From Nitrospira sp. (lineage in GTDB: Bacteria > Nitrospirota > Nitrospiria > Nitrospirales > Nitrospiraceae), in assembly GCA_030653545.1 (NCBI GenBank), contig JAURZE010000026.1, positions 186,001 to 250,000 on the forward strand: a stretch of DNA of 64,000 nucleotides, read 5' to 3'. Below are positions 1 through 64,000 of this stretch, piece by piece (the stretch's first letter is position 1; every line of letters begins with the position of its first letter). The notes beneath the pieces were generated by a model. That model was not told the DNA's origin. It made no database searches and saw only the letters and a program-made list of their open reading frames with translations. A program made the translations under genes and the position numbers.

Positions 1-1
1 C

Positions 2-154
2 GAATCAGGACGACTGGAACAGATGCGGCGCCGATGGATCGAGGACGCATATGCCTATCCACGACGGGCATCGACGGAAGGGCTCCCGTTCGACGTGCAA
101 AAGATGCCGGCTCACTATGCCCAGGGAGCCTGCCGGGTATCGTCGCCACACTGA
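2..154 (+). CDS. 3' end of an unidentified gene (partial)
   Basis: An open frame enters from the left edge of the window and stops at a TGA at 152-154, giving about 50 codons that end in ...CRVSSPH. Codon use resembles the neighbouring genes, and it ends 19 bp before the next ATG, as expected for an upstream operon member. It is too short for a family to be named. It could also be a chance open frame. Confidence 0.4.
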   Translation, partial: ESGRLEQMRRRWIEDAYAYPRRASTEGLPFDVQKMPAHYAQGACRVSSPH

Positions 155-173
155 CCGAGACAAAGGAGATCGT

Positions 174-935
174 ATGGTCCACCGCCCATGGCTCTCACTC
201 ATCACTCTGGCAATAGTTGTTGGAATCGCGCCCGTTCAGGCTTCCCCGCCTGAGCAGCTCCGCGCTGAGGCGGAAGAGACCGCGCGGCTCCTGGCAAAAC
301 TGCTCCAAGCCGGCCGCCTGGTGATCGAACAGAATCAGGCCCTGATCGACGATGTCCACAAAGGAGACAAAGGCTTTACCCCGGAAGTGTTTGAACGGCA
401 GATGTACGAGGTCTTTCGACAACGGACCGGGATCGACCTGAGCGCGCCTGCAGCAAAAACGTCGTTGGCCGTGCCGCCTCTCGCGCGCACGCTCCTGCCG
501 GCCTTGATCGAAGCCGGAAAAGACGTCGTCCGCGAGGCACAGGTCGTCATCAACCAGCGCGGAATCGGCTACAAGAATTTCATTCCTGCCACGTTCGGCA
601 GCCAAGCGGCGGCGCGCTTTTCCAAACGGTCCCAAGTCCAACTGAAACAAACGGCGATCCAACCGCGCAATCCCAAGAATGAGCCGGATGAATACGAATC
701 GTCCGTCCTCCGCTGGTTGTCCGGACGACCGAATGGGGAAGCCTATGTCAGCGAATTGACCGAATCGGGTGGAACCTTACGGGTCATGATGCCGATCTAT
801 TACCAGCGCGAATGCCTCGCCTGCCACGGCGCCCCAAAAGGAGAATGGGATATTTCAGGCTACCCCAAAGAGGGTGCCCAGGAGGGAGACCTGGCTGGCG
901 CCATCAGTGTCAAAATCCCTCTGCGAACCGAGTGA
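174..935 (+). CDS. DUF3365 (Tll0287-like) exported haem-binding protein
   Basis: The 253-residue protein starts with a hydrophobic signal peptide (about residues 1-22, cleavage near VQAS). Near the C-terminus it carries a single C-x2-C-H haem c motif (CLACHG), placed as in DUF3365/Tll0287-like proteins. These are periplasmic c-type haem proteins, some with a PAS-like sensing fold. I chose the ATG at 174 because AAGGAGAT lies just upstream and the signal peptide follows directly; an in-frame ATG at 51 would put about 40 hydrophilic residues before it. The role is probably redox or small-ligand sensing in the periplasm; the exact ligand cannot be read from the sequence. Confidence 0.8.
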   Translation: MVHRPWLSLITLAIVVGIAPVQASPPEQLRAEAEETARLLAKLLQAGRLVIEQNQALIDDVHKGDKGFTPEVFERQMYEVFRQRTGIDLSAPAAKTSLAVPPLARTLLPALIEAGKDVVREAQVVINQRGIGYKNFIPATFGSQAAARFSKRSQVQLKQTAIQPRNPKNEPDEYESSVLRWLSGRPNGEAYVSELTESGGTLRVMMPIYYQRECLACHGAPKGEWDISGYPKEGAQEGDLAGAISVKIPLRTE

Positions 936-1011
936 ACGCGCCCGCAGCTCTTCACCATGGATCTCTCCCGCATGCTGCCGAACAAAGAAGCGGTGCGCTC
1001 GCCGCTTGCGC

Positions 1012-1329
1012 CTACGGATTCGGCGCGACGAACACGAGGACTTTCAAGCGCTGATCCGTGTGATTCTTTACTCCATGCTCTTCTCCAGCCGGCGCCATCG
1101 TCCCTTGTCCAGGCCCCAGCACCTGCTTCTCTGAACCAACCTGAAAAGTCCCCTGCCCCTCGAGAACGAGATAGACCTTGTCTTGCTCGCCATGGATGTG
1201 GCCCTTCTGTTCCTGCCCCGGCTCAAAACAGTAGATGTCGCAGAAGAACCGCTCCGTCTGAAACATATTGTTCTTCTTCATCTTCTCTTGACTAAACTGC
1301 TGATACTCCGAGATATTAACGACCTTCAT
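1012..1329 (-). CDS. small single-domain cupin protein
   Basis: This 105-residue protein is one conserved beta-barrel cupin. Motif 1 includes the metal-binding G-H-I-H-G-E and motif 2 includes P-A-G-E-E-H-G-V, so the usual two His, Glu and third His ligands are present. It is the last gene of a tight minus-strand trio, 20 bp after the HdrB-like gene. Small cupins of this kind are metal-binding proteins or dioxygenase-like enzymes, and no substrate can be assigned here. Confidence 0.8.
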   Translation of the reverse strand: MKVVNISEYQQFSQEKMKKNNMFQTERFFCDIYCFEPGQEQKGHIHGEQDKVYLVLEGQGTFQVGSEKQVLGPGQGTMAPAGEEHGVKNHTDQRLKVLVFVAPNP

Positions 1330-1349
1330 AATTCTGCGATCCTCCTGAT

Positions 1350-2246
1350 CTAAGAATGACGGACGGACTGATTGATGCGCCTGACGATCGAATCGACCGG
1401 GATCAAATGACGCGCAAGACCTAACTCCTTGGCAGGTATCCCCATCGCCAGACCAAGGAGCTGGGGCAAGTGGAGAATGGGAAGACTGAGCTGTGCATTC
1501 ACCGCCTGCCCCGCGCGATCCTGATAGATATCCAGGCTCATATGACAGAGCGGGCAGGGCGTTACCATGCAGTCGGCCCCTTGCTCCTTGGCCTCTTTCA
1601 TATTGGCTCCGGACATCGCCATCGCCACCGCTTCCTTTTCAAGAATGATCGGGAACCCGCAGCACTTGGTGCGCCCGGCATAGGCCACCGCCTCCCCGCC
1701 CAACGCACGAATCACCTGCTCGAGAGACGACGGGTTTTCCGGATCGTCAAAACCGAGATCCCAGGAGGGCCGGAGAATATAACAGCCATAGAACGGCGCA
1801 ATGCGCAGCCCCTGCAAAGATGTCACGACCTGCGCGCCAAGCTGGCGCAGCCCGATCTCACGCACGATAATCCACAGCAGATGTTTGACCTGAATCGTCC
1901 CGCGATAGGCGATGCCGTCCGGCTCCAACACACGATTGATTCGATCGAGTAATCCCGGCTCGCTCTTCAATCGCTTGTTCGCCGCCGCCATGACGCCCTG
2001 ACACGTCCCGCAAATGGTCATGATATCGAGACCCAGGCTTTCGGCCTGAGCGAAGTTCCGCGCATTCAACGCCAAGGCGACATCCGGCTCCGCCTCCGTC
2101 ACCACCCCGGCCCCGCAGCAAGACGACGCCGCAAGCTCGACCACGTCAATGCCAAGCCGGCCGACGATCGCCATCGTCGATTGATACAGTTCCGGCGTCG
2201 CACCTTTCGCCGCACAGCCGGGGTATAGCGCAAATCTCAATGCCAT
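1350..2246 (-). CDS. HdrB-like CCG-domain iron-sulfur protein (possible SdhE-type subunit)
   Basis: The 298-residue protein contains two cysteine-rich CCG domains (C-x30ish-CC-x30ish-C-x2-C). The first has YPGC, SCCGAG and CGTC; the second has YGCY, KCCGFP and CPLC. This is the layout of heterodisulfide reductase subunit B and of the SdhE subunit of type E succinate dehydrogenases, in which CCG domains replace the haem b membrane anchor. A succinate dehydrogenase iron-sulfur subunit with type E features lies at 10037-11002, so a functional partnership is plausible. That link is inference; a general Hdr-like electron-transfer role is the alternative. It sits 19 bp after the coiled-coil gene. 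Confidence 0.85.
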   Translation of the reverse strand: MALRFALYPGCAAKGATPELYQSTMAIVGRLGIDVVELAASSCCGAGVVTEAEPDVALALNARNFAQAESLGLDIMTICGTCQGVMAAANKRLKSEPGLLDRINRVLEPDGIAYRGTIQVKHLLWIIVREIGLRQLGAQVVTSLQGLRIAPFYGCYILRPSWDLGFDDPENPSSLEQVIRALGGEAVAYAGRTKCCGFPIILEKEAVAMAMSGANMKEAKEQGADCMVTPCPLCHMSLDIYQDRAGQAVNAQLSLPILHLPQLLGLAMGIPAKELGLARHLIPVDSIVRRINQSVRHS

Positions 2247-2265
2247 CGCAGATCCATGTCCACCC

Positions 2266-2697
2266 TTACTGCAGCTTCGAGCGCAGCCGTTGAAACGACT
2301 GATTCATCTCTTCGATCGCAGAATGCACGCCCGCCCTCATTTCATTCCACTTTGCATCGGTGGCCGACTTGAGTCCATCGAGCTGTTGCTTGACGGCCTC
2401 CTTCTTCACCTCCAGCTCACGAATCGACTTCTGCAGTTCCGTCCTGGCCGAGGCCGAGGCCTTGTCGGCCTTTCCCTGTAGCGCCGCCATCTGCTGCTGG
2501 ATTGACTCGAGCTCTTCCTGAGCCTTCCGCTGAAAGGCCTCTTTCTGTTGAGCCGTATACTGGGCCGTCGCCTCAATCGTCTCACGAGCTTCTTTGGCAA
2601 TCGTGCCGGGTGTCACCGGCTGTTCCCCTGCTTCCACACCCACTGAGATGAGTCCGCCCCATAGACCCAACAAACCGATAATCCATCGGTATTTCAT
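2266..2697 (-). CDS. exported coiled-coil protein of unknown function
   Basis: The 143-residue protein has an N-terminal signal peptide (about residues 1-23, ...GVEAG). The remainder is almost entirely charged heptad-rich alpha-helix (Q/E/K/A-rich, residues 35-140), so a periplasmic coiled coil is likely. There are no catalytic motifs. It is the first gene of the minus-strand trio with the HdrB-like and cupin genes and is divergent from the HDOD gene, so the promoter should lie in 2698-2870. Confidence 0.7.
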   Translation of the reverse strand: MKYRWIIGLLGLWGGLISVGVEAGEQPVTPGTIAKEARETIEATAQYTAQQKEAFQRKAQEELESIQQQMAALQGKADKASASARTELQKSIRELEVKKEAVKQQLDGLKSATDAKWNEMRAGVHSAIEEMNQSFQRLRSKLQ

Positions 2698-2872
2698 AGA
2701 CCTATCTCCCTTGCTCGTCCGAATGAACGCGGAATCTCACCGACAGTATAGTCAGGCCTCCGTGAACTTGTCACGCCGGGCGCCCTCTCGCTCAACTTTT
2801 CCGAGGAACCAACCGACAAAGACACGTCACAAGCTCACACCGTCGACAAACAACAGGAGCGCCAGAACACCA

Positions 2873-3733
2873 ATGGCCCCCGATACTCAAATTTCTGCCG
2901 CCACCGAAAAGCTGGAACAGGCTCTGGTTAAGAAGCTCGAGGCAGGAGAAGTCGAACTCCCGCTCTTGCCTCAAGTGGCCAGCCAAGTCATGGCCCTGGC
3001 CGCCGACGCGACGGCCGATGCCGCCAAGCTGTCATCGCTGATCCATCAAGATCAAGCTTTGGCCGCCCACGTCCTGCGCATTGCCAATTCGCCTGCCTAT
3101 ATGCCGCGCAGCCCGGTCGTCTCGCTCCAGCACGCCGTGGCCATGCTCGGCATCAATCTGCTTTCTGAAATTGCCTTTACGGCCTCGTTGAAGAACGGGG
3201 CATTCCAAGTTCCAGGCCACGAAGATCACGTGAAGCTGCTCTGGCGGCACTCACTGGCCAGCGGCGCCTTTGGCAAAGAGGTCGCCCGCATGCGGCGGGT
3301 CAATGTCGAAACCGCGTACCTCTGTGGACTCTTGCACGGAATCGGCAAGCCGGTCGTGCTTCGGACGGTGGCGAATCTTGCCAAAGACCTCAAACTCTCG
3401 GCCGATAGAGCCGTGATGCAGCAGCTACTCGACGGCTACCACACCCGCGTCGGCACTGTGATTGCCGACAAATGGGGGCTGCCCAAACAAGTGGCCGAAG
3501 CCATTGCGTGCTACCAGGAATATGATCACGCCACTTCCTTCAGGCAGGACTGCCTGCTCACCTGCGTCGCAGACCGTCTGGCGACACACCTCCTTGAACC
3601 GGAGACGCTCCCCGAAGAAGAATTGCGCGAGCATCCGGTCTTCGCCGATCTCAACCTCTACCCCAACGATATCGACCAGCTGCTGGCCGGTAAAGAGAAG
3701 GCGTTGGCCTTGGTCAATGCAATGAACCTATGA
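2873..3733 (+). CDS. HDOD domain signalling protein
   Basis: The 286-residue protein is mostly one HDOD domain (about residues 20-220): ELPLLPQVASQVMAL, the I-H-Q-D-Q-A-L-A segment, and a downstream L-C-G-L-L-H-G-I-G-K helix. HDOD proteins are HD-fold regulators that usually lack full phosphodiesterase activity. I chose the ATG at 2873 because AGGAG lies 13 bases upstream and the upstream in-frame sequence is low-complexity and weakly coding; ATG 2723 is an alternative. Its stop overlaps the start of the next gene by 4 bp (ATGA), so translation is probably coupled to the transhydrogenase. Confidence 0.85.
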   Translation: MAPDTQISAATEKLEQALVKKLEAGEVELPLLPQVASQVMALAADATADAAKLSSLIHQDQALAAHVLRIANSPAYMPRSPVVSLQHAVAMLGINLLSEIAFTASLKNGAFQVPGHEDHVKLLWRHSLASGAFGKEVARMRRVNVETAYLCGLLHGIGKPVVLRTVANLAKDLKLSADRAVMQQLLDGYHTRVGTVIADKWGLPKQVAEAIACYQEYDHATSFRQDCLLTCVADRLATHLLEPETLPEEELREHPVFADLNLYPNDIDQLLAGKEKALALVNAMNL

Positions 3734-5145
3734 GCGCACCAATAGCCTTCGACATCGTCATCATCGGAGCCGGCCCCGCCGGGCAAAAAGCCGCCATTCA
3801 AGGCGCGAAATCCGGCAAGCGCGTGGCGCTGCTGGAGCGCGAACGGGGTATCGGCGGCAGCTGCGTCTACCGCGGCACCATTCCCAGCAAGACCTTGCGG
3901 GAGAGCGCCCTGCACCTCGACCGCCTGCGCCGAGCCAGCGCGGCGTTTGAATTCAGCTTGAAGCCGGACGCGGAAATCTCGTCGCTGCTCAGCCGCCTGG
4001 AAGAAGTCGTCCAGACGCACGACACCTATATGAGCAAACAACTGCGGCGGAACGGCATCTCGCTGTTTCACGGCCGCGCGCGTTTTCTCAATGACCGAAC
4101 CATAGAAATGCAAACCGTGGACGGCGCCCGTCAACACTTTACGGCCGACCATTTCGTCATCGCCACCGGTTCGCGCCCGCGCAATCCTCAAGAGATCCCC
4201 GTCGATCATGAACATATCCTCGACAGCGACTCCCTCTTGTCGATGATCTACCTCCCGCGGTCTCTGGCGATTATTGGCGGAGGCGTCATCGGGTGCGAGT
4301 ACGCCTCGATCTTCGCCCTCCTCGGCGTTGAAGTGACCCTGATCGACCGCGCCAAAGCGCCGCTGCAATTCATGGATCAGGAACTCGTGGCGCAGTTCGT
4401 CGCCAGTTTTGAGCAGCACGGCGGACACTACCTCGGCGGACAATCGATTCAAAGTGTGCAATGGGATGGCGCCACCCATGTGGTGACGCTGCTTGGCGAT
4501 GGCCAGATCATCAAGAGCGAGAAAATGCTCGTGGCGCTGGGCAGACAGGCGAATGTGGAAGATCTCAACCTGGGCGCCGCCGGGCTTGAAGTGAATGGGA
4601 AGGGCAGCCTCTCGGTGAACCAATTCTGCCAGACGACCGCGCCACACATCTACGCCGTCGGCGACATGGTCGGTGCCCCGGCCCTCGCGTCAAAAGCAAT
4701 GGAGCAGGGCCGCCGCGCAGTACGCCATGCCCTCAACCTCCCCATCGGCGATGCCGCATCGACCATTCCGATTGGTGTCTATACGATTCCTGAAATGGCC
4801 AGTATCGGCCTGGATGAAAAGATGGCCAGCGAACGATTTCGGAATCCCCTCGTCGGCCGGGCCAAGTTCGAAGAAGTCGCCCGCGCACAAATCTCGGGAG
4901 CCGGTCACGGGCTCCTGAAAATGATCGCCGATCCCAGCGGCGAACGATTGCTGGGGATTCAGGTCGTCGGAGATTCCGCCACAGAACTGGTGCACATTGG
5001 CCAGATGGCCCTGCAGCAAGGCGCGCTGGTCGAATCCTTTATCGACAACGTCTTCAACTTCCCCACCTACGCCGAAGCCTATCGCGTTGCCGCGCTGGAT
5101 ATCCTCGGCCAGGTCGCCAAACGCCAAACCGCAGCAGCGGCATAG
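3730..5145 (+). CDS. sthA: soluble pyridine nucleotide transhydrogenase
   Basis: This 471-residue flavoprotein has the FAD-binding G-A-G-P-A-G signature at residues 13-18, a NAD-binding G-G-G-V-I-G-C-E segment near 180, and the C-terminal pyridine nucleotide-disulfide oxidoreductase dimerisation domain. The redox motif reads GGSCVYRGTIPSK: the second cysteine of the usual CxxxxC pair is replaced, as in SthA (CxxxxT) and unlike lipoamide dehydrogenase. The predicted reaction is reversible hydride transfer between NADH and NADP+ in the cytoplasm. It is translationally coupled to the HDOD gene. Confidence 0.85.
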   Translation: MSAPIAFDIVIIGAGPAGQKAAIQGAKSGKRVALLERERGIGGSCVYRGTIPSKTLRESALHLDRLRRASAAFEFSLKPDAEISSLLSRLEEVVQTHDTYMSKQLRRNGISLFHGRARFLNDRTIEMQTVDGARQHFTADHFVIATGSRPRNPQEIPVDHEHILDSDSLLSMIYLPRSLAIIGGGVIGCEYASIFALLGVEVTLIDRAKAPLQFMDQELVAQFVASFEQHGGHYLGGQSIQSVQWDGATHVVTLLGDGQIIKSEKMLVALGRQANVEDLNLGAAGLEVNGKGSLSVNQFCQTTAPHIYAVGDMVGAPALASKAMEQGRRAVRHALNLPIGDAASTIPIGVYTIPEMASIGLDEKMASERFRNPLVGRAKFEEVARAQISGAGHGLLKMIADPSGERLLGIQVVGDSATELVHIGQMALQQGALVESFIDNVFNFPTYAEAYRVAALDILGQVAKRQTAAAA

Positions 5146-5233
5146 TCTCCCCGCCCTTTGACCCCGCGCGTCTTTTTCGTATAGGCTGCTCCTGACGATC
5201 GACACTCCCGTCGATGCCGGGTAGGGACAGTCT

Positions 5234-6931
5234 ATGAATCGATCCGACCGCCGCCGACAGGAATCCCGCCAGGCCAAGACCGGCTCCGTGTCCGACAGTT
5301 TCGCCGTTTATACGCTACTCGACCAAGGGAAACGCCATCACCAGGCTGGCCAATTGGCCGAGGCTGAGCGAAACTATCAACTGGCCCTGAATATGGTGCC
5401 GGGCCACCCTGAAGCGCTCCACCTCTTAGGATTGCTGGCCTACCGCGTCGGCAGCTACGAGCAAGCCATCGAGCTCATCACCCACGCCATCGAGGGCACA
5501 CCCAATTCCCCTTTGTACTGGTTCAACCTGGGCGTCGTCACCCAGCGTGCGGGAAAATCCGAAGAGGCCATCCGTGCCTATGAGCGGGCCATCACCCTCA
5601 ATCCCAAATACGTCGACGCCCTCATCAATCTCGGCAACGTCCTGAAAGACCAGCATCGCCTTGTCGCCGCAGTCGAAACCTATCGCAAAGCCCTGACCCT
5701 GAACCCGGCCCACGCCGACACCCACAACAACCTCGGCGTCGCACTCAAAGAGCAGAATGCCCTCCGGGATGCGATCGTCTCCTATCGCGAAGCCATCCGG
5801 CTGAAACCCGCGCACTTCGAAGCCTGGAACAATCTCGGCCTGGCGCTGATGGAAACCGGCGCAATCGATGACGCCCTCGCCTCATTCCAGCAGGCCTTGA
5901 CCATCGTGCCGGATTCATCGAAGACACTCTACAACCTGGGAATTGCGGCGATGTGGAACGGCGACCATGCCGGCGCCATGGCCCGCTTCTCCCAAGTGGC
6001 TAAGGCGAAGCACGATCACAACGGTCCGATTCAAGAGACCACCCTCTTCCGGTCGCGGCTGAAGCATGACGCCGAACAAACCCGACTGCTCATCGAGCGG
6101 GGCCGCCTCGATGCCTCGCACCGGAGTTATGTCGATGCGCTGGAGCGATTGGAAATTACGCTGGCCGCGACCTTCCCGACGCGCAACCGATGTCCCGTCG
6201 ATCCGGCTGCGCTCGCGGCGATTGCGCCGTCCTTCAATCAATTTCTCTATCGAGCCCCCTGCGAACGGCTGGTGGATGGCGCATTGAATCCGCAACTGGA
6301 TGTCCGGGCGATCGAAGCGCGCTACCTGGGGCAGCTGCCAGAAGTCACATTCATCGATCAACTGCTCAAGCCGGAGGCCCTGGCAGCCCTACGCACCTTT
6401 TGCTTGGAATCCACAATCTGGAAAAAGGACTACGAGAACGGCTACCTCGGGGCGTTTCTCGGCGATGGATTCGCCACACCCCTCCTGTTGCAAATTGCCG
6501 AAGAACTCCGTCGCGCGCTTCCCGGCATCTTCAAAGATCATCGACTGACCCAGGCCTGGGCCTTCAAGCAGGATAGCGCCAGACGCGGCCTCTCCATCCA
6601 TGCCGACGCCGCAGCCGTCAATGTCAACTTTTGGATTACACCGGATGAGGCGAACCTGGATCCTGAGAAAGGCGGGCTCGTGGTGTACAGCAAAGAAGCG
6701 CCGGCCGATTGGAACTTCGCCGCCTATAACAGCGAGCAGAACAAACCGAAGATTCTCGAATGGCTCACGCAAGCCGGCGCGCAGACGATCCGGGTGCCCT
6801 ATCGCGCCAACCGTGCGGTGGTCTTCAATTCAGATTTGTTTCATGAAACCGACGACGTGACCTTCCGTGACGACTACCTCAGCCGACGCATCAACATCAC
6901 GCTGCTTTACGGCTATCGACATCAGGCCTAA
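5234..6931 (+). CDS. TPR protein with C-terminal 2-oxoglutarate/Fe(II) oxygenase-like domain
   Basis: The 565-residue protein has about six TPR units (residues ~20-245, e.g. AWNNLGLAL, TLYNLGIAA), a linker, and a C-terminal domain (about 360-565) with the pattern of a double-stranded beta-helix dioxygenase. That pattern is H-x-D in LSIHADAA, a distal H in SDLFHETD, and a following RRINIT arginine that could bind 2-oxoglutarate. TPR-oxygenase fusions often hydroxylate proteins or modify glycans. The HxD...H...R assignment is mine from pattern reading. The gene is monocistronic and its 3' end overlaps the convergent downstream gene by 35 bp. Confidence 0.7.
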   Translation: MNRSDRRRQESRQAKTGSVSDSFAVYTLLDQGKRHHQAGQLAEAERNYQLALNMVPGHPEALHLLGLLAYRVGSYEQAIELITHAIEGTPNSPLYWFNLGVVTQRAGKSEEAIRAYERAITLNPKYVDALINLGNVLKDQHRLVAAVETYRKALTLNPAHADTHNNLGVALKEQNALRDAIVSYREAIRLKPAHFEAWNNLGLALMETGAIDDALASFQQALTIVPDSSKTLYNLGIAAMWNGDHAGAMARFSQVAKAKHDHNGPIQETTLFRSRLKHDAEQTRLLIERGRLDASHRSYVDALERLEITLAATFPTRNRCPVDPAALAAIAPSFNQFLYRAPCERLVDGALNPQLDVRAIEARYLGQLPEVTFIDQLLKPEALAALRTFCLESTIWKKDYENGYLGAFLGDGFATPLLLQIAEELRRALPGIFKDHRLTQAWAFKQDSARRGLSIHADAAAVNVNFWITPDEANLDPEKGGLVVYSKEAPADWNFAAYNSEQNKPKILEWLTQAGAQTIRVPYRANRAVVFNSDLFHETDDVTFRDDYLSRRINITLLYGYRHQA

Positions 6932-7616
6932 CCAAACCATCCCCGAACGGCCTCTCGCCATTCTGTGACGACGGCTGGGCGGTCATAGCCGCGGCCACCA
7001 CGGACTGAATCCGCTGCTGCATACGCGACGTCGCGAACCGCATCGCGAGACCGATGGCCGCAGCCAGGAACACGAACACCGGGACCATAATCCGGCCGAC
7101 TTGTTCAAGCCGCTCTTGCGGACTGCGCACAGCACCCTGTTGTCTCGCCCCCACAAAGGTGAGCCTGCCCCACGCAATCGTAGATCCCTTGTCCTGAATC
7201 GGCTCAATGACGGTGAGGCGCTCCTGACCAGGCGCCGGCTCGTCTCGAATCAGGACCTCCCGATTCTGCGCGCGGATGGCCGCCCAGTTCGCATCCTGAA
7301 TCTGCTGCCCTACATAGCCGGCATTGGACGCGGCAAATACCCGGTTGCCGTTATCGATTACCATCGCATCGGCAAGACCGTTGGTCCGCCAGGCCCCGGC
7401 CAGCGCCTCCTGCACTTTGGCCACATCCACGACCAGCGCTGCCGCACTGATGGATGAAAAGGCTCGGCTTACCATCAACGCTTCCTGCTGCGCGGCCTGA
7501 CTGACCTGCGCCTCCCGCTGCTGCCCTTGCGCCACGTCAGACCGTTTGAGCGTGTAATAGAGCAGGCCCCCGATAATCGCCGTCGCCAAGAGACTGACCA
7601 TGAGTGCACGAAGCAT
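6897..7616 (-). CDS. membrane-anchored extracytoplasmic sensor-like protein
   Basis: The 239-residue protein has one N-terminal membrane helix (about 4-22), a periplasmic segment of about 150 residues resembling the sensory part of a chemoreceptor or kinase (VIDNGNRVFAASNAGYVGQ is Cache-like), a second helix (about 178-198), and a short charged cytoplasmic tail. No HAMP, kinase or methyl-accepting domain follows, so it looks like a stand-alone sensor module. GGAGG lies 9 bases before the ATG. It overlaps the 3' end of the convergent TPR gene. Confidence 0.6.
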   Translation of the reverse strand: MLRALMVSLLATAIIGGLLYYTLKRSDVAQGQQREAQVSQAAQQEALMVSRAFSSISAAALVVDVAKVQEALAGAWRTNGLADAMVIDNGNRVFAASNAGYVGQQIQDANWAAIRAQNREVLIRDEPAPGQERLTVIEPIQDKGSTIAWGRLTFVGARQQGAVRSPQERLEQVGRIMVPVFVFLAAAIGLAMRFATSRMQQRIQSVVAAAMTAQPSSQNGERPFGDGLVRPDVDSRKAA

Positions 7617-7700
7617 CGGAGAGTACCTCCTCAGATAGTTGGACTTACGAAGGGCCGACAGGAAAGTTACCCTCGAGGCACGCGCTGAGGAAGGACAACC

Positions 7701-8051
7701 TCAGACGGCCTCATCCGATGTACCGGCACGCTGATAGGGCTCTAATTCGAGTTCTTTTACCACGTGCTGAAGTCGCGCCCATTCATCCGGCGTCAAACTG
7801 GCAAACTCCAGCCCGAAGCTGCGATCACGGCACCACCGGACAACCGCTTGCTTGACCTGAATCGGCGGCTCGTCGTCCGACACGTCGACGCGCAACAACA
7901 ACGTGGTACCGGGCTTCACCGCGGTTGCGCTGAACACGCAGCAGCCTCGGATGGAGAGATCGGTCAGGTTGCCGTCACCGGAAACAATGTTGGCGGAGCT
8001 GAAAGAGCTGCGAAACTGGACAGGAAAGCGAGGATGTTGCCGATGTTCCAC
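7701..8051 (-). CDS. PilZ domain protein (c-di-GMP receptor)
   Basis: The 116-residue protein is a single PilZ domain with both c-di-GMP-binding signatures: R-x3-R (RQHPR) at the extreme N-terminus and D-x-S-x2-G (DLSIRG) about 25 residues later. It starts with GTG, 7 bases after GAGG. Stand-alone PilZ proteins transmit cyclic di-GMP levels to motility, exopolysaccharide or secretion machinery. No target is evident next to it. Confidence 0.85.
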   Translation of the reverse strand: MEHRQHPRFPVQFRSSFSSANIVSGDGNLTDLSIRGCCVFSATAVKPGTTLLLRVDVSDDEPPIQVKQAVVRWCRDRSFGLEFASLTPDEWARLQHVVKELELEPYQRAGTSDEAV

Positions 8052-8085
8052 GGGGAGACCTCATAGCCTGAAAGCCTGAAGGTGT

Positions 8086-9537
8086 CTACCCCTTAATATT
8101 GCCAATAGGTCGGAGTTCCGCTACCTTTTTTGTAATTCCCGCACGCTCAACCGACTCCACTACTTCCGATATGTTTTTGTAGGCGAATCCGGCCTCTTCC
8201 GCGAGCCCGGACATCGACACCGCCTTCACGAGAATGCCCCGCTGCTTCATCTGCTGCTGGAGCTGCTCGCCGCGAATCGATTTCTTGGCCTGCGTCCTCG
8301 ACATCGTGCGTCCGGAGCCGTGCATGGTCGAACCAAAGGTCTCTTCCGAAGCCCTCGTCGTGCCCACCAGCAGATAGGATCCGGTTTCCATTGAGCCGCC
8401 GCAAATCACGGGCTGGCCGACTGACCGATAACAGGCCGGCAAATCCTGGCTACCCGGGCCGAACGCGCGCGTCGCCCCTTTTCGGTGCACGACCAACTCC
8501 CCTTCAGAGTACCGCTCCACTTTGGCAATGTTGTGGGCCACGTCATAGACCAGCTCCATGCCCAACTCTTCTCCCGACCGGCCGAAAACCGCGGCAAAGG
8601 CCTCGCGAATCTGATGCGTGATGACCTGCCGGTTGGCAAACGCCGTATTGGCGGCGCAGTTCATCGCCGCGAAATAGTCCTGGCCTTCCTCAGACAAGAA
8701 AGGCGCGCAGGCCAACTGCTGATCCTTGACCGTAATCCCATATCGCCGCATCGCCTTCTCGAAGGCTTTGAGATAGTCGCTGGCCACCTGGTGGCCGAAG
8801 CCGCGCGACCCGCAATGCACCATGATGACAATCTGATCCTGTCCGGTAATGCCGAAGGCTGTCGCCGTCTCCCGGTCGAAAATGCGGTCGTTCGAGACCA
8901 CTTGCACTTCAAGGTAGTGATTGCCGGAACCCAGCGTCCCCAGCTGGTTCATCCCGCGTCCCACCGCATGGTCGGTGACTTTGGACGGATCGGCGCCGGG
9001 CAGACACCCGCCTTGCTCGATCCGCTCCAGATCGCGATGCCAACCAAACCCTTGCTCGATGCACCATCGGGCGCCTTTGGTCATGACCCGATCGAAGGAC
9101 GACCGATCCATCGACACAAAGCCGCTCGCTCCGACACCTGCCGGGACGCGTCGAAAGAGTTCGGTCATCAGCTGCTCGAGTTTAGGCTGCACCTCCGCCA
9201 GCGTGAGGTCCGTGCGGATCAGCCTCATCCCGCAGTTGACGTCGTATCCCACCCCGCCGGGAGAAATGATTCCCGAACGCACATCGAACGCGGCCACTCC
9301 GCCGATCGGAAATCCATAGCCCCAATGGCCGTCCGGCATGCAGAGCGCATACCGGCGGATGCCGGGGAGACAGGCCACGTTCGTCACCTGCTCGAACACA
9401 CCGGTATCCATGGCCCGGAGAATAGACTCGGTCCCGTAGATACGGGCCGGCACCAGCATACCGGGCTTCTCCGTGACGGGAATCTCCCACACCTCGTCCG
9501 TAACTCGATTGACCTTCATCGTCGTGCTGAACTTCAT
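8086..9537 (-). CDS. rtcB: RNA ligase RtcB
   Basis: This 483-residue RtcB joins RNA 2',3'-cyclic phosphate or 3'-phosphate ends to 5'-OH ends, using GTP and Mn2+. Visible signatures are the Mn-binding DVNCG, the HCGSRGFGH segment, GSMETGSY, and STMHGSGR with the histidine that carries GMP. The length is normal for the family. It lies 55 bp downstream of an archease gene in the same orientation; archease activates RtcB turnover, so the pair forms a complete tRNA-splicing or RNA-repair unit. Confidence 0.95.
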   Translation of the reverse strand: MKFSTTMKVNRVTDEVWEIPVTEKPGMLVPARIYGTESILRAMDTGVFEQVTNVACLPGIRRYALCMPDGHWGYGFPIGGVAAFDVRSGIISPGGVGYDVNCGMRLIRTDLTLAEVQPKLEQLMTELFRRVPAGVGASGFVSMDRSSFDRVMTKGARWCIEQGFGWHRDLERIEQGGCLPGADPSKVTDHAVGRGMNQLGTLGSGNHYLEVQVVSNDRIFDRETATAFGITGQDQIVIMVHCGSRGFGHQVASDYLKAFEKAMRRYGITVKDQQLACAPFLSEEGQDYFAAMNCAANTAFANRQVITHQIREAFAAVFGRSGEELGMELVYDVAHNIAKVERYSEGELVVHRKGATRAFGPGSQDLPACYRSVGQPVICGGSMETGSYLLVGTTRASEETFGSTMHGSGRTMSRTQAKKSIRGEQLQQQMKQRGILVKAVSMSGLAEEAGFAYKNISEVVESVERAGITKKVAELRPIGNIKG

Positions 9538-9592
9538 CCTGGACCTATTCTCTGCTCGCGCCGCCTGTCATCTGCCACAGCCCCCGTCCCCA

Positions 9593-10027
9593 TCATACGT
9601 CGAGGACCACTCTCACGCCCCAGCGCCCGTTATCTTGATGCAGCCGGTACAAATGCTTGGTGACACCCTTCACATCGTTGCGCAACACTTGCGTCGCCTG
9701 ATTCACCGGCTCACCGACCAGCGTCCCATCGAGCTTCCATTGGCCGCCTTCACGGGTCAGCGATATCGAAGCGCAACTGAACACAACGCCCGCCGCATCC
9801 TTCCAATAGACGAAGTCGGAGAGCCAATCGAACAGCAGCTCGGCGAGATCGCTCTCCGCATGTTCGATGCGGCGCTCCCAGGTCGCACCGACCGTCGCGG
9901 GATCGGCCATCGCCTCCATCACCGCGTTTGAGGCAGCGTCAAAGACCTCCTGAACGGAATCGCCCTCGGCATCGAAGGCCAGATCCGCCAGGGCCACGTC
10001 ATCAAGAAATTGGAAGGAAGCCGGCAT
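9593..10027 (-). CDS. archease, RtcB activator
   Basis: The 144-residue protein matches the archease fold in length and pattern: an N-terminal FxFLDDVALADLAFDAEG strand pair, a helix with EVFDAASNAVMEAM, and a C-terminal V-K-G-V-T-K-H stretch and terminal VVLDV. Archease binds metal with conserved acidic residues and promotes RtcB guanylylation. The usual N-terminal H-T-A-D reads D-V-A-L-A-D here, so the family's conserved histidine is missing. Nine bp separate it from the upstream sdhB-like gene. Confidence 0.75.
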   Translation of the reverse strand: MPASFQFLDDVALADLAFDAEGDSVQEVFDAASNAVMEAMADPATVGATWERRIEHAESDLAELLFDWLSDFVYWKDAAGVVFSCASISLTREGGQWKLDGTLVGEPVNQATQVLRNDVKGVTKHLYRLHQDNGRWGVRVVLDV

Positions 10028-10036
10028 CGATGATCG

Positions 10037-11002
10037 TTATAACGCCGTCGGACGGCGAGCCCGCTGAAAGATCCCTCGCACTTGCGCCAATCCTGGAATC
10101 CGGTGCGCCAATGGATTGGGCACCTTCCCTTTGAAGAACATCCTGACGCCGAGAGGAAGAATCCTGAGAAAGCGGGACAGATCGAAGCCGACAACTTTAA
10201 GCGGCATGATCGCTTCGTTCAGCCGCCCCTGCTGTTCAATGATCGAGACAAATGCGGTGATGTGGCGCGCGCCACCCGTTGACGCCAATCCCCGGTCGAG
10301 CGCAGCCCTTCGCAGCCGGATGATCGCCTCCATCGGCTTCACATCTTTCGGGCAGACTTCCACGCAGTAATTGCACCGCGTGCAATCCCACATCCCGTTC
10401 GGCTCTTGCAAGACGGCAAGCCGCGCCCCTTTCAGCTTCTCCGGCTCACGCGGATCCGACAGAAATCGATCGACTTTGGCGAGCGCCGCCGGTCCGGCAA
10501 ACCCGGGCGACACGGCATGCACGGTGCAGGCTCCCACACAGGCGCCGCACATGATGCAGGCATCGACATTGTGATAACCGGGTCCCGTTGAACCCGGATC
10601 GTGCGCGGCGGCGCGGTCGGCTGGCACGGCCATCGACGTCGACAACCAGGGCGTAATGTCGCGAATCTTGCCCCAGAACGGACGCATGTCGACGACAAGA
10701 TCTTTGATGACCGGAAGGTGCTGCAGGGGAGCGATATGTAGCTGCCCGTGCCGTTCCAGTTCCTTCCGGACCGACGTGCGGCAAGCGAGCTTCTCGCCTC
10801 CATTAATATTCATGGCGCAAGATCCGCAAATCGCCGACCGGCAGGAATACCGCAAGGCCAGACTGCCGTCGAGCTCGTTTTTGACCCGGATCAGCAGGTC
10901 GAGCACGGTTGCGCCGCGCCGCACATCCAGGCGCACCTCTTCATCGTGCGGCTTCGCATCCTGTTCGGGATTGAAACGTTGGAGAGTGATCGTAAGGCGC
11001 AT
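10037..11002 (-). CDS. sdhB: succinate dehydrogenase/fumarate reductase iron-sulfur subunit, type E-like
   Basis: The 321-residue protein has an N-terminal plant-type 2Fe-2S domain (C-x4-C-x2-C-x11-C, beginning YSCRSAICGSC). Two four-cysteine motifs follow, CIMCGACVGAC and CTRCNYCVEVCP. Classical SdhB has a 3Fe-4S cluster at the last site because one cysteine is absent; here all four are present, which suggests a second 4Fe-4S cluster as in type E enzymes. The C-terminal ~70 residues are an extra extension. It should pass electrons from the flavoprotein (not in this window) towards quinone. It heads a minus-strand run with archease and rtcB. Confidence 0.85.
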   Translation of the reverse strand: MRLTITLQRFNPEQDAKPHDEEVRLDVRRGATVLDLLIRVKNELDGSLALRYSCRSAICGSCAMNINGGEKLACRTSVRKELERHGQLHIAPLQHLPVIKDLVVDMRPFWGKIRDITPWLSTSMAVPADRAAAHDPGSTGPGYHNVDACIMCGACVGACTVHAVSPGFAGPAALAKVDRFLSDPREPEKLKGARLAVLQEPNGMWDCTRCNYCVEVCPKDVKPMEAIIRLRRAALDRGLASTGGARHITAFVSIIEQQGRLNEAIMPLKVVGFDLSRFLRILPLGVRMFFKGKVPNPLAHRIPGLAQVRGIFQRARRPTAL

Positions 11003-11008
11003 GGAATA

Positions 11009-11053
11009 AGCTTTCAGCCTTCAGCAGTCAGCCATCAGCGAAAACTGAAAGCT
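11009..11053. repeat. imperfect dyad built from TCAGC/GCTGA units
   Basis: The sequence between sdhB and the M24 peptidase is almost entirely TCAGC-like units on one side and GCTGA-like units on the other. Its outer arms AGCTTTCAG (11009-11017) and CTGAAAGCT (11045-11053) pair perfectly around 27 nt. It could form a hairpin in RNA between the two genes. Similar CTCAGCAC stretches occur near 17340, 42465 and 43135. Confidence 0.5.
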
Positions 11054-11078
11054 GATCGCTGAGAACTGATCGCTCATT

Positions 11079-12227
11079 TTAATCGAGCTCGAAGACCTTC
11101 GGGAAATCGGTCAGGTTGCGGCAACCATCGCTTGTGACCAGCACCATGTCTTCGATCCGTACCGCGCCCAACCCGGGATAGTAGAGCCCCGGCTCGACCG
11201 TCACGACGTGGCCTTCCTGCAAGAGCGAGCCGGTCCGGCTGATCCGTGGCGCTTCATGAATATCCAACCCCACGCCATGACCAGTCCCGTGGAAGTAGCC
11301 CTGCATGCGGCCGTCAACCAGCCCCGTCTTGTACCCGGCCTTTTCAAACCGGTCGCAGATCCCTTGATGGATCTTCATGCCGTCGGCGCCGTCTTTGACC
11401 TTGGTGATCGCTTCTTCCTGCGCATCCTTCACGGTCTGATACAACCGCTTGAGTTCAGGACTGGCGGCACCACGGATCACCGTGCGGGACATGTCGGCAA
11501 AATACCGGCTATTGGCGGATCGAGGAAACACATCGAAAATAATGCTGCGGTTCGCGGGCAATGGGCCCGTGCCTTCATGGTGCGGATCGCAGGCCTGTTC
11601 GCCGCCGGCCACAATGGTATGCTGCGCCACGCAATCACGCTCCATCAACTTCACGTTGATCAGCTTCTTAATGCGTTCGGAGGTCAGTACCTCTCCGTCC
11701 AGCCACAGCTCGCCGCCGCGAATGGTTGCCTGCTTGAGTGTCGCATGGGCCGCCGCCACCGCTTCTTCCGTTGCGCGCTGCGCCGCTTCGATGCACCGCA
11801 CCTCGTCGGCGGTCTTCACCACACGCCGCTCATAGAAGGGATCGCGCTTCGGCTTCATACTGTAACCCAGCTCTTGAAGCCGCGTGGCGTGGATAAAGGG
11901 GAAATTAGCGGGAACCAGCAACTGCCGGACTTTGGCTTCCCGAAGGATCACATGGACGATATCGACCGTGCTCGGTTCCTTGGTCCCGTTCGATTTCGCC
12001 TTCTTTTCCAGTTCGGAGTACGACAACACCCGATCCACCGACGCCTGCGACTTGGCCCGATCCATTTCAAGATCGCTCATGACCAGCAGCCGCTCGCCCT
12101 TAACCTCCATATAGATGAAGGGGTCCGGCGCGACAAACCGCGTCGCATAATAGAGATTCGAATCAAGTTCGCTGGCGGCGATAAAGAGCGTCGCAACGTC
12201 AGGTTGTGCGGCCGTAGTTCGTTTCAT
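11079..12227 (-). CDS. M24 family metallopeptidase (Xaa-Pro aminopeptidase-like)
   Basis: The 382-residue protein has an N-terminal creatinase-type domain (about 1-145) and a C-terminal pita-bread catalytic domain. The five metal ligands of the family are visible: D in IIFDVFPR, D in YFADMSRT, H in GTGHGVGLDIHE, E in TVEPGLYY and E in VRIEDMV. The expected activity is removal of N-terminal residues preceding proline, with two Mn or Co ions. Paralogues are hard to separate by eye, so no symbol is given. Confidence 0.9.
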   Translation of the reverse strand: MKRTTAAQPDVATLFIAASELDSNLYYATRFVAPDPFIYMEVKGERLLVMSDLEMDRAKSQASVDRVLSYSELEKKAKSNGTKEPSTVDIVHVILREAKVRQLLVPANFPFIHATRLQELGYSMKPKRDPFYERRVVKTADEVRCIEAAQRATEEAVAAAHATLKQATIRGGELWLDGEVLTSERIKKLINVKLMERDCVAQHTIVAGGEQACDPHHEGTGPLPANRSIIFDVFPRSANSRYFADMSRTVIRGAASPELKRLYQTVKDAQEEAITKVKDGADGMKIHQGICDRFEKAGYKTGLVDGRMQGYFHGTGHGVGLDIHEAPRISRTGSLLQEGHVVTVEPGLYYPGLGAVRIEDMVLVTSDGCRNLTDFPKVFELD

Positions 12228-12312
12228 GGATGGGTGAGACGAGGGAGTTCGGACCGGCTTGAGGTGGTTCGGCGCATGAATGGGCTGATGCTAACATGGG
12301 GTCTAATGACGG

Positions 12313-15300
12313 TCAAGGCGTCGCCGGTGCGCCTTCCGGCACCAACTCAAGCTCAGGCGCGGCAGGCTTGTCCTCGTTCGGCGCCATGAAATCCATCGGC
12401 AATGTCAGTGTGTTCTTTAAGACATCGACGGCTAGCTGCGCCAATCCTGACAATCCAGCCGTGAACGACTTCATCGGCAAATACGTCACCTCGGGATCTT
12501 CCACGGCGCCCTTGATCGAAAAAATGGCTGTAGCTATCCCTTTGCGGTCACCCGCAAAGATACGTCCGAATAAGGGAATCGTCTTGAGAAACGTGGCATA
12601 GGACCCGAAGGGACTGACTGCCACCACCATATCTAGCTGATCCGTAGGCAGATCGTAGTTGCCCGCCGCCGTAATCTTGAGGATCGGACTGTCGACGACC
12701 AGATTCTCCGTCTGGAACGATCCGTTCTGAATCGTCACCGTGGCGGCGATGCGGTTATAGGGCAACCCCTCTTTTTCCAGATCCACTTTTCCTTGCAGCA
12801 CGGCAGGAAGATTCAGGATACTCAAGATCTTCCAAATCGCGCGCTCCTTGGCTTTCAAGATTCGTCCATTCTCCAACAGTATCTCGGTTTTCCCATTCAG
12901 CGAAGGATAGACCCCGTGAGGGTTACGCCCATGCCCACGGATGGTTCCGTTCAGCCGCACCTGGCCCGAGACGCCCTGGATGTCCGCGTGAGTCAGCCGC
13001 AGGAGATCCTCGACCGCAACTCCGGTGGCCCGCAGGGAAACCTCTGTCTCGGCCGGCGCTTTGGCGGGCAGCTGCACGACCACCCGGCCGGCCACTTGGC
13101 CGTTGGTCGAGTCTCCGCCGATCCGGTCGATATCCAGCACGCCGTCCTGAATCGTGATCCGCGCCGTCAGCCCGCCGAACTTGAGATGCCGATAGTGCGC
13201 CCGGGCAGCCGATGCCGTCATAGTAACCTGGCTGGAAGAAGCCAATGTCTCCAACAATTCCCGCATCGGCGAGCGCTCGCCTTTAGGAATCACGAGGTCA
13301 AGGTCCAGCTGATTCGACTCGATCTTGCCGGTGATCACCGGTTTGGCCGGCCAGTTCCGCACCGTCGCTTCCAACGCCAGATCACTGTCCTGCACCTTGA
13401 AAGACAGCCGCTTCACCTCCGCCCCGTTCCGCACCAATTTCACCCGGGCATACAGATCGTCGATATGTCCGGCCCCCTTGACCAGCACCAGGCCGTTCGT
13501 TACCGCTATCCATCCCGTCGTCTTCCAGGTTTTCCAATCCGTGTCTTTCCCCTTTACATCCAGCGATACCTCGACATTGCCGGCTTCGAACCCGCCCTTC
13601 GCAATCCACTCAGGCAGACCTGACAAGGACAGTTCTCCGGTGGCCAGCGTCGCATCAATGGAAAACTTGTCTCCGATCTGAATCGCACCCTTCACGGGGA
13701 TCCGCACGGAGGGCAAGACCAGCTCAACGCGTGTGACCGTCGCGATATTCGCCCGCGTCAGGTTGCCCTCAAACTCAAGGATTGCCGGAGCGCCGATCGG
13801 CTTCTCGATCGCGTTCGGCACCACCACCTTGGATTCCGTCAACACCAGATTGCCGCGCACATGCGGCGCCGTCGTGGCACCGCTCAGCTGCACGGCCGCA
13901 CTGAGCAACCCTTCAAACATCCCGACCGGAATCACCTTAGCGGGAACAAATCGCATGATATGGCCAGCATCGCCGTTCGCACGAACGACGAACTCTTGAA
14001 ACACGCTCGCCGGCCCGCCTGACAGGCCGCCCTGGACCTGAAGAATCGTATCGCCCAGATGACCCGTCACCTGCTCAAATCGCGTTCCGCCATCGGCTAA
14101 CACAAACTTCCCCTGAACCGCCGTCAGACGTTCCGGCAAAGACGGATGCGTGAGGCTGATGTACCGGGCCGCGATCTCTCCGCCGGCAAAGGTCACGCCC
14201 CCGGGTTCGTTCAGCGGCCCCACCAACCGAAATGTCGGCAAGGCCGTCCCTTCGACATCGCGAAGACCGGCCAGCAGATGCACGAACCCCTCGGCCTTGA
14301 CCGTCTTGGCAAGCAGCTGCACCAAATCGGTGGCCGCCATGCTGCCGGTGATCTCCAATTCCAGCCACGGTCCGGCTTCGAGAAAAGATACCGTCGCCTT
14401 CCCCTCAGTGATCTGAATGGCGCCATATCGACCGGTGAAATTCGCGGCCCGCACCCGACCAGTCTCCACGACGATGACACCGGCCAAGTCTTTGGTAGGC
14501 ACGTGATCCTCTCCCAGCAAGGCCTGTCCCTCTTGAACACGGAATTCCCCCGTCACCGACAATTGCGGCCCCGAGGTCGCCGATCCGGTGAGCGAGGCAT
14601 TCACCACCTGCACTCTTCCGTCGATCTGCCGCTCGGCCAACACCGCCGGGAGCTGGGGATGGATCCATTGAGCCGGAATGGTGTTGAGCAATTCCTTCAG
14701 CGTGACCAGCGACGAATTAAACGTCACGGCAAAGGTCGGCTGCGCGGTGAGCAATCCGGCGAGATTGGCCTTGCCGGTCAAGGTCAGCTGATTCAGGCGC
14801 GCCGTCATGCTCGACAACACCGCATCGTATCCGGCAAGCCCCGGCATGATCCGCACCTGACCTTGCAAATCAACCATCCCGTCCAATTGTTCAGGGACCG
14901 GACGAGGGCCGAAGAAATCCGCCATGTCTCGCAGCACCACATTCGCGGCATCCACCTGCCCCTCGAACTGAAACACTGACGTGGGCGCCGCCGCAGGCGG
15001 CGGCTCTGCCGATGCCGCAGGCTCTTCAGCGGTCAACGCAACAGACCGTTCACCTCGCTTGATCTGCCCCACAAGCGATACGGCCGACAGACCATCCTGG
15101 CCGGTCTGCGCCACCGACAGATGCACGTCGGCCATCGCGCGCTCCGGGCGAATCATCATCCCGCCTTCGACCCGCTCCAGCTTCAGCGTTCTGGTCCCGC
15201 CGGGCCTTCCCTCATCGATGACCGTGATGCTCCCGTTCACGACTGTGGCCTGGCGGATCATGAAGACGCGCGTCATCATGTCCAACGTGCGCTGATCCGT

Positions 15301-15732
15301 CGCCGCCTGATTGGTGTTATCCAGAATGTTCCAGTGGCCGGCTTCATTCCGGTGAATCGTGAGGACCGGATCTTCGACCAGGAGCCGCTTCCCCACCACC
15401 TGCTTGCGCAACAAGGGAAGCAGACGAAGCACGAGATCAATCCGCTTCGCCGAAAACACGACTTCATCGGAATTGGGATCGTGAATCGCAACCTGGGTGA
15501 GTTCAACGCGGATGCGCGGGAAGATGACAAACTTGGCGCGATGCACCTGAATCTTGCGCCCGAGGCTTTCCTCAAGCTGCTGCAAGACGAACTCTTTCAG
15601 GTAATCTTCGCCGAACAGCGTATTGGAAAAGAGCAGGAAGGTACCGACACCCACCGCGAGGGCCAAGACCATGACCAGAAACAGCCGAAGACGCGACACT
15701 CTCCCCCCTCGCACCATACGTACAATTGCCAT
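12313..15732 (-). CDS. giant AsmA-like (YhdP/TamB-type) envelope protein
   Basis: The 1139-residue protein has one N-terminal membrane helix (about 16-36) followed by a long beta-rich periplasmic region of repeating AsmA units. Its C-terminal part carries the AsmA-C signature region (SLNGKTEILLENGRI...KILSILN, then GNYDLPTDQLDMVVAVSP). AsmA-like proteins form grooved bridges thought to carry phospholipids between inner and outer membranes. An AAPAETEVSLRATG segment and a proline/alanine-rich loop near residue 235 probably link repeats. It is divergent from the MFS gene. Confidence 0.8.
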   Translation of the reverse strand: MAIVRMVRGGRVSRLRLFLVMVLALAVGVGTFLLFSNTLFGEDYLKEFVLQQLEESLGRKIQVHRAKFVIFPRIRVELTQVAIHDPNSDEVVFSAKRIDLVLRLLPLLRKQVVGKRLLVEDPVLTIHRNEAGHWNILDNTNQAATDQRTLDMMTRVFMIRQATVVNGSITVIDEGRPGGTRTLKLERVEGGMMIRPERAMADVHLSVAQTGQDGLSAVSLVGQIKRGERSVALTAEEPAASAEPPPAAAPTSVFQFEGQVDAANVVLRDMADFFGPRPVPEQLDGMVDLQGQVRIMPGLAGYDAVLSSMTARLNQLTLTGKANLAGLLTAQPTFAVTFNSSLVTLKELLNTIPAQWIHPQLPAVLAERQIDGRVQVVNASLTGSATSGPQLSVTGEFRVQEGQALLGEDHVPTKDLAGVIVVETGRVRAANFTGRYGAIQITEGKATVSFLEAGPWLELEITGSMAATDLVQLLAKTVKAEGFVHLLAGLRDVEGTALPTFRLVGPLNEPGGVTFAGGEIAARYISLTHPSLPERLTAVQGKFVLADGGTRFEQVTGHLGDTILQVQGGLSGGPASVFQEFVVRANGDAGHIMRFVPAKVIPVGMFEGLLSAAVQLSGATTAPHVRGNLVLTESKVVVPNAIEKPIGAPAILEFEGNLTRANIATVTRVELVLPSVRIPVKGAIQIGDKFSIDATLATGELSLSGLPEWIAKGGFEAGNVEVSLDVKGKDTDWKTWKTTGWIAVTNGLVLVKGAGHIDDLYARVKLVRNGAEVKRLSFKVQDSDLALEATVRNWPAKPVITGKIESNQLDLDLVIPKGERSPMRELLETLASSSQVTMTASAARAHYRHLKFGGLTARITIQDGVLDIDRIGGDSTNGQVAGRVVVQLPAKAPAETEVSLRATGVAVEDLLRLTHADIQGVSGQVRLNGTIRGHGRNPHGVYPSLNGKTEILLENGRILKAKERAIWKILSILNLPAVLQGKVDLEKEGLPYNRIAATVTIQNGSFQTENLVVDSPILKITAAGNYDLPTDQLDMVVAVSPFGSYATFLKTIPLFGRIFAGDRKGIATAIFSIKGAVEDPEVTYLPMKSFTAGLSGLAQLAVDVLKNTLTLPMDFMAPNEDKPAAPELELVPEGAPATP

Positions 15733-15826
15733 TCGGATATTACCGGAAGCCTCTAGTTAAATCCACCAACCCTGCGTCGAACAAGGAGTTTTCTGCCAAT
15801 TCATAGTCAACCAATAACCGCTCTAC

Positions 15827-17203
15827 ATGGAATTTGCGCTAGAGCCCCTGCCCTCGACTCGCTATAATGCCGGCCTCCACTGGACCGACTTAGCGTTGCA
15901 CCCACACGATTCCTCTGATCATGACTCTCCGCCTCTCACGCGCATCCGCTGGGTGATTCTCGGGCTGCTCTTTGCCATTAGCGTCGTCACCTATATCGAC
16001 CGCGTCAACATTTCCGTGACGGCCCGTCATATGATGCCGGCGCTGGGCCTGACCGATCAGCAGATGGGGTTTGTCTTTTCGGCCTTCGTCATCGGCTATG
16101 CCCTGTTTCAAATTCCCGGCGGCTGGCTCGGCGACCGCTGGGGCGCGCGGATCATTCTGACTCTGGCGCTGCTCTGGTGGTCCATCTTCACCGCCTGGAC
16201 GGCCATGGCTCCGGCCTCTCCGCTGGCCGGATGGCTGGGCATCATGGGAGCGCTCGCGCTTGCGCGTTTTCTATTGGGCGTCGGCGAAGCAGTGGCCCTG
16301 CCGAATTTCAATCGGGTCGTCACCGACTGGCTCCCGGCGGGGGAGCGCGGGCTCGGGATCGGCATCGCGATCGGAGGCATCGGCGTCGGCGCCGCGATCA
16401 CGCCGCCTGTCACTGCGTGGATCATGGTGAACTTCGGTTGGCAGACGGCTTTCTATCTCTCAGCCGTCCTCGGCTTAGGCCTCGCCGTCATCTGGTGGTT
16501 CATCGCGCGCAATCATCCGCTCGAGCATCCATGGATGACCAAGCGAAATACCGGCACCACAGCCACAACCGACCAGGCTCCATCCCCTTCCATTCCATGG
16601 GCAGCGTTGCGACAGACTCCAACGGTCTGGTGGCTCGTGTTGAGTTACAGCTGCCTGGGCTATGTAGCCTATGTGTATATGTCGTGGTTCTATCTCTATC
16701 TTGTCAACGTGCGCGGCTTCGATATCCTGCGCGGAGGTTTCTTCGCATCCGCGCCCTTTCTCGCGATTCTGGTCTTTTGTCCGATCGGAGGCTGGGTCAC
16801 GGATCGATTGGCCAGCCGCCACGGACTCACGGCGGGTCGGCGACAGGCAGGCATGGCGGGAATGCTCCTCGCCGGCTGCGCGATCGGACTCGGGGCCTGG
16901 ATCGATTCGCCCTATCTCGCCATCGCCAGCCTGTCGCTGGGCGCGGGCTGGCTCTACTTCAGCGTCGGCGCCTACTGGTCTTCCACCAGCGACTTGTCCA
17001 AGACACACGCCGGCAGTCTGTCGGGCTTGATGAACATGGGGGCCAATATCGGAGGGGCTATTTCTCCTACCGTCACGCCCTGGATTGCCGAACAGTGGGG
17101 TTGGCCCCTGTCGCTCGGCACCGCCGCGCTAATTGCCGTCATCGGCGGGGTACTCTGGCTCTGGATCGACCCTGAAAAAGGTCTCGCGGGAAAACCGCAC
17201 TGA
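15827..17203 (+). CDS. MFS transporter, anion:cation symporter (ACS) type
   Basis: The 458-residue protein has 12 predicted membrane helices. Its first helix reads VVTYIDRVNIS, and the loop between helices 2 and 3 has GGWLGDRWGAR, as in the ACS family (sugar-acid and organic-anion uptake). A central cytoplasmic loop rich in T/P/S separates the halves. The start is uncertain: a perfect TATAAT lies inside the frame at 15863-15868, so a TTG at 15896 (LHPHDSS...) may be the real start. The last 28 codons are duplicated in diverged form just downstream. Confidence 0.8.
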   Translation: MEFALEPLPSTRYNAGLHWTDLALHPHDSSDHDSPPLTRIRWVILGLLFAISVVTYIDRVNISVTARHMMPALGLTDQQMGFVFSAFVIGYALFQIPGGWLGDRWGARIILTLALLWWSIFTAWTAMAPASPLAGWLGIMGALALARFLLGVGEAVALPNFNRVVTDWLPAGERGLGIGIAIGGIGVGAAITPPVTAWIMVNFGWQTAFYLSAVLGLGLAVIWWFIARNHPLEHPWMTKRNTGTTATTDQAPSPSIPWAALRQTPTVWWLVLSYSCLGYVAYVYMSWFYLYLVNVRGFDILRGGFFASAPFLAILVFCPIGGWVTDRLASRHGLTAGRRQAGMAGMLLAGCAIGLGAWIDSPYLAIASLSLGAGWLYFSVGAYWSSTSDLSKTHAGSLSGLMNMGANIGGAISPTVTPWIAEQWGWPLSLGTAALIAVIGGVLWLWIDPEKGLAGKPH

Positions 17204-17234
17204 GTACCGCGCCGGGGCTGGCTCCCCTTGCACC

Positions 17235-17318
17235 ACCGCCGCCCTGGTTGCCGTCCTCGGCGGGATACTCTGGCTCTGGATCGACCCTGAAAAAGGTCTC
17301 TCGCAAGAGAAGTGCTGA
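17235..17318 (+). repeat. diverged duplicate of the 3' end of the MFS gene
   Basis: These 84 bases align without gaps to 17120-17203, offset 115, including the stop codon. The encoded tail changes from ...IAVIGGVLWLWIDPEKGLAG to ...VAVLGGILWLWIDPEKGLSQ. Most changes are conservative, so this looks like the tail of a homologous gene that had been under selection. It has no start codon of its own or plausible translation. Confidence 0.8.
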
Positions 17319-17351
17319 GTACTGCGTCCTGAGTCGAGCCTACTCAGCACT
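17311..17351 (+). terminator. hairpin after the MFS tail repeat
   Basis: AGTGCTGAGTA (17311-17321) and TACTCAGCACT (17341-17351) are perfect 11-bp inverted arms around a 19-nt loop, overlapping the stop of the duplicated tail. There is no clear T-tract, so termination may be weak or factor-assisted. Confidence 0.45.
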
Positions 17352-17407
17352 CAACACTGCCCCAAGGCCTTGCCTCGAAAGCGGCGCCCCTGCTACATTG
17401 CACGGCT

Positions 17408-17929
17408 ATGACTATGCAATTTCAAAAGAAGGATCCTCGCGCGACGATCGTCACCAAGTTCGGCGAGATCAAGATCCGCTTTTATCCGGACGATGCCCCG
17501 CGCCACGTGGAGAACTTCATCAATCTGGCCAAGATGGGTTTCTTCGACGGCACCACGTTTCATCGCGTCGTCCCCGGTTTCCTCATTCAAGGCGGCGACC
17601 CCTTCAGCAAGAACGCCGACAGGACGACGCACGGCACCGGTGGCCCCGGCTACTTTCTAACCCCCGAGCCGAGCGATCGCCCCCACAAACGCGGCGCCGT
17701 CTCGATGGCGAAGATGCCGCGCGAGAGCAACAGCACGCGCGACTTCAACGACAACGGCTCGCAGTTTTTTATTTGCGTGGGAGATAACAGCGGACTCGAC
17801 CGGCGCTATACCGTGTTCGGGGAAATCTTTCGCGGCATCGAAGTTCTGGATAAGATCGTCGCCGCCGCCCGTGACGCTGCCGACAACCCGCTGGATCCGA
17901 TCACGATGACCGTGACGGTGAAAGAGTGA
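17408..17929 (+). CDS. cyclophilin-type peptidyl-prolyl cis-trans isomerase
   Basis: The 173-residue single-domain cyclophilin has the catalytic arginine and surrounding FHRVVPGFLIQGGDP, and the NGSQFFIC segment that lines the proline pocket. It has no signal peptide, so it acts in the cytoplasm. The length is normal. The ATG at 17408 has a second in-frame ATG two codons later. The last 49 codons have a diverged 147-bp duplicate at 18997-19143, with a toxin-antitoxin pair in between. Confidence 0.92.
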   Translation: MTMQFQKKDPRATIVTKFGEIKIRFYPDDAPRHVENFINLAKMGFFDGTTFHRVVPGFLIQGGDPFSKNADRTTHGTGGPGYFLTPEPSDRPHKRGAVSMAKMPRESNSTRDFNDNGSQFFICVGDNSGLDRRYTVFGEIFRGIEVLDKIVAAARDAADNPLDPITMTVTVKE

Positions 17930-18060
17930 AGAGCTGATGGCTTATAGTAGGAAGTGAGAGAGCCGCTCCTTTCCCCATGCACTCTCCCACCGGAACAACC
18001 TGATCACCTGGGCCATTCTTCGCTATCCATGCAGTTCCAGTCCCTACTGAGAATTTTCCG

Positions 18061-18270
18061 CTAACGTTCTTTTCGAGCCGCCAGATAGCCCGCGTTCAAC
18101 ACGCTATAATCTGAATGTGGTTTGGCTTGGACTATCTTCGCCATACATGCTGTTAGTGTCTCTGCAGGCACATTTCTCTTTGACCGATGGTCCATCTTGT
18201 CATCCATCATCATACTCACCATGGCGATCAGGAACGCCTCCGCGCTGACGGAATAGATCCCAATGGACAA
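18061..18270 (-). CDS. possible small protein downstream of higA
   Basis: A 69-residue frame opens with TTG 5 bp after the antitoxin stop and in the same orientation. It is methionine-rich (MVSMMMDDKMD) and ends in a basic AARKER. I do not recognise it. The position suggests a third gene of the toxin-antitoxin unit, but the start codon and composition are weak. Confidence 0.25.
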   Translation of the reverse strand: MSIGIYSVSAEAFLIAMVSMMMDDKMDHRSKRNVPAETLTACMAKIVQAKPHSDYSVLNAGYLAARKER

Positions 18271-18275
18271 GGTGA

Positions 18276-18668
18276 TTAGGCCGAGGTGCGTAGCGGCTCA
18301 AGGCGATCGATCTCGCTTGCTTTTGAGCTGTGCATCGCATGCCAAAGATCCCAGTCTAATTGCAACCCCAGCCAAAAGTCTGCAGACATCCCTATGACAC
18401 GCGCCAGTCGAAGCGCGGTGTCTGACGTGACCGCCCGCTTGCCACGGATGACCTCGTTCAGGCGTGGAAACGATATCCCAAGACGAGCCGCGACTTCCAC
18501 CTGCGTGATGCCAAGCGGCTTAATGAACTCTTCCAACAGCATCTCCCCAGGACGAGTGGGAGGCCGATGAAGAGGCAAGCGTCGGCCAACAAGCTGTTTC
18601 GAAGCGTGGGATCGACCGGTCACGCGTAGGCTGTCAGTGGTAATCCGTGATTTCAACTTCCCAGGCAT
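18276..18668 (-). CDS. higA: HigA family antitoxin
   Basis: The 130-residue protein contains the HigA helix-turn-helix: RPGEMLLEEFIKPLGITQ, then LNEVIRGKRAVTSDTALRLA and the signature SADFWLGLQ. It binds HigB and the operon promoter. I place the start at 18668 because GGAGG lies 6 bases upstream; this overlaps the toxin gene by 35 bp. The toxin-first order is typical of HigBA. A GTG at 18623, just after the toxin stop, is the alternative. The pair sits between a cyclophilin gene and its spare 3' tail. Confidence 0.88.
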   Translation of the reverse strand: MPGKLKSRITTDSLRVTGRSHASKQLVGRRLPLHRPPTRPGEMLLEEFIKPLGITQVEVAARLGISFPRLNEVIRGKRAVTSDTALRLARVIGMSADFWLGLQLDWDLWHAMHSSKASEIDRLEPLRTSA

Positions 18669-18936
18669 GACCATCCTCCCATTCAAAACAAATTCGATAT
18701 TGATCGTTGATCCTGACGCTGTGTTGCCCGACCCGATCCCGGCGTAACCGCTCAAGCCGATTTCCCGGTGGCACGGCCAACTCACTCACCACTCGCACTC
18801 GATTAATCTGATCCAGCTTCCTCCTGGCGATGCGCCAGAGCGTCCTTGGGCACACTTTTCTAGCCGCCGAAGTATCGAGGCCATCAAAAATGTTCTCCGT
18901 ACCCTGCCTTTTAAACGACCGTATCACGAGATCCAT
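18634..18936 (-). CDS. higB: HigB/RelE-type mRNA interferase toxin
   Basis: The 100-residue toxin has the RelE-fold pattern of the HigB family: MDLVIRSFK at the start, ELAVPPGNRLERL in the middle and the conserved QYRICFEWEDGHAWEVEITDYH-type C-terminus. It would cleave mRNA at the ribosome and be neutralised by the adjacent HigA. The length is normal and there is no sign of inactivation. Confidence 0.9.
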   Translation of the reverse strand: MDLVIRSFKRQGTENIFDGLDTSAARKVCPRTLWRIARRKLDQINRVRVVSELAVPPGNRLERLRRDRVGQHSVRINDQYRICFEWEDGHAWEVEITDYH

Positions 18937-18996
18937 TATAGCGACATGCGTGATAGCTCCTCAAGAGCTTCACGAGCTGTCCGCGCAGGCATAAGG

Positions 18997-19143
18997 GATA
19001 ACAGCGGACTCGACCGGCGCTACACCGTGTTCGGGGAAATCTTTCGCGGCATCGAAGTCCTGGATAAGATCGTCGCCGCCGCCCGCGACGCCGCCGACAA
19101 TCCGATTGAGCCGATCACGATGACCGTGACGGTAAAGGAATAG
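18997..19143 (+). pseudogene. orphan 3' tail of a cyclophilin gene
   Basis: These 147 bases align without gaps to 17783-17929 of the intact cyclophilin gene, from the GDNSGLDRRYTVFGE region to the stop codon. Changes are mostly synonymous or conservative (DNPLDP becomes DNPIEP), so it is the remnant of a different allele and not a recent copy. It has no N-terminal part and begins where the toxin-antitoxin segment ends. Confidence 0.85.
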
Positions 19144-19160
19144 CGTTCTCTGAACTTTAG

Positions 19161-19190
19161 TGCGCGCCTGCACGACCGTGCATCTGCGCA
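19161..19190. promoter_or_regulatory. 30-bp dyad, probable enhancer site for the dabB promoter
   Basis: TGCGC-N3-TGCACG-AC-CGTGCA-N3-GCGCA is symmetric across the whole 30 bp. Its centre is 135.5 bp upstream of the GC of the sigma-54-type promoter, a normal position for an NtrC-class upstream activating sequence. The same arrangement recurs before dabA (29964-29993). Confidence 0.7.
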
Positions 19191-19298
19191 CCCGACTTCT
19201 CCTCCTTGCAGGACACTTCCCATCAACCAACCTCCGCGGCATCACAGCGAAACATCGTTTTTCACTTTTTCATCGGGAATCAGTGCCTGGATTGAAAC

Positions 19299-19312
19299 GG
19301 TACTGTTCTTGC
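19299..19312 (+). promoter_or_regulatory. sigma-54-type promoter of dabB
   Basis: GG at 19299-19300 and GC at 19311-19312 are separated by exactly 10 bases. The context CGGTAC-N5-TTGCT matches TGGCAC-N5-TTGCW at the invariant bases. The predicted transcription start is near 19323, about 30 bases before the dabB ATG. The 11 bases TTCTTGCTGAG (19306-19316) are identical before dabA. Confidence 0.65.
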
Positions 19313-19352
19313 TGAGGCTTGAGACCAAGTCACTTTTAAGGCGTGAGGTGTC

Positions 19353-21044
19353 ATGGACTCGATACCCATACTCATCGCAATCGCGGCTCCGCTGCTCGCC
19401 AGCGTCCTGACGGTCTTATTCGGACAGCTGCTCGGCGAGCGAGTTGCGAACATCAGCATCGCCGCGTTGATCCTCTCGACCGGAACGGCGCTGCTGTCTT
19501 TCTATCAGATCCTCAATGCAGACCCGCTCGTGCTTGCCCTTCCAGGGCTGCCGGCGCTGCTGACCCCTACGATACTCGTCGATCGCCTTGCCGGAATCAT
19601 GATGGTCCTCATCAGTGTCGTGAGCTTAGTGATTCACGTCTATTCCCGGCAATATATGCAGGGCGATCCCGGCTATACCAGATTCTTCGGGCTGCTCAGC
19701 CTGCTGACCTTCGTGCTCCTGACCCTGGTCACGAGCGGGCACCTCTTGTGGCTCTTCCTTGCCTGGCACACCGTGACCTGGCTGCTCGCCACATTTATTT
19801 CCTTTAACCGCGCCAGCGCCGCGGCCCGCCGAGCGGGACGGACAACCCTGCTGGTCCAAGGATTCGGGGATATCGCGCTCCTGCTGGCGATCGTGGCGCT
19901 CTATGCAGCCTTCGGCACGCTCGACCTGACAACGTTGTTCCATGCGCTGGATGAGATGCCGAGCCGTCCGACCCTCTGGACCGGAACCCGGTTCGAACTG
20001 GATGCGATCACGACCGGCACGCTGCTGCTCGTCTTCGCGGTCATGACCAAGTCCGCACAGTTTCCGTTTCATATCTGGTTGCCCGGCACGATCGAGGCCC
20101 CGACCCCCGTTTCGGCGATGCTGCATGCCGGCATCGTGAATGCCGGAGGATTTCTGGTGAACCGCCTGGCGCCGCTGTTCGGCCAGTCTCCGACCACGCT
20201 CTATATCTTGTTCGTGGTGGGCGCGCTCACCGCCTTGATCGGCGCCTCGACCATGCTGACCCAATCGAGCATCAAACGCACACTCGCCTACTCGACCATG
20301 GGGCAGATGGGCTATATGGTTATGGAATGCGGCCTGGGCGCCTTCGCCCTCGCCATCTTTCACCTCTGCGCCCACGGTCTTTTCAAAGCCACGCTGTTTT
20401 TGAATTCAGGCGATCACATCCACAAGGCGAGAACCGAGTACAAGCTGCCCGAGCCTCGCAGGGTCAGCGACACGCCGAGGTTCTCGTTCGTGCCCTGGGG
20501 AACCGGACTCGCCATCACGCTCATTCTGCCGCTCCTGATTCTGCTGATGACCCACGGCCTGGTCCATATTTCCCTGTTCGAATCACAGAGCACCATGATC
20601 TTTCTGTTCTTCGCCTGGGTCACCTCGGCCCAGGCCATCTTCAGCCTTTACCGGCTGAACGTGGCCGCCTCCTGGAAAGTCTCGCTCATGATGCTCGCGA
20701 CCCTGACCTTCATCGTCCTCACCTATCTCTGGGCCGGGGACGCCTTTACGCACTTCCTCTATCCGGCGCCGGCCCATGTCGCCGCCTATTTCCAAGCGGC
20801 CGCCTGGCACGAGGGCCTCTTCGATGCCGTCATCGTCGCGTCAACCCTGATCATCATCGGAGTCTGGATCCTGCTCTACGGCAAGGCGCACGGCTACCAG
20901 CCGATGCTCCCCACAGGATTCACCACTCTATACACGCGCCTCTACGTGGGGTTCCTCGCCGGCCTCTATGTCGAGGATCTGCTGCGGGCCCTGCGCCCGG
21001 GGCTCAAACCGTTACGTGCGGCATCTCGTCGGCCGCCCGGCTGA
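19353..21044 (+). CDS. dabB: DabB, NuoL/ND5-like membrane subunit of the DAB inorganic carbon pump
   Basis: The 563-residue protein is an antiporter-like ND5/MrpA-type membrane protein with about 13-14 helices. The signature HIWLPGTIEAPTPVSAML-HAGIVNAGGFL carries the conserved glutamate and histidines of the proton path. With dabA (30146-33412) in the same locus, it is best called DabB, which couples cation flux to CO2/bicarbonate uptake; a complex I subunit is unlikely because no other nuo genes are present. It is the first gene of a probable operon with the PII-like gene. Confidence 0.85.
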   Translation: MDSIPILIAIAAPLLASVLTVLFGQLLGERVANISIAALILSTGTALLSFYQILNADPLVLALPGLPALLTPTILVDRLAGIMMVLISVVSLVIHVYSRQYMQGDPGYTRFFGLLSLLTFVLLTLVTSGHLLWLFLAWHTVTWLLATFISFNRASAAARRAGRTTLLVQGFGDIALLLAIVALYAAFGTLDLTTLFHALDEMPSRPTLWTGTRFELDAITTGTLLLVFAVMTKSAQFPFHIWLPGTIEAPTPVSAMLHAGIVNAGGFLVNRLAPLFGQSPTTLYILFVVGALTALIGASTMLTQSSIKRTLAYSTMGQMGYMVMECGLGAFALAIFHLCAHGLFKATLFLNSGDHIHKARTEYKLPEPRRVSDTPRFSFVPWGTGLAITLILPLLILLMTHGLVHISLFESQSTMIFLFFAWVTSAQAIFSLYRLNVAASWKVSLMMLATLTFIVLTYLWAGDAFTHFLYPAPAHVAAYFQAAAWHEGLFDAVIVASTLIIIGVWILLYGKAHGYQPMLPTGFTTLYTRLYVGFLAGLYVEDLLRALRPGLKPLRAASRRPPG

Positions 21045-21148
21045 CAGAAAAGATTACAAGATTCGAACGGGACATCACCGGCAGATCGAGCGCCGGTGTA
21101 GACAAGCAAGATGAACATGCGACAGTTTGAACCGAGGAGGAAATCACC

Positions 21149-21478
21149 ATGAGAGGCCTGACACTGCATCCGATGAAAGAAATCAAGATCATCGTGCAAG
21201 GCGACCAGTTGAAGTTTATCACCGAGCTGTTGGACCGGACCGGAGCCACCGGTTATACGATCATCAACAATATCTCTGGCAAGGGCCATCACGGCTTTCA
21301 CGAGGGGCATCTGCTGTTCAACGACACCAGCAGCCAGGTGATGGTGTTCACCGTCGTACCCGAAGACAAGGTGGAACCGATTCTGGCCGGCCTGGGCCCG
21401 CTCTTCAATCGGCATTCCGGCGCCATGTTCGTGACCGACGTGGCGGTCAGCCGGCGGGACCATTTTGCATCCAAGTGA
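21149..21478 (+). CDS. PII-like signalling protein of the inorganic-carbon locus
   Basis: The 109-residue protein has a PII-like ferredoxin fold: MKEIKIIVQGDQLKFITELLDRTGATGYTI at the start and FVTDVAV near the end. The T-loop is short and histidine-rich (GKGHHGFHEGH) and lacks the uridylylated tyrosine of GlnB, so it is not a classical nitrogen regulator. PII-like proteins of this type often sit beside bicarbonate transporters and control them by binding nucleotides. GGAGG precedes the ATG, and it lies 104 bp after dabB. Confidence 0.8.
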   Translation: MRGLTLHPMKEIKIIVQGDQLKFITELLDRTGATGYTIINNISGKGHHGFHEGHLLFNDTSSQVMVFTVVPEDKVEPILAGLGPLFNRHSGAMFVTDVAVSRRDHFASK

Positions 21479-21511
21479 GCCGACCGTTCGGCCGGAATCT
21501 CTCCCCTTCTC

Positions 21512-21541
21512 TCGACGGCTTCCTATTCGACTCGGTATACT
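21512..21541 (+). promoter_or_regulatory. possible sigma-70 promoter for the kinase/regulator pair
   Basis: TCGACG (21512-21517) and TATACT (21536-21541) are separated by 18 bases, about 60 bp before the kinase start. This would allow the sensor pair to be made independently of the sigma-54 promoter it is thought to control. Confidence 0.4.
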
Positions 21542-21600
21542 GTGGCGGCACGTGACCGGGTCCGATACTTACCCCAAGCCCGATTCGTAGGTAGCTCGAT

Positions 21601-23589
21601 ATGCCGCCCGCACAATCCGGCAGTTCCCGCGAACCTGCCGTAGCAAAACCGGAAGTCGCCGCCGCTGAAATCCTGGCATGGGTCAGCGACTGCATCGAGG
21701 GTGGGCTCTGTCTGATCGCGCGCGGCATATTGATTTTCGAAAATGCGCAATTCGGCGAATTGGTGGAAACCCCGGCCAAGGAAGACCTTGCTCCATCGAA
21801 GTCCGGCGGCTCCATGCGAGCACGGCTATTCGCCGACGCGCTCGCATGGAACAAGGAGTCGCTGGGGACTCGCGGGACCAGGACCTATCACCTGACCCAT
21901 CGTGACGGACAGCCACTGATTTATGACTGCCGATTCAACGTGGTCCCCTACCACGGAGATACCGGCGTGCTCCTCGTCCTGCAGAACGTGACGGAGCGGA
22001 CCGTCCTCGAGCATGAAGCCTCCCAGGTCGCCCGATTTCAAACGGTGCTGGCCCGCATTGGAACCCTGGCCGTCAGCGACGCCTCGGCTCAAGACCTCAT
22101 GAACGAGGCCGTGCGACATACGGCACAAGCGCTGGGCGTCGAGCTCTGCAAGATCCTGATCGCGAGGGAGTCCGACGATCACCTCGCCGTCGTGGCGGGG
22201 ATCGGCCTCGAAGAGGAGCTGATCGGCAAACTGACGATCGAAGGCGGCACGCATTCACAGGCCGGCTTTGCCATTCGCGAGCGCGTGCCCGTGGTCGTGC
22301 GGGACCTCCGGAATGAAACCCGGTTTACCCCTTCGAAGCTCCTCACCGAACATGGCGGCGTCGCCGGCATGTGCGTCCCCATGCTCGTCGAGGACCGCGT
22401 CTACGGCGTCATGACGGCTCATTCGAAACAGGTCAGAGACTTCACCGGCAAAGAACAGGAATTCCTCTGCGCCGTTGCGAACACGGTTGCCACGGTCCTG
22501 GAACGGCGGCGGCGGGCCGACACGCAGCGGGATCTCTATCACCGGCTCTTCATGTCCGCGCAGGACGGCATCATGCTCACCGACACCGACGGCCGCATCC
22601 TGGAATGGAATCCCGCGCTCGAACGGATGACGGGCTGGCGTCGCGAAGAGGCCCTCGGGCAGCGTCCCGGCATCTTGAAATCCGGCAAACATGCGCCGGA
22701 GTTCTACGATCGACTCTGGCAAGCGATTCGCGCAGGCCAGGCGTTCGCCGACCGCTTTGTCAACCGGCGCAAAGACGGGTCCGAATTTCTGGTCTGGGAA
22801 AGCGTCAGCCCCGTGAAAGACCGGGACGGCACCACCCAATTCTATATGGCCATCCTCACCGACTTGAGCGAACGGGAACAGATGCTGGAAGCGCTGCGCC
22901 ATACCGAACAGGTCAAGCTCGTCGGACAATTGGCCGGAGGGATCTTGCATGAAGTACGCAACCCCCTGATCGGCCTCGGCAGCCTCGCCACCCATCTGGC
23001 CGAGCAGAACCAGCTCCCCCAGTCCGCCAGAGACCGCTGCCGTCTTATCGCGCGCGAGGCGGCGCGGATCGACGAACTGCTCGAATCGCACCTGGGACAG
23101 CTGCGGCCGCGGCCGTTCGATCTCCGGCCCTGCGATCTGCCCTCGCTCATCGACGACACGCTGGCCCTGCTCCGTCCCAATCTGTCCAAGCAGCGCATCG
23201 CCGTCCGGAAGACGATTGCGAATAACCTGCCGATGGTCGAGGCCTCGCGCGCCCATCTTCAGCAAGTGTGTCTGAACATCACGATGAATGCGATCGACGC
23301 CATGCCGGACGGAGGCGAGCTGGAGATCACGATCGGGCCTGAAACCAAGCGCGGCGCCGGGGTGCTCCTCCGCTTCTCGGACACCGGCAAGGGCATCGCC
23401 CCGGACAACTTACAGCGGATTTTCGAACCCTTCTTCACCAACGGCAAGGCCAAGGGCGTCGGGCTCGGGCTGACGATCACGCATGACATCGTCGAGCGCC
23501 ATGGCGGGCAGCTGTCCATCAGCAGCCCGCCTGGCAGCGGCGCCGTGGTCGATGTATGGCTGCCCGTTGGAACACGAGGCCTCGCATGA
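21601..23589 (+). CDS. PAS-GAF-PAS sensor histidine kinase
   Basis: The 662-residue soluble kinase has an N-terminal PAS-like region (about 25-135), a GAF domain (about 150-300), a PAS domain with WNPALERMTGWRREE (about 315-430), a HisKA helix with the phospho-accepting H in GGILHEVRNP (about residue 450), and an HATPase_c domain with DTGKGIAPDNL and GVGLGLTI. It has no membrane helices, so it senses a cytoplasmic signal. Its stop overlaps the start of the NtrC-type regulator by 4 bp. I infer that it controls the surrounding carbon-uptake genes. Confidence 0.88.
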   Translation: MPPAQSGSSREPAVAKPEVAAAEILAWVSDCIEGGLCLIARGILIFENAQFGELVETPAKEDLAPSKSGGSMRARLFADALAWNKESLGTRGTRTYHLTHRDGQPLIYDCRFNVVPYHGDTGVLLVLQNVTERTVLEHEASQVARFQTVLARIGTLAVSDASAQDLMNEAVRHTAQALGVELCKILIARESDDHLAVVAGIGLEEELIGKLTIEGGTHSQAGFAIRERVPVVVRDLRNETRFTPSKLLTEHGGVAGMCVPMLVEDRVYGVMTAHSKQVRDFTGKEQEFLCAVANTVATVLERRRRADTQRDLYHRLFMSAQDGIMLTDTDGRILEWNPALERMTGWRREEALGQRPGILKSGKHAPEFYDRLWQAIRAGQAFADRFVNRRKDGSEFLVWESVSPVKDRDGTTQFYMAILTDLSEREQMLEALRHTEQVKLVGQLAGGILHEVRNPLIGLGSLATHLAEQNQLPQSARDRCRLIAREAARIDELLESHLGQLRPRPFDLRPCDLPSLIDDTLALLRPNLSKQRIAVRKTIANNLPMVEASRAHLQQVCLNITMNAIDAMPDGGELEITIGPETKRGAGVLLRFSDTGKGIAPDNLQRIFEPFFTNGKAKGVGLGLTITHDIVERHGGQLSISSPPGSGAVVDVWLPVGTRGLA

Positions 23590-24986
23590 CCTGGCAACTC
23601 TTACTGGTAGAAGACGAACCCTCGGTGCGCGAGGCCTTTGCCCTCCGGCTGAGCGATCAGGGCTATATCGTGCAAACCGCCGGCTCCGGAGAAGAGGCGT
23701 TCGCCCTGCTGCGCTCGTTTGAACCGGACATCCTCATTCTCGACCTGGTCATGCCGAACCTCTCGGGGCTCGATGTGCTGGCCCGGGTCAAACAGACATC
23801 CCCCCATCTGCTGGTCATTCTCTTGACGGCGAGGGGAACGGTCAAGGATGCCGTGGAGGCAACCAAGCTCGGCGCCTTCGACTTCGTCGCCAAGTCTATC
23901 GATATGGAAGACTTGCAGCATGCGCTCCGCCGCGCCACCGAACTGCTCACCCTGCAACGCCAGGTCCGGTTACAGAGCGGACAGGACGCGGAACGGTATG
24001 CGCTGGATCGGATTATCGCCAGGAGCCCCGTTACCCAGGCCTTCCTGAGTCAGCTCCGGGAACTGGCCAACACCGACCGGGTCACCGTGCTGCTCCAGGG
24101 CGAGACCGGCACCGGCAAGCAGTATATGAGCCGCGTGATTCACTACAACAGCGCCAGGGGACAGAAGCCCTGCATCGAGGTGGACTGTCCGTCGATCCCC
24201 CGCGAGCTGTTCGAAAGCGAATTGTTCGGGCATGAAAAAGGATCATTCACCGGCGCCCTGGGACGAAAGGCCGGATTGATCGAGATGGCCGAAGGCGGAA
24301 CGGTCCTCTTCGACGAGATCGGCGACCTGCCGCTCCCGTTACAGGCCAAGCTGCTCCGCGTCATCGAAGAACGGACCCTGCGCCGCGTCGGTGGGTCGGC
24401 GACCATCCCCGTGGATGTCCGGTTCATGGCGGCCACCAACCGCAATCTCAAAGAGGCCGTGGCCAAAGGCGAGTTCCGCGAGGATCTCTACTTCAGATTG
24501 AACGTCGTCACGTTGACCGTCCCGCCGCTGCGCGAACGCGGGGAAGACATCATCCCCCTCGCCGAACAATTCATGGCCCGCTCCGCCGTCGCCCTCAAAA
24601 AGCCGGTGCGCATGATCGGAGAGAGCGGCAAGGCAGTCCTGCGCCGCTATGCCTTTCCCGGTAACGTTCGCGAATTGGGCAACCTCATCGAGCGGGCCGT
24701 GCTGTTCTGCCCCGGCGATTCGCTCGAAGCCGGGAATTTTCCAGCCGATGTGCAAGCCGAGCATTCCGCGAGTCCCCGCACGAGGCCCCTCCACGCGCCG
24801 GAAGCCCCCGCGCCGGACGACCCGAACAACGTGCACCTGACGTTTCGACTCGGTGAACAGTCTCTCTCGGATTTGGAAGACCGCATCATCGCCGAAGTCC
24901 TTCGGCGTTCCGACGGCAACAAAACCCTTGCGGCCAAACACCTCGGCATCACCCGCTGGATGCTGGACCGGCGCCGGAAACCGTAG
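23586..24986 (+). CDS. NtrC-type sigma-54-dependent response regulator
   Basis: The 466-residue regulator has a receiver domain (about 1-120, phospho-acceptor in LILDLVMPN), an AAA+ domain with Walker A GETGTGKQ, the sigma-54 contact loop GSFTGA, Walker B VLFDEIGD and the arginine-finger region FREDLYFRLN, and a C-terminal Fis-type helix-turn-helix (NKTLAAKHLGITRWMLDRR). The GSFTGA variant keeps the key residues. I chose the ATG at 23586, which overlaps the kinase stop (ATGA). It is the prime candidate to bind the dyads before dabB and dabA. Confidence 0.92.
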   Translation: MTWQLLLVEDEPSVREAFALRLSDQGYIVQTAGSGEEAFALLRSFEPDILILDLVMPNLSGLDVLARVKQTSPHLLVILLTARGTVKDAVEATKLGAFDFVAKSIDMEDLQHALRRATELLTLQRQVRLQSGQDAERYALDRIIARSPVTQAFLSQLRELANTDRVTVLLQGETGTGKQYMSRVIHYNSARGQKPCIEVDCPSIPRELFESELFGHEKGSFTGALGRKAGLIEMAEGGTVLFDEIGDLPLPLQAKLLRVIEERTLRRVGGSATIPVDVRFMAATNRNLKEAVAKGEFREDLYFRLNVVTLTVPPLRERGEDIIPLAEQFMARSAVALKKPVRMIGESGKAVLRRYAFPGNVRELGNLIERAVLFCPGDSLEAGNFPADVQAEHSASPRTRPLHAPEAPAPDDPNNVHLTFRLGEQSLSDLEDRIIAEVLRRSDGNKTLAAKHLGITRWMLDRRRKP

Positions 24987-25020
24987 CTCCACCAGAAGCT
25001 GAGCGCTGGCGCACTGCATC

Positions 25021-25055
25021 GCCAATCCAACCGTGCACGCACGCACCTGATAGCA
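25021..25055. promoter_or_regulatory. partial copy of the dab enhancer element
   Basis: GCCAATCCA-ACCGTGCAC (25021-25038) matches GCCAATCCATACCGTGCAC before dabA (29950-29968) except for one missing T. The following TGCAC half-site is only partly kept (CGCACC) and the right half is degenerate. Its centre is about 116 bp from the putative -12 element, some two helical turns closer than at dabB and dabA. Confidence 0.5.
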
Positions 25056-25151
25056 GATATCGCTATCTCCATTTCAAGCCATAGAGAGCCGCACCCCTCA
25101 ATTTCCTATGAAATCACACACCACCGGACGACCTGACCGCCATGAAAATCG

Positions 25152-25165
25152 GGACCGGCGATTGC
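25152..25165 (+). promoter_or_regulatory. weak sigma-54-type promoter candidate
   Basis: GG (25152-25153), ten bases, GC (25164-25165), in the context GGGACC-N5-ATTGCA. It keeps the invariant dinucleotides and the TTGCA box but is poorer at -24. The predicted start is near 25176, giving a leader of about 77 bases before the ATG at 25253. Confidence 0.4.
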
Positions 25166-25252
25166 ATTGATCCGGCATCGACGCGCCAAGCGCAACGATA
25201 AAGAGCCGATGCGCTCTCAGCGACACGGCACGAGTCCAATCTGGAGGCCGCG

Positions 25253-26242
25253 ATGAATCTGAGGCTCACAATTCTCGTCTTGACCCTAATCGGCCTGCTC
25301 GTCCACCGCCCGGAATCCGAAGCCGCCCCCCAGGGCCATCCGGCGCCACAGCCCTCCGCAGCAGCGGATCATGTGATCCTATTCGTCCTGGAAGGGGTTG
25401 ACCGGCAATCCTTGAAGACCGGACCGATGCCTGCCCTGTCGCGTCTGGCCAAGGAAGGAGCCGCGACCTGGTCGGCCGGTACGGTCACATCCTCAAGCCG
25501 TCTCCCCGCAATGGCCTCGCTCCTCACCGGACTTCCCGTGGAGAAGCACGGCATTACCTGGGACACCTTTGAATTCAGCCGGGGATACCCACGCCCCCCG
25601 ACAATCTTCGATTACCTCGATCTCAGTGGGGGACGGGACAGCGCCATCTTCTTCATGGACGAGTCGCTCTACCAGCTGGCAAAACCGGAACCCTACACCG
25701 ACTATCAGGTGTGCGGACCGCTCAAACCGGAATGCAGCCCGGATCGGCTGGTGTCCTACATCAAGCAGTACATCAGGAAGGCGGACAGCGGACAAGGGTA
25801 CGGGCATGCGATTCTGGCCCTGCCGCACCTCCTCGTGGTGCACCTGCCGGACGGGGCTCGTGCCGGCATCGAACACGGCTGGTCTTCGGGGTCCTATCGC
25901 ACCGCGCTCCGGTCGGTCGATCAGGCGATGGAGTCGGTCCTGACGATTTTTAAAAACCACGGACTGCTCACACGCACCACGGTATTCGTCACGTCGTTGA
26001 GCGGGACCGGCGCGGCTCCAGGACAATCGACGACGGCCTCAACGCTCGTCCCGTGGATTGCCTCCGGAGCCGGGATCAAGCACGGACATGCGATTCACCA
26101 GCCCGTCTCGATCGTCGATACCGGCGCCACGGTGCTGCGAGCCTTGCGACTTGAGACACATACCGAATGGGACAGCCGCGCGGTCGAAGAAATCTTTCGC
26201 GACGCACCCGGCGTCGCCACGATTGCGACGAAAGGACGATAG
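25253..26242 (+). CDS. exported alkaline-phosphatase-superfamily protein
   Basis: The 329-residue protein has a signal peptide (about 1-25) and the N-terminal core of the type I phosphodiesterase/sulfatase fold: LFVLEGVDRQSL, then MPALSRLAKEGA, SSRLPAMASLLTGL with the likely S/T nucleophile region, and GITWDT. The first metal ligand, usually Asp, appears as Glu (LEGVD), and the C-terminal D-x-G-A-T segment is present (VDTGATVL). It may be an active hydrolase of phosphate or sulfate esters or a degenerate one. GGAGG precedes the ATG, and it starts an operon of four. Confidence 0.7.
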   Translation: MNLRLTILVLTLIGLLVHRPESEAAPQGHPAPQPSAAADHVILFVLEGVDRQSLKTGPMPALSRLAKEGAATWSAGTVTSSSRLPAMASLLTGLPVEKHGITWDTFEFSRGYPRPPTIFDYLDLSGGRDSAIFFMDESLYQLAKPEPYTDYQVCGPLKPECSPDRLVSYIKQYIRKADSGQGYGHAILALPHLLVVHLPDGARAGIEHGWSSGSYRTALRSVDQAMESVLTIFKNHGLLTRTTVFVTSLSGTGAAPGQSTTASTLVPWIASGAGIKHGHAIHQPVSIVDTGATVLRALRLETHTEWDSRAVEEIFRDAPGVATIATKGR

Positions 26243-26248
26243 GCGCCT

Positions 26249-26710
26249 ATGACTGCATTCCTACACAAACGGTCCATCAGGGAAACCACCGCGCTGGTGG
26301 CCGGCATCCTCACCAGCCTGCTGGTCTGTGCCGACTGGGGAATTCCGGCAAAGGCGGAACCACCCGAGACGGCCGAACAAAAGTATGCCATTACGATCGA
26401 TGCCACGGCGATCGTATCGCAAAGCTGGTGGCACGTGCCGGGCGCGACCCCGTCCATCTGGACGTCCGACATTGAAACGTCCGACGCCTATCGGACGACG
26501 GATGCCCGGGTGCTTCAGCTAAAACCGGGCCGATACAAATTTATCAGCTTCACCTTCGATTTCCCCTTTGACGTTACGCCGGCGGGTATGGTGGACTATG
26601 CGCCGGCGCTCAATCAATGCGTGGATGGACGGGGCACGCCAACCCTGATCGTGCGCTGCAAGCGGACCTACCCTCACGGGGGGAAGCCGGAGTACTCACT
26701 CGCTCCATAA
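26249..26710 (+). CDS. exported protein of unknown function
   Basis: The 153-residue protein has a signal peptide ending near AKA-EPP. The mature part is beta-rich and tryptophan-bearing (SQSWWHVPG), with two cysteines (NQCVDG, VRCKRT) that could form a disulfide. No family is recognised. It lies 6 bp after the phosphatase-like gene and 18 bp before the next, so it is clearly part of this operon. Confidence 0.6.
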   Translation: MTAFLHKRSIRETTALVAGILTSLLVCADWGIPAKAEPPETAEQKYAITIDATAIVSQSWWHVPGATPSIWTSDIETSDAYRTTDARVLQLKPGRYKFISFTFDFPFDVTPAGMVDYAPALNQCVDGRGTPTLIVRCKRTYPHGGKPEYSLAP

Positions 26711-26728
26711 GGAAAGAATCGAGGCGCT

Positions 26729-29089
26729 ATGCACACCTATCTCAGAATGTGTCTGGTTGTTTTGCTGGCGGCGATGGGGACCACGCTGCATGACAGCGGA
26801 TTAGCGGAGGCCGGACAGGCGCAGGGGAAAGCCCGTACAGACGAATCGGCCCGCCTGGCATTGCGATACGCCGAAGCCTTGGCAGCAGGCCGCGCCGAGG
26901 ACTGGGCGCGTCTCGACTTAGGCTGCCTCAGCCGCTTGCGCGCACAGGCAGCCGGTTCGCCGGACGCTCGGGCACGGATCGCACGCACCTGCTACGACGA
27001 CACCGTGAACGCCTATCGGGCCATGATCGAAGACACCGCCGAGCCGGGTGTGCTCGGACCGACTGCGCGCGGGCGCGGCCTCGGCCTGCTGTCAGAAACC
27101 CATCGCCACGCCAGTCTCTGGAAAGACTATCCACCCGCGCTCTTCCTGTCGCCCACCGCGGTCCGGTCAAGCCTCAAGACGCCTCCGACGGTCGAACTCC
27201 GCACCGTCTCCCCGACACGTCCCATTGCCATCGGGCAGGGAACCGCCACAGCCTCGACCGTCGGCGGCACGCTGGTCGAATTGGCCGTTACCTACCCGGA
27301 TCCCTTCGCCGCGCCCATCGCCCTGGCGCCCAATGAGGTTTGGTGGGCCAGCGGATCGGCTCGCCGCTACCAGCCGGTTCACAGCGTCGTCATCCGGCTG
27401 GTCGTCGTCAGCAATCTACGCCGCCTCGGCTACGCGGAAGATCGCGCCGTCATCAACGAAGTTCTTCCTGACGCGCCGCGCATTCCCGCCACCTCATACG
27501 GCATCAACCCGACCGACGCATCGCGTCAGCCGGAGATCAGAGGACAGTTCGTCCTGGGCACCGCCCAATGGTGGACGCGCGCGTTGGCGGGCGAGCGGTA
27601 TACCGCCGTGCTCAAGCAAGCGGAAATGACCGCGGACAAGCAGGAGAGGCGGGCGCTGTTGGCCTCCCTGTTGTTCCTCGATCCCACCGACCCTCAGGTG
27701 AACGGCGAGCTGGGCACGCTGGCATTCGAGACCTTTCTCTTCGAAGGACTGGCCAAGTCCGGGATCAACGCGCCTCATGAAGCCATGAAGCGGCAGGTGG
27801 CGGAGCTCTACTGGAATCTGCAGGCGCAAACATGGCGCCAGGAATTGACCGACGTCGCCCTCGGGCATTCACCTGCAGCGGAAGCCTTTTATGCCGCGTT
27901 CCAAGCGCTTGAAGCGGCCGTCGGGACCGGAACTGCGTCACCGGAGTTACAGCGTCAACTGGGAGTGCTGCACCGGTGGAATAACGATGTGCCGGCGGCC
28001 CTCGCACTCCATGAATCCCTTTTGCGCGCCATCAAGCCAGAGGATCTGCCCGCACGCAGCCGGCTGCTTGCGGACCTCGCCTGGGACCGCATTCAATGGG
28101 TAAGCTGGGAGCGGCGCTATGATCATCCCTGGCTGCAGCAGGCTCAAGACGAAGCGCGCCAGGCGATGGAACTGGCCAATACGCCGATCGCGCGCTTGGT
28201 CCCGGCGCAAGCCTTGCTTCTCGGCGAGGCCCTGGCCTTTACCAGAACGCCCGATGGCCTGCAGGCGCGCCTCCAGGCGGTGAAAGACCATCACGAGCGT
28301 CTGAGCGGCGTGACCGGCTTATGGCCCTACCTCGTCGGGAACGACGTGGTCAAGGCGTTGGTTCCGGACGGCCAGCGCGTCACTCTGCCCACCCCGGTCC
28401 GCGCACCCGATGTGCTCAATGTCGAAGTCCATGCCAAACCGCCGCAGCAAAATATCGTCTGGCAGTGGAACTTCGAGCAGGACACTCCCGAATCAGTGCC
28501 GACGGGATTCGTCGCGCTCAGTACGCCCGGGGCGGACGCCTCAGGCTGGCGCGTGCAGGCCGACCGTCAGCTCCCCGTGGGCAACAAACTGGTCGTCCAG
28601 GACCGCCCCTGCGGAACCAATGACTGCGCCCATCTCCTGTTGGCCGAGCGCATCCGGACCACCTATCCGGACGCCACCGTGCAGATCGCCGAACTGTCGC
28701 CGGGCAGCGGCGGAGAAGCCGGGATCGCGCTGGCGGTCCTCGACAACAAGAACTTCTATTCGGTCACGCTCAATCCCTCCACGGGCAAGCTGACCACGAG
28801 GCGCGTCACCGACGGCCGTACGACCGTGCTGGGGGAAATCGCCGTAAAGCTCGCCCCGCGTCCCTGGCACAGCCTGCGGGTTCAACGGATCAACTTCCTT
28901 CACCTGGATCGCGGGCGCCTGAGCGTGTTTGTCGACGGCGCCCAGGTCGCCGCCGTGGCGGACGAGTGGATCACGCAAGAGGGATCGATCGGACTGATTA
29001 CCGTGGGACAGACAGCGGCGCAATTCGACGGACTGCATCTGCTCGATCTGGTGTCGAATCGCACGCTCTCCGGGCCGGCGGCCTATTGA
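26729..29089 (+). CDS. large exported protein: helical repeat region plus C-terminal jelly-roll domain
   Basis: The 786-residue protein has a signal peptide (residues 1-28). A helical region (about 270-560) is reminiscent of TPR-like repeats ([29 protein letters not shown]). A C-terminal beta-sandwich (about 575-785) resembles the concanavalin-like DUF1080/3-keto-disaccharide hydrolase fold: [44 protein letters not shown]. Such domains bind carbohydrate or act as hydrolases. No function can be named with certainty. Confidence 0.6.
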
Positions 29090-29097
29090 AGAGGAGG

Positions 29098-29901
29098 ATG
29101 CCCGTGCAGCACCTGAGAGCGCTGGAAGATCAGAGCGTCTATATTCTTCGTGAAGCCTATAAGCACTTCGACGACCTCGCCATGCTCTGGTCGATGGGCA
29201 AGGACTCGACGGTGCTGTTGTGGCTGGCTCGAAAGGCGTTCTTCGGTCACGTGCCCTTTCCGCTCGTGCACATCGATACCGGCTATGAAATGCCGGAGTT
29301 GATCGACTATCGCGATCGACTCGCCAAAGAGTGGCGCCTCGATGTCGTCGTCGGCCAGAACCGCGAGGCCCTGGCCGGCGGCATGAGCCCGGACCAGGGC
29401 CGTGTCACCTGCTGCACGGCGATGAAGATCGAGGCGCTCAAGCAGACCATTGCGAAACATAAGTGGACAGCGGTAATTCTGGGGATCCGCGCCGACGAGG
29501 AAGGCACGCGGGCAAAAGAGCGTTATTTTTCACTGCGCGACAAGCACGGCGAATGGGACTTCCGTGACCAGCCGCCGGAACTGTGGGATCAATACAAGAC
29601 GACGTTTCCCGCCGGCGCGCACGTGCGCGTGCACCCGCTGCTCGACTGGACCGAGTTGAATATCTGGGAATACCTCGAACAGGAACAGGTTCCCCTGCCG
29701 GGGCTGTATTTCGACCGGGGGGCAGGCACCCGGTATCGCAGCTTGGGTTGCGTGCCCTGCACGGGGACCGTCAACTCCTGCGCCAACACGATTCCACAAA
29801 TCATTACAGAGTTGCGGACCACGACGACCGCCGAACGGTCCGGCCGCGCGCAGGACGAAGGGCGCGGGATGGAAACGCTCAGGAAATTGGGCCACATGTA
29901 A
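29098..29901 (+). CDS. cysD: CysD-like sulfate adenylyltransferase small subunit
   Basis: The 267-residue protein has the PP-loop SMGKDST near residue 36, [15 protein letters not shown], and the CysD-type C-terminus [16 protein letters not shown] followed by a [13 protein letters not shown] tail. These features favour CysD over PAPS reductase. CysD with the GTPase CysN makes APS from sulfate and ATP, but no cysN is present in this window. ATG 29098 directly follows GAGGAGG; GTG 29104 has better spacing (6) and may be the true start. It lies 8 bp after the preceding exported protein. Confidence 0.8.
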
Positions 29902-29949
29902 TCCGTCCCTCCTCTAACGCAGCCGAACCCACTACCGTCACCTGCTAAT

Positions 29950-29993
29950 GCCAATCCATACCGTGCACACTTGCACTGACGTGCGTCCTCGCA
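29950..29993. promoter_or_regulatory. probable enhancer site for the dabA promoter
   Basis: TGCAC-N3-TGCACT-GA-CGTGCG-N3-TCGCA (29964-29993) matches the dabB dyad at 21 of 30 positions with identical spacing. Its centre is 136.5 bp from the GC of the dabA promoter, against 135.5 at dabB. The 14 bases before it (29950-29963) also belong to a block shared with 25021-25038. Confidence 0.65.
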
Positions 29994-30102
29994 CTGACGA
30001 ATAGACTTGCCCATTGCACAATCCACAGCCACACGGATTCGGCTCATCTATTCTTTCTGAAATTCCCTGCAAACACCGCAATCTCTCCACCGCCGAATGA
30101 TC

Positions 30103-30116
30103 GGCCTCATTCTTGC
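30103..30116 (+). promoter_or_regulatory. sigma-54-type promoter of dabA
   Basis: GG (30103-30104) and GC (30115-30116) are separated by 10 bases, with TTGCT at -12. TTCTTGCTGAG (30110-30120) is identical to the dabB promoter. The predicted start is near 30127, 19 bases before the ATG. Confidence 0.6.
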
Positions 30117-30145
30117 TGAGCCATACGGTCATCACGGGGGGGACT

Positions 30146-33100
30146 ATGAACCGCACACACCATTACACTGACGCCGACCGCATGGAGTTACGCTCGTACG
30201 TGAACCTGGCAGGAGAAGTCGTGGCGCGCCTCTGGCCGATGCGGACATTCATCTCCCGCAACCCGCTGCAGGGGCTTGAACACCTGCCCTTTTCCGAAGC
30301 CGTCCAACGAGGGACCGAGCTGTTCGGCGGAGCCGGCTATCTCTCGCCCCAGCTCTATCGTGAGGCCCACCGTGCGGGACGTATCGCCGACAATGCCATT
30401 GACCAGGCGCTGACGCCACTGGTGCTCGATGATTCCGTACAGTTGGGACACCGGACCCTGTCGCATCGGGAGGTCTTACGGGCGGCGCTGATTCACGATA
30501 TCGACCTGTCCGATATCCTCACGCAGACATCATCTCCCGCCGAGATGGATGCGGAGGGGCCGCTCACGATCTTGAACGCCTGGATGGAGCAACTCCCGTC
30601 TGCCCGTCGGGGAGAAGAACACGAACGCCGGATTGAGACGCCCTCCGAGGAATGGCCCTTTCGGGAAACCTTGGCCACCTGGTGCGACCGCACACTCGGC
30701 ACCCGGCTCGTCGAACGGATAGACCGCGAGATGATCAAGTGGTGCGTTGCATTCTGCGACGAAGGGGAAGCGGCCTGGTCGATGCCCCATCGGGAGGAGA
30801 CGTTTTTCCGAGCGTGGAAAGCGTCGGCGCAGCACGACTGGACGCTCTCGCTGATGGGTATCAGGCAGCGGGCGGAGAAGATTCGGGCGCTCTCAGACCG
30901 TCCGGAAGACGCCCTGCTGGAATCCCTCGATCTGATGCAGATCCCCAAGATCTTGTGGCAGGAATATCTGGCCCTGCACCTGACGGCGCTACCCGGCTGG
31001 TCAGGCTTCATCAAATGGCGCGCCGACCAGACATCGGATCCCTGGCAGGAGGCCTATCGCATTGACCTGGTGAAATATCTTGCCGTCCGCCTGTTCTACG
31101 AGCGCGAGTTGGCTGCACTCGCATGCCGTTCAGCCCTCGGCTGCCCGGGGGATTTCCAGGCGATCCACACCTTTTTACGCCGATTCCCCCATGCATTCTG
31201 GTTCAAGCGTGTCCTGAACGCAGGACGGGCTCCCAAACAAGCCGTCGCCGAGGCCCGCCGCCTCCGCCGCCAGTGGACAGCGGCGCGCGCAGAGGAATGG
31301 GAACAGGCCGGGCAACAGTGGTACGCCCAACAGCGCAGTACTCGGCAGGCCCACTCGGCCAAGACCATCACAGAGGCCCTCGACCTCCTGGCCGAGAAGT
31401 TGGGCATTGCCGCTGAACAACTCGCAGACACCTCCCCTGACGTACGCAAGAAACTGACGAATTGGCTGCGCGGATTCCCCGCCCCAGAGCGAAACAAGCG
31501 ATGGCTCATCGCAGCCGAACTGACCGCCGAACGGACGGTCCTCGCGAGACTGACGCCGGCCGAATCACACAACGCACAGACGAACTCCTCTGCTCCCGCA
31601 AGACCCTTGGCGCAGTTTGTGTTCTGCATCGACGTCCGATCTGAGGTGTTCCGGCGCCGGCTCGAGCAGCGCGGCGGCTATGAAACGTACGGCTTTGCGG
31701 GCTTCTTTGGCCTGCCCATCTCTTACCGATCTCTCGACGAGCCGCACGAGACCGCGCTGTGCCCGGTCCTCCTGAAGCCTAAGCACGTCTTGCGCGAAGT
31801 GCCCCGCACCTATGACGGCGACACGGCCCAACGTCGAAAAACCACGGCCTCGGCGGTGAAAGCGGGACAGGAGCTGCTGCACGATCTGAAGCATAACGTC
31901 GTCACCCCCTATGTCATGGTCGAGGCGGTCGGATGGTTCTTCGGCTGGTCGCTGCTGGGCAAGACGCTCTTCCCCCGCTGGTATCACCGGATCGCAGCAT
32001 GGGTCGAACGCACGCTGGTGCCGCCCGTGTCCACGTCCATGACGGTGGACAAGCTTACCGGCTCCGAGGCCCAAGAGATGTTGGCGGCCGAGCAACGGTT
32101 GAGAATCTTGCGGTGGCTCAGAACGCACCACCGGGTTGAAGGGTCCCTTCTTACACCTCAGCGGCTGGAGCACATCCGCTTGCAGGCGCTGTCCGACGAG
32201 CCTCCCTCCCCGGTGATCCCCGGCGATCTCGGCCACCTGCTGGTTCTCAGCCCGGCCCAAGAAGCCCTGGTCCTCGAGGATCTCCGGCGCGACTGCCGCA
32301 TGACGGGATTCGACAACGCGGCACGGATCGACCGCATCACCCGCACCGGATTCACCCCCAGCGAGCAGGCGTACTATGTGGAAACCTCGCTGCGATTGAT
32401 GGGGCTTACCTCCTCATTCGCGCGGCTCGTCTTTCTCTGCGGGCATGGCAGCACCTCTCAGAACAACCCCTACGAATCGGCGCTCGACTGCGGCGCCTGC
32501 GGCGGCAGCCAAGGCCTGCCCAACGCCCGGGTGTTTGCGACCATCGCCAACAGGCCGCAAGTTCGAGATCTCCTGGCGAAGCGGGGCTTCGTCATTCCCG
32601 GCGATACCCATTTCGTCGCGGCACGCCACGACACCACCACCGACCGTCTCTCCGTCGGCGACCTGGAGGACGTGCCCTCCACACACCGCAAGGAGTTAGC
32701 CCAGATATTGGAGGACATTGCGATGGCCGGCGCCGAGGCGGCTCTGGAACGGTATGCGAGACTACCGGGCTATGCGGCGGATCCGGTGCGGAGTACTGCG
32801 CTTCGGGCCATCGAACGGCGCGGCCTCGACTGGGCTCAAGTCCGTCCGGAATGGGGACTCGCGAGAAACAGCTGGTTCATTATCGGAAACCGCCGCTTAA
32901 CGACCAGTCACAATCTGGAGGGCCGCGCGTTTCTCCATTCGTATGACCATGCGGCCGATCTGGACGGCAAATTGCTCGAAATCATCATGACGGCGCCGTT
33001 GATCGTGGCCCAATGGATCAACAGCGAATATTATTTCTCCACCGTGGCGCCCGAAACCTATGGAAGCGGCAGCAAGGTGTACCACAACGTGACCGGCCGG

Positions 33101-33412
33101 ATCGGCGTCATGACCGGCAACCAGAGCGATCTCCGCATGGGACTACCGGTTCAGTCGGTTATGAACGGTGCCATGCCCTATCACGACCCGCTGCGTCTCA
33201 CCGCGATCATCGAGGCGCCCCGGTCGCGAGTGCAGGCCATCATCGCCAGACAGCCGCTGCTGGAGACGCTGTTTCATAATCACTGGCTTCGGCTGGTCGT
33301 GCTGGAGCCTGCAACGCAATCCTACTACCGCTACAACGGCGCAGGCGGGTGGGACATCGTCACGGTAGAGACCGCCGATCAAATCGCAGGCGTCGAGGTC
33401 GGGCAGGCGTAA
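30146..33412 (+). CDS. dabA: DabA (DUF2309), zinc-binding subunit of the inorganic carbon pump
   Basis: The 1088-residue protein is a full-length DUF2309/DabA. The beta-carbonic-anhydrase-like zinc site is intact: C494 and D496 in FCIDVRSE, H767 in CGHGSTSQNN and C782 in DCGACGG. The 15-residue distance between the last two matches characterised DabA. DabA hydrates CO2 at a membrane-bound complex with DabB. I chose ATG 30146, which follows a GGGGGG Shine-Dalgarno-like tract; an upstream in-frame start at 30113 would lie inside the promoter. dabB is 9 kb away, separated by a regulatory pair and a secreted-protein operon. Confidence 0.93.
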   Translation: MNRTHHYTDADRMELRSYVNLAGEVVARLWPMRTFISRNPLQGLEHLPFSEAVQRGTELFGGAGYLSPQLYREAHRAGRIADNAIDQALTPLVLDDSVQLGHRTLSHREVLRAALIHDIDLSDILTQTSSPAEMDAEGPLTILNAWMEQLPSARRGEEHERRIETPSEEWPFRETLATWCDRTLGTRLVERIDREMIKWCVAFCDEGEAAWSMPHREETFFRAWKASAQHDWTLSLMGIRQRAEKIRALSDRPEDALLESLDLMQIPKILWQEYLALHLTALPGWSGFIKWRADQTSDPWQEAYRIDLVKYLAVRLFYERELAALACRSALGCPGDFQAIHTFLRRFPHAFWFKRVLNAGRAPKQAVAEARRLRRQWTAARAEEWEQAGQQWYAQQRSTRQAHSAKTITEALDLLAEKLGIAAEQLADTSPDVRKKLTNWLRGFPAPERNKRWLIAAELTAERTVLARLTPAESHNAQTNSSAPARPLAQFVFCIDVRSEVFRRRLEQRGGYETYGFAGFFGLPISYRSLDEPHETALCPVLLKPKHVLREVPRTYDGDTAQRRKTTASAVKAGQELLHDLKHNVVTPYVMVEAVGWFFGWSLLGKTLFPRWYHRIAAWVERTLVPPVSTSMTVDKLTGSEAQEMLAAEQRLRILRWLRTHHRVEGSLLTPQRLEHIRLQALSDEPPSPVIPGDLGHLLVLSPAQEALVLEDLRRDCRMTGFDNAARIDRITRTGFTPSEQAYYVETSLRLMGLTSSFARLVFLCGHGSTSQNNPYESALDCGACGGSQGLPNARVFATIANRPQVRDLLAKRGFVIPGDTHFVAARHDTTTDRLSVGDLEDVPSTHRKELAQILEDIAMAGAEAALERYARLPGYAADPVRSTALRAIERRGLDWAQVRPEWGLARNSWFIIGNRRLTTSHNLEGRAFLHSYDHAADLDGKLLEIIMTAPLIVAQWINSEYYFSTVAPETYGSGSKVYHNVTGRIGVMTGNQSDLRMGLPVQSVMNGAMPYHDPLRLTAIIEAPRSRVQAIIARQPLLETLFHNHWLRLVVLEPATQSYYRYNGAGGWDIVTVETADQIAGVEVGQA

Positions 33413-33453
33413 GTCGTTCCGGACAGCCGGAGTTGCGCACGAATGAGGGAGCG

Positions 33454-34839
33454 ATGCCGGACAGAGAGTTGAAGAAGGATCCGCCATACTGGGCCGTCGC
33501 CTTCTCCTCGTACCAGGAGATCACGGATTTTCTTCGCGAACTCGAAACCGCCTGCATGCTGCGTGGCCGGCCCTCGGATGGCACCGTGAATTTCGGAGCG
33601 ATCGCCAGGAGTCTTCAGGCGCTCGATCGTCCGGATCGAGCCTACCGGTCCGTGCACATTACCGGCACCAACGGCAAAACCAGCGTGTGTCGCATGACGG
33701 CGGCGCTTCTCCAGGCCGGCGGCATGAAGGTCGGACTCTACACCAGCCCTCATCTCGGGCAGTTTCGGGAGCGGATCTCTATCAACGGGCAGCCCCTCGG
33801 CGATCAGGAACTGGTCGATGCCTGCAACCGTCTTAAATCGCTGATGGACTGCGCCGGTGTCTTGATGAGCCCGTTCGAATTCCTCACCGTGGCCGCCTTC
33901 TTCGCATTCCGCGCTGCCAATGTAGATTATGCCGTGGTGGAAGTCGGGATCGGCGGGAGAGCGGACGCGACGAACGTGATCGCGCCGGAGGTCTCGGTCA
34001 TCACGAACGTGGACTACGATCACATGGAGATCCTCGGAGACACCCTCGAACAAATCGCGACGGAGAAATCCGGGATTATCAAGCCTTTCACCCCGGTCGT
34101 GTGCGGGCCCATGCAGGACGGGCCTCGGTCGCTGGTGCTCTCCCGCGCGGAGCAACTGAAGGCGCCGGTTTTATCATTCGGACACGAATACGACGCCACC
34201 GACTTCGTCTGTGCCGGCTATCAGGGAACGTGCACGATTCGAGTCGATGACACCACCTGGGACGGAATCCCCCTCGGCTCCCCGGCTGCGTTTATGGCCA
34301 CCAACGCAGCCCATGCGCTGGCGGCGTACGAGGTTCTCCGGCGCCGCGGGCTGGTCGCTGCATTGGATGCTGCCGCGATACGCCAGACCTTCGAGCACGT
34401 TCGGCTGCCAGCCTGTTGCGAAGTGCTGACCGGAAATCCGACGATCGTCATTGATGGGGCTCACAATGCATCGGCGGCCGCCAATCTCTCCTCGACGATC
34501 CGAAGCATCCGTGCCAGCCGCCGAACGGTCCTGCTCGTCTCGCTCCCGCGAGAGAAAGAGATCGACACAATCATCCGGCATCTGGCCGGTGCAGAAGCTG
34601 ACCGAGCCATCTTCACCCGGTATCCCGAGAACCGCGCGGCCGCCCCTCAGGATCTTGCCGCTATCTGGCGAACCTACACGCCGGCTGCGGCGGAGATGGT
34701 GAACGATCCCGCTGATGCGTTTCAGAAGGCCGTCCAGGAAGCAGGGCCTCTTGGGCTGGTGGTAGTCACCGGCTCCTTGGAACTGGGGGGCTATTGCCGC
34801 CCCCTCGCCCAGGCGGCGCAATCTCATGTGGTGGCATGA
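33454..34839 (+). CDS. folC: folylpolyglutamate/dihydrofolate synthase
   Basis: The 461-residue Mur-ligase-family enzyme has the ATP-binding HITGTNGKTSVC near residue 70, SPHLGQFRERISING, a central VVEVGIGGRADATN, and a C-terminal glutamate-ligase domain with IVIDGAHNASA. It adds glutamate to dihydropteroate and folate. The ATG at 33454 has GAGGGAG upstream; the in-frame extension to 33349 would overlap dabA. It starts 41 bp after dabA and overlaps the next gene by 4 bp. Confidence 0.92.
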   Translation: MPDRELKKDPPYWAVAFSSYQEITDFLRELETACMLRGRPSDGTVNFGAIARSLQALDRPDRAYRSVHITGTNGKTSVCRMTAALLQAGGMKVGLYTSPHLGQFRERISINGQPLGDQELVDACNRLKSLMDCAGVLMSPFEFLTVAAFFAFRAANVDYAVVEVGIGGRADATNVIAPEVSVITNVDYDHMEILGDTLEQIATEKSGIIKPFTPVVCGPMQDGPRSLVLSRAEQLKAPVLSFGHEYDATDFVCAGYQGTCTIRVDDTTWDGIPLGSPAAFMATNAAHALAAYEVLRRRGLVAALDAAAIRQTFEHVRLPACCEVLTGNPTIVIDGAHNASAAANLSSTIRSIRASRRTVLLVSLPREKEIDTIIRHLAGAEADRAIFTRYPENRAAAPQDLAAIWRTYTPAAAEMVNDPADAFQKAVQEAGPLGLVVVTGSLELGGYCRPLAQAAQSHVVA

Positions 34840-35258
34840 CCACCCAACGGCAGGCTGGGCCTGGCGACACGTGGCGGCGCACACCACGTGTCCTCATTAT
34901 TGACGATGATGCCGGCTATCGGGCGCTGCTGGCCGACATGTTTGCTGATTGGCAGTGGGACGTCTTTGAAGCCTCCTCAGGCCGGGAAGCCTTGGACACC
35001 CTGGAGCGCCATGCAATCAACCTGGTCCTCTTGGACGCGGCATCGCAAGGGATGGCCTGCGCCGACGTCCTCGCTGCCATTCGAGTTCGACCGCACGACC
35101 TTCGCATCATCGTCATGGGGACCGTGATGACGGAGAAGTTGCGCATCGACTGGCGAAGCCGGGGCGCGATGGATTGTCTCGTGAAGCCGATCGAGCCCCG
35201 AACTCTATCGGCTCTGCTCGTGGCGTTCGCGCCCCCGTCAGGGTTTGCGGATAGTTGA
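34836..35258 (+). CDS. stand-alone receiver-domain protein
   Basis: The 140-residue protein is a CheY-like receiver with VLIIDDDAG near the start, the phospho-acceptor aspartate in VLLDAASQG, a threonine in MGTVMT and the lysine in CLVKPIE. The residues after the acceptor (AASQ instead of xMP) are unusual. No output domain follows, so it may act by protein-protein contact. The start overlaps the folC stop (ATGA). Confidence 0.75.
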   Translation: MTTQRQAGPGDTWRRTPRVLIIDDDAGYRALLADMFADWQWDVFEASSGREALDTLERHAINLVLLDAASQGMACADVLAAIRVRPHDLRIIVMGTVMTEKLRIDWRSRGAMDCLVKPIEPRTLSALLVAFAPPSGFADS

Positions 35259-35338
35259 CACGCCGGAGGTAACAACCTGTGCTGGCTTGAAATGGGGGAA
35301 AGATGAGTGACAACACACAACACTATCGAGGAGTCCCT

Positions 35339-37069
35339 ATGAGTCGATCCATGAGTCTGTGCCGGAGACCGTGGGGCATGATGGCTTTGTGCATCACGCT
35401 CGGAGTTGCCGGCTTTCTTCAGGAAGGTGGCGCTTCCGCTCAACACATCATGCTCCAACCGGATCATGCAACCCCCGGATCGACGGTGGTCGTGAGCGGC
35501 AAGGGGTTGGGCGCGTTCAAATCCGTCCAGTTCAATAAAGTCACGTTTGCCGGGGTGCCGGCGCTGATTCAGCGCTGGGAGTCCGACCTGGTTGAGGTCA
35601 AGGTGCCGTTCAAGGCGACGACCGGTCCGGTCGAGATGATGATCGGGAAGAAGACACTCTCCGCCGGGACGTTCACGGTGGTGACGCCGCGTATTCAGTC
35701 CATCACCCCGACCGAGGCCGAACGGGGCACAATGGTCACGATCACCGGCGAGCATTTCGGCGCCACGGCCGGCGCGCGCGATCCCAATACGATGTTCGGT
35801 GTGAACGACGTGGTGATCGGCGGCGTGGTGGTGCGGCCGCGTCGGTGGAAAGACGACCAGATCGAGGTCGAGATTCCCACGAATGCCGCGCCCGGGGACG
35901 TCGTCGTGCGGTTGGCCTCCTCCGATCCCCTCCCCGATGGCTCTTGCTGTGCGCCGGTGGAATATCTGGCGAGTAACGCGGTGGCGCTTGCGCTGGTGCC
36001 CAGTATCCGGGTCGATCCGATGCACGGGCCGGTCGGCACCAAGGTGGTGTTGTTCGGCCAGGGATTCGGCACCAAAGGGGCCGAGGATGCCGTGGTGATC
36101 GGAACTAGTCTCGCCACGATTGCCCAGTGGAAAGACGATGTGATCGTGGCGCATGTGCCGCTCGGGGCCGACACCGGGCCGCTGGTGTTGAAACGGCAGG
36201 GCAAAGACCGGGCGCTGGGGACGTTTACCGTCCATGTGCCCAAGGCCCTGCCCGTGGCGCCGGCCAGTGCCCCGATCGGCACGCTGCTCCGGATCAATGG
36301 CGAGCACTTCGGGTTCTACTCCGAAAGTGGCTCCACCCCCTACAGCTTCACGGACTTCAACAAGGGTGAGAATCGCGTCGAGATCGGCGGCGTGCCGGCG
36401 GTGATCTACCGGTGGCACGACGACCGCATCGATGTCTGGGTGCCGTTCAGCGTGAAGAGCGGGCCGGTCAGAATCTACCGCAGTGCAACGAAGCCGAAGG
36501 CGGATGGGTCCTGCTGCCAGGAGCGCGGCGAACTCGTGACGGAAGCCGGCATGTTCACCGTGGTCACCCCGGTGGTGGACTCCTATACGCCGAAGTCCGC
36601 CGGGTTGGACGATCTGGTGACGATCAAGGGCAAGGGATTCGGCACGTTCCTGAAGACGGCGGAGCATACCGGGCTGGAATTGAGTCAGAAGGCGTATAAG
36701 CGGCGGCTGGATGTGGAGATCAACGAGCCGGATTCCGGCAGCACCGTCATCTCCAACGTCTCGCGGACGGAGGTGCTCTTTAATGGCGCGGCGGCCCTCG
36801 TCCAATCCTGGACCGATACCGAGATTGTCGTGAAAGTCCCCCATCGGAACCTCTACGGGATCGGGAAGCGCGGGGCGTTCTTCGACGATCTCTCGACCGG
36901 GCCGCTGGTGGTCCGGCGGGGCTCGTGGGATGTGTTGCCGGACGGCACCTGCTGCTCGCAGAAACAGTGGCTGACCATTGAGGCCGGGTCGTTTACGATC
37001 GAAGCCAAGGGGCTGCCCGACAAAGGCTATTGGGAGAATAACCGCCCCGATGCCAGCACGAGTCAATAA
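35339..37069 (+). CDS. exported IPT/TIG repeat protein
   Basis: The 576-residue protein has a signal peptide (about 1-34, ...GGASA) and about five immunoglobulin-like IPT/TIG units (PDHATPGSTVVVSGKGLG, PTEAERGTMVTITGEHFG, PMHGPVGTKVVLFGQGFG, PASAPIGTLLRINGEHFG, PKSAGLDDLVTIKGKGFG). Three units carry a D-G-(S/T)-C-C motif just before their last strands. TIG domains serve as adhesive or structural modules of surface proteins. AGGAG precedes the ATG at 35339. The C-terminus is hydrophilic, with no obvious anchor. Confidence 0.75.
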   Translation: MSRSMSLCRRPWGMMALCITLGVAGFLQEGGASAQHIMLQPDHATPGSTVVVSGKGLGAFKSVQFNKVTFAGVPALIQRWESDLVEVKVPFKATTGPVEMMIGKKTLSAGTFTVVTPRIQSITPTEAERGTMVTITGEHFGATAGARDPNTMFGVNDVVIGGVVVRPRRWKDDQIEVEIPTNAAPGDVVVRLASSDPLPDGSCCAPVEYLASNAVALALVPSIRVDPMHGPVGTKVVLFGQGFGTKGAEDAVVIGTSLATIAQWKDDVIVAHVPLGADTGPLVLKRQGKDRALGTFTVHVPKALPVAPASAPIGTLLRINGEHFGFYSESGSTPYSFTDFNKGENRVEIGGVPAVIYRWHDDRIDVWVPFSVKSGPVRIYRSATKPKADGSCCQERGELVTEAGMFTVVTPVVDSYTPKSAGLDDLVTIKGKGFGTFLKTAEHTGLELSQKAYKRRLDVEINEPDSGSTVISNVSRTEVLFNGAAALVQSWTDTEIVVKVPHRNLYGIGKRGAFFDDLSTGPLVVRRGSWDVLPDGTCCSQKQWLTIEAGSFTIEAKGLPDKGYWENNRPDASTSQ

Positions 37070-37179
37070 AGCTAACCGTGAGGGGTGACAGGCGAAACGA
37101 GGGAGGGCATACGATTGAACGGTGACACCATGAGTGCGCCGACGCAACATCCACTCCCCCCCGCTTGCAGGGCAGCATA

Positions 37180-38166
37180 ATGGCGGCGGCGACAGTCCTT
37201 CCTGCCTCAAATCCGGAGTCGATTCGGATAGCCGGCGCAATCATCCGCCAGGGAGGACTCGTCGCCTTCCCGACGGAAACTGTGTACGGGCTCGGCTGCG
37301 ATGCGCTGAATCCAGAGGCTGTGGCGCGCGTCTTCGAGGCCAAGCAGCGGCCCCATTTCGATCCCCTCATCGTGCACATCGCGGACCGGGCGACGCTGGA
37401 GTCACTGACACCGTTCGTATCGACGCGCGACCACCGGCTCATCGATGCCTTCTGGCCAGGTCCGCTGACGCTCGTGATGCAAAAACGAGAACAGGTTCCC
37501 GATCTCGTCACGGCAGGGCTCCCTACCGTTGCCGTCCGGATGCCGTCTCATCCGGTGGCACGGGCGCTGATCCGTGAAGCGGAAGTTCCAATCGCCGCCC
37601 CCAGCGCCAATCCATTCGGCTACGTCAGCCCAACCTGCGCCCAACATGTGGTGGATGGGCTCGGCGATCGTATCGACCTGATTCTGGATGGAGGCCCCTG
37701 CCCGATTGGCGTGGAGTCCACCATCGTGTCGATGGTGGGAACCTGGCCGGAACTCCTGCGACCGGGCAGCATCACGCTTGCGGATATCCGGGAAGTCATG
37801 GGACCGGTTGTGCGAGCCACTGCCGGCCGGACCGTGGCCGCGCCGGGCCAGCTTCCCCGCCATTACGCAACCCGCACTCCGATGACGGTTCTGGCGGCCC
37901 CGGAAGTCAGACCCATTCTGCATGCCCATGAGCGCGCCGGCCTGCTGGCCATGTCGACACCAGGCCATGGGGACGAGAGGTTCTGTGCGATCGACGTGCT
38001 CTCGGCGTCGGGCGATCTGCGGGAGGCCGCGCGGAATTTATTCGCCGCCCTGCGGCGGCTGGATGCACTAGACCTCGACCGTCTGTACGCCGTGCCCTGC
38101 GAGGATCAGGGCCTCGGTCTGGCGATCATGGACCGGCTGCGACGCTGTGCGGCACCGCTCGACTGA
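37180..38166 (+). CDS. sua5: L-threonylcarbamoyladenylate synthase, Sua5 type
   Basis: The 328-residue enzyme has the YrdC domain (about 1-195) with the substrate-binding VAFPTETVYGLGCDA, KQRPHFDPLIVH and SANPFGYVSPT, followed by a Sua5 C-terminal domain (about 215-325), which TsaC-type enzymes lack. It makes threonylcarbamoyl-AMP for the universal t6A modification of tRNA. ATG 37180 is preferred over the in-frame TTG at 37165. Confidence 0.9.
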   Translation: MAAATVLPASNPESIRIAGAIIRQGGLVAFPTETVYGLGCDALNPEAVARVFEAKQRPHFDPLIVHIADRATLESLTPFVSTRDHRLIDAFWPGPLTLVMQKREQVPDLVTAGLPTVAVRMPSHPVARALIREAEVPIAAPSANPFGYVSPTCAQHVVDGLGDRIDLILDGGPCPIGVESTIVSMVGTWPELLRPGSITLADIREVMGPVVRATAGRTVAAPGQLPRHYATRTPMTVLAAPEVRPILHAHERAGLLAMSTPGHGDERFCAIDVLSASGDLREAARNLFAALRRLDALDLDRLYAVPCEDQGLGLAIMDRLRRCAAPLD

Positions 38167-38257
38167 CGGCGGTCGTGCCTTCACGGCAGAGGCCCCACAG
38201 AGAGCAGTACGGCCGTCCAAGAGGAGCGACGCTGTTGGAGAGGAGCCATTTGAGACG

Positions 38258-38638
38258 ATGCATAACGAGTCATTACAGCGACAGGAATCCCTTACAGCGG
38301 CAGTTCGCAAGGCGGTGTGCCAGTTTCAATTGGAGTTCATGGGAGGGAGTTTTGCCGAGCACATTCGCGTGACCATAGCCCCCGATATGCCCGACATGAT
38401 GGTGGTGCGGTCGCACGGTGTCCTCCCAACGGCTGAACAGAAGCTCATCCGTACAGAAGAAGGCCGGGCGCTAGTGAAACAGCTGTATCAGACTCTGTTT
38501 GCGCAACAACGCCATGTCCTGGCCAAGGAAGTGGCAACACTCACGGGCATGGAGGTGGCGGATGTCTTGACGGATTTTTCCGTCTCCACCGGTGAGCAGG
38601 TGATGGTGTTTCTGTTCGCCTCACACGACAAGGACTGA
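38258..38638 (+). CDS. DUF2294 family protein
   Basis: The 126-residue protein has the DUF2294 pattern: an N-terminal helix ending in a glycine-rich MGGSF, a short strand MMVVRSHGVLPTAEQKLIRT-EEGRALVKQ, and a C-terminal beta-strand VMVFLFA. The family is conserved but uncharacterised. It lies 4 bp before larB, suggesting an operon. A second, more divergent copy is at 42655-43074. Confidence 0.7.
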   Translation: MHNESLQRQESLTAAVRKAVCQFQLEFMGGSFAEHIRVTIAPDMPDMMVVRSHGVLPTAEQKLIRTEEGRALVKQLYQTLFAQQRHVLAKEVATLTGMEVADVLTDFSVSTGEQVMVFLFASHDKD

Positions 38639-38642
38639 CGGG

Positions 38643-39350
38643 ATGAGAAGGAAGGCCACACACGCTGCCGCTCTACACTCACAGAAGCCCTGTGAAAGCG
38701 GCGATGGCGCATCCCGGGGGCTGCTGCCGTCCGCCGGGCAGGGATTTCCGCCCGTCGTGTTCTGTGACGGCAAAACCCAGCAAGAAATTGTCAGCCTTGC
38801 GCGAAAGGTGCTGGCTCAACATCAGCATCTCCTGGTGCCTCGCGTTGCACCCGAGGTCGCACGGGCCTTGCTGCGATTGCATCGCCGAGCCGTCTATCAC
38901 GAGTTGTCCCGCGCCGTCACGATCTATCACCCGACACGGAGGCCAAGCGGAGACGTATTGATCGTCACCGCCGGCACAGCCGACACCCCGATTGCGGAAG
39001 AGGCCCGGGTCACGGCCGAAGTCTTGGGAAGCCGGGTTGAGGCGATCTGCGACGTGGGAGTGGCGGGGTTGCATCGAGTCCTTGCCCGCCATAGCAGGCT
39101 CATGCAGGCCCATGTCGTGGTGGTGGTGGCCGGTATGGACGGGGCCCTTCCGAGCGTCATCGGCGGACTGGTTAACTGTCCCGTCATCGCAGTCCCAACG
39201 AGCATCGGTTACGGGGCTAACTTTGGCGGGATCGCCCCTCTCTTGACCATGCTCAATTCGTGCGCCTCCGGCGTGGGGGTCGTGAGCATCAATAACGGAT
39301 TTAGCGCTGGCTGTCTGGCCCATCGCATCAATGTGCTGGCCAACGAATAG
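38643..39350 (+). CDS. larB: LarB, nickel-pincer cofactor biosynthesis protein
   Basis: The 235-residue protein has a PurE-like C-terminal domain: VLIVTAGTADTPIAEEA, DVGVAGLHRV, VAGMDGALPSVIGGL, and GYGANFGGIAPLLTMLNS. LarB carboxylates and hydrolyses nicotinic acid adenine dinucleotide in the first step of nickel-pincer nucleotide synthesis. No larA, larC or larE lies in this window. It is tightly coupled to the DUF2294 gene. Confidence 0.88.
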   Translation: MRRKATHAAALHSQKPCESGDGASRGLLPSAGQGFPPVVFCDGKTQQEIVSLARKVLAQHQHLLVPRVAPEVARALLRLHRRAVYHELSRAVTIYHPTRRPSGDVLIVTAGTADTPIAEEARVTAEVLGSRVEAICDVGVAGLHRVLARHSRLMQAHVVVVVAGMDGALPSVIGGLVNCPVIAVPTSIGYGANFGGIAPLLTMLNSCASGVGVVSINNGFSAGCLAHRINVLANE

Positions 39351-39418
39351 GGAGCGCCTGTTGCCGCATTTGCCGACAGATACCGCATCACCCCATCCCT
39401 GCCTCACCATCACGGCTT

Positions 39419-39476
39419 GGAACAGGAACGGAGTTCACGGGGGGGCGACAGTCCTGCCGTCCCCCGTATCTGTTCC
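39419..39476 (+). repeat. nested inverted repeat after larB
   Basis: GGAACAG/CTGTTCC (39419-39425 and 39470-39476) enclose ACGGGGG/CCCCCGT (39437-39443 and 39461-39467). It could fold into a stable stem in the larB 3' region or the leader of the methyltransferase mRNA. Confidence 0.4.
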
Positions 39477-39545
39477 GATTGAAAATCAAACGTGCCCCGT
39501 GGTGACGCTTTCCCCGATAACAACGCGGAGAAGGAAGGCAAGATA

Positions 39546-40454
39546 ATGCCGTGTGTTTTATGTGGACAGACATCGCTCTCAACGATCTCTACGGTAGACG
39601 CCAAATCACACGGCGCCTTGAATGTAGCCATATGCGGCGGTTGCGGGCTTGTTCAACAAGATCCGATGCCTTCGAAAACGGAACTTGGCCATTTTTACGC
39701 TCATACCTATAGAACAGACTACAAGAAGACATATACGCCAAAAGCCAAGCATATTTACAGGGCTGGCATGGCGGCGATCGAGCGACTCAATTTCTTACAA
39801 TCTCATGGGGTTCATGGCGGCAAATTGCTTGACGTAGGTGCAGGCGGGGGAGAGTTTGTCTATATTTCCAAAACCCGAGGGTATGACTCCAAAGGTATTG
39901 AGCCGAATATCGGCTATTCAGAGTTTGCCAGAAATCAGTACGGCGTGGAAATCAAGACTGGAGAATTATGCGAGACACGAGAAACCTACGACATCATTAC
40001 AATGTTTCATGTACTAGAGCATATGCCCAATTTCGAGTCCTTTAGGATGGCGTGGTCCATGCTGAACGAAGGCGGATCTCTATTCATTGAGGTTCCTAAT
40101 ATAGAAACAAACGATGCTTCGCCGCACAACATATATTTCAAAGCACACCTGTTCTACTTTAATAGAGCGACGCTCTCTGCTTGTGCCAGCAAATACTTTG
40201 ACCCTCTGGTTATAGAGGCCCGATCGAACCTCCGAATTTTATTCAAACGGAAAGGCCGGCAAAGCCACATCGCATTGCCCACACAAGACACCGTTTCTTC
40301 TCTTGCCCTGAGACTTCGGCAAAAGGGATGGTTCGAATATCTGATTGCGGGGGGCGGAATGTATAAACTGTTTTCCAAGCTGAACCAACGGGTGCGGGAG
40401 TCAAGGCTTAAGAACAAATCACACTTAGAGATTCTAAATTCACTTCTTTCTTAG
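39546..40454 (+). CDS. class I SAM-dependent methyltransferase with zinc-binding N-terminus
   Basis: The 302-residue protein begins with a C-x2-C and C-x2-C zinc motif (CVLCGQ, ICGGCG) and then a SAM-binding domain: LLDVGAGGGEFV near residue 98, FHVLEHMPN, and GGSLFIEVPN. This is the layout of C-methyltransferases and sugar methyltransferases found in glycan clusters. Base composition is visibly lower in G+C and the codon use differs from its neighbours, which suggests horizontal transfer. GAAGGAAGG precedes the ATG at 39546. No glycan cluster surrounds it. Confidence 0.8.
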   Translation: MPCVLCGQTSLSTISTVDAKSHGALNVAICGGCGLVQQDPMPSKTELGHFYAHTYRTDYKKTYTPKAKHIYRAGMAAIERLNFLQSHGVHGGKLLDVGAGGGEFVYISKTRGYDSKGIEPNIGYSEFARNQYGVEIKTGELCETRETYDIITMFHVLEHMPNFESFRMAWSMLNEGGSLFIEVPNIETNDASPHNIYFKAHLFYFNRATLSACASKYFDPLVIEARSNLRILFKRKGRQSHIALPTQDTVSSLALRLRQKGWFEYLIAGGGMYKLFSKLNQRVRESRLKNKSHLEILNSLLS

Positions 40455-40925
40455 ACACGGAGCAAGCCCCCACATATCCATCTGCAAGCAGCGATGCGTC
40501 TCTGCGGCCTGCCCGTGGGTGAGCTATCGCTAGAGAAACCGTGGCAGCTGATAACCCGCTCCTGAAAACTAGACGAGACGAGATCTGACTGAACTGGGAT
40601 TTCGGAGCCTTCCGCAACCGGGCTTGATCGCCCGCTCGATAAACTCTCAGGCCTATACCCTCCCCGTTCCCTAGCAGAACACCTGGACCTGGCTAGACTC
40701 GTGCGGGGACTACTCACAACACCCCTATGATCGGTCTAAGACAATCTGAGCAGAGCTGGCAACCGAGCATAAGCGCACACCTCGCAGTGCAGCCCGTGTA
40801 CCGATGCACGCGACGTTCACTGCAACAAGAGAACTCCATACTTGCCACCCTCACCCTATCGTCAGATTGCGCTAATTATCGGTAATAATTCGATACGCGC
40901 TCGCTGAGAATTCCCATCTCAGTCT
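40455..40925. other. non-coding stretch upstream of icd
   Basis: No convincing gene was found between the methyltransferase and the isocitrate dehydrogenase leader. Short minus-strand frames exist at 40408-40717 but lack a ribosome-binding site or recognisable protein. Its 3' part contains a dyad CGTGTA-N4-TGCACG (40795-40810), discussed with the icd promoter. Confidence 0.6.
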
Positions 40926-40956
40926 GGAATCTGACTTGCAAACATGACAAGTCATG
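40926..40956 (+). promoter_or_regulatory. icd promoter region: sigma-54-like box plus 14-bp palindrome
   Basis: GG (40926-40927), ten bases, GC (40938-40939) within TGGAAT-N5-TTGCA fits the spacing of a sigma-54 promoter but has a poor -24. It is followed by the perfect palindrome CATGAC-AA-GTCATG (40943-40956), which would lie over the transcription start and could be an operator. The ATG is at 41003. Confidence 0.4.
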
Positions 40957-41002
40957 GGAGCGGATGGTCCGATCCCCCTTGCTGCTTAAGGGAGGTTGTT
41001 CA

Positions 41003-42019
41003 ATGGGTACACAGCACGTAGTGACGATGTTGCCGGGAGAGGGAACCGGTCCGGAAATTTGCGAAGCGGTCCGGCTGGTGATCGATGCGAGCGGCGTCAA
41101 TATCAAATGGGAGTATGAAGAGATCGGACTGGACTGTTTAGAGAAGCACGGCACGTTGTTGCCTGACAAGACGGTCCAAGCCATCGCCAGAAACAAGATC
41201 GCGTTGAAAGGCCCCACGACCACGCCGATCGGGACAGGCCACAAGAGCGCGAACGTGACACTCCGAAAGGTGTTCGATCTCTATGCGAATGTGCGGCCGG
41301 CCAAGTTGATTCCCGTGCTCAAGCGGCCCTGGGACAAAATCGACATCCTCAACTTCCGTGAGAACACCGAAGATTGCTACGCGGCCATCGAGCATATGGT
41401 GTCAGACGAAGTGGCGCAATGTTTGAAGGTTATCACCTGGCCTGGCTCCTATCGCATCGCCGAGTTTGCCTTCAAGTGGGCAAAAGCCAATGGGCGCAAG
41501 AAGATCTACTGCGTTCATAAGGCTAACATCATGAAGATGACCGACGGTCTCTTTCTCGATGCCTTTAGAGAGGTCGCCAAGAAATATCCGGATATCGAGT
41601 CCGGCGACATCATCGTGGACAATTGCTGCATGCAGCTCGTGAGAAATCCTGCGCAATTCGATTGCTTGGTGCTCCCGAATCTGTACGGGGACATCCTGAC
41701 GGATCTCTGCGCAGGATTGGTCGGCGGCTTGGGATTCGCGCCGGGTGCCAACGTGGGCGACAACTGCGCGATCTTCGAGGCGGTCCACGGCTCTGCGCCG
41801 AAGTATGCGGGGATGAAGAAGGTGAATCCGTCGGCCGTGCTGGTCTCCGGAATCATGATGCTCCGCTGGATGAAGGAAGAAGCGGCAGCCGATCGGATCA
41901 CAAAGGCGATGTTTGCCGTTCTCGACGAGCGGAAGCACGTGACGTACGACGTCGGCGGGACGGCAACGACAGACGAGTATGCGCAAGCCATCGTGGATAA
42001 GATGCACGCGAAGGCCTGA
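41003..42019 (+). CDS. icd: NAD-type isocitrate dehydrogenase
   Basis: The 338-residue protein belongs to the isocitrate/isopropylmalate dehydrogenase family: GEGTGPEI near the start, the substrate-binding RENTEDCYAAIEH, the catalytic metal Asp in DNCCMQLVRNP and LYGDILTDL, and GSAPKYAG. The AIEH after NTED and the mitochondrial-like length suggest isocitrate rather than isopropylmalate. It catalyses isocitrate to 2-oxoglutarate. GGGAGG lies before the ATG. It is followed 38 bp later by a small gene resembling a C-terminal domain of long isocitrate dehydrogenases. Confidence 0.87.
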   Translation: MGTQHVVTMLPGEGTGPEICEAVRLVIDASGVNIKWEYEEIGLDCLEKHGTLLPDKTVQAIARNKIALKGPTTTPIGTGHKSANVTLRKVFDLYANVRPAKLIPVLKRPWDKIDILNFRENTEDCYAAIEHMVSDEVAQCLKVITWPGSYRIAEFAFKWAKANGRKKIYCVHKANIMKMTDGLFLDAFREVAKKYPDIESGDIIVDNCCMQLVRNPAQFDCLVLPNLYGDILTDLCAGLVGGLGFAPGANVGDNCAIFEAVHGSAPKYAGMKKVNPSAVLVSGIMMLRWMKEEAAADRITKAMFAVLDERKHVTYDVGGTATTDEYAQAIVDKMHAKA

Positions 42020-42057
42020 GTTCGAGATTTTTGGCTGAATGAACAAGGAGAACACCC

Positions 42058-42408
42058 ATGCCTACATGCACTGAAATTGCGAAAGCGACGAAGAAGAAGC
42101 GTGAGATCAAATTAGTCGGCATCGATATGTACATCATCACCGAGAAGGGGATCCCGAAGTTCGACGACATCGGGCCGTTCAAATGTGAATTTATTTCGAA
42201 CCGTGGCACGAAGGTCTGGCCCGGCTTCGTCAGTCCCGATCTGCTGCAGGTCAACTGGTATCGCTGCAGGTTTATGGCGACCAAAGACGTGCAAGACGCG
42301 GACGTGAACACCTTCTTGGACGCCTTGACGAAAAAGGGCTGGTGGTGGTCTGCCGCGCAGAAGTTATGGAACTACGACGGCGAAGCCGGATTCAGCAAGG
42401 CGTACTAG
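42058..42408 (+). CDS. stand-alone isocitrate dehydrogenase C-terminal-domain-like protein
   Basis: The 116-residue protein reads KFISNRG-type motifs familiar from the C-terminal extension of Thermus and rickettsial isocitrate dehydrogenases: EFISNRGTKVWPG, NWYRCRFM and LWNYDGEAGFSKA. That extension is normally fused to the catalytic domain. Here it is a separate gene directly after icd, so it may assemble with it as a subunit or a regulator. The resemblance is recalled from family knowledge, not tested. Lysine-rich N-terminus, no signal peptide. Confidence 0.65.
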   Translation: MPTCTEIAKATKKKREIKLVGIDMYIITEKGIPKFDDIGPFKCEFISNRGTKVWPGFVSPDLLQVNWYRCRFMATKDVQDADVNTFLDALTKKGWWWSAAQKLWNYDGEAGFSKAY

Positions 42409-42424
42409 CCTTGGCCCATTGGCT

Positions 42425-42457
42425 GCCGCTGCGAGAGGGCGTACCTTTCGCAGCGGC
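42425..42457 (+). terminator. hairpin after the icd unit
   Basis: GCCGCTGCGA (42425-42434) and TCGCAGCGGC (42448-42457) pair perfectly, and the stem extends inward (AGG/CCT) to about 14 bp around a 5-nt loop. No T-tract follows. It most likely protects or terminates the icd transcript. Confidence 0.55.
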
Positions 42458-42654
42458 GCCTCAGCACTCACGCTAGAGGAACGCAGCTCCTGATTTACCG
42501 GCACCTGACGGCGTACGCCCTGATGCCGCGCAACAGCACGACCCCTGAGCCTTATCCCGGGAACAAGAGGCTTTCCCGGATGACCGGCTCAGCCGCTCAC
42601 TCGCAGCCCCCGGCACCGGTAAACGGATCAGTTGACCGTATGGAGACAAGACCG

Positions 42655-43074
42655 ATGGTTCCCGCTGCAACCAAAACGAAAGCGGATGTGGAATACCAGG
42701 TGATGTTGGCGGTCTTGAACTTCCATCGGGACTATCTTGCATTGCACTATTCCCATGTCCGCATTCAGTTGATCGATAATGTGATTGAAGTCACTCTCGC
42801 CCCCCGCCGCCCGATCCCGGCAGAGCAACTCCTCGCGCAGTCGCCTGAAGGCAAAGTCCAACTCCAACAGATGCATACCGCAGCATTCCGCTCCGGAGAA
42901 GCCCAGCTGCGCGATCGGCTCCAAGGCATTCTGGGCATCGAAGTTGATGAATTTGTCACCCAGCTCGATGCCGAGACCGGAATCAATACGGTCATCATTC
43001 GGCTCGCCAAGCGCCTCGACCTAGTCTTACCCCCCGTATCCAGCAATGAATTCGAGGTCAAACATCTGGCATAG
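42655..43074 (+). CDS. second DUF2294-like protein
   Basis: The 139-residue protein has the same secondary-structure pattern as the DUF2294 protein at 38258: VIEVTLAPRRPIPAEQLLAQSPEGK, then a C-terminal TGINTVIIRLA strand. It is more divergent and lacks the glycine-rich MGGSF segment. I place the start at ATG 42655, 8 bases after GGAG. The 20 bp after its stop contain a fragment of a cyclophilin 3' end. Confidence 0.6.
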   Translation: MVPAATKTKADVEYQVMLAVLNFHRDYLALHYSHVRIQLIDNVIEVTLAPRRPIPAEQLLAQSPEGKVQLQQMHTAAFRSGEAQLRDRLQGILGIEVDEFVTQLDAETGINTVIIRLAKRLDLVLPPVSSNEFEVKHLA

Positions 43075-43104
43075 CGGCGCACCCCTCCCGACCCGCCAGT
43101 CAGC

Positions 43105-43128
43105 ATGACCGTGACGGTGAAAGAATAG
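43105..43128 (+). repeat. 24-bp fragment of a cyclophilin gene end
   Basis: ATGACCGTGACGGTGAAAGA-ATAG matches the last codons (MTVTVKE-stop) of the cyclophilin at 17906-17929, with the first 20 bases identical, and also 19120-19143. It follows the second DUF2294 gene and has no other cyclophilin sequence beside it. Confidence 0.6.
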
Positions 43129-43148
43129 CCGCTCCTCAGCACCCCGCC

Positions 43149-43580
43149 CTAATTCGTCTTTGCCAATCCCAGAGCTTTGATTGAAGCCCTAGCAGCGGCA
43201 CTGGCTTTACTTGCAGGATTGAGCAACTGACCGGGATCGGCGTGAACGCCGGCGGCCGATACGCGATTGCACTGTTGAATCACATCGGTGAGGGGCACAA
43301 GGGCCTGACTCCGGCGGGGATCTGAATCCGGCAGCTGCTTGAGAATGGCTTCGGCGTCACCGGCGGCGGCTTCGCAGTGATGAACGATCGCCTTGGCGTC
43401 CCCCATGCCGCCATGGGCCATCATGTCCTCCACGTTCTTCATCAACGCATCTCTCCGTTCTTGCAGTGTCGGCTCGGATGCATGAGCCGTACGAGGCCCG
43501 AACGAAAGACCGCCGGAAAAAACGGTAGCAAGAAGACTCGCACACACAATACGACCGACGGATACATGAAGCTTTCTCAC
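43149..43580 (-). CDS. exported small metal-binding-like protein (SmbP-like)
   Basis: The 143-residue protein has a signal peptide (about 1-34, ...AHASE) and a helical mature part with regularly spaced H and E/D (MAHGG, IVHHCEAA, DAEAILKQL), loosely recalling SmbP, a periplasmic copper-binding four-helix protein of nitrifiers. One cysteine pair (HHC, QQC) is present. It starts with GTG after GGAGAG and ends an operon with the copper oxidase and two other exported proteins. The SmbP assignment is tentative. Confidence 0.55.
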   Translation of the reverse strand: MRKLHVSVGRIVCASLLATVFSGGLSFGPRTAHASEPTLQERRDALMKNVEDMMAHGGMGDAKAIVHHCEAAAGDAEAILKQLPDSDPRRSQALVPLTDVIQQCNRVSAAGVHADPGQLLNPASKASAAARASIKALGLAKTN

Positions 43581-43589
43581 CGGCTCTCC

Positions 43590-44093
43590 TTAATAGCGCC
43601 CGGGCGACTCTTTCATGGTCGTTAACGTGCGATATAGTGCATGGAACTCTTCCGTGGTCAACGCAGGATTCTGCAGCTGCGCCAGCGCCGCCTGGTCGAT
43701 TCTGGACTCGACCGTGTCGTCGTAATTCGACGAGGCGATCGTCACGAAGCGTGGAGGAAACAATCGTTCCGGCAACAGGATCCCCACCCCCAGGTTATAC
43801 TTCAGCGCCAGACGGATCGCCTCCCGCGCCTTGTCGGCCGGCACGTCCCGACCAAGGCCGATGTTCTGCGGCGGCTGGCCCAGCCTGGCGAACTGAAAAT
43901 GAACGTTCGTCAATCCTGCCTGAGTAAATTCCTCGGTGAGTGTCGCCGTTTGGCTCCGATACTGATCGGCCAGTACGACCTCGACACGGCTCACAGAGGA
44001 AACTGCTGGGCCCTCGGCGATGACAGCCGATGTCACCATCGTGCCGGTACAGACGGCCATTGCAAACGCAGTCACATATGTTTTCAGCGTCAT
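43590..44093 (-). CDS. exported protein of unknown function
   Basis: The 167-residue protein has a signal peptide (about 1-26) and a mature part with a VEVVLADQYRSQT start, an ANIGLGRDVPADKAR segment and a C-terminal helical stretch. I do not recognise the family. It begins 3 bp after the stop of the cupredoxin-like gene, so it belongs to the multicopper oxidase operon and is probably periplasmic. Confidence 0.65.
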   Translation of the reverse strand: MTLKTYVTAFAMAVCTGTMVTSAVIAEGPAVSSVSRVEVVLADQYRSQTATLTEEFTQAGLTNVHFQFARLGQPPQNIGLGRDVPADKAREAIRLALKYNLGVGILLPERLFPPRFVTIASSNYDDTVESRIDQAALAQLQNPALTTEEFHALYRTLTTMKESPGRY

Positions 44094-44096
44094 GCC

Positions 44097-44873
44097 CTAT
44101 CTCGCGTCGAAGGTAAATCCGACCGACGCGCTCCCATTGTCGGCCACCGTGACTTCCTGCTCTCTCTCACCCAACACGGGATGCCAGGCCTTGATGCGAT
44201 AGGTACCGGCCGGAAGATCCTTGATGGCAAAGGTCCCCTCCGTTCCAGTGATGGCATAGTAGGGATTGTCCACGGCCAGTCCGTGCCCCTGCATGAAGGG
44301 GTGCATGCCGCATTGCATGGTAACCCCGCGCCGGTTTCCGGTGAACCGGACAATGTCGCTGGTCCCGGCTTTCGTCAGGGCCGGCCGGTGAAACATGATG
44401 AAAATATGCTCCCGGTCCCGTTCATAGAACTGCAAATCGTGGGCGACTGAATCCAGATTCACCACGCTGAGCGGATGTTCATTTCTCACGACCGAGACGA
44501 ACGGCACGAATTGGCAGATATTCGCCTCGAGTTTCGTCTCCTGAAACTCGAACGGCTTTCCCTTCGTCACTCCCTCGATCGTCACCACCACATCTTTCAA
44601 GCCCTGCTGTTCGCCGACCGCCACCTCACGCAACAGTCGATAGCCCGAGCCGTCGGACAGCGCCCCGCAATAGACCCGATCATAATACCGTCGCAGCTCA
44701 AACCGCTGGGGATCCGGAATGTCACCGGCAAATTGCACCTTTCCCGTCACCGTCCCCCCGTTGGATACCGCCGTTTCCTCATAGGCTGCTGCCGGAGCTG
44801 CCCCGATCATGGATCCGCTCAGAATCAGAGAGCCGAAGAAATACGTCACGAATCGATTTATACGTGTTGCCAT
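44097..44873 (-). CDS. exported cupredoxin-like protein with C-terminal carboxypeptidase-regulatory-like fold
   Basis: The 258-residue protein has a signal peptide ending in APAAAYE. A beta-rich domain follows with a possible type 1 copper site: H in SVAHDLQFYE, and C, H and M in QCGMHPFM, the C-x2-H-x2-M pattern of blue copper proteins. The C-terminus (GTFAIKDLPAGTYRIKAWHP) resembles carboxypeptidase regulatory-like beta-sandwiches. It could pass electrons to the multicopper oxidase encoded just upstream. I place the start at ATG 44873, after a GGTGGG ribosome site. Confidence 0.7.
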   Translation of the reverse strand: MATRINRFVTYFFGSLILSGSMIGAAPAAAYEETAVSNGGTVTGKVQFAGDIPDPQRFELRRYYDRVYCGALSDGSGYRLLREVAVGEQQGLKDVVVTIEGVTKGKPFEFQETKLEANICQFVPFVSVVRNEHPLSVVNLDSVAHDLQFYERDREHIFIMFHRPALTKAGTSDIVRFTGNRRGVTMQCGMHPFMQGHGLAVDNPYYAITGTEGTFAIKDLPAGTYRIKAWHPVLGEREQEVTVADNGSASVGFTFDAR

Positions 44874-44893
44874 ATGTCCCACCGTAAAACATA

Positions 44894-44921
44894 CATGGGG
44901 GAGCGTGAATGCTCCCCCATG
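44894..44921 (-). terminator. strong hairpin between the multicopper oxidase and cupredoxin-like genes
   Basis: CATGGGGGAGC and GCTCCCCCATG form perfect 11-bp arms around a 6-nt loop. Read on the minus strand it is followed by a short U-rich run (TATGTTTTA) and then the start of the next gene. It could be a partial terminator that lowers expression of the distal genes, or an mRNA stabiliser. Confidence 0.6.
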
Positions 44922-45002
44922 GTCTGAGTGATTTAGACCGGCCTGGCACACTGTGTCGGCAGCGCCCTCGCTTCGTGAGCGAGGACGCCGCCTGATTGCT
45001 AC

Positions 45003-48000
45003 TTACCGTCCACTCATCGATGTCCGCGCGACGCTTCCGTTGTCGCTCCCGCGCTCCGCCTTTTGGCTGGACGGAACTTGCGGGGCCAACGGAAGGACCC
45101 GCTGGTCACCGGTCGGAAGGACCTTGAAGAGTCCCCATTGCCCGGCGTTCGCAAAGCCCGGACGTTGGTTCTTCCACATGTAGTCGCCGACGATCTTATT
45201 CGGACCGCCTGCTCCTCCCGTCAGATAGGCGTTGATGACTTCTGAACCGCCGAACTCCATGGTGCTGACCTGGTCGGCACCCTGCATGTACGGCTCATGC
45301 GGCCATTCGTGTCCGTCCACGGTGAACAACTGCACCTGCTCGCTGAATGCGCCGAGCACGTGCACCGCCACCGGATCGCCGACATGCGCCTGCAACAGCG
45401 GCGTCGAGGGCGAGTCGCCGGTCTTCACACAACTGAAGACCTCGGACACGTCACAGCCCTTTTCCATCCGCCACGCGGTCGGTTCAGACCGGTAGTTGAC
45501 CGCCGTGATACCGGCGACCTGTTGGATATAGGGCATGAAGCTGACACCCACGATGTTGTCCTCGTCCTGGAACATCAACGAGAAATCGCGGTAGTTCTTC
45601 CGATTGTCGTTCCCGGGGATCGTCCGATCCACGATCACGTCGGCGCGCCAGCTGCTCTTCATCGTAATATCGTTGCCCGTCACCGGATCGCGGTAGCGCG
45701 ATCCCTTCGGACCGACGATGATCGACCCGAACAAGCCGTTCCGTGGATTCTCCACCACGTTCCCCCAGTCTTGAATGAGGGCGGCCAGTTCTCCGTACTC
45801 CGGATGCGCGAAGTACGTGTAGGTCTTGCTCTGACCCGGAGCGATCGTTTGATCGCCGGGGTTGTTGCCGACATTGGCGCCGAACGAATCTTTCGGATCG
45901 AACGCCATCATATCGACGTGGAATCCGGCCCGTTCTTTGGCCATTTCGTTCTTCAGATTGATCTTCACACAATCCCCGACGTTCACGTGCAGCGTCAGCG
46001 GGCTCGGCCGCAATTCACCGGCCTTGACCCGTCCACGATCCTCGTCGAGCACGTACATCTTGCCCTGCTGATTTTCGAAGACCATCTTGCGTTCGAGATC
46101 GACTTCCATCGTACCCGGCGCACCCTCGTGATACCGGATGACTTGATCGATCGCCGACACGTTGAAGGACTTCACGGGCGCATCCGCCGGGCAGACCGAC
46201 GGCGCAGACTTCTGGATTTCTTCACGGCTCGGCAAGGGTTTCAGATCCCCTTGCAGTTCGTCGAAGACCCGGAAGATACCCCAGCTGCCTTCCGCGAAGT
46301 GGGACGCGCGGCCGCTATAGTAGAGATAGTCGCCGGCCTGCTTCTGCGGTCCGCCCGCGGCAGGAATCGCCGGGTCGTACCGCTCTCCGATCACCAGATG
46401 CACCGTACTGCGCGGCATCGCCATGGTGGCGTACCGCTCCATCGGGAACCAGTGCCCGGTCACGTGCCAGGTGTGCACTTCGTTGGCCGATCCGACCAGC
46501 GCCCGAACCAGGATCGGATCACCGAGATAGCTCCGCAACAACGGCGTGCCAGGATCTCCGTGAATACCGGACACAAACAGCTTCGACGGATCCGGATTGT
46601 TGGCCAGGCGCACACTCAACGGCTCCACACGCATGCTGTAGCCGCTGCCCGTCGTGGCTTCGCCGCCGTTCAGGAACGTCATCGCCGACTTGTTGATGCG
46701 CTCCGGGAACTGGTGCGACGGAGGCCCGTCGACCGTGACCGCTCCCATGCGCGCCTGCGGGTTGTCGGTCATGATCAACTCAGCCGACCGCGCGTTGCTG
46801 TCCATGATATGCATCATGACTTCGCGGAAACTGCCCCGGATATGGGCCGAGACCGGCTCCAGGGTGTGAATGTCCGCGATAGGACCGCTCCGGAGTTCCT
46901 TTCCGGTGTACGGATCATGATAGGTCGATCGCGGCGGTTCGGTGATGAAGGCTGAGAACAGACCATGTCCCCAGGTATCGGTGCCGAACACGTGATCGTG
47001 CCAATACACCGTTCCGAGATCCGCATCGACATACCAGCGCTCGCGGATGAACTCCACGCTCGCAATGTCGTTCTTCTTGTGCGCGTACTTCAATGGCGCA
47101 TCGAAGGTGATGGTATTGCCCTTGATGTCCTTGATCCGCACGATCTCGAAATACTTCGGATCATCCATGCCCACACCGAGTTCGGTATTGACATGGAACT
47201 TGGACGAATTCTTCACCGTGATACTGCGTGAACCGGCTTTCGTATCCGCCGTCAGAGTCGTGTTGCCGGGCAGGGGCATTCCCTTGTCCGGTTGCGGATC
47301 CTCCAACATCGTGAAAGCCCGCAGCGACATGTCGTACGAGAATCCGATGGTCGGACCGTCGGACGCGCTCGTGTCGAACTGGAAGAAATGCGGATGGAGA
47401 TTGATCTTGTTGGCCCATCCCGTCCGCGCATCGTCCGGGATTTCGTTCTTGAAGATCACGTCCACGCAATCGTGCACGTTCCCGCGAATCACCAAGGGTA
47501 CTTGCTTCTTGGGATTCTTGCGGACTTCCTCTTCCTCTTCATGCAGCACATAGATCATGCCGATCGGATCCACGACCGCGGCGGTTTTCGGGGTCGCCGG
47601 CTTGAGGGTAATCGGCAAGGTGATCGAATGGATATTGAAATACTTTCTCGGCGCATTTTCCGGACAGAGGCTCCAGGGCCCCTGCGCACCCGGCACGGGC
47701 GGCTCCGTGCTTCTGGTGCCGTCTTCACGGACACGGAACGGCTCCAACCATGGCGCGCCGCCGTGATTGGGCGCAAACGGAGGACGCTTCCCGAGGTGCG
47801 GACGCAACCAGGGGAATGCCAGCTTGCCCGTCTGCGGATCGAACGTGATCGCCGGACGCTGCAGCGGAGTCGGCGAGACATAATCCGCCCACTTGTGCGG
47901 GGTTTCCGGCTCGTTCATCGCCTTCGTGCCGTCCCACTTCCAGTTCACCACCGTCGCATCGTGCGCTTGCGCCTGCTTGACCTGGTCTTCGGTCTTGCCC

Positions 48001-49757
48001 GGCAACCCCTGCGGCGGGAGCATGTACTCAACCCAATCCTTGATCGACACCTTCACGGGACTGGCCTTCCAATCCGTCTTGTCCTTGGTGATCTCGTACT
48101 TCTTCCCGCCGTACCAATCGACGGTGGTCCCGACCAGCTTGTCGGAGCTGACCGCCAACTTGATCTTGCCCTTGCGATCCGGCAGCTCAACGAGCGGCTT
48201 CATCACATCGGTCTGGAATCCGGTCGATTGCAGGGTGTTGTACACACGCCAGAATCCCCACATGCCGGTCACATAGTGCTGAGGAATGTGGCAATGGAAC
48301 ACGAACTCACCGGCCAATGCCTGCAAACCGCCCGAGCCGCCTTCGATCACTTCATCGTAGATCTCGGACGGACCGATAGATTGCACATCCAACCGGTCTG
48401 ACGTGTCGCTGATCGGCGGGAACTTCACGGGACCGCTCTTCGACAGCGTCGGATCGAGCTTGCTCGTGCCGGGCTGTCTGGCCCAGCGGATCGATCCGCC
48501 GTGCAAGTGGTGCGAATGCACGATCTCGGACCCTCCGACCATGCGGAACTTGGCCGGATCGCCAAGATAGGAACGGGGAATCGTGGTGGCCGGATCGCCG
48601 AATGTATAGGACCCGTAGCCCTGCGACTCGTCGGCAAATCCCACTAGGTGCGCCTGAATTTCCAACCGCTCGCCGTGCGGTTCGCTGCGGAAATTGAGCA
48701 ATCGCGCGGCCGGACGATAGGTATCCGTATGGGCATCGCGCTGCGGCAACATGTCGCCCTTGCGATCCAGGAGACGGAACGTCTCGTCGCCCGCCTCATG
48801 ATAGATAATGACGAATTCGCGGAAGTCTGATCCCTTCTCCACATCGATCATGGCCTCCCAGCCGCTCTTCATCTCTTCTCCCGTAAACGGGCTGAGGAAC
48901 CGTGATCCGCGCGGCTCGACGACGATCGATCCCAACAAGCCCAGTGAATACTGATCGCGGCTTGCATGGCTATGGAAGGCACGGCCGCCTTCCTGCAGAT
49001 CGATGGGAAGGTACCACTCGAAGTCACCGGTTTTCCCCGCCGGAACCAGCGCCTCGGGGTTCATGGCATTCGCCGGCTTCCCCGTGCTGGCCACGAGCAT
49101 TTGGGAGCCGTTGATGATCATGTTCGTCGGCTCGTTCTCGATCTGATTGCGCAATGTGACCCGCAGACAATCGCCCTGGTTCACCCGGATCACGAGCGGC
49201 TGAATCAGATCGCCCTGCAACCCGTTCGAAATGGCGCCGCCGGCAAACGTCGGATCTTCGCTGTCCCGCGCTGCCTTGTTCTTTGCTTCCTCCTCACGAA
49301 TACCCGCTACATTCTCGGTCAACGCATACATGTAGCCCGGATAAAAATCGCCGAACCGGTTCACGGTGATCTCGACATTCATCGCCGTGAGATCATACGC
49401 GCGGACCGGCGCCGTCACCGGGCAGCGAGCGCCCTGCGTGACTTGCACCTTATCCGGATCCTCCGCCACCAGCAGCACACCCTGCTGCATCGCATGGGCC
49501 CCGGCCCCTTGGAACGGCCCCTTACTCTTGACCTCCCGCTCGATCTGCTCGATCGCCTTCGACATCTTGTCCTGCAGCACCGGACCGGCCTGCGCATGCA
49601 CCGGCGTCGCCACATCGGCATTGTGATCGACGGCGATATGCCCATCATGCGACATGACCGCGCCTGCAGGCATGGTCCAGGCCAACTCAAGACAGGTCGT
49701 CAGTCCCAACACTCCCACTCGCACCCACTTCATTGATACACCCATAGATACACCCAT
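45003..49757 (-). CDS. giant multidomain multicopper oxidase
   Basis: The ~1584-residue exported protein is a chain of about six cupredoxin-like domains. Numbered from the upstream ATG at 49778 (subtract 7 for the chosen start), copper-site motifs are FHSH (269-271), HSHHLHG (421-426), FHCHIPQHYVTGM (494-506), LHPHFFQ (794-800), YWHDHVFG (925-932) and HTWHVTGH (1102-1109). Later domains have lost ligands. The first domain lacks the usual HWHG. Activity could be oxidation of metals such as Mn or Fe, or of phenols. The chosen ATG 49757 follows GGAGG by 8 bases. It heads an operon of four exported proteins. Confidence 0.88.
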   Translation of the reverse strand: MGVSMGVSMKWVRVGVLGLTTCLELAWTMPAGAVMSHDGHIAVDHNADVATPVHAQAGPVLQDKMSKAIEQIEREVKSKGPFQGAGAHAMQQGVLLVAEDPDKVQVTQGARCPVTAPVRAYDLTAMNVEITVNRFGDFYPGYMYALTENVAGIREEEAKNKAARDSEDPTFAGGAISNGLQGDLIQPLVIRVNQGDCLRVTLRNQIENEPTNMIINGSQMLVASTGKPANAMNPEALVPAGKTGDFEWYLPIDLQEGGRAFHSHASRDQYSLGLLGSIVVEPRGSRFLSPFTGEEMKSGWEAMIDVEKGSDFREFVIIYHEAGDETFRLLDRKGDMLPQRDAHTDTYRPAARLLNFRSEPHGERLEIQAHLVGFADESQGYGSYTFGDPATTIPRSYLGDPAKFRMVGGSEIVHSHHLHGGSIRWARQPGTSKLDPTLSKSGPVKFPPISDTSDRLDVQSIGPSEIYDEVIEGGSGGLQALAGEFVFHCHIPQHYVTGMWGFWRVYNTLQSTGFQTDVMKPLVELPDRKGKIKLAVSSDKLVGTTVDWYGGKKYEITKDKTDWKASPVKVSIKDWVEYMLPPQGLPGKTEDQVKQAQAHDATVVNWKWDGTKAMNEPETPHKWADYVSPTPLQRPAITFDPQTGKLAFPWLRPHLGKRPPFAPNHGGAPWLEPFRVREDGTRSTEPPVPGAQGPWSLCPENAPRKYFNIHSITLPITLKPATPKTAAVVDPIGMIYVLHEEEEEVRKNPKKQVPLVIRGNVHDCVDVIFKNEIPDDARTGWANKINLHPHFFQFDTSASDGPTIGFSYDMSLRAFTMLEDPQPDKGMPLPGNTTLTADTKAGSRSITVKNSSKFHVNTELGVGMDDPKYFEIVRIKDIKGNTITFDAPLKYAHKKNDIASVEFIRERWYVDADLGTVYWHDHVFGTDTWGHGLFSAFITEPPRSTYHDPYTGKELRSGPIADIHTLEPVSAHIRGSFREVMMHIMDSNARSAELIMTDNPQARMGAVTVDGPPSHQFPERINKSAMTFLNGGEATTGSGYSMRVEPLSVRLANNPDPSKLFVSGIHGDPGTPLLRSYLGDPILVRALVGSANEVHTWHVTGHWFPMERYATMAMPRSTVHLVIGERYDPAIPAAGGPQKQAGDYLYYSGRASHFAEGSWGIFRVFDELQGDLKPLPSREEIQKSAPSVCPADAPVKSFNVSAIDQVIRYHEGAPGTMEVDLERKMVFENQQGKMYVLDEDRGRVKAGELRPSPLTLHVNVGDCVKINLKNEMAKERAGFHVDMMAFDPKDSFGANVGNNPGDQTIAPGQSKTYTYFAHPEYGELAALIQDWGNVVENPRNGLFGSIIVGPKGSRYRDPVTGNDITMKSSWRADVIVDRTIPGNDNRKNYRDFSLMFQDEDNIVGVSFMPYIQQVAGITAVNYRSEPTAWRMEKGCDVSEVFSCVKTGDSPSTPLLQAHVGDPVAVHVLGAFSEQVQLFTVDGHEWPHEPYMQGADQVSTMEFGGSEVINAYLTGGAGGPNKIVGDYMWKNQRPGFANAGQWGLFKVLPTGDQRVLPLAPQVPSSQKAERGSDNGSVARTSMSGR

Positions 49758-49976
49758 ACGTCCAGCCTCCTCCATCAAACAAACCGTCTAGGCACCGTTC
49801 ACTTCTACCGACCGCGTAAACCCGACCCTATCGAATTCGAAGTCTGGTGAAGGCCAACTTTCATCGGAGGGATCGTCAGGAGGCCGGTCCTTTCTTTCCC
49901 GCTCCTCCACCAGACAGCTCTCAATTTCATCCACATAGGAGGTTGACTGCGTATACTTATGTGGACAGGGCTTAGA

Positions 49977-49990
49977 GCAAATTGTGTTCC
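49977..49990 (-). promoter_or_regulatory. sigma-54-like promoter candidate of the multicopper oxidase
   Basis: On the minus strand GG (49990-49989), ten bases and GC (49978-49977) lie in the context GGGAAC-N5-TTGCT. The predicted start is near 49966, leaving a 5' leader of about 209 bases before the ATG at 49757. An 8-bp inverted repeat, TCCACATA/TATGTGGA, lies within that leader (49930-49965). Confidence 0.4.
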
Positions 49991-50062
49991 CCTTGTCCTA
50001 CAAGGAACGTTTCGGCGATTTGCCAGGAATCGATGGCAAAGTAGAAACACGAGCGCCTGGTG

Positions 50063-50086
50063 CAATGGGGCGGCACTGCCCCATTG
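50063..50086. promoter_or_regulatory. operator-like dyad 1 between the multicopper oxidase and FGE-like genes
   Basis: CAATGGGGC-N6-GCCCCATTG has perfect 9-bp arms. Its core TGGGGC-N6-GCCCCA (50066-50083) is repeated 88 bp further on. It lies about 97 bp upstream of the candidate oxidase promoter on the minus strand. Confidence 0.6.
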
Positions 50087-50146
50087 AACCGGTGCCGAAC
50101 ACACAAATATTTGATGTTATGAATGTCTCAGATTTCTATGAAGATA

Positions 50147-50178
50147 GGCTGAATGGGGCGCTAGCGCCCCACTCAGCC
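50147..50178. promoter_or_regulatory. operator-like dyad 2, 32-bp palindrome
   Basis: The palindrome extends over 32 bp with one mismatch, GGCTGA-A-TGGGGCGC/GCGCCCCA-C-TCAGCC. It contains TGGGGC-N6-GCCCCA (50154-50171) with the same 6-bp spacer as dyad 1. It lies about 185 bp from the candidate oxidase promoter, and could instead serve the gene starting at 50344. Confidence 0.6.
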
Positions 50179-50343
50179 GTCACCTGAACTGATGGATGTG
50201 AATAGAAAATGAAGAGACTTGCGCAGCAGTACAGACCGACTTAGAAACCAGAGGAGACACACCGCATTCAGTCGCGACTCATCTTGCGCCGGTGAAACCT
50301 CCGCATTATAGTGCCCCTTCTCTTATTCACGGTGCATACTCCC

Positions 50344-51285
50344 ATGCATAGACATCCCCGCTGCTCTGCATACACATCACGACCTGCGAAGCATCGCGAC
50401 ACCATCAGTGCCGTACTCTGCGTGACGCTCGCGGGCACCTCGTGCCTGCTCGCAGCAACCGCGGCGCCGCCCGATGTATCCGGTCACATCGCAGCAATCA
50501 CGGAACACGCTAAAAGCTCTCCGATGCAGACCGTGGCAGAAGGCCCGTTCTTCATGGGCACGGCCCGAACACACCACGGATCGTTCAGTCTCGATCTTCA
50601 ATACGACGACACGGAACAACCGCAACGGCGCGTGTGGCTCAACCGATATGAGATCGATCGGGATGAAGTGAGTCTGGGACAATTCCTGCTGTGGCTCAGA
50701 CAGCAACAGCGCCCGGTCTCCGAGGGCATGCGCAAATTGATTGAGCATGTCACGACTGTCCATGCCCTGCCGCCGGATACCCTGGCACGCTGGCCCGCGC
50801 TGTATGTCAGCTGGTCCGAGGCGTCTGATTTTTGCCGTGCACAGGGGAAACGGCTCCCGACGGAAGCCGAGTGGGAAAAAGCCGCCCGTGGCGAGCAGGC
50901 GAGCCTCTTTCCCTGGGGATCACAACCGCCCACGCCGGCGCTGGCAATGTTCGGTCAGCATCATGTGAGCGAGATTCCCATCGTAGCGCCCGTTGACAGT
51001 GGAGAGACAGGGCGCAGCCCCTACGGCCTGCATCACATGGCGGGCAATGCGGCCGAATGGGTCGAAGACTGGTTCGGGATTGACTATTACATGACCATGC
51101 CGGAACGCAATCCGCCCGGGCCGTCCTCCGGACGGTACAAGGTGGCGCGCGGAGGATCCTGGAAGAGCGCGCCCGCATTGCTGCGTGCAGCCACGAGAAG
51201 CGGCGCATCGCCGGACCGGCGGACTACGACAATCGGATTCCGCTGCGCGCGATCCATTACGTCTGCCACCCTTCCGACACCATGA
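50344..51285 (+). CDS. exported formylglycine-generating-enzyme (SUMF1)-like protein
   Basis: The 313-residue protein has a signal-like N-terminus (to about residue 40) and then an FGE-sulfatase fold: FFMGTARTH, the NRYEIDRDEVSLGQF segment, PVSWSEASDFCRAQGKRLPTEAEWEKAARG-type core, MAGNAAEWVEDW, ARGGSW and GFRCAR at the end. The two catalytic cysteines of true FGE cannot both be placed, so it may be a structural or binding homologue. The stop overlaps the next gene by 4 bp. ATG 50344 was chosen over the in-frame GTG at 50311. Confidence 0.75.
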   Translation: MHRHPRCSAYTSRPAKHRDTISAVLCVTLAGTSCLLAATAAPPDVSGHIAAITEHAKSSPMQTVAEGPFFMGTARTHHGSFSLDLQYDDTEQPQRRVWLNRYEIDRDEVSLGQFLLWLRQQQRPVSEGMRKLIEHVTTVHALPPDTLARWPALYVSWSEASDFCRAQGKRLPTEAEWEKAARGEQASLFPWGSQPPTPALAMFGQHHVSEIPIVAPVDSGETGRSPYGLHHMAGNAAEWVEDWFGIDYYMTMPERNPPGPSSGRYKVARGGSWKSAPALLRAATRSGASPDRRTTTIGFRCARSITSATLPTP

Positions 51286-51926
51286 GGACCTTGATGTATT
51301 GGATGTGCCTATTGTTTACGATCGGGCTCAGCTTCGGCCCGATCACGCCGGCGCTTCCAGCTGCTTCACTCGACCGCGAACTCCCCGGCTGGAGAAGCTA
51401 CACCAACGCCCGCTTCGGATTTTCTGTCCGCTACCCTGACACCTGGAAACTCGGCAATCCGCTGCCGGACGGCGTTGGCATCACGTTCCAGCCGCCGATC
51501 GATCAGAGCCTCGTCGCGTTGTCCGGCCACATGAATATCCTGGAGGGCACAAGCCAGGATAGCCGACAGACCCTCGATGAATTCGCCGCCGCGCATCGCC
51601 GGATCATTACGGACCTCTACAGCAAGAAGAAGGTCGAGATCGCGTGGCAACCGGATCAGATGACGACCCTCGCGGGGTTCCCGGCCAAGCGCCTGGCCTT
51701 CACCTACCAGGACGACCAGCATCACGCAATGCTGGAGCTCCATATTTTTTCTTTGGGACGCAACGAAGGCCGCGGGGTACGGATCAAGGTGCCGGTCTCG
51801 GCACAAGGCCAATTGATGCCGGCCATCACCAGAATGCTGGAGAGCTATCAGCCCGGACGAGATCAGAACGCGGTGAGCCCCCTGGCGCCGAAACCCGATG
51901 TTCCCAAAGCTGCGCCCCGTTCATGA
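51282..51926 (+). CDS. exported PsbP-like/DUF1795-type protein
   Basis: The 214-residue protein has a signal peptide (about 1-28) and a mature start YTNARFGFSVRYPDTWKLG, the pattern of PsbP-like and DUF1795 domains (fGfsvryPdtW), followed by an alpha/beta sandwich and a proline-rich C-terminus. Such domains act as periplasmic assembly or binding modules. It is translationally coupled to the FGE-like gene (ATGA overlap). Confidence 0.65.
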   Translation: MRTLMYWMCLLFTIGLSFGPITPALPAASLDRELPGWRSYTNARFGFSVRYPDTWKLGNPLPDGVGITFQPPIDQSLVALSGHMNILEGTSQDSRQTLDEFAAAHRRIITDLYSKKKVEIAWQPDQMTTLAGFPAKRLAFTYQDDQHHAMLELHIFSLGRNEGRGVRIKVPVSAQGQLMPAITRMLESYQPGRDQNAVSPLAPKPDVPKAAPRS

Positions 51927-51982
51927 CCGGAAACCGGCGCAATGTGCCGGCCACTCCATCATATGTCGATACGTCACAAACC

Positions 51983-53191
51983 TTACCGCGCTGTACGCAA
52001 CCGATCCGGCAGATGCGTCAGATCAATGAGCGATCGGTCGGCAAGCACCGCCGCGTGTTCGATGACGCTCCGTAGCTCACGCAGATTGCCGGGCCAGGGA
52101 TAGTGGCGCAGACGCCGCCGTGCCCGGGGTGTGAAATTCTGCCACATGAGTTGGTCGTCCGTGCCGCCCGCCTGACAAGTCTTGAGAACCCAGTGGGCCA
52201 AGACATCGATATCGTCGACTCGTTCGCGCAACGGATGCAGCAGAATCGGAACGACACTCAGCTGCCAATAGAGATCCTCACGGAACGTGCCTCTGCCGCA
52301 GAGAAACGTCACATCCTGCGTCGATGCGGCAATGACACGCAAATCAACATCGTAATACCCTTCTTGCCCGAGCCGTCGCCCACGGCGTTCTTTTAGGACC
52401 CGAGCAACCTTGGCCTGCAGACGGAGACTAAGGCCGCCGACCTCGTCCAGAAACAGCGTGCCGCCGTGGGCCGTTTCCAACAGGCCGGGCTGCTGACCGG
52501 TTGATAGCGTTGCACCGAACAACTCCGCTTCCAGAGTCGATTCGTCACCGGCGATGCAACCGACCGATACGAACGGCTTTGACTGGCGTACGCTACGCGC
52601 GTGAATCGTTCGCGCCAGATATTCTTTGCCCGTTCCGGCCTCCCCGGAAATCAGCAGTGCCGCGTCCGTCGCCGCCACACGCTCGACAACTTCACGGACC
52701 AGCTGAGTGGCGGTGCTGTTTCCGATCAAGACCCCCTCGTACGCGGGAACGTGACTCCCGGCTAAATTCGCGGCCGGAGCGAGCGGCATATCCAGGCAGG
52801 CACGCCCGCTCTCCCCTTCTCGGTTGAGAGCACGCTGCACCACCGTCCGAAGTTCCTGCCCGGTAAACGGCTTAGCCAGATAATCGAACGCGCCGTGCCG
52901 CATGGACGCCACTGCGGTCTGAATAGACGCATAGGCAGTCAATAGGACCACCTTGATCGCCGGATCGATCAGCTTGGCGGCTTTCAACAACCCGATACCG
53001 TCGAGGCCCGGCATCCGGAGATCGGTGAGCAGGACCTGAGGCCGCTCGCGCTCGATCACCGCCAAGGCCCGATTCGAGTCTGCTTCGACCACGCAATGGT
53101 ACCGATGCCGGCTCAGAATCCGTCGACAGTTCTCAATGGCATCAGGCTCATCATCGACGATCAAAATCTTCTCTGGTGCCACAATCTCCAT
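51983..53191 (-). CDS. NtrC-type response regulator lacking sigma-54 contact loop and DNA-binding domain
   Basis: The 402-residue protein has a receiver (about 1-125, LLTDLRMPGLDG) and an AAA+ domain with Walker A GEAGTGKE, Walker B TLFLDEVGG and FREDLYWQL. Where active family members have the GAFTGA loop it reads ELFGATLSTGQQPGLLE, so the loop is deleted. The protein ends after the AAA+ lid (LPDRLRTAR), with no Fis helix-turn-helix. It probably cannot activate sigma-54 promoters or bind DNA alone; it could poison or modulate the intact regulators nearby. Confidence 0.85.
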   Translation of the reverse strand: MEIVAPEKILIVDDEPDAIENCRRILSRHRYHCVVEADSNRALAVIERERPQVLLTDLRMPGLDGIGLLKAAKLIDPAIKVVLLTAYASIQTAVASMRHGAFDYLAKPFTGQELRTVVQRALNREGESGRACLDMPLAPAANLAGSHVPAYEGVLIGNSTATQLVREVVERVAATDAALLISGEAGTGKEYLARTIHARSVRQSKPFVSVGCIAGDESTLEAELFGATLSTGQQPGLLETAHGGTLFLDEVGGLSLRLQAKVARVLKERRGRRLGQEGYYDVDLRVIAASTQDVTFLCGRGTFREDLYWQLSVVPILLHPLRERVDDIDVLAHWVLKTCQAGGTDDQLMWQNFTPRARRRLRHYPWPGNLRELRSVIEHAAVLADRSLIDLTHLPDRLRTAR

Positions 53192-53435
53192 ACGGTCCTC
53201 ATTCTTTGTCGCAAGTAAATGGGGTCGAGTATGTTCTGCTGTTCAGCACTCGAGTGCATGAAGAGCTCCAGCCTCTCTTGCTAAGCAATTGCGATGCCGC
53301 TGAGAACGAGAATATGGGACAATGACGCCCCATCCCCCCATCCGCATGCAGATGTGACTGAGGAACTCTGGCGAGACACACATGAAGAATGGAGCCGTCG
53401 GCTCATACTGGCCGAGGAGGCAGATGGGATTCTGA

Positions 53436-54848
53436 CTAGCTGGGCTCTCGAAGACCGTGCCGTTTCACCATCCGTTCGATCGTCTTACGGTCCACGCCGG
53501 CTTCCTGCGCCGCATGGCTCATGTGCCAGCCATGACGCTTCAGGAGTTCCAGAAGGAAACTGCGCTCAAACGAACGAACGACTTCCTGCTTAGCCTGCTT
53601 GTAAGATCCCGCTTCCTCCGCATCGGGCTCCTCCGATCGCACAGCGCGAATGCGTTCAGGGAGATGCTCGACCTGAATCGTGGGTCCATCGGCCAGCGCA
53701 GCCACCCGCTCGATCACATTTTGAAGTTCACGGACATTGCCCGGCCACGTATGCGCCTTCAAACAAGCCATCGCCGCCGGATCGAAGGATGGCTCAGCCT
53801 CGGCCCCCTCACCCCCTCGCCCCCGAAACCGGGTCAAAAACTCCTGCGCCAACACCTGCACATCGCCCTCACGTTCCCGCAACGGGGGCAACAGGATCGG
53901 AATCACATTGAGACGATAAAACAGATCGTCGCGAAACTCGCCCTTGCGGCAGGCGTCTTCCAGATCGCGGTTGGACGCCGCGATCACGCGCACATCGATA
54001 TCCGCATAACGTGTCCCGCCCACGCGGCGGACATGGCGTTCTTGCAACACCCGGAGCAGCCGCGATTGCAGCGTCTGGCTCATCCCGCTGACTTCGTCCA
54101 AAAAGACCGTACCTCGATTGGCGACTTCGAACAATCCGACCTTCGCCGCATGCGCGCCGGTAAACGCTCCCTTTTCATGGCCGAAGAGTTCAGACTCCAA
54201 CAAGGAGTCCGGCAACGCCACGCAATCAAGAGGGACAAATGCCTGGGCGGCCCGATCGCTTTCATCGTGAATGGCCCGCGCCACCAATTCCTTGCCTGTT
54301 CCGCTCTCACCGTAGATCAAAATGTTGGCGTCCGTCCGCGCGACTTTTCTGACCAGATCCTTCACAGCGGAAATCGCAGAACTGTTTCCCAGGATGAACC
54401 CGATGCCGCTCTTTCTGGCCGTATCGACCGCCGCCGGCCGATCGAGCCCCGCCACAGAGGAACTGCCGATACGCGGCTGTCCGGTCTGCTCAAAGGCTCG
54501 TTTGGCCACGTCCTCCAGATTCTTACTGGAGTAGGGTTTGAGCACATAATCCAATGCGCCGTACCGCATGGAGGCTACGGCCGTCTGAACCGTCGCATAA
54601 GCGGTCATCAACACGACGTTGATTTTTGGATCAACCCGCTTCGCCTCGACCAAGACACTGATCCCGTCGAGACCCGGCATACGCAGATCCGTAAAGACCA
54701 GCTCGGGCCGTTCCTGCTGGATTCGCTGCACGGCGCGCAACGGATCGTGTTCCGTCAGGCAGTCGTACCCCAATCGGCTCAAGATGCGGCGACAGTTGTC
54801 CAGCGCATCGACTTCGTCATCGACGATCAGTATCTTGCCTGCTGCCAT
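53436..54848 (-). CDS. NtrC-type sigma-54-dependent response regulator
   Basis: The 470-residue protein has a receiver (VFTDLRMPGLDG), an AAA+ domain with Walker A GESGTGKE, intact GAFTGA, Walker B TVFLDEVSG and FRDDLFYRLN, and a C-terminal Fis-type helix-turn-helix (HMSHAAQEAGVDRKTIERMVKRHGL). It overlaps the upstream kinase gene by 22 bp, so the two form a pair. It is closely similar in layout to the regulator at 51983, which looks like a degenerate copy. Confidence 0.92.
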   Translation of the reverse strand: MAAGKILIVDDEVDALDNCRRILSRLGYDCLTEHDPLRAVQRIQQERPELVFTDLRMPGLDGISVLVEAKRVDPKINVVLMTAYATVQTAVASMRYGALDYVLKPYSSKNLEDVAKRAFEQTGQPRIGSSSVAGLDRPAAVDTARKSGIGFILGNSSAISAVKDLVRKVARTDANILIYGESGTGKELVARAIHDESDRAAQAFVPLDCVALPDSLLESELFGHEKGAFTGAHAAKVGLFEVANRGTVFLDEVSGMSQTLQSRLLRVLQERHVRRVGGTRYADIDVRVIAASNRDLEDACRKGEFRDDLFYRLNVIPILLPPLREREGDVQVLAQEFLTRFRGRGGEGAEAEPSFDPAAMACLKAHTWPGNVRELQNVIERVAALADGPTIQVEHLPERIRAVRSEEPDAEEAGSYKQAKQEVVRSFERSFLLELLKRHGWHMSHAAQEAGVDRKTIERMVKRHGLREPS

Positions 54849-56857
54849 CCGGCCTCCTGCTGCGATTCCGCCACCGACACCAGCGCGGGAAGCGATACCG
54901 TTGCTACGGCGCCGCGCCGGCCGTTCGTAATTTCAAGCCGACCACGATGATCGGCGACAATCCCGTAACTCAGGAACAATCCAAGGCCGGTGCCCTGCCC
55001 TTCATCTTTTGTCGTAAAGAAAGGATCGAAGATCCTGCCCAACATCTCCTCCGGAATCCCGGGTCCCGAATCGCTGATCCGTACAAGCACCTGGTCACCC
55101 TCTTTGCCAGGGCATCCTTCGGAGTGAACCGACACCAGACCGGAAGGACAGCCGTCTGCCGCCGCATCGATCGCATTGTTGATCAAGTTCAACATCACCG
55201 TTTCGATCCGGTCACGATCGCCCATGATCGGCGGCAAACCCGGCAATAACGCCGATTCGATGTTCACCCCCTTCGTGGCAGCCCTCTCCTTGGATGCCTC
55301 GACACAGGATCGGAGGATGCAATTCACATCCATGGGTTTCAACACCGTGGCCGACCCGCGAGACAACGCCAGCATGCTTTTGGTGATCCGTGAAATGCGA
55401 TCCGCCTGACTCCGGATCGCCAGCAAGTCCCGCTGCTGCTCATCTGATACCCCCAACTGTGCGGCTTCGACCTCCATGCACTCGATCCGGTTCAGAATAA
55501 TCCCCAACGGATTATTGATTTCATGCGCGATCCCGCTGGCCACTTTGCCCAGCGTCGCCAGACGTTCGGAGAACTGCAGCTGTTTCATGTGCTCCGTTAC
55601 TTCAGCGGTTTTTTCCTCGACGCGCCGGGCCAGATCAGCGTTCAGCGTTTCCAGCTCCATACGCGATGCCTTCAGCCGATCGGCCATATGGTGAACGGCG
55701 GTGGCCAGTTCCTCGAATTCGTCGCCGGTCCGGATATTCAGCGGACGGTCATAGGTGCCCTGGCTGATCGCCTCCACACCGGCCTGGAGAATCTGAATCG
55801 GCCGGGCGATCCTCGCGGCCACATAGCGCCCCATCGCCCAGAGCAGCCCCAGCATCACCAGGCCGATCGCCGCCAAGTTCCGCACCTGATCCCGAATCGG
55901 TGCATAGCTCTCCCCCGGCTGTTGCCGCACAAAGATATGCCAGGAGTTATCCGGCAACGGGAGGCCGGTGACCGGAGCGAAGCCCACCACAGTGTCGGTT
56001 GCGCCATGCCCATCGTCCTCTGCAATACCCCATCCGGGCTGCGAGGACACAATCATCGTCATCAATTGACCGGGGATACGATGCGCCTGCCGGGGAAGAA
56101 TCGGACAGACGAGCGGATTGCCCGCCGCATCGAACAGCATGGCGTGGCCGGTTTGCCCGATCCGAATCTGATTGATCATCGCGAAGAGACTGTCAAATCG
56201 ATAGGAAGCTTTAACGGCTCCGATCACCGTATGCTGCCGGTCGTCAAGAATCGGCACGGCAATGTCGATGGTTTCCTCGGGCGTCCTAAAGGAGCCCTCT
56301 TGTGCGGGAATCAATCCGCTGACATAGACCTGATCGACGCCGCCCGCATGAATGGCCGTCCACCAGGGCTCACGTTCGAATGAATAGTGGTCCGGCTCGG
56401 AACTCGCCGCCACCAGCGCCCCGTGCTGATCGGCGATCAACAGACCGACGACCTTGTCCCCGTCCCGCACCTTGGTTTCCAGCAGGAAGCGAGAGAGTTC
56501 GGCATTCACCAGCCGCCTGACACCGTCTCCCCCTTTTTCCCAGGCCTGCATGCGCTCCGCGATGAGCGCCTGCGTCTTCCCGGGATCGGCCGGATACGAT
56601 TGGTTGGCGGCCTCCACCGGTTGGCGCACACGCAACGGCGCTGTGCCGAGCAGCCGCACCCCCTGCACTTCGCCCTGCACCAGCATCGTCACACGATCCG
56701 CGGCCTGCACCGCCACCGCCTCGAGGTTGCCGCCGATGACGTCGCGCAGCGAACGCATACCTGACACATAGGCCAGCACAAGGCCGATCAGCAGCGGAAT
56801 GCAACCCACCAGCACGATCGCCAGGACGATACGCCCGCGTATGGTATGGATTCTCAT
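54827..56857 (-). CDS. membrane sensor histidine kinase (Cache-HAMP-HisKA-HATPase)
   Basis: The 676-residue kinase has an N-terminal membrane helix (about 10-32), a periplasmic Cache-type sensor of about 280 residues, a second helix (about 325-345), a HAMP-like segment ([15 protein letters not shown]), a coiled coil, a HisKA motif [12 protein letters not shown] and an HATPase_c domain with [11 protein letters not shown] and [11 protein letters not shown] 56857 ([10 protein letters not shown]) is preferred over an upstream GTG at 56878. It should respond to an external ligand and phosphorylate the coupled regulator. Confidence 0.9.
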
Positions 56858-56915
56858 CGCGGGTATTGTAATCACCACACGGGAGAAAACTCTAGTCGGG
56901 CGAAAGAGGGGACGG

Positions 56916-58304
56916 TTACTCGTCGTGGGTTTTTTTGAGCCGGCGATCCAGCGCGAAGCGGGTCAGACCGAGGTGTTTGGCCGCCAAGGTCTTGTTGTAG
57001 TCGGCCAGCCGCAAGACTTCGTCCACGATCGCCCCTTCCACATCCGCGAGCGATTGCTGCCCCAGCTTCATCTCGACCCGAACGACCGGCTCCGGTCCCG
57101 GCGCCGTGGTGACCGCCACTTGCTTGCCGGTCTCGCGCAGCTCCGCCGGCAGACAACTCGGCGTCAGCGTCCGTCCCTGGCAGAAGATCATGGCCCGTTC
57201 GAGAATATTCTGCAGTTCGCGGATATTTCCCGGATAGTGATACCGCTCCAACAATGTGCGGGCCTCCGGATCCATCTCGGGCACCGGCTTGCCGAACTCC
57301 TGCGCGAATCGGACCAGCGCGCGCTGGCAGAGCGGGACAATGTCCTCCCCTCGACTCCTCAGCGGCGGCAGCTCGAATGCGACCACGTTGAGCCGGAAAT
57401 ACAGATCCTCGCGAAAGGCCCCGCGCCCCACTTCCTTCTTCAGATCGCGATTCGTCGCCGTGATCAGACGGAAATCCACGCCGATATCATCGGTCCCGCC
57501 CAGCCGTCTGAAGGAGCGCTCCTGAATGACCCGCAACAACTTGGCCTGCATCGACAGATCGAGATCCCCTATTTCATCCAGAAACAAGGTCCCCCCCTCC
57601 GCTTTTTCGAGGAGCCCGAGCTTGCGCTGATTCGCGCCGGTAAAGGCGCCGCGTTCGAACCCGAATAATTCGCTCTCAAACAGCTCCCTGGGAATCGCCG
57701 TGCAGTTGACCCCGATAAACGGCTCCGACGCCCGGGCGCCGTTGTGATGAATCACCCGCGCCAGAAACTCCTTCCCCGTCCCGGTCTCCCCGAGCAACAT
57801 CACGGACGACTTGGGATTCTCGGCCACTTCACGGACCTGTTCGAGCAACTGTTTCATCACGTGACTCTGCGCGACCAGGCGGCTCAATTGATATTGACTG
57901 TCCCGATGCTCAAGCTCGTCGGCGAGGCGACGGCGGAGCGTCACCACATCCAGCACCCGGGCGACTACCGGATCGATGCCTTCGAGATCGACCGCCTTGA
58001 TCAAGAAATCATAGGCTCCCAGCTTCATCGCCTCCACGGCATCCTGCACCGTTCCATAGGCCGTCAACATGATCACCATGGCGGACGGGGCCAGCTGGCG
58101 CAGATGCTTCAAGGTGTCGAGCCCGTTGAGGCCGGGCATCTTCAGATCGAGCAGCACGAGATCGGGCAACTCGTGCCGGAGCGCCTCCAGGAGCGCTTCG
58201 CCGGATTCATACCCGACGGCCCGATGACCCTGCCGGCTCAGCCGCTTGACGATCGCAGCCCGAATCGCCTGTTCATCGTCTGTGACAAACACCACCGCAC
58301 GCAT
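56916..58304 (-). CDS. NtrC-type sigma-54-dependent response regulator next to nirC
   Basis: The 462-residue protein has a receiver (LVLLDLKMPGLNG), an AAA+ domain with GETGTGKEFLARVIH, ERGAFTGA, TLFLDEIGDL and FREDLYFRLN, and a Fis-type helix-turn-helix (NKTLAAKHLGLTRFALDRRL). ATG 58304 follows GGGAGAG. It starts 2 bp after the stop of the upstream kinase. A perfect sigma-54 promoter before nirC (60421) is the obvious local target. Confidence 0.92.
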   Translation of the reverse strand: MRAVVFVTDDEQAIRAAIVKRLSRQGHRAVGYESGEALLEALRHELPDLVLLDLKMPGLNGLDTLKHLRQLAPSAMVIMLTAYGTVQDAVEAMKLGAYDFLIKAVDLEGIDPVVARVLDVVTLRRRLADELEHRDSQYQLSRLVAQSHVMKQLLEQVREVAENPKSSVMLLGETGTGKEFLARVIHHNGARASEPFIGVNCTAIPRELFESELFGFERGAFTGANQRKLGLLEKAEGGTLFLDEIGDLDLSMQAKLLRVIQERSFRRLGGTDDIGVDFRLITATNRDLKKEVGRGAFREDLYFRLNVVAFELPPLRSRGEDIVPLCQRALVRFAQEFGKPVPEMDPEARTLLERYHYPGNIRELQNILERAMIFCQGRTLTPSCLPAELRETGKQVAVTTAPGPEPVVRVEMKLGQQSLADVEGAIVDEVLRLADYNKTLAAKHLGLTRFALDRRLKKTHDE

Positions 58305-58306
58305 GC

Positions 58307-60235
58307 TTACACTCTCCCGATCTGAGAATCCTGACTCAGCGGGAGCCAAATCCTCACGGATGTTCCGGCACCTACTTCACTGGTCATATGAATATCCCCG
58401 CCATGGCTTTCAATAATGTTTCTGCAGATCGCCAGCCCCAATCCCGTCCCATGTCGTTTTCCCGTCGTATAAAACGGTTCAAAGACGTGGGGCAGCACCT
58501 CAGAGGCAATGCCGACGCCGGTATCTTTGACGAGCGCCACGATGCCCGGCCGATTCTGGCTGGACAACTCGAACACCGTCACTTCGATGGCCGCTCCCTC
58601 GGCGGGGGACGCATCAATCGCATTGTGAATGACGTTCAGGAGCACCTGCTTGATCTGATCCCGATCGGCATGAATCTGAGCGGCCTTCGGAGACACTGAG
58701 GTCTGAACAGTCAGACGTTTGGCCTGCAAAGGGACGTCGAGCGTCTTAACGACCTCGCCGATTAACCCGGACAGGTCGAAACGGACCGGCGCCAACTCGC
58801 GCGGCCTCGCATATTCAACGATCTGATTGACGATGCGATCCAACCGCTTCGCCTCTTTCAGAATCACCTCGATGTCGATCCGTCGCGAATCATCCTGCGC
58901 AAAATCATCCAGCAAGAGCGAGGCCGTGGAACCGATCCCGACCAGGGGATTCCTGAGCTCATGGGCGATGCCGGCCGCCACCTGTCCCAACATCGCCAGA
59001 TGTTCGGCCCGGCTCAAGCGGGACTGCAGATCCTCGAGCGCCGTGATATCGACGTTGAATCCCACATAGACCTGAGGGACGCCCTCGCCGCCGACGATAG
59101 GCACCCGCCGGCTCAACACTTTTCGCACTCGGCCGTCCTTGTGCAGAAACCGGAACACCGTTTCGCACGACCGGCCCTCCAGCACCGCCTGTGAAAATTC
59201 GGACAGAACCCGATCGCGATCTTCCGGATGAATCCGCCCCCGGAACACATCGGGATCCATCGGATCATCGGGATCCAGGCCCGCCAATTCCTGATTGTAG
59301 CGATTGCTAAACGTGATCTGCATGCCCTTCGTGGTGAAGATCCCGAATCGCGCATGATCGACCAAGCCTCGATACTTCGCCTCCGACGTCGCCAGGTGCT
59401 CGTTCAATCCTCGAAGGGCGAGCTCGGACTTTTCCATTTCGTTGAGATGGCCGCGAATCTGCGCGCTCATATCGTGCATCACTCTCGTGAGATCCCCGAT
59501 CTCGTCCCTCCGCTCCAGCACGGCGATCGCCGGCACCAACCCGGCGGGAGAAGAACCGACCGTCGTCGCCAGATTGAGCAGCGGCGCCGCAATCGAGCGG
59601 GCGATCAGATACAGGGCGCCGACCATCAATCCGAAGGTGAAGATGCCGCCACCCAGCACCACGAACAGCGTGGAGGTGCGGTCCTGACTCAATTGCGCCA
59701 ACTTTTCGGCGACGCTCTGCTGCCCGAACCGGTCGAAAGTTCCCATCTGCCGACGGATCTCGACCATCAGCTCGCGCCCCCGCCCCTCCTCCATATAGTG
59801 AAAGGCGTCCTGTTTATGACCGCCCCTGATCGCGCGGATCAAAGCCTCTTTTTCCGTCACTAACTGAGCCACCAGCGTTTGAATGTCCCTGAAACGATCA
59901 GACTGGTCACCTGCTATCCGTCCTGCAAGATCGCGGCCGATGGCCTCGATTCCTTCCTGCGCGACACGATACGGACGGAGATACCGGTGCTGCTCGGTCA
60001 GCACGTAGCCTCGAAATCCTGTTTCCAGATCCACGACGAGCCGCATGTACTCGGCCGCATTCTTTTGCGTCACATAGAGACTGTCCAGCTGTTCTTCGTC
60101 CTGCGAAAACGTTTGCACACTCTGGTAGGTCATCACGCTCAAGACGATGAGCGCGACCAGCGGAATGAACGACGCAAGCAGGAGCTTGCGATGAATCGGA
60201 AGATTGTTGAACAGGCGGGCGGCGCGCTCTCGCAT
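58307..60235 (-). CDS. membrane sensor histidine kinase (CHASE3-HAMP-PAS-HisKA-HATPase)
   Basis: The 642-residue kinase has a membrane helix (about 20-40), a CHASE3 sensor with VDLETGFRGYVLTEQ (about 45-180), a second helix (about 190-215), a HAMP linker, a PAS domain (about 290-410), HisKA with GIAHELRNPLVGIG and HATPase_c with DTGVGIASEVL and GTGLGLAICRNI. ATG 60235 has GGAG at a good distance; an upstream ATG at 60259 has poor spacing. It is paired with the regulator at 56916 and divergent from nirC. Confidence 0.9.
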   Translation of the reverse strand: MRERAARLFNNLPIHRKLLLASFIPLVALIVLSVMTYQSVQTFSQDEEQLDSLYVTQKNAAEYMRLVVDLETGFRGYVLTEQHRYLRPYRVAQEGIEAIGRDLAGRIAGDQSDRFRDIQTLVAQLVTEKEALIRAIRGGHKQDAFHYMEEGRGRELMVEIRRQMGTFDRFGQQSVAEKLAQLSQDRTSTLFVVLGGGIFTFGLMVGALYLIARSIAAPLLNLATTVGSSPAGLVPAIAVLERRDEIGDLTRVMHDMSAQIRGHLNEMEKSELALRGLNEHLATSEAKYRGLVDHARFGIFTTKGMQITFSNRYNQELAGLDPDDPMDPDVFRGRIHPEDRDRVLSEFSQAVLEGRSCETVFRFLHKDGRVRKVLSRRVPIVGGEGVPQVYVGFNVDITALEDLQSRLSRAEHLAMLGQVAAGIAHELRNPLVGIGSTASLLLDDFAQDDSRRIDIEVILKEAKRLDRIVNQIVEYARPRELAPVRFDLSGLIGEVVKTLDVPLQAKRLTVQTSVSPKAAQIHADRDQIKQVLLNVIHNAIDASPAEGAAIEVTVFELSSQNRPGIVALVKDTGVGIASEVLPHVFEPFYTTGKRHGTGLGLAICRNIIESHGGDIHMTSEVGAGTSVRIWLPLSQDSQIGRV

Positions 60236-60330
60236 GGAAACTCCATGAAGCTCTGTCATCCTAGGTGTGAGATCCCTGCCCTGTCAAATGTCTCTTCGGC
60301 GCGCAGTCAGATCACCCCGATTACTCCCAA

Positions 60331-60352
60331 TCGCACTGTGCGGGCTGTGCGA
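60331..60352. promoter_or_regulatory. possible enhancer dyad for the nirC promoter
   Basis: TCGCAC-N10-GTGCGA (60331-60352) is a 6-bp inverted repeat centred about 93 bp upstream of the -12 element of the nirC promoter, a usual place for an NtrC-type activator site. Confidence 0.45.
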
Positions 60353-60420
60353 AACCGCTCAACACGATTCGGAACGAGCCGAAACTCGGACAATTGCCAC
60401 GCTTCTCCGCGCGACAACAA

Positions 60421-60436
60421 TGGCACCGAGGTTGCT
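60421..60436 (+). promoter_or_regulatory. perfect sigma-54 promoter of nirC
   Basis: TGGCAC-CGAGG-TTGCT matches the full sigma-54 consensus TGGCAC-N5-TTGCW at all positions. The predicted start is near 60447, about 58 bases before the nirC ATG. It lies between nirC and a divergent kinase/NtrC-type regulator pair. Confidence 0.8.
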
Positions 60437-60504
60437 TCAGTGTGACGTGCGCCGCAAAGCGCTCGACAAACTGAACGCAGCTTGAGAGCAGAAGGAGAAT
60501 CGTG

Positions 60505-61380
60505 ATGGACTACGTCAAACCTCACGACATCGTGGAAAGCATGCTCGCCGGCGGCACCGTCAAGCTGAACGTGCCCCCTCGCCATCTGGTCATCCGAGGC
60601 ATGCTGGCCGGCGCCTATCTGGGTATCGCAACCAGCATGGCCGTGACGGTCGCCGTCGAAACAGGATCCTGGATTGCCGGAAGCCTGCTGTTCCCCTTCG
60701 GACTGGCGTTGGCGATCCTGCTGGGCACGGAAATCATCACCGGCAGCTTCGCGCTCCTACCCTGTGCCGCCGTCGCGAGCCAGGGAGGGGTCGGAGTGGG
60801 TCGCGTGCTGGCCAACTGGGGATGGGTCTTTCTCGGGAATCTGCTGGGCGCGACGCTCTACGCGGGACTCTTCGCCCTCTGCATTACGACCGCATGGGAC
60901 AGCGCGGTCCCTCCGGTCGGCGCGAAACTGATCGCAATTGCCGAAGCCAAAACGAACTACTATGCCGCCCACGGCTCCGCCGGCCTGCTGACCGTGTTCA
61001 CCAAAGCCGTGCTGTGCAACTGGATGGTGAGCCTGGCCGTCGTCGCGTCATTTGCATCCAACTCCTTCGGGGGGAAATTACTCGCCATCTGGGGACCGAC
61101 CGTCCTCTTCTTCTCCCAGGGATTTGAACATGCGGTCGTCAACATGTTCGTGATCCCGGTCGGCATGCTGCTCGGCGCCAACGTCACGGCATCCTCCTGG
61201 TGGCTCTGGAATCAAATCCCGGTGACGTTGGGCAATCTGGTCGGGGGCATGCTGTTCACCGGCATGGCCATCTATCTGACTCATCGGGCGGCCGCGCCGG
61301 CAGCGAGCGCGTCAGTCCCCGTGCCGGCCGTGGTCCCAACCCCAGTGCCTGAGCCACGCGGCTATTCCCCGTCCTTCTAG
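60505..61380 (+). CDS. nirC: formate/nitrite family channel (NirC-like)
   Basis: The 291-residue protein has six helices and the FNT family marks: SLLFPFGLALAILLGTEIITGSF in helix 2-3, KAVLCNWMVSLAV with the central histidine-region, GFEHAVVNMF with the conserved histidine, and LGNLVGGMLF. It carries nitrite, formate or related small anions. The C-terminal ~25 residues are an alanine/proline-rich tail. GAAGGAGA precedes ATG 60505. In a nitrite oxidiser, nitrite transport is the natural role, but the substrate cannot be proved from sequence. Confidence 0.88.
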   Translation: MDYVKPHDIVESMLAGGTVKLNVPPRHLVIRGMLAGAYLGIATSMAVTVAVETGSWIAGSLLFPFGLALAILLGTEIITGSFALLPCAAVASQGGVGVGRVLANWGWVFLGNLLGATLYAGLFALCITTAWDSAVPPVGAKLIAIAEAKTNYYAAHGSAGLLTVFTKAVLCNWMVSLAVVASFASNSFGGKLLAIWGPTVLFFSQGFEHAVVNMFVIPVGMLLGANVTASSWWLWNQIPVTLGNLVGGMLFTGMAIYLTHRAAAPAASASVPVPAVVPTPVPEPRGYSPSF

Positions 61381-61391
61381 ATAGGAGCACA

Positions 61392-62990
61392 ATGGCAGCG
61401 GTGTTTCTCAGACGATTGCGGGGATGGCGGTTCGTGCTCTTCAATGCCGTCCTCGGCTTGGCCCACATCGTCGTCCTGTTCAATGCCGGTTCGTACATCG
61501 CGCTGTTGCCGCATGTCTCCGGCGACCTCGGCGGCGTCCTACCGAGTTTTCTCACCTGGGCACAAACCGATTTCATGGTCGGGTTGGCGCTCGGATTTCC
61601 CCTAGCGCGCTATCTCTCCGGCCGTGTCGGCGACTATCGCCTGCTGATCGGCGCGTTCATGGTCTACAGCATCGCCTCCTATCTGTGCGGCGCCAGCGAA
61701 ACGCTCTCGCAGTTTCTTCCGGCCCGGATCGCGCAGGGGATCGCCGGCGGGATTACCCTGCCGATCGCCCAATCGATGTTGCTCAACGAGTATCCCAAGC
61801 GGTTGAAAGCCGTGGCCCTGAGCGTCTGGGGATTGTTCAGCATCACGCCGTTTACGATCGGCATGCCGGTCGGCGGCTACCTGGCGTACCTATTCGGCTG
61901 GCGCTCCCTCTTTTATCTGGATTTTGTCCTGACCATGATCATCGTCGGGACGCTCGGAGCACTCCTCCACGGACGCGGGTTCCGCCGACGATACGGGCGC
62001 TTCGACCTCGTGGGATTTCTGCTGCTTCTGACCCTGCTGCTGGGCCTGCAGACGTTTCTCAACATGGGTAATGATTTCGACTGGCTGGACTCGCCCCTTC
62101 TCCAAGCGATCGGCGTCGTCCTGTTGATCGCCCTCCCCTGTTTCGTGATCTGGGAACTCGGCGAGCGGCACCCCACGCTGGATCTCCGGCTGTTTCAGCA
62201 CCGTAATTTCCTCATCGGCGTCACGTGCCTGACCATCGGATTCTTTTCCATCCAAGGCCTGCTCTCGCTCCTGGTCGTGCAGATCCAGTTAATTCTTGGC
62301 TATTCGTCGAAATTGGCCGGCCTCGCGCTGCTCCCGCTGGTTCTCCTGGGCGCCCCTGCGATCGCCGTCATGCACCTGCTCTGCAAATACATCGATGCGC
62401 GCTGGCTGATCTGTCTCAACAGTCTCGGATTTGCCGCCACCTTTTACTGGATCGGCTTGTTCGATGACCCCCATTCGTATGACGAGCTGTTCTGGCCGAT
62501 GGTCGTGGAAGGCATTTTCCTCGGCTCGTTCTTCACGCCGCTGACGGTGCTGATCCTGCACGGTCTGTCAGGTCCTCTGGTGATGCGCGCGGCCGAGGTC
62601 GCCAATCTCTTGCGGGTTGCCGCCGGCGCGTTCGGCATCACGTTCCAAGGCATCGTCCTCTTTCGGCGCGCGCACTTTCATCAACTCAATCTGGCCGACC
62701 ACTTCGGCGGGCGGCTGTCCATCTCGTACGATCCGCTGGGGCAGTTGACGACCAAACTCATGGAGGCGGGACTCGCGCCGTCGCAAGTGAACGCCAAACT
62801 CGGCGCGTTGATCAAACAAGAGGCGGCGATCCTGAGCCTGAACGATGCCTTTCTGGTGGCCAGCGGTCTGTTCCTCGGCATCGGGGCGCTGGTCTGGCTC
62901 GCGCATCCGACTCTCGTGCCACTCTCGCCGACTCCGGCGGAAGAGTTGCGGGAACTCCGCGCGGAAGCATTGATCGAGGAGGTGCCATGA
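61392..62990 (+). CDS. MFS exporter, DHA2/EmrB type
   Basis: The 532-residue protein has about 14 predicted helices, with GDYRLLIGAF near the helix 2-3 loop, RIAQGIAGGITLPIAQSML, and GMPVGGYLAYLFGWRSLFYL, as in DHA2 drug exporters. Such pumps usually act with a membrane-fusion protein and an outer-membrane channel. It starts 11 bp after nirC, and an efflux outer-membrane gene overlaps its stop by 4 bp, so these form one operon. Confidence 0.85.
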   Translation: MAAVFLRRLRGWRFVLFNAVLGLAHIVVLFNAGSYIALLPHVSGDLGGVLPSFLTWAQTDFMVGLALGFPLARYLSGRVGDYRLLIGAFMVYSIASYLCGASETLSQFLPARIAQGIAGGITLPIAQSMLLNEYPKRLKAVALSVWGLFSITPFTIGMPVGGYLAYLFGWRSLFYLDFVLTMIIVGTLGALLHGRGFRRRYGRFDLVGFLLLLTLLLGLQTFLNMGNDFDWLDSPLLQAIGVVLLIALPCFVIWELGERHPTLDLRLFQHRNFLIGVTCLTIGFFSIQGLLSLLVVQIQLILGYSSKLAGLALLPLVLLGAPAIAVMHLLCKYIDARWLICLNSLGFAATFYWIGLFDDPHSYDELFWPMVVEGIFLGSFFTPLTVLILHGLSGPLVMRAAEVANLLRVAAGAFGITFQGIVLFRRAHFHQLNLADHFGGRLSISYDPLGQLTTKLMEAGLAPSQVNAKLGALIKQEAAILSLNDAFLVASGLFLGIGALVWLAHPTLVPLSPTPAEELRELRAEALIEEVP

Positions 62991-64000
62991 CATCCCGTTG
63001 CATCAGGGCACTGCAACTGCGGATCAACCTCGGCATCGCCTGCGCGCTGCTCTTCGGCAGTTGCGCCTGGATTCCGCCGGGGAATCCTCCCGCCGAGTTG
63101 CTCGAACCACCGGAAATGCAAGAGACCCTCGCTGAAGTCGCTAGCCGGCTTCAACAATGGCCGGAGGAACACTGGTGGACGCAATTCAGCAGTCCGGAAT
63201 TGAACGCACTCATCGAAACGGCCCTTAAAGACAATCCCGGCCTCAAGCGCGCATCGGCGCGGTTGCGTGAAGCCGAAGCGCTGGTGAAAGTGGAAGGCGC
63301 GCGGCTGCTGCCGTTTCTGGAAGCCGATGCCTCGCTGACCCACGAACGCATTTCGCAACACGGCGTGTTTGCGGTTCTGAATCCGAAAGTGGCGGGAGAC
63401 AGGATTCTGCTGGGGATCGTCAATCCACTGAGCTTCCGGTACGAGTTCGATTTCTGGGGGAAAAACCGAGCCACGGTCGAAGCGGCGCTGGGACAAGCGG
63501 CCGCGGAAGAAGCTGAAAAGGCCGAAGTGCGCCTGCGGCTGACCGCCGCCATTGCGCGGTCCTATTTCAAAGGGCAAGCACTTCAGCAGCAGCTCGGCAT
63601 CGTGAAGACCTTGGTCGCCATCCGCCAGAACCTGCGTACACTCGCTGAGATCCGGTTCCGTCTCGGCCTGGATAACGAACATCCCGTGAAAATCGCCGTC
63701 GCCGATTATGAAGCGGCGGTTAAACGCCAGACAGGCATCCGCGATCAACTGGATGTTCAGCGCCATGTTCTTGCGCGGCTGGCCGGCCAAGGCCCCGATT
63801 ATGCGCTCCACCTGTTTACAAAACCGGTCGCCGTCATGCCCGAACAGATTGCAGCGCCCGATCATCTCTCCATCGGGTTGCTGATCCATCGCCCCGATTT
63901 GGCCGCAGCTCTCTACCGGGCCGACGCCGCCGCGCGGTTGGTCAAAGTCGCCAAGACGCAATTTTACCCCACGATCGATCTCACGGCCTTCGTCGGATTC
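62987..64000 (+). CDS. outer-membrane efflux lipoprotein, TolC/NodT family (truncated by window end)
   Basis: An open frame from ATG 62987 runs to the window end (338 codons) without a stop. It has a lipoprotein-type signal (LLFGSC, residues ~22-27) and the OprM/NodT pattern: WWTQFSSPELNALIETALKDNPGLKRASARLREAEAL-type start, coiled-coil helices and FYPTIDLTAFVGF. It should be the outer-membrane channel for the adjacent exporter. The ATG overlaps the exporter stop (ATGA). Confidence 0.88.
   Translation, partial: MTSRCIRALQLRINLGIACALLFGSCAWIPPGNPPAELLEPPEMQETLAEVASRLQQWPEEHWWTQFSSPELNALIETALKDNPGLKRASARLREAEALVKVEGARLLPFLEADASLTHERISQHGVFAVLNPKVAGDRILLGIVNPLSFRYEFDFWGKNRATVEAALGQAAAEEAEKAEVRLRLTAAIARSYFKGQALQQQLGIVKTLVAIRQNLRTLAEIRFRLGLDNEHPVKIAVADYEAAVKRQTGIRDQLDVQRHVLARLAGQGPDYALHLFTKPVAVMPEQIAAPDHLSIGLLIHRPDLAAALYRADAAARLVKVAKTQFYPTIDLTAFVGF

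Follow-up and report, generated by a model that had tools for sequence, protein, structure and literature searches.

Isocitrate dehydrogenases (IDHs) of subfamily IV are defined by a chain of 480–500 residues with a unique C-terminal region of ~100 residues on the same chain (PMC3521221). In the Thermus thermophilus enzyme (TtIDH), the C1 clasp, spanning residues 148–160, is reduced, and the C-terminal domain forms a larger clasp-like structure over it (PMC3521221). Neither sequence nor structure is reported to reveal what the variable regions separating the IDH subfamilies do, including the C-terminal clasp of the Thermus/Rickettsia type (PMC3521221). Here, we analysed a 64,000-nt stretch of DNA (hereafter, the window) from a 3.94 Mb genome of Nitrospira sp., in which the catalytic core and the C-terminal domain of a similar enzyme are encoded by separate, adjacent genes.

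The upstream gene, icd (window positions 41003–42019, + strand, from ATG to stop), encodes an IDH core of 338 aa without a C-terminal domain of its own (PF00180; E 7.4e-101, 338 bits in a profile search), and its top solved relative is the Thermus enzyme, 2d1c (E 2e-103). A probable ribosome-binding site, GGGAGGT (40990–40996, +), was read from the sequence 6 nt ahead of the icd start codon (41003). After a spacer of 38 nt, on the same strand and in a different frame, follows an ORF of 116 aa (42058–42408, +, ATG to stop), itself preceded by a ribosome-binding site, AAGGAG (42045–42050, +), located 7 nt before its ATG. The distance of 38 bp reported in the earlier note is thus correct, and, given that position 41003 is the start of icd, the feature described there comprises both genes. 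A promoter/terminator scan found no terminator between the two genes on the + strand and no promoter around the pair. The genome encodes only two PF00180 proteins, Icd and a LeuB-like protein. The surrounding region is flanked by two ORFs for MpsC/DUF2294 proteins (PF10057; 42523–43074 and 38147–38638), and a PF10057 gene recurs near the icd-small gene pair in six other genomes, so that it may be functionally linked to the pair. Further downstream, on the − strand, lies a very large ORF of 1591 aa (45003–49778), which appears multicopper-oxidase-like by eye.

The 116 aa protein matches the profile of the bacterial IDH C-terminal domain (Isocitrate_DH_C_bact, PF18324) with 54.1 bits (E 1.9e-14; profile positions 3–107 of 110), against a curated cut-off of 25 bits. 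It also aligns with residues 363–479 of the NCBIfam long-IDH model PRK09222 and, in a sequence search, with residues 385–492 of 2d1c (E 9.7e-10), the C-terminal part of which is its only significant solved relative at this level. An AlphaFold2 model of the small protein, built from an alignment of 32 homologues (pLDDT 87.1, pTM 0.77), retrieved 2d1c_A in a Foldseek search (E 1.2e-7) and no other match below 0.001, and VIA-align superposed the model on residues 372–493 of 2d1c with a Z score of 14.8 and 31% identity over 112 residues. All other VIA-align matches, to ferredoxin-like, ACT and PII-like domains, had Z ≤ 6.5, which falls in the range marked by the tool as common background; a regulatory reading drawn from the ACT and PII-like folds, with Z of 5–6, was accordingly rejected. 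Because 2d1c tops the matches of both proteins, icd and the small ORF together span one Thermus chain, and the small ORF encodes, in detached form, the C-terminal domain (C2 clasp) of an IDH resembling subfamily IV. The earlier note had proposed that this domain is encoded as a separate gene, citing the motifs SNRGTKVWPG, YRCRFM and YDGEAGFSKA; all three are present in the protein, and the assignment, which greatly exceeds a chance resemblance, is borne out by the profile search, with which the predicted fold agrees.

Icd residues 131–141 (HMVSDEVAQCL; 41393–41425, +) align with TtIDH residues 149–159 and constitute a minimal two-strand C1 clasp segment of 11 residues, the same length as in TtIDH and all fused forms. 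The 11-residue segment is present in all 183 domain-bearing cores (107 with a fused domain, 44 + 32 with a separate one; two of the 183 fell outside the search pattern and were read by eye). By contrast, the domain-less IDHs of the sister clade, 17 out of 17, carry a 20-residue insertion exactly in this segment, bringing it to 31 residues. Judged from these alignments, there is a strong, albeit not conclusive, case that the domain and the enlarged clasp behave as alternatives in this clade. The insertion probably arose once, so that the reciprocity represents one evolutionary event rather than 17. Moreover, the minimal clasp alone does not require the small protein, because the IDHs of subfamily III and the short NAD-IDHs 6lky and 6m3s combine it with neither a C2 domain nor an insertion.

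Taking these observations together with the genomic distribution described below, we consider it likely that the adjacent Icd depends on the small protein as an obligate subunit, which would restore the C2 clasp in trans in an Icd2-Small2 enzyme predicted to be NADP-dependent. In this model, the usual dimer of two Icd cores, with its minimal C1 clasp, would be capped at that clasp by two small proteins, in the position that the C-terminal domain occupies in the single-chain enzyme of Thermus, and the small proteins would thereby lock the Icd dimer into the complete enzyme. We thus infer a physical complex of 2:2 stoichiometry that is needed for stability or activity and is specific for NADP. 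The coenzyme prediction derives from the discriminating segment HGSAPKYAGMKKVNP (41786–41830, +), with its K-Y-...-V pattern: among the 43 cores encoded upstream of a small gene, 42 have KY..V and one has KY..I at this site. Following the rule for K344/Y345/V351 of EcIDH, we take K-Y-...-V at the adenosine 2′-phosphate site to signify NADP use, which predicts that Icd is NADP-dependent.

The two genes are strictly linked across the Nitrospirota. Stand-alone PF18324 genes were identified in 52 of the 395 genomes sampled (intact in 51, interrupted by an internal stop in the other), in addition to one fused gene. Within the sample, Icd cores with 81–100% identity are confined to the 51 genomes with an intact small gene and occur in all of them, the next matches being domain-less IDHs at 50–56%. 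In each of the 51, the small gene lies directly downstream of icd according to the coordinates, as confirmed in the fetched split loci, and none of the 395 genomes contains only one intact partner of the pair. In 20 genomes of the same genus lacking the small gene, icd is absent as well, leaving only a LeuB-like paralogue at ~40% identity. The decayed small gene, found in a member of the same genus (G175; L088 5215–5454), is a case of joint loss, with no icd detected within 11 kb around it or, at the threshold used, genome-wide. A monomeric IDH (PF03971) is also encoded in the genome containing the window (G000, C24:287431–289632) and in all tested genomes of this genus; in Nitrospira, the split IDH is therefore a second isozyme beside the monomeric type. 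No PF03971 gene was found in G125 or in the two tested genomes of family f22 (G010 and G019), and the split enzyme is probably the main IDH of these three organisms.

Beyond the Nitrospirota, both fused and split architectures came to light when 84,980 species genomes were scanned and each locus was read. Fused forms occur in Thermus, Bacteroidota, Bacillota, Chloroflexota, Verrucomicrobiota, Armatimonadota, archaea and others, whereas split pairs with icd upstream of the small gene were found in Nitrospira and Bacillota (L165 and L168), with a further pair in another Bacillota genome (G901). In the Armatimonadota, the order is reversed, with the small gene upstream of icd (L157), and a search of 291 genomes of this phylum and the fetched loci yielded 31 more such loci, besides fused forms. 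In six armatimonadotal genomes, a fused long IDH coexists with a stand-alone domain, the gene for which adjoins a separate icd core. Other loci in this phylum (L284, L287–L295) carry a third class of fused IDH that combines NAD-type residues (HGSAPDIAG) with a short-loop domain. Furthermore, a Ktedonobacterales contig (L102) encodes a tandem of two distinct fused long IDHs (1864–3339 and 4268–5746), one from each major fused clade. No relatives of the pair were found in viral contigs.

In the phylogeny of the cores, the architectures sort into clades: 100/100 for the pairs with icd first, for those with the small gene first and for the domain-less IDHs, 99/95 for fused type C and 99/93 for fused type A (Thermus-type); fused type B (Bacteroidota-type) forms one clade except for one long-branched row. 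Both split clades group with the domain-less clade (97/96), and fused type C joins this group (93/87) to the exclusion of fused types A and B. The tree of the domains shows the same main division, with the split and type C domains on one side and the Thermus and Bacteroidota fused types on the other, and this division matches a structural mark, namely the length of the loop before ISNRG, which is 20–22 residues in the split and type C domains versus 26–29 in types A and B. On the most parsimonious reading of these trees, the long gene would have split a single time in the distant past, the order of the two genes would have changed, and the domain-less IDHs would have lost the domain. The deep branching is not secure, however, as two alternatives withstood AU tests on a thinned data set, one joining the icd-first cores to the fused clade of the Thermus type (p = 0.33), the other joining them to all fused forms (p = 0.52).

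The existence of fused relatives with the parts in the same order, along with the ancient fission suggested by parsimony in this clade, could be taken to mean that the locus is merely a recently broken long IDH gene, disrupted by a frameshift, a stop or an assembly error, with a non-functional tail. This explanation has next to no probability. The small gene has its own start codon and ribosome-binding site, the N-terminus (MPTxTE...) and C-terminus (SKAY) of its product are conserved, and between Nitrospira species its dN/dS ranges from 0.013 to 0.056 where computable, similar to that of icd (0.019–0.064), so that the small gene is under purifying selection. Together with the presence of the split form in many species and the reversed order in the Armatimonadota, this rules out recent breakage, and the split cores do not nest within the Thermus-type or Bacteroidota-type fused clades. 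An ancient fission, on the other hand, may have occurred and would be compatible with an obligate subunit. It is also highly improbable that the small protein functions independently of Icd and is co-transcribed with it by historical accident: although an MpsC-domain gene recurs beside the pair as well, co-presence and co-loss across the 395 genomes are perfect, the pairing is kept in two gene orders, and natural fusions exist.

The earlier note had left the choice between a two-subunit enzyme and a regulator, and these are indeed the alternatives to be weighed. A reversible regulator would bind Icd conditionally and switch its activity or direction, oxidative versus reductive. Such a role would fit the production of the domain as a separate protein despite the existence of fused forms, and human IDH3 provides a precedent for the regulation of an IDH by a partner subunit (PMC5241874, PMC5816668). 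The ACT and PII-like regulatory domains in the list of fold matches also point this way, but their scores lie within the stated background of the tool and are too weak to count for or against a regulatory role. Against regulation, the intact small gene is never found without icd, the fused relatives carry the domain 1:1 in the same chain, and there is no extra ligand-binding domain. We therefore regard a regulator as unlikely and favour an obligate structural subunit because of the adjacency in two gene orders, the perfect co-occurrence and the clasp reciprocity.

As a tentative and rather doubtful extension, the clasp might be an exchangeable separate subunit that licenses the IDH, such that Icd would lack activity or stability on its own and IDH activity would be set by the amount of small protein, for instance, in favour of reductive carboxylation in CO2-fixing Nitrospira. 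In the relevant passage on N. moscoviensis, which does not state which IDH is meant, IDH is among the most abundant proteins of the TCA cycle (PMC8407350), and a role of the split IDH in the reductive TCA cycle of Nitrospira is plausible. The two-gene form and the sister enzymes with the clasp insertion make the role of the extra clasp testable by adding back a separate protein. In practical terms, the small ORF in Nitrospira and relatives should be annotated as a probable IDH subunit, and a recombinant or modelled Nitrospira IDH derived from icd alone is probably incomplete.

Several described IDH types resemble the split enzyme in part. Monomeric IDHs are single PF03971 chains of ~740 aa, whereas Icd matches PF00180. 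The NAD-IDHs of subfamily III, the mitochondrial type that includes human IDH3, share the minimal clasp and a multi-subunit organization. However, the partner subunits of IDH3 are full-length IDH paralogues rather than a detached C2 domain, and the only other PF00180 gene in the genome analysed here is LeuB-like. The short domain-less IDHs of Nitrospirota (L174–L189 group and L208) have sister cores with 50–56% identity and the same NADP-type K-Y residues, but no C2 domain was found in their genomes, and the 20-residue C1 clasp insertion is present instead. Fused type C IDHs of Armatimonadota and Myxococcota (L284, L287–L295, L154) possess the same short-loop domain and a core that is sister to the clade containing the split forms; they differ in being single chains, with open frames of ~470–565 aa, and in the NAD-type HGSAPDIAG of the armatimonadotal sequences. 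Finally, the NADP-IDH of T. thermophilus (2d1c, subfamily IV) has the same core family, minimal clasp, C-terminal fold and K-Y coenzyme residues, but consists of one chain of ~496 aa with a core from a different clade, and in the domain of that clade the loop is longer (26–29 versus 20–22 residues) and includes an additional helix. In the open PMC literature searched, we found neither a description of the split IDH in Nitrospira nor a natural two-gene IDH with the C2 clasp in trans. Overall, the families of the catalytic core and of the domain are already known, and their arrangement in two genes, with a proposed clasp in trans, appears to represent a novel form of subfamily IV: with a core of 338 aa and a domain of 116 aa encoded in separate ORFs, it departs from the single chain by which this subfamily is defined, but it probably works like a subfamily IV enzyme.
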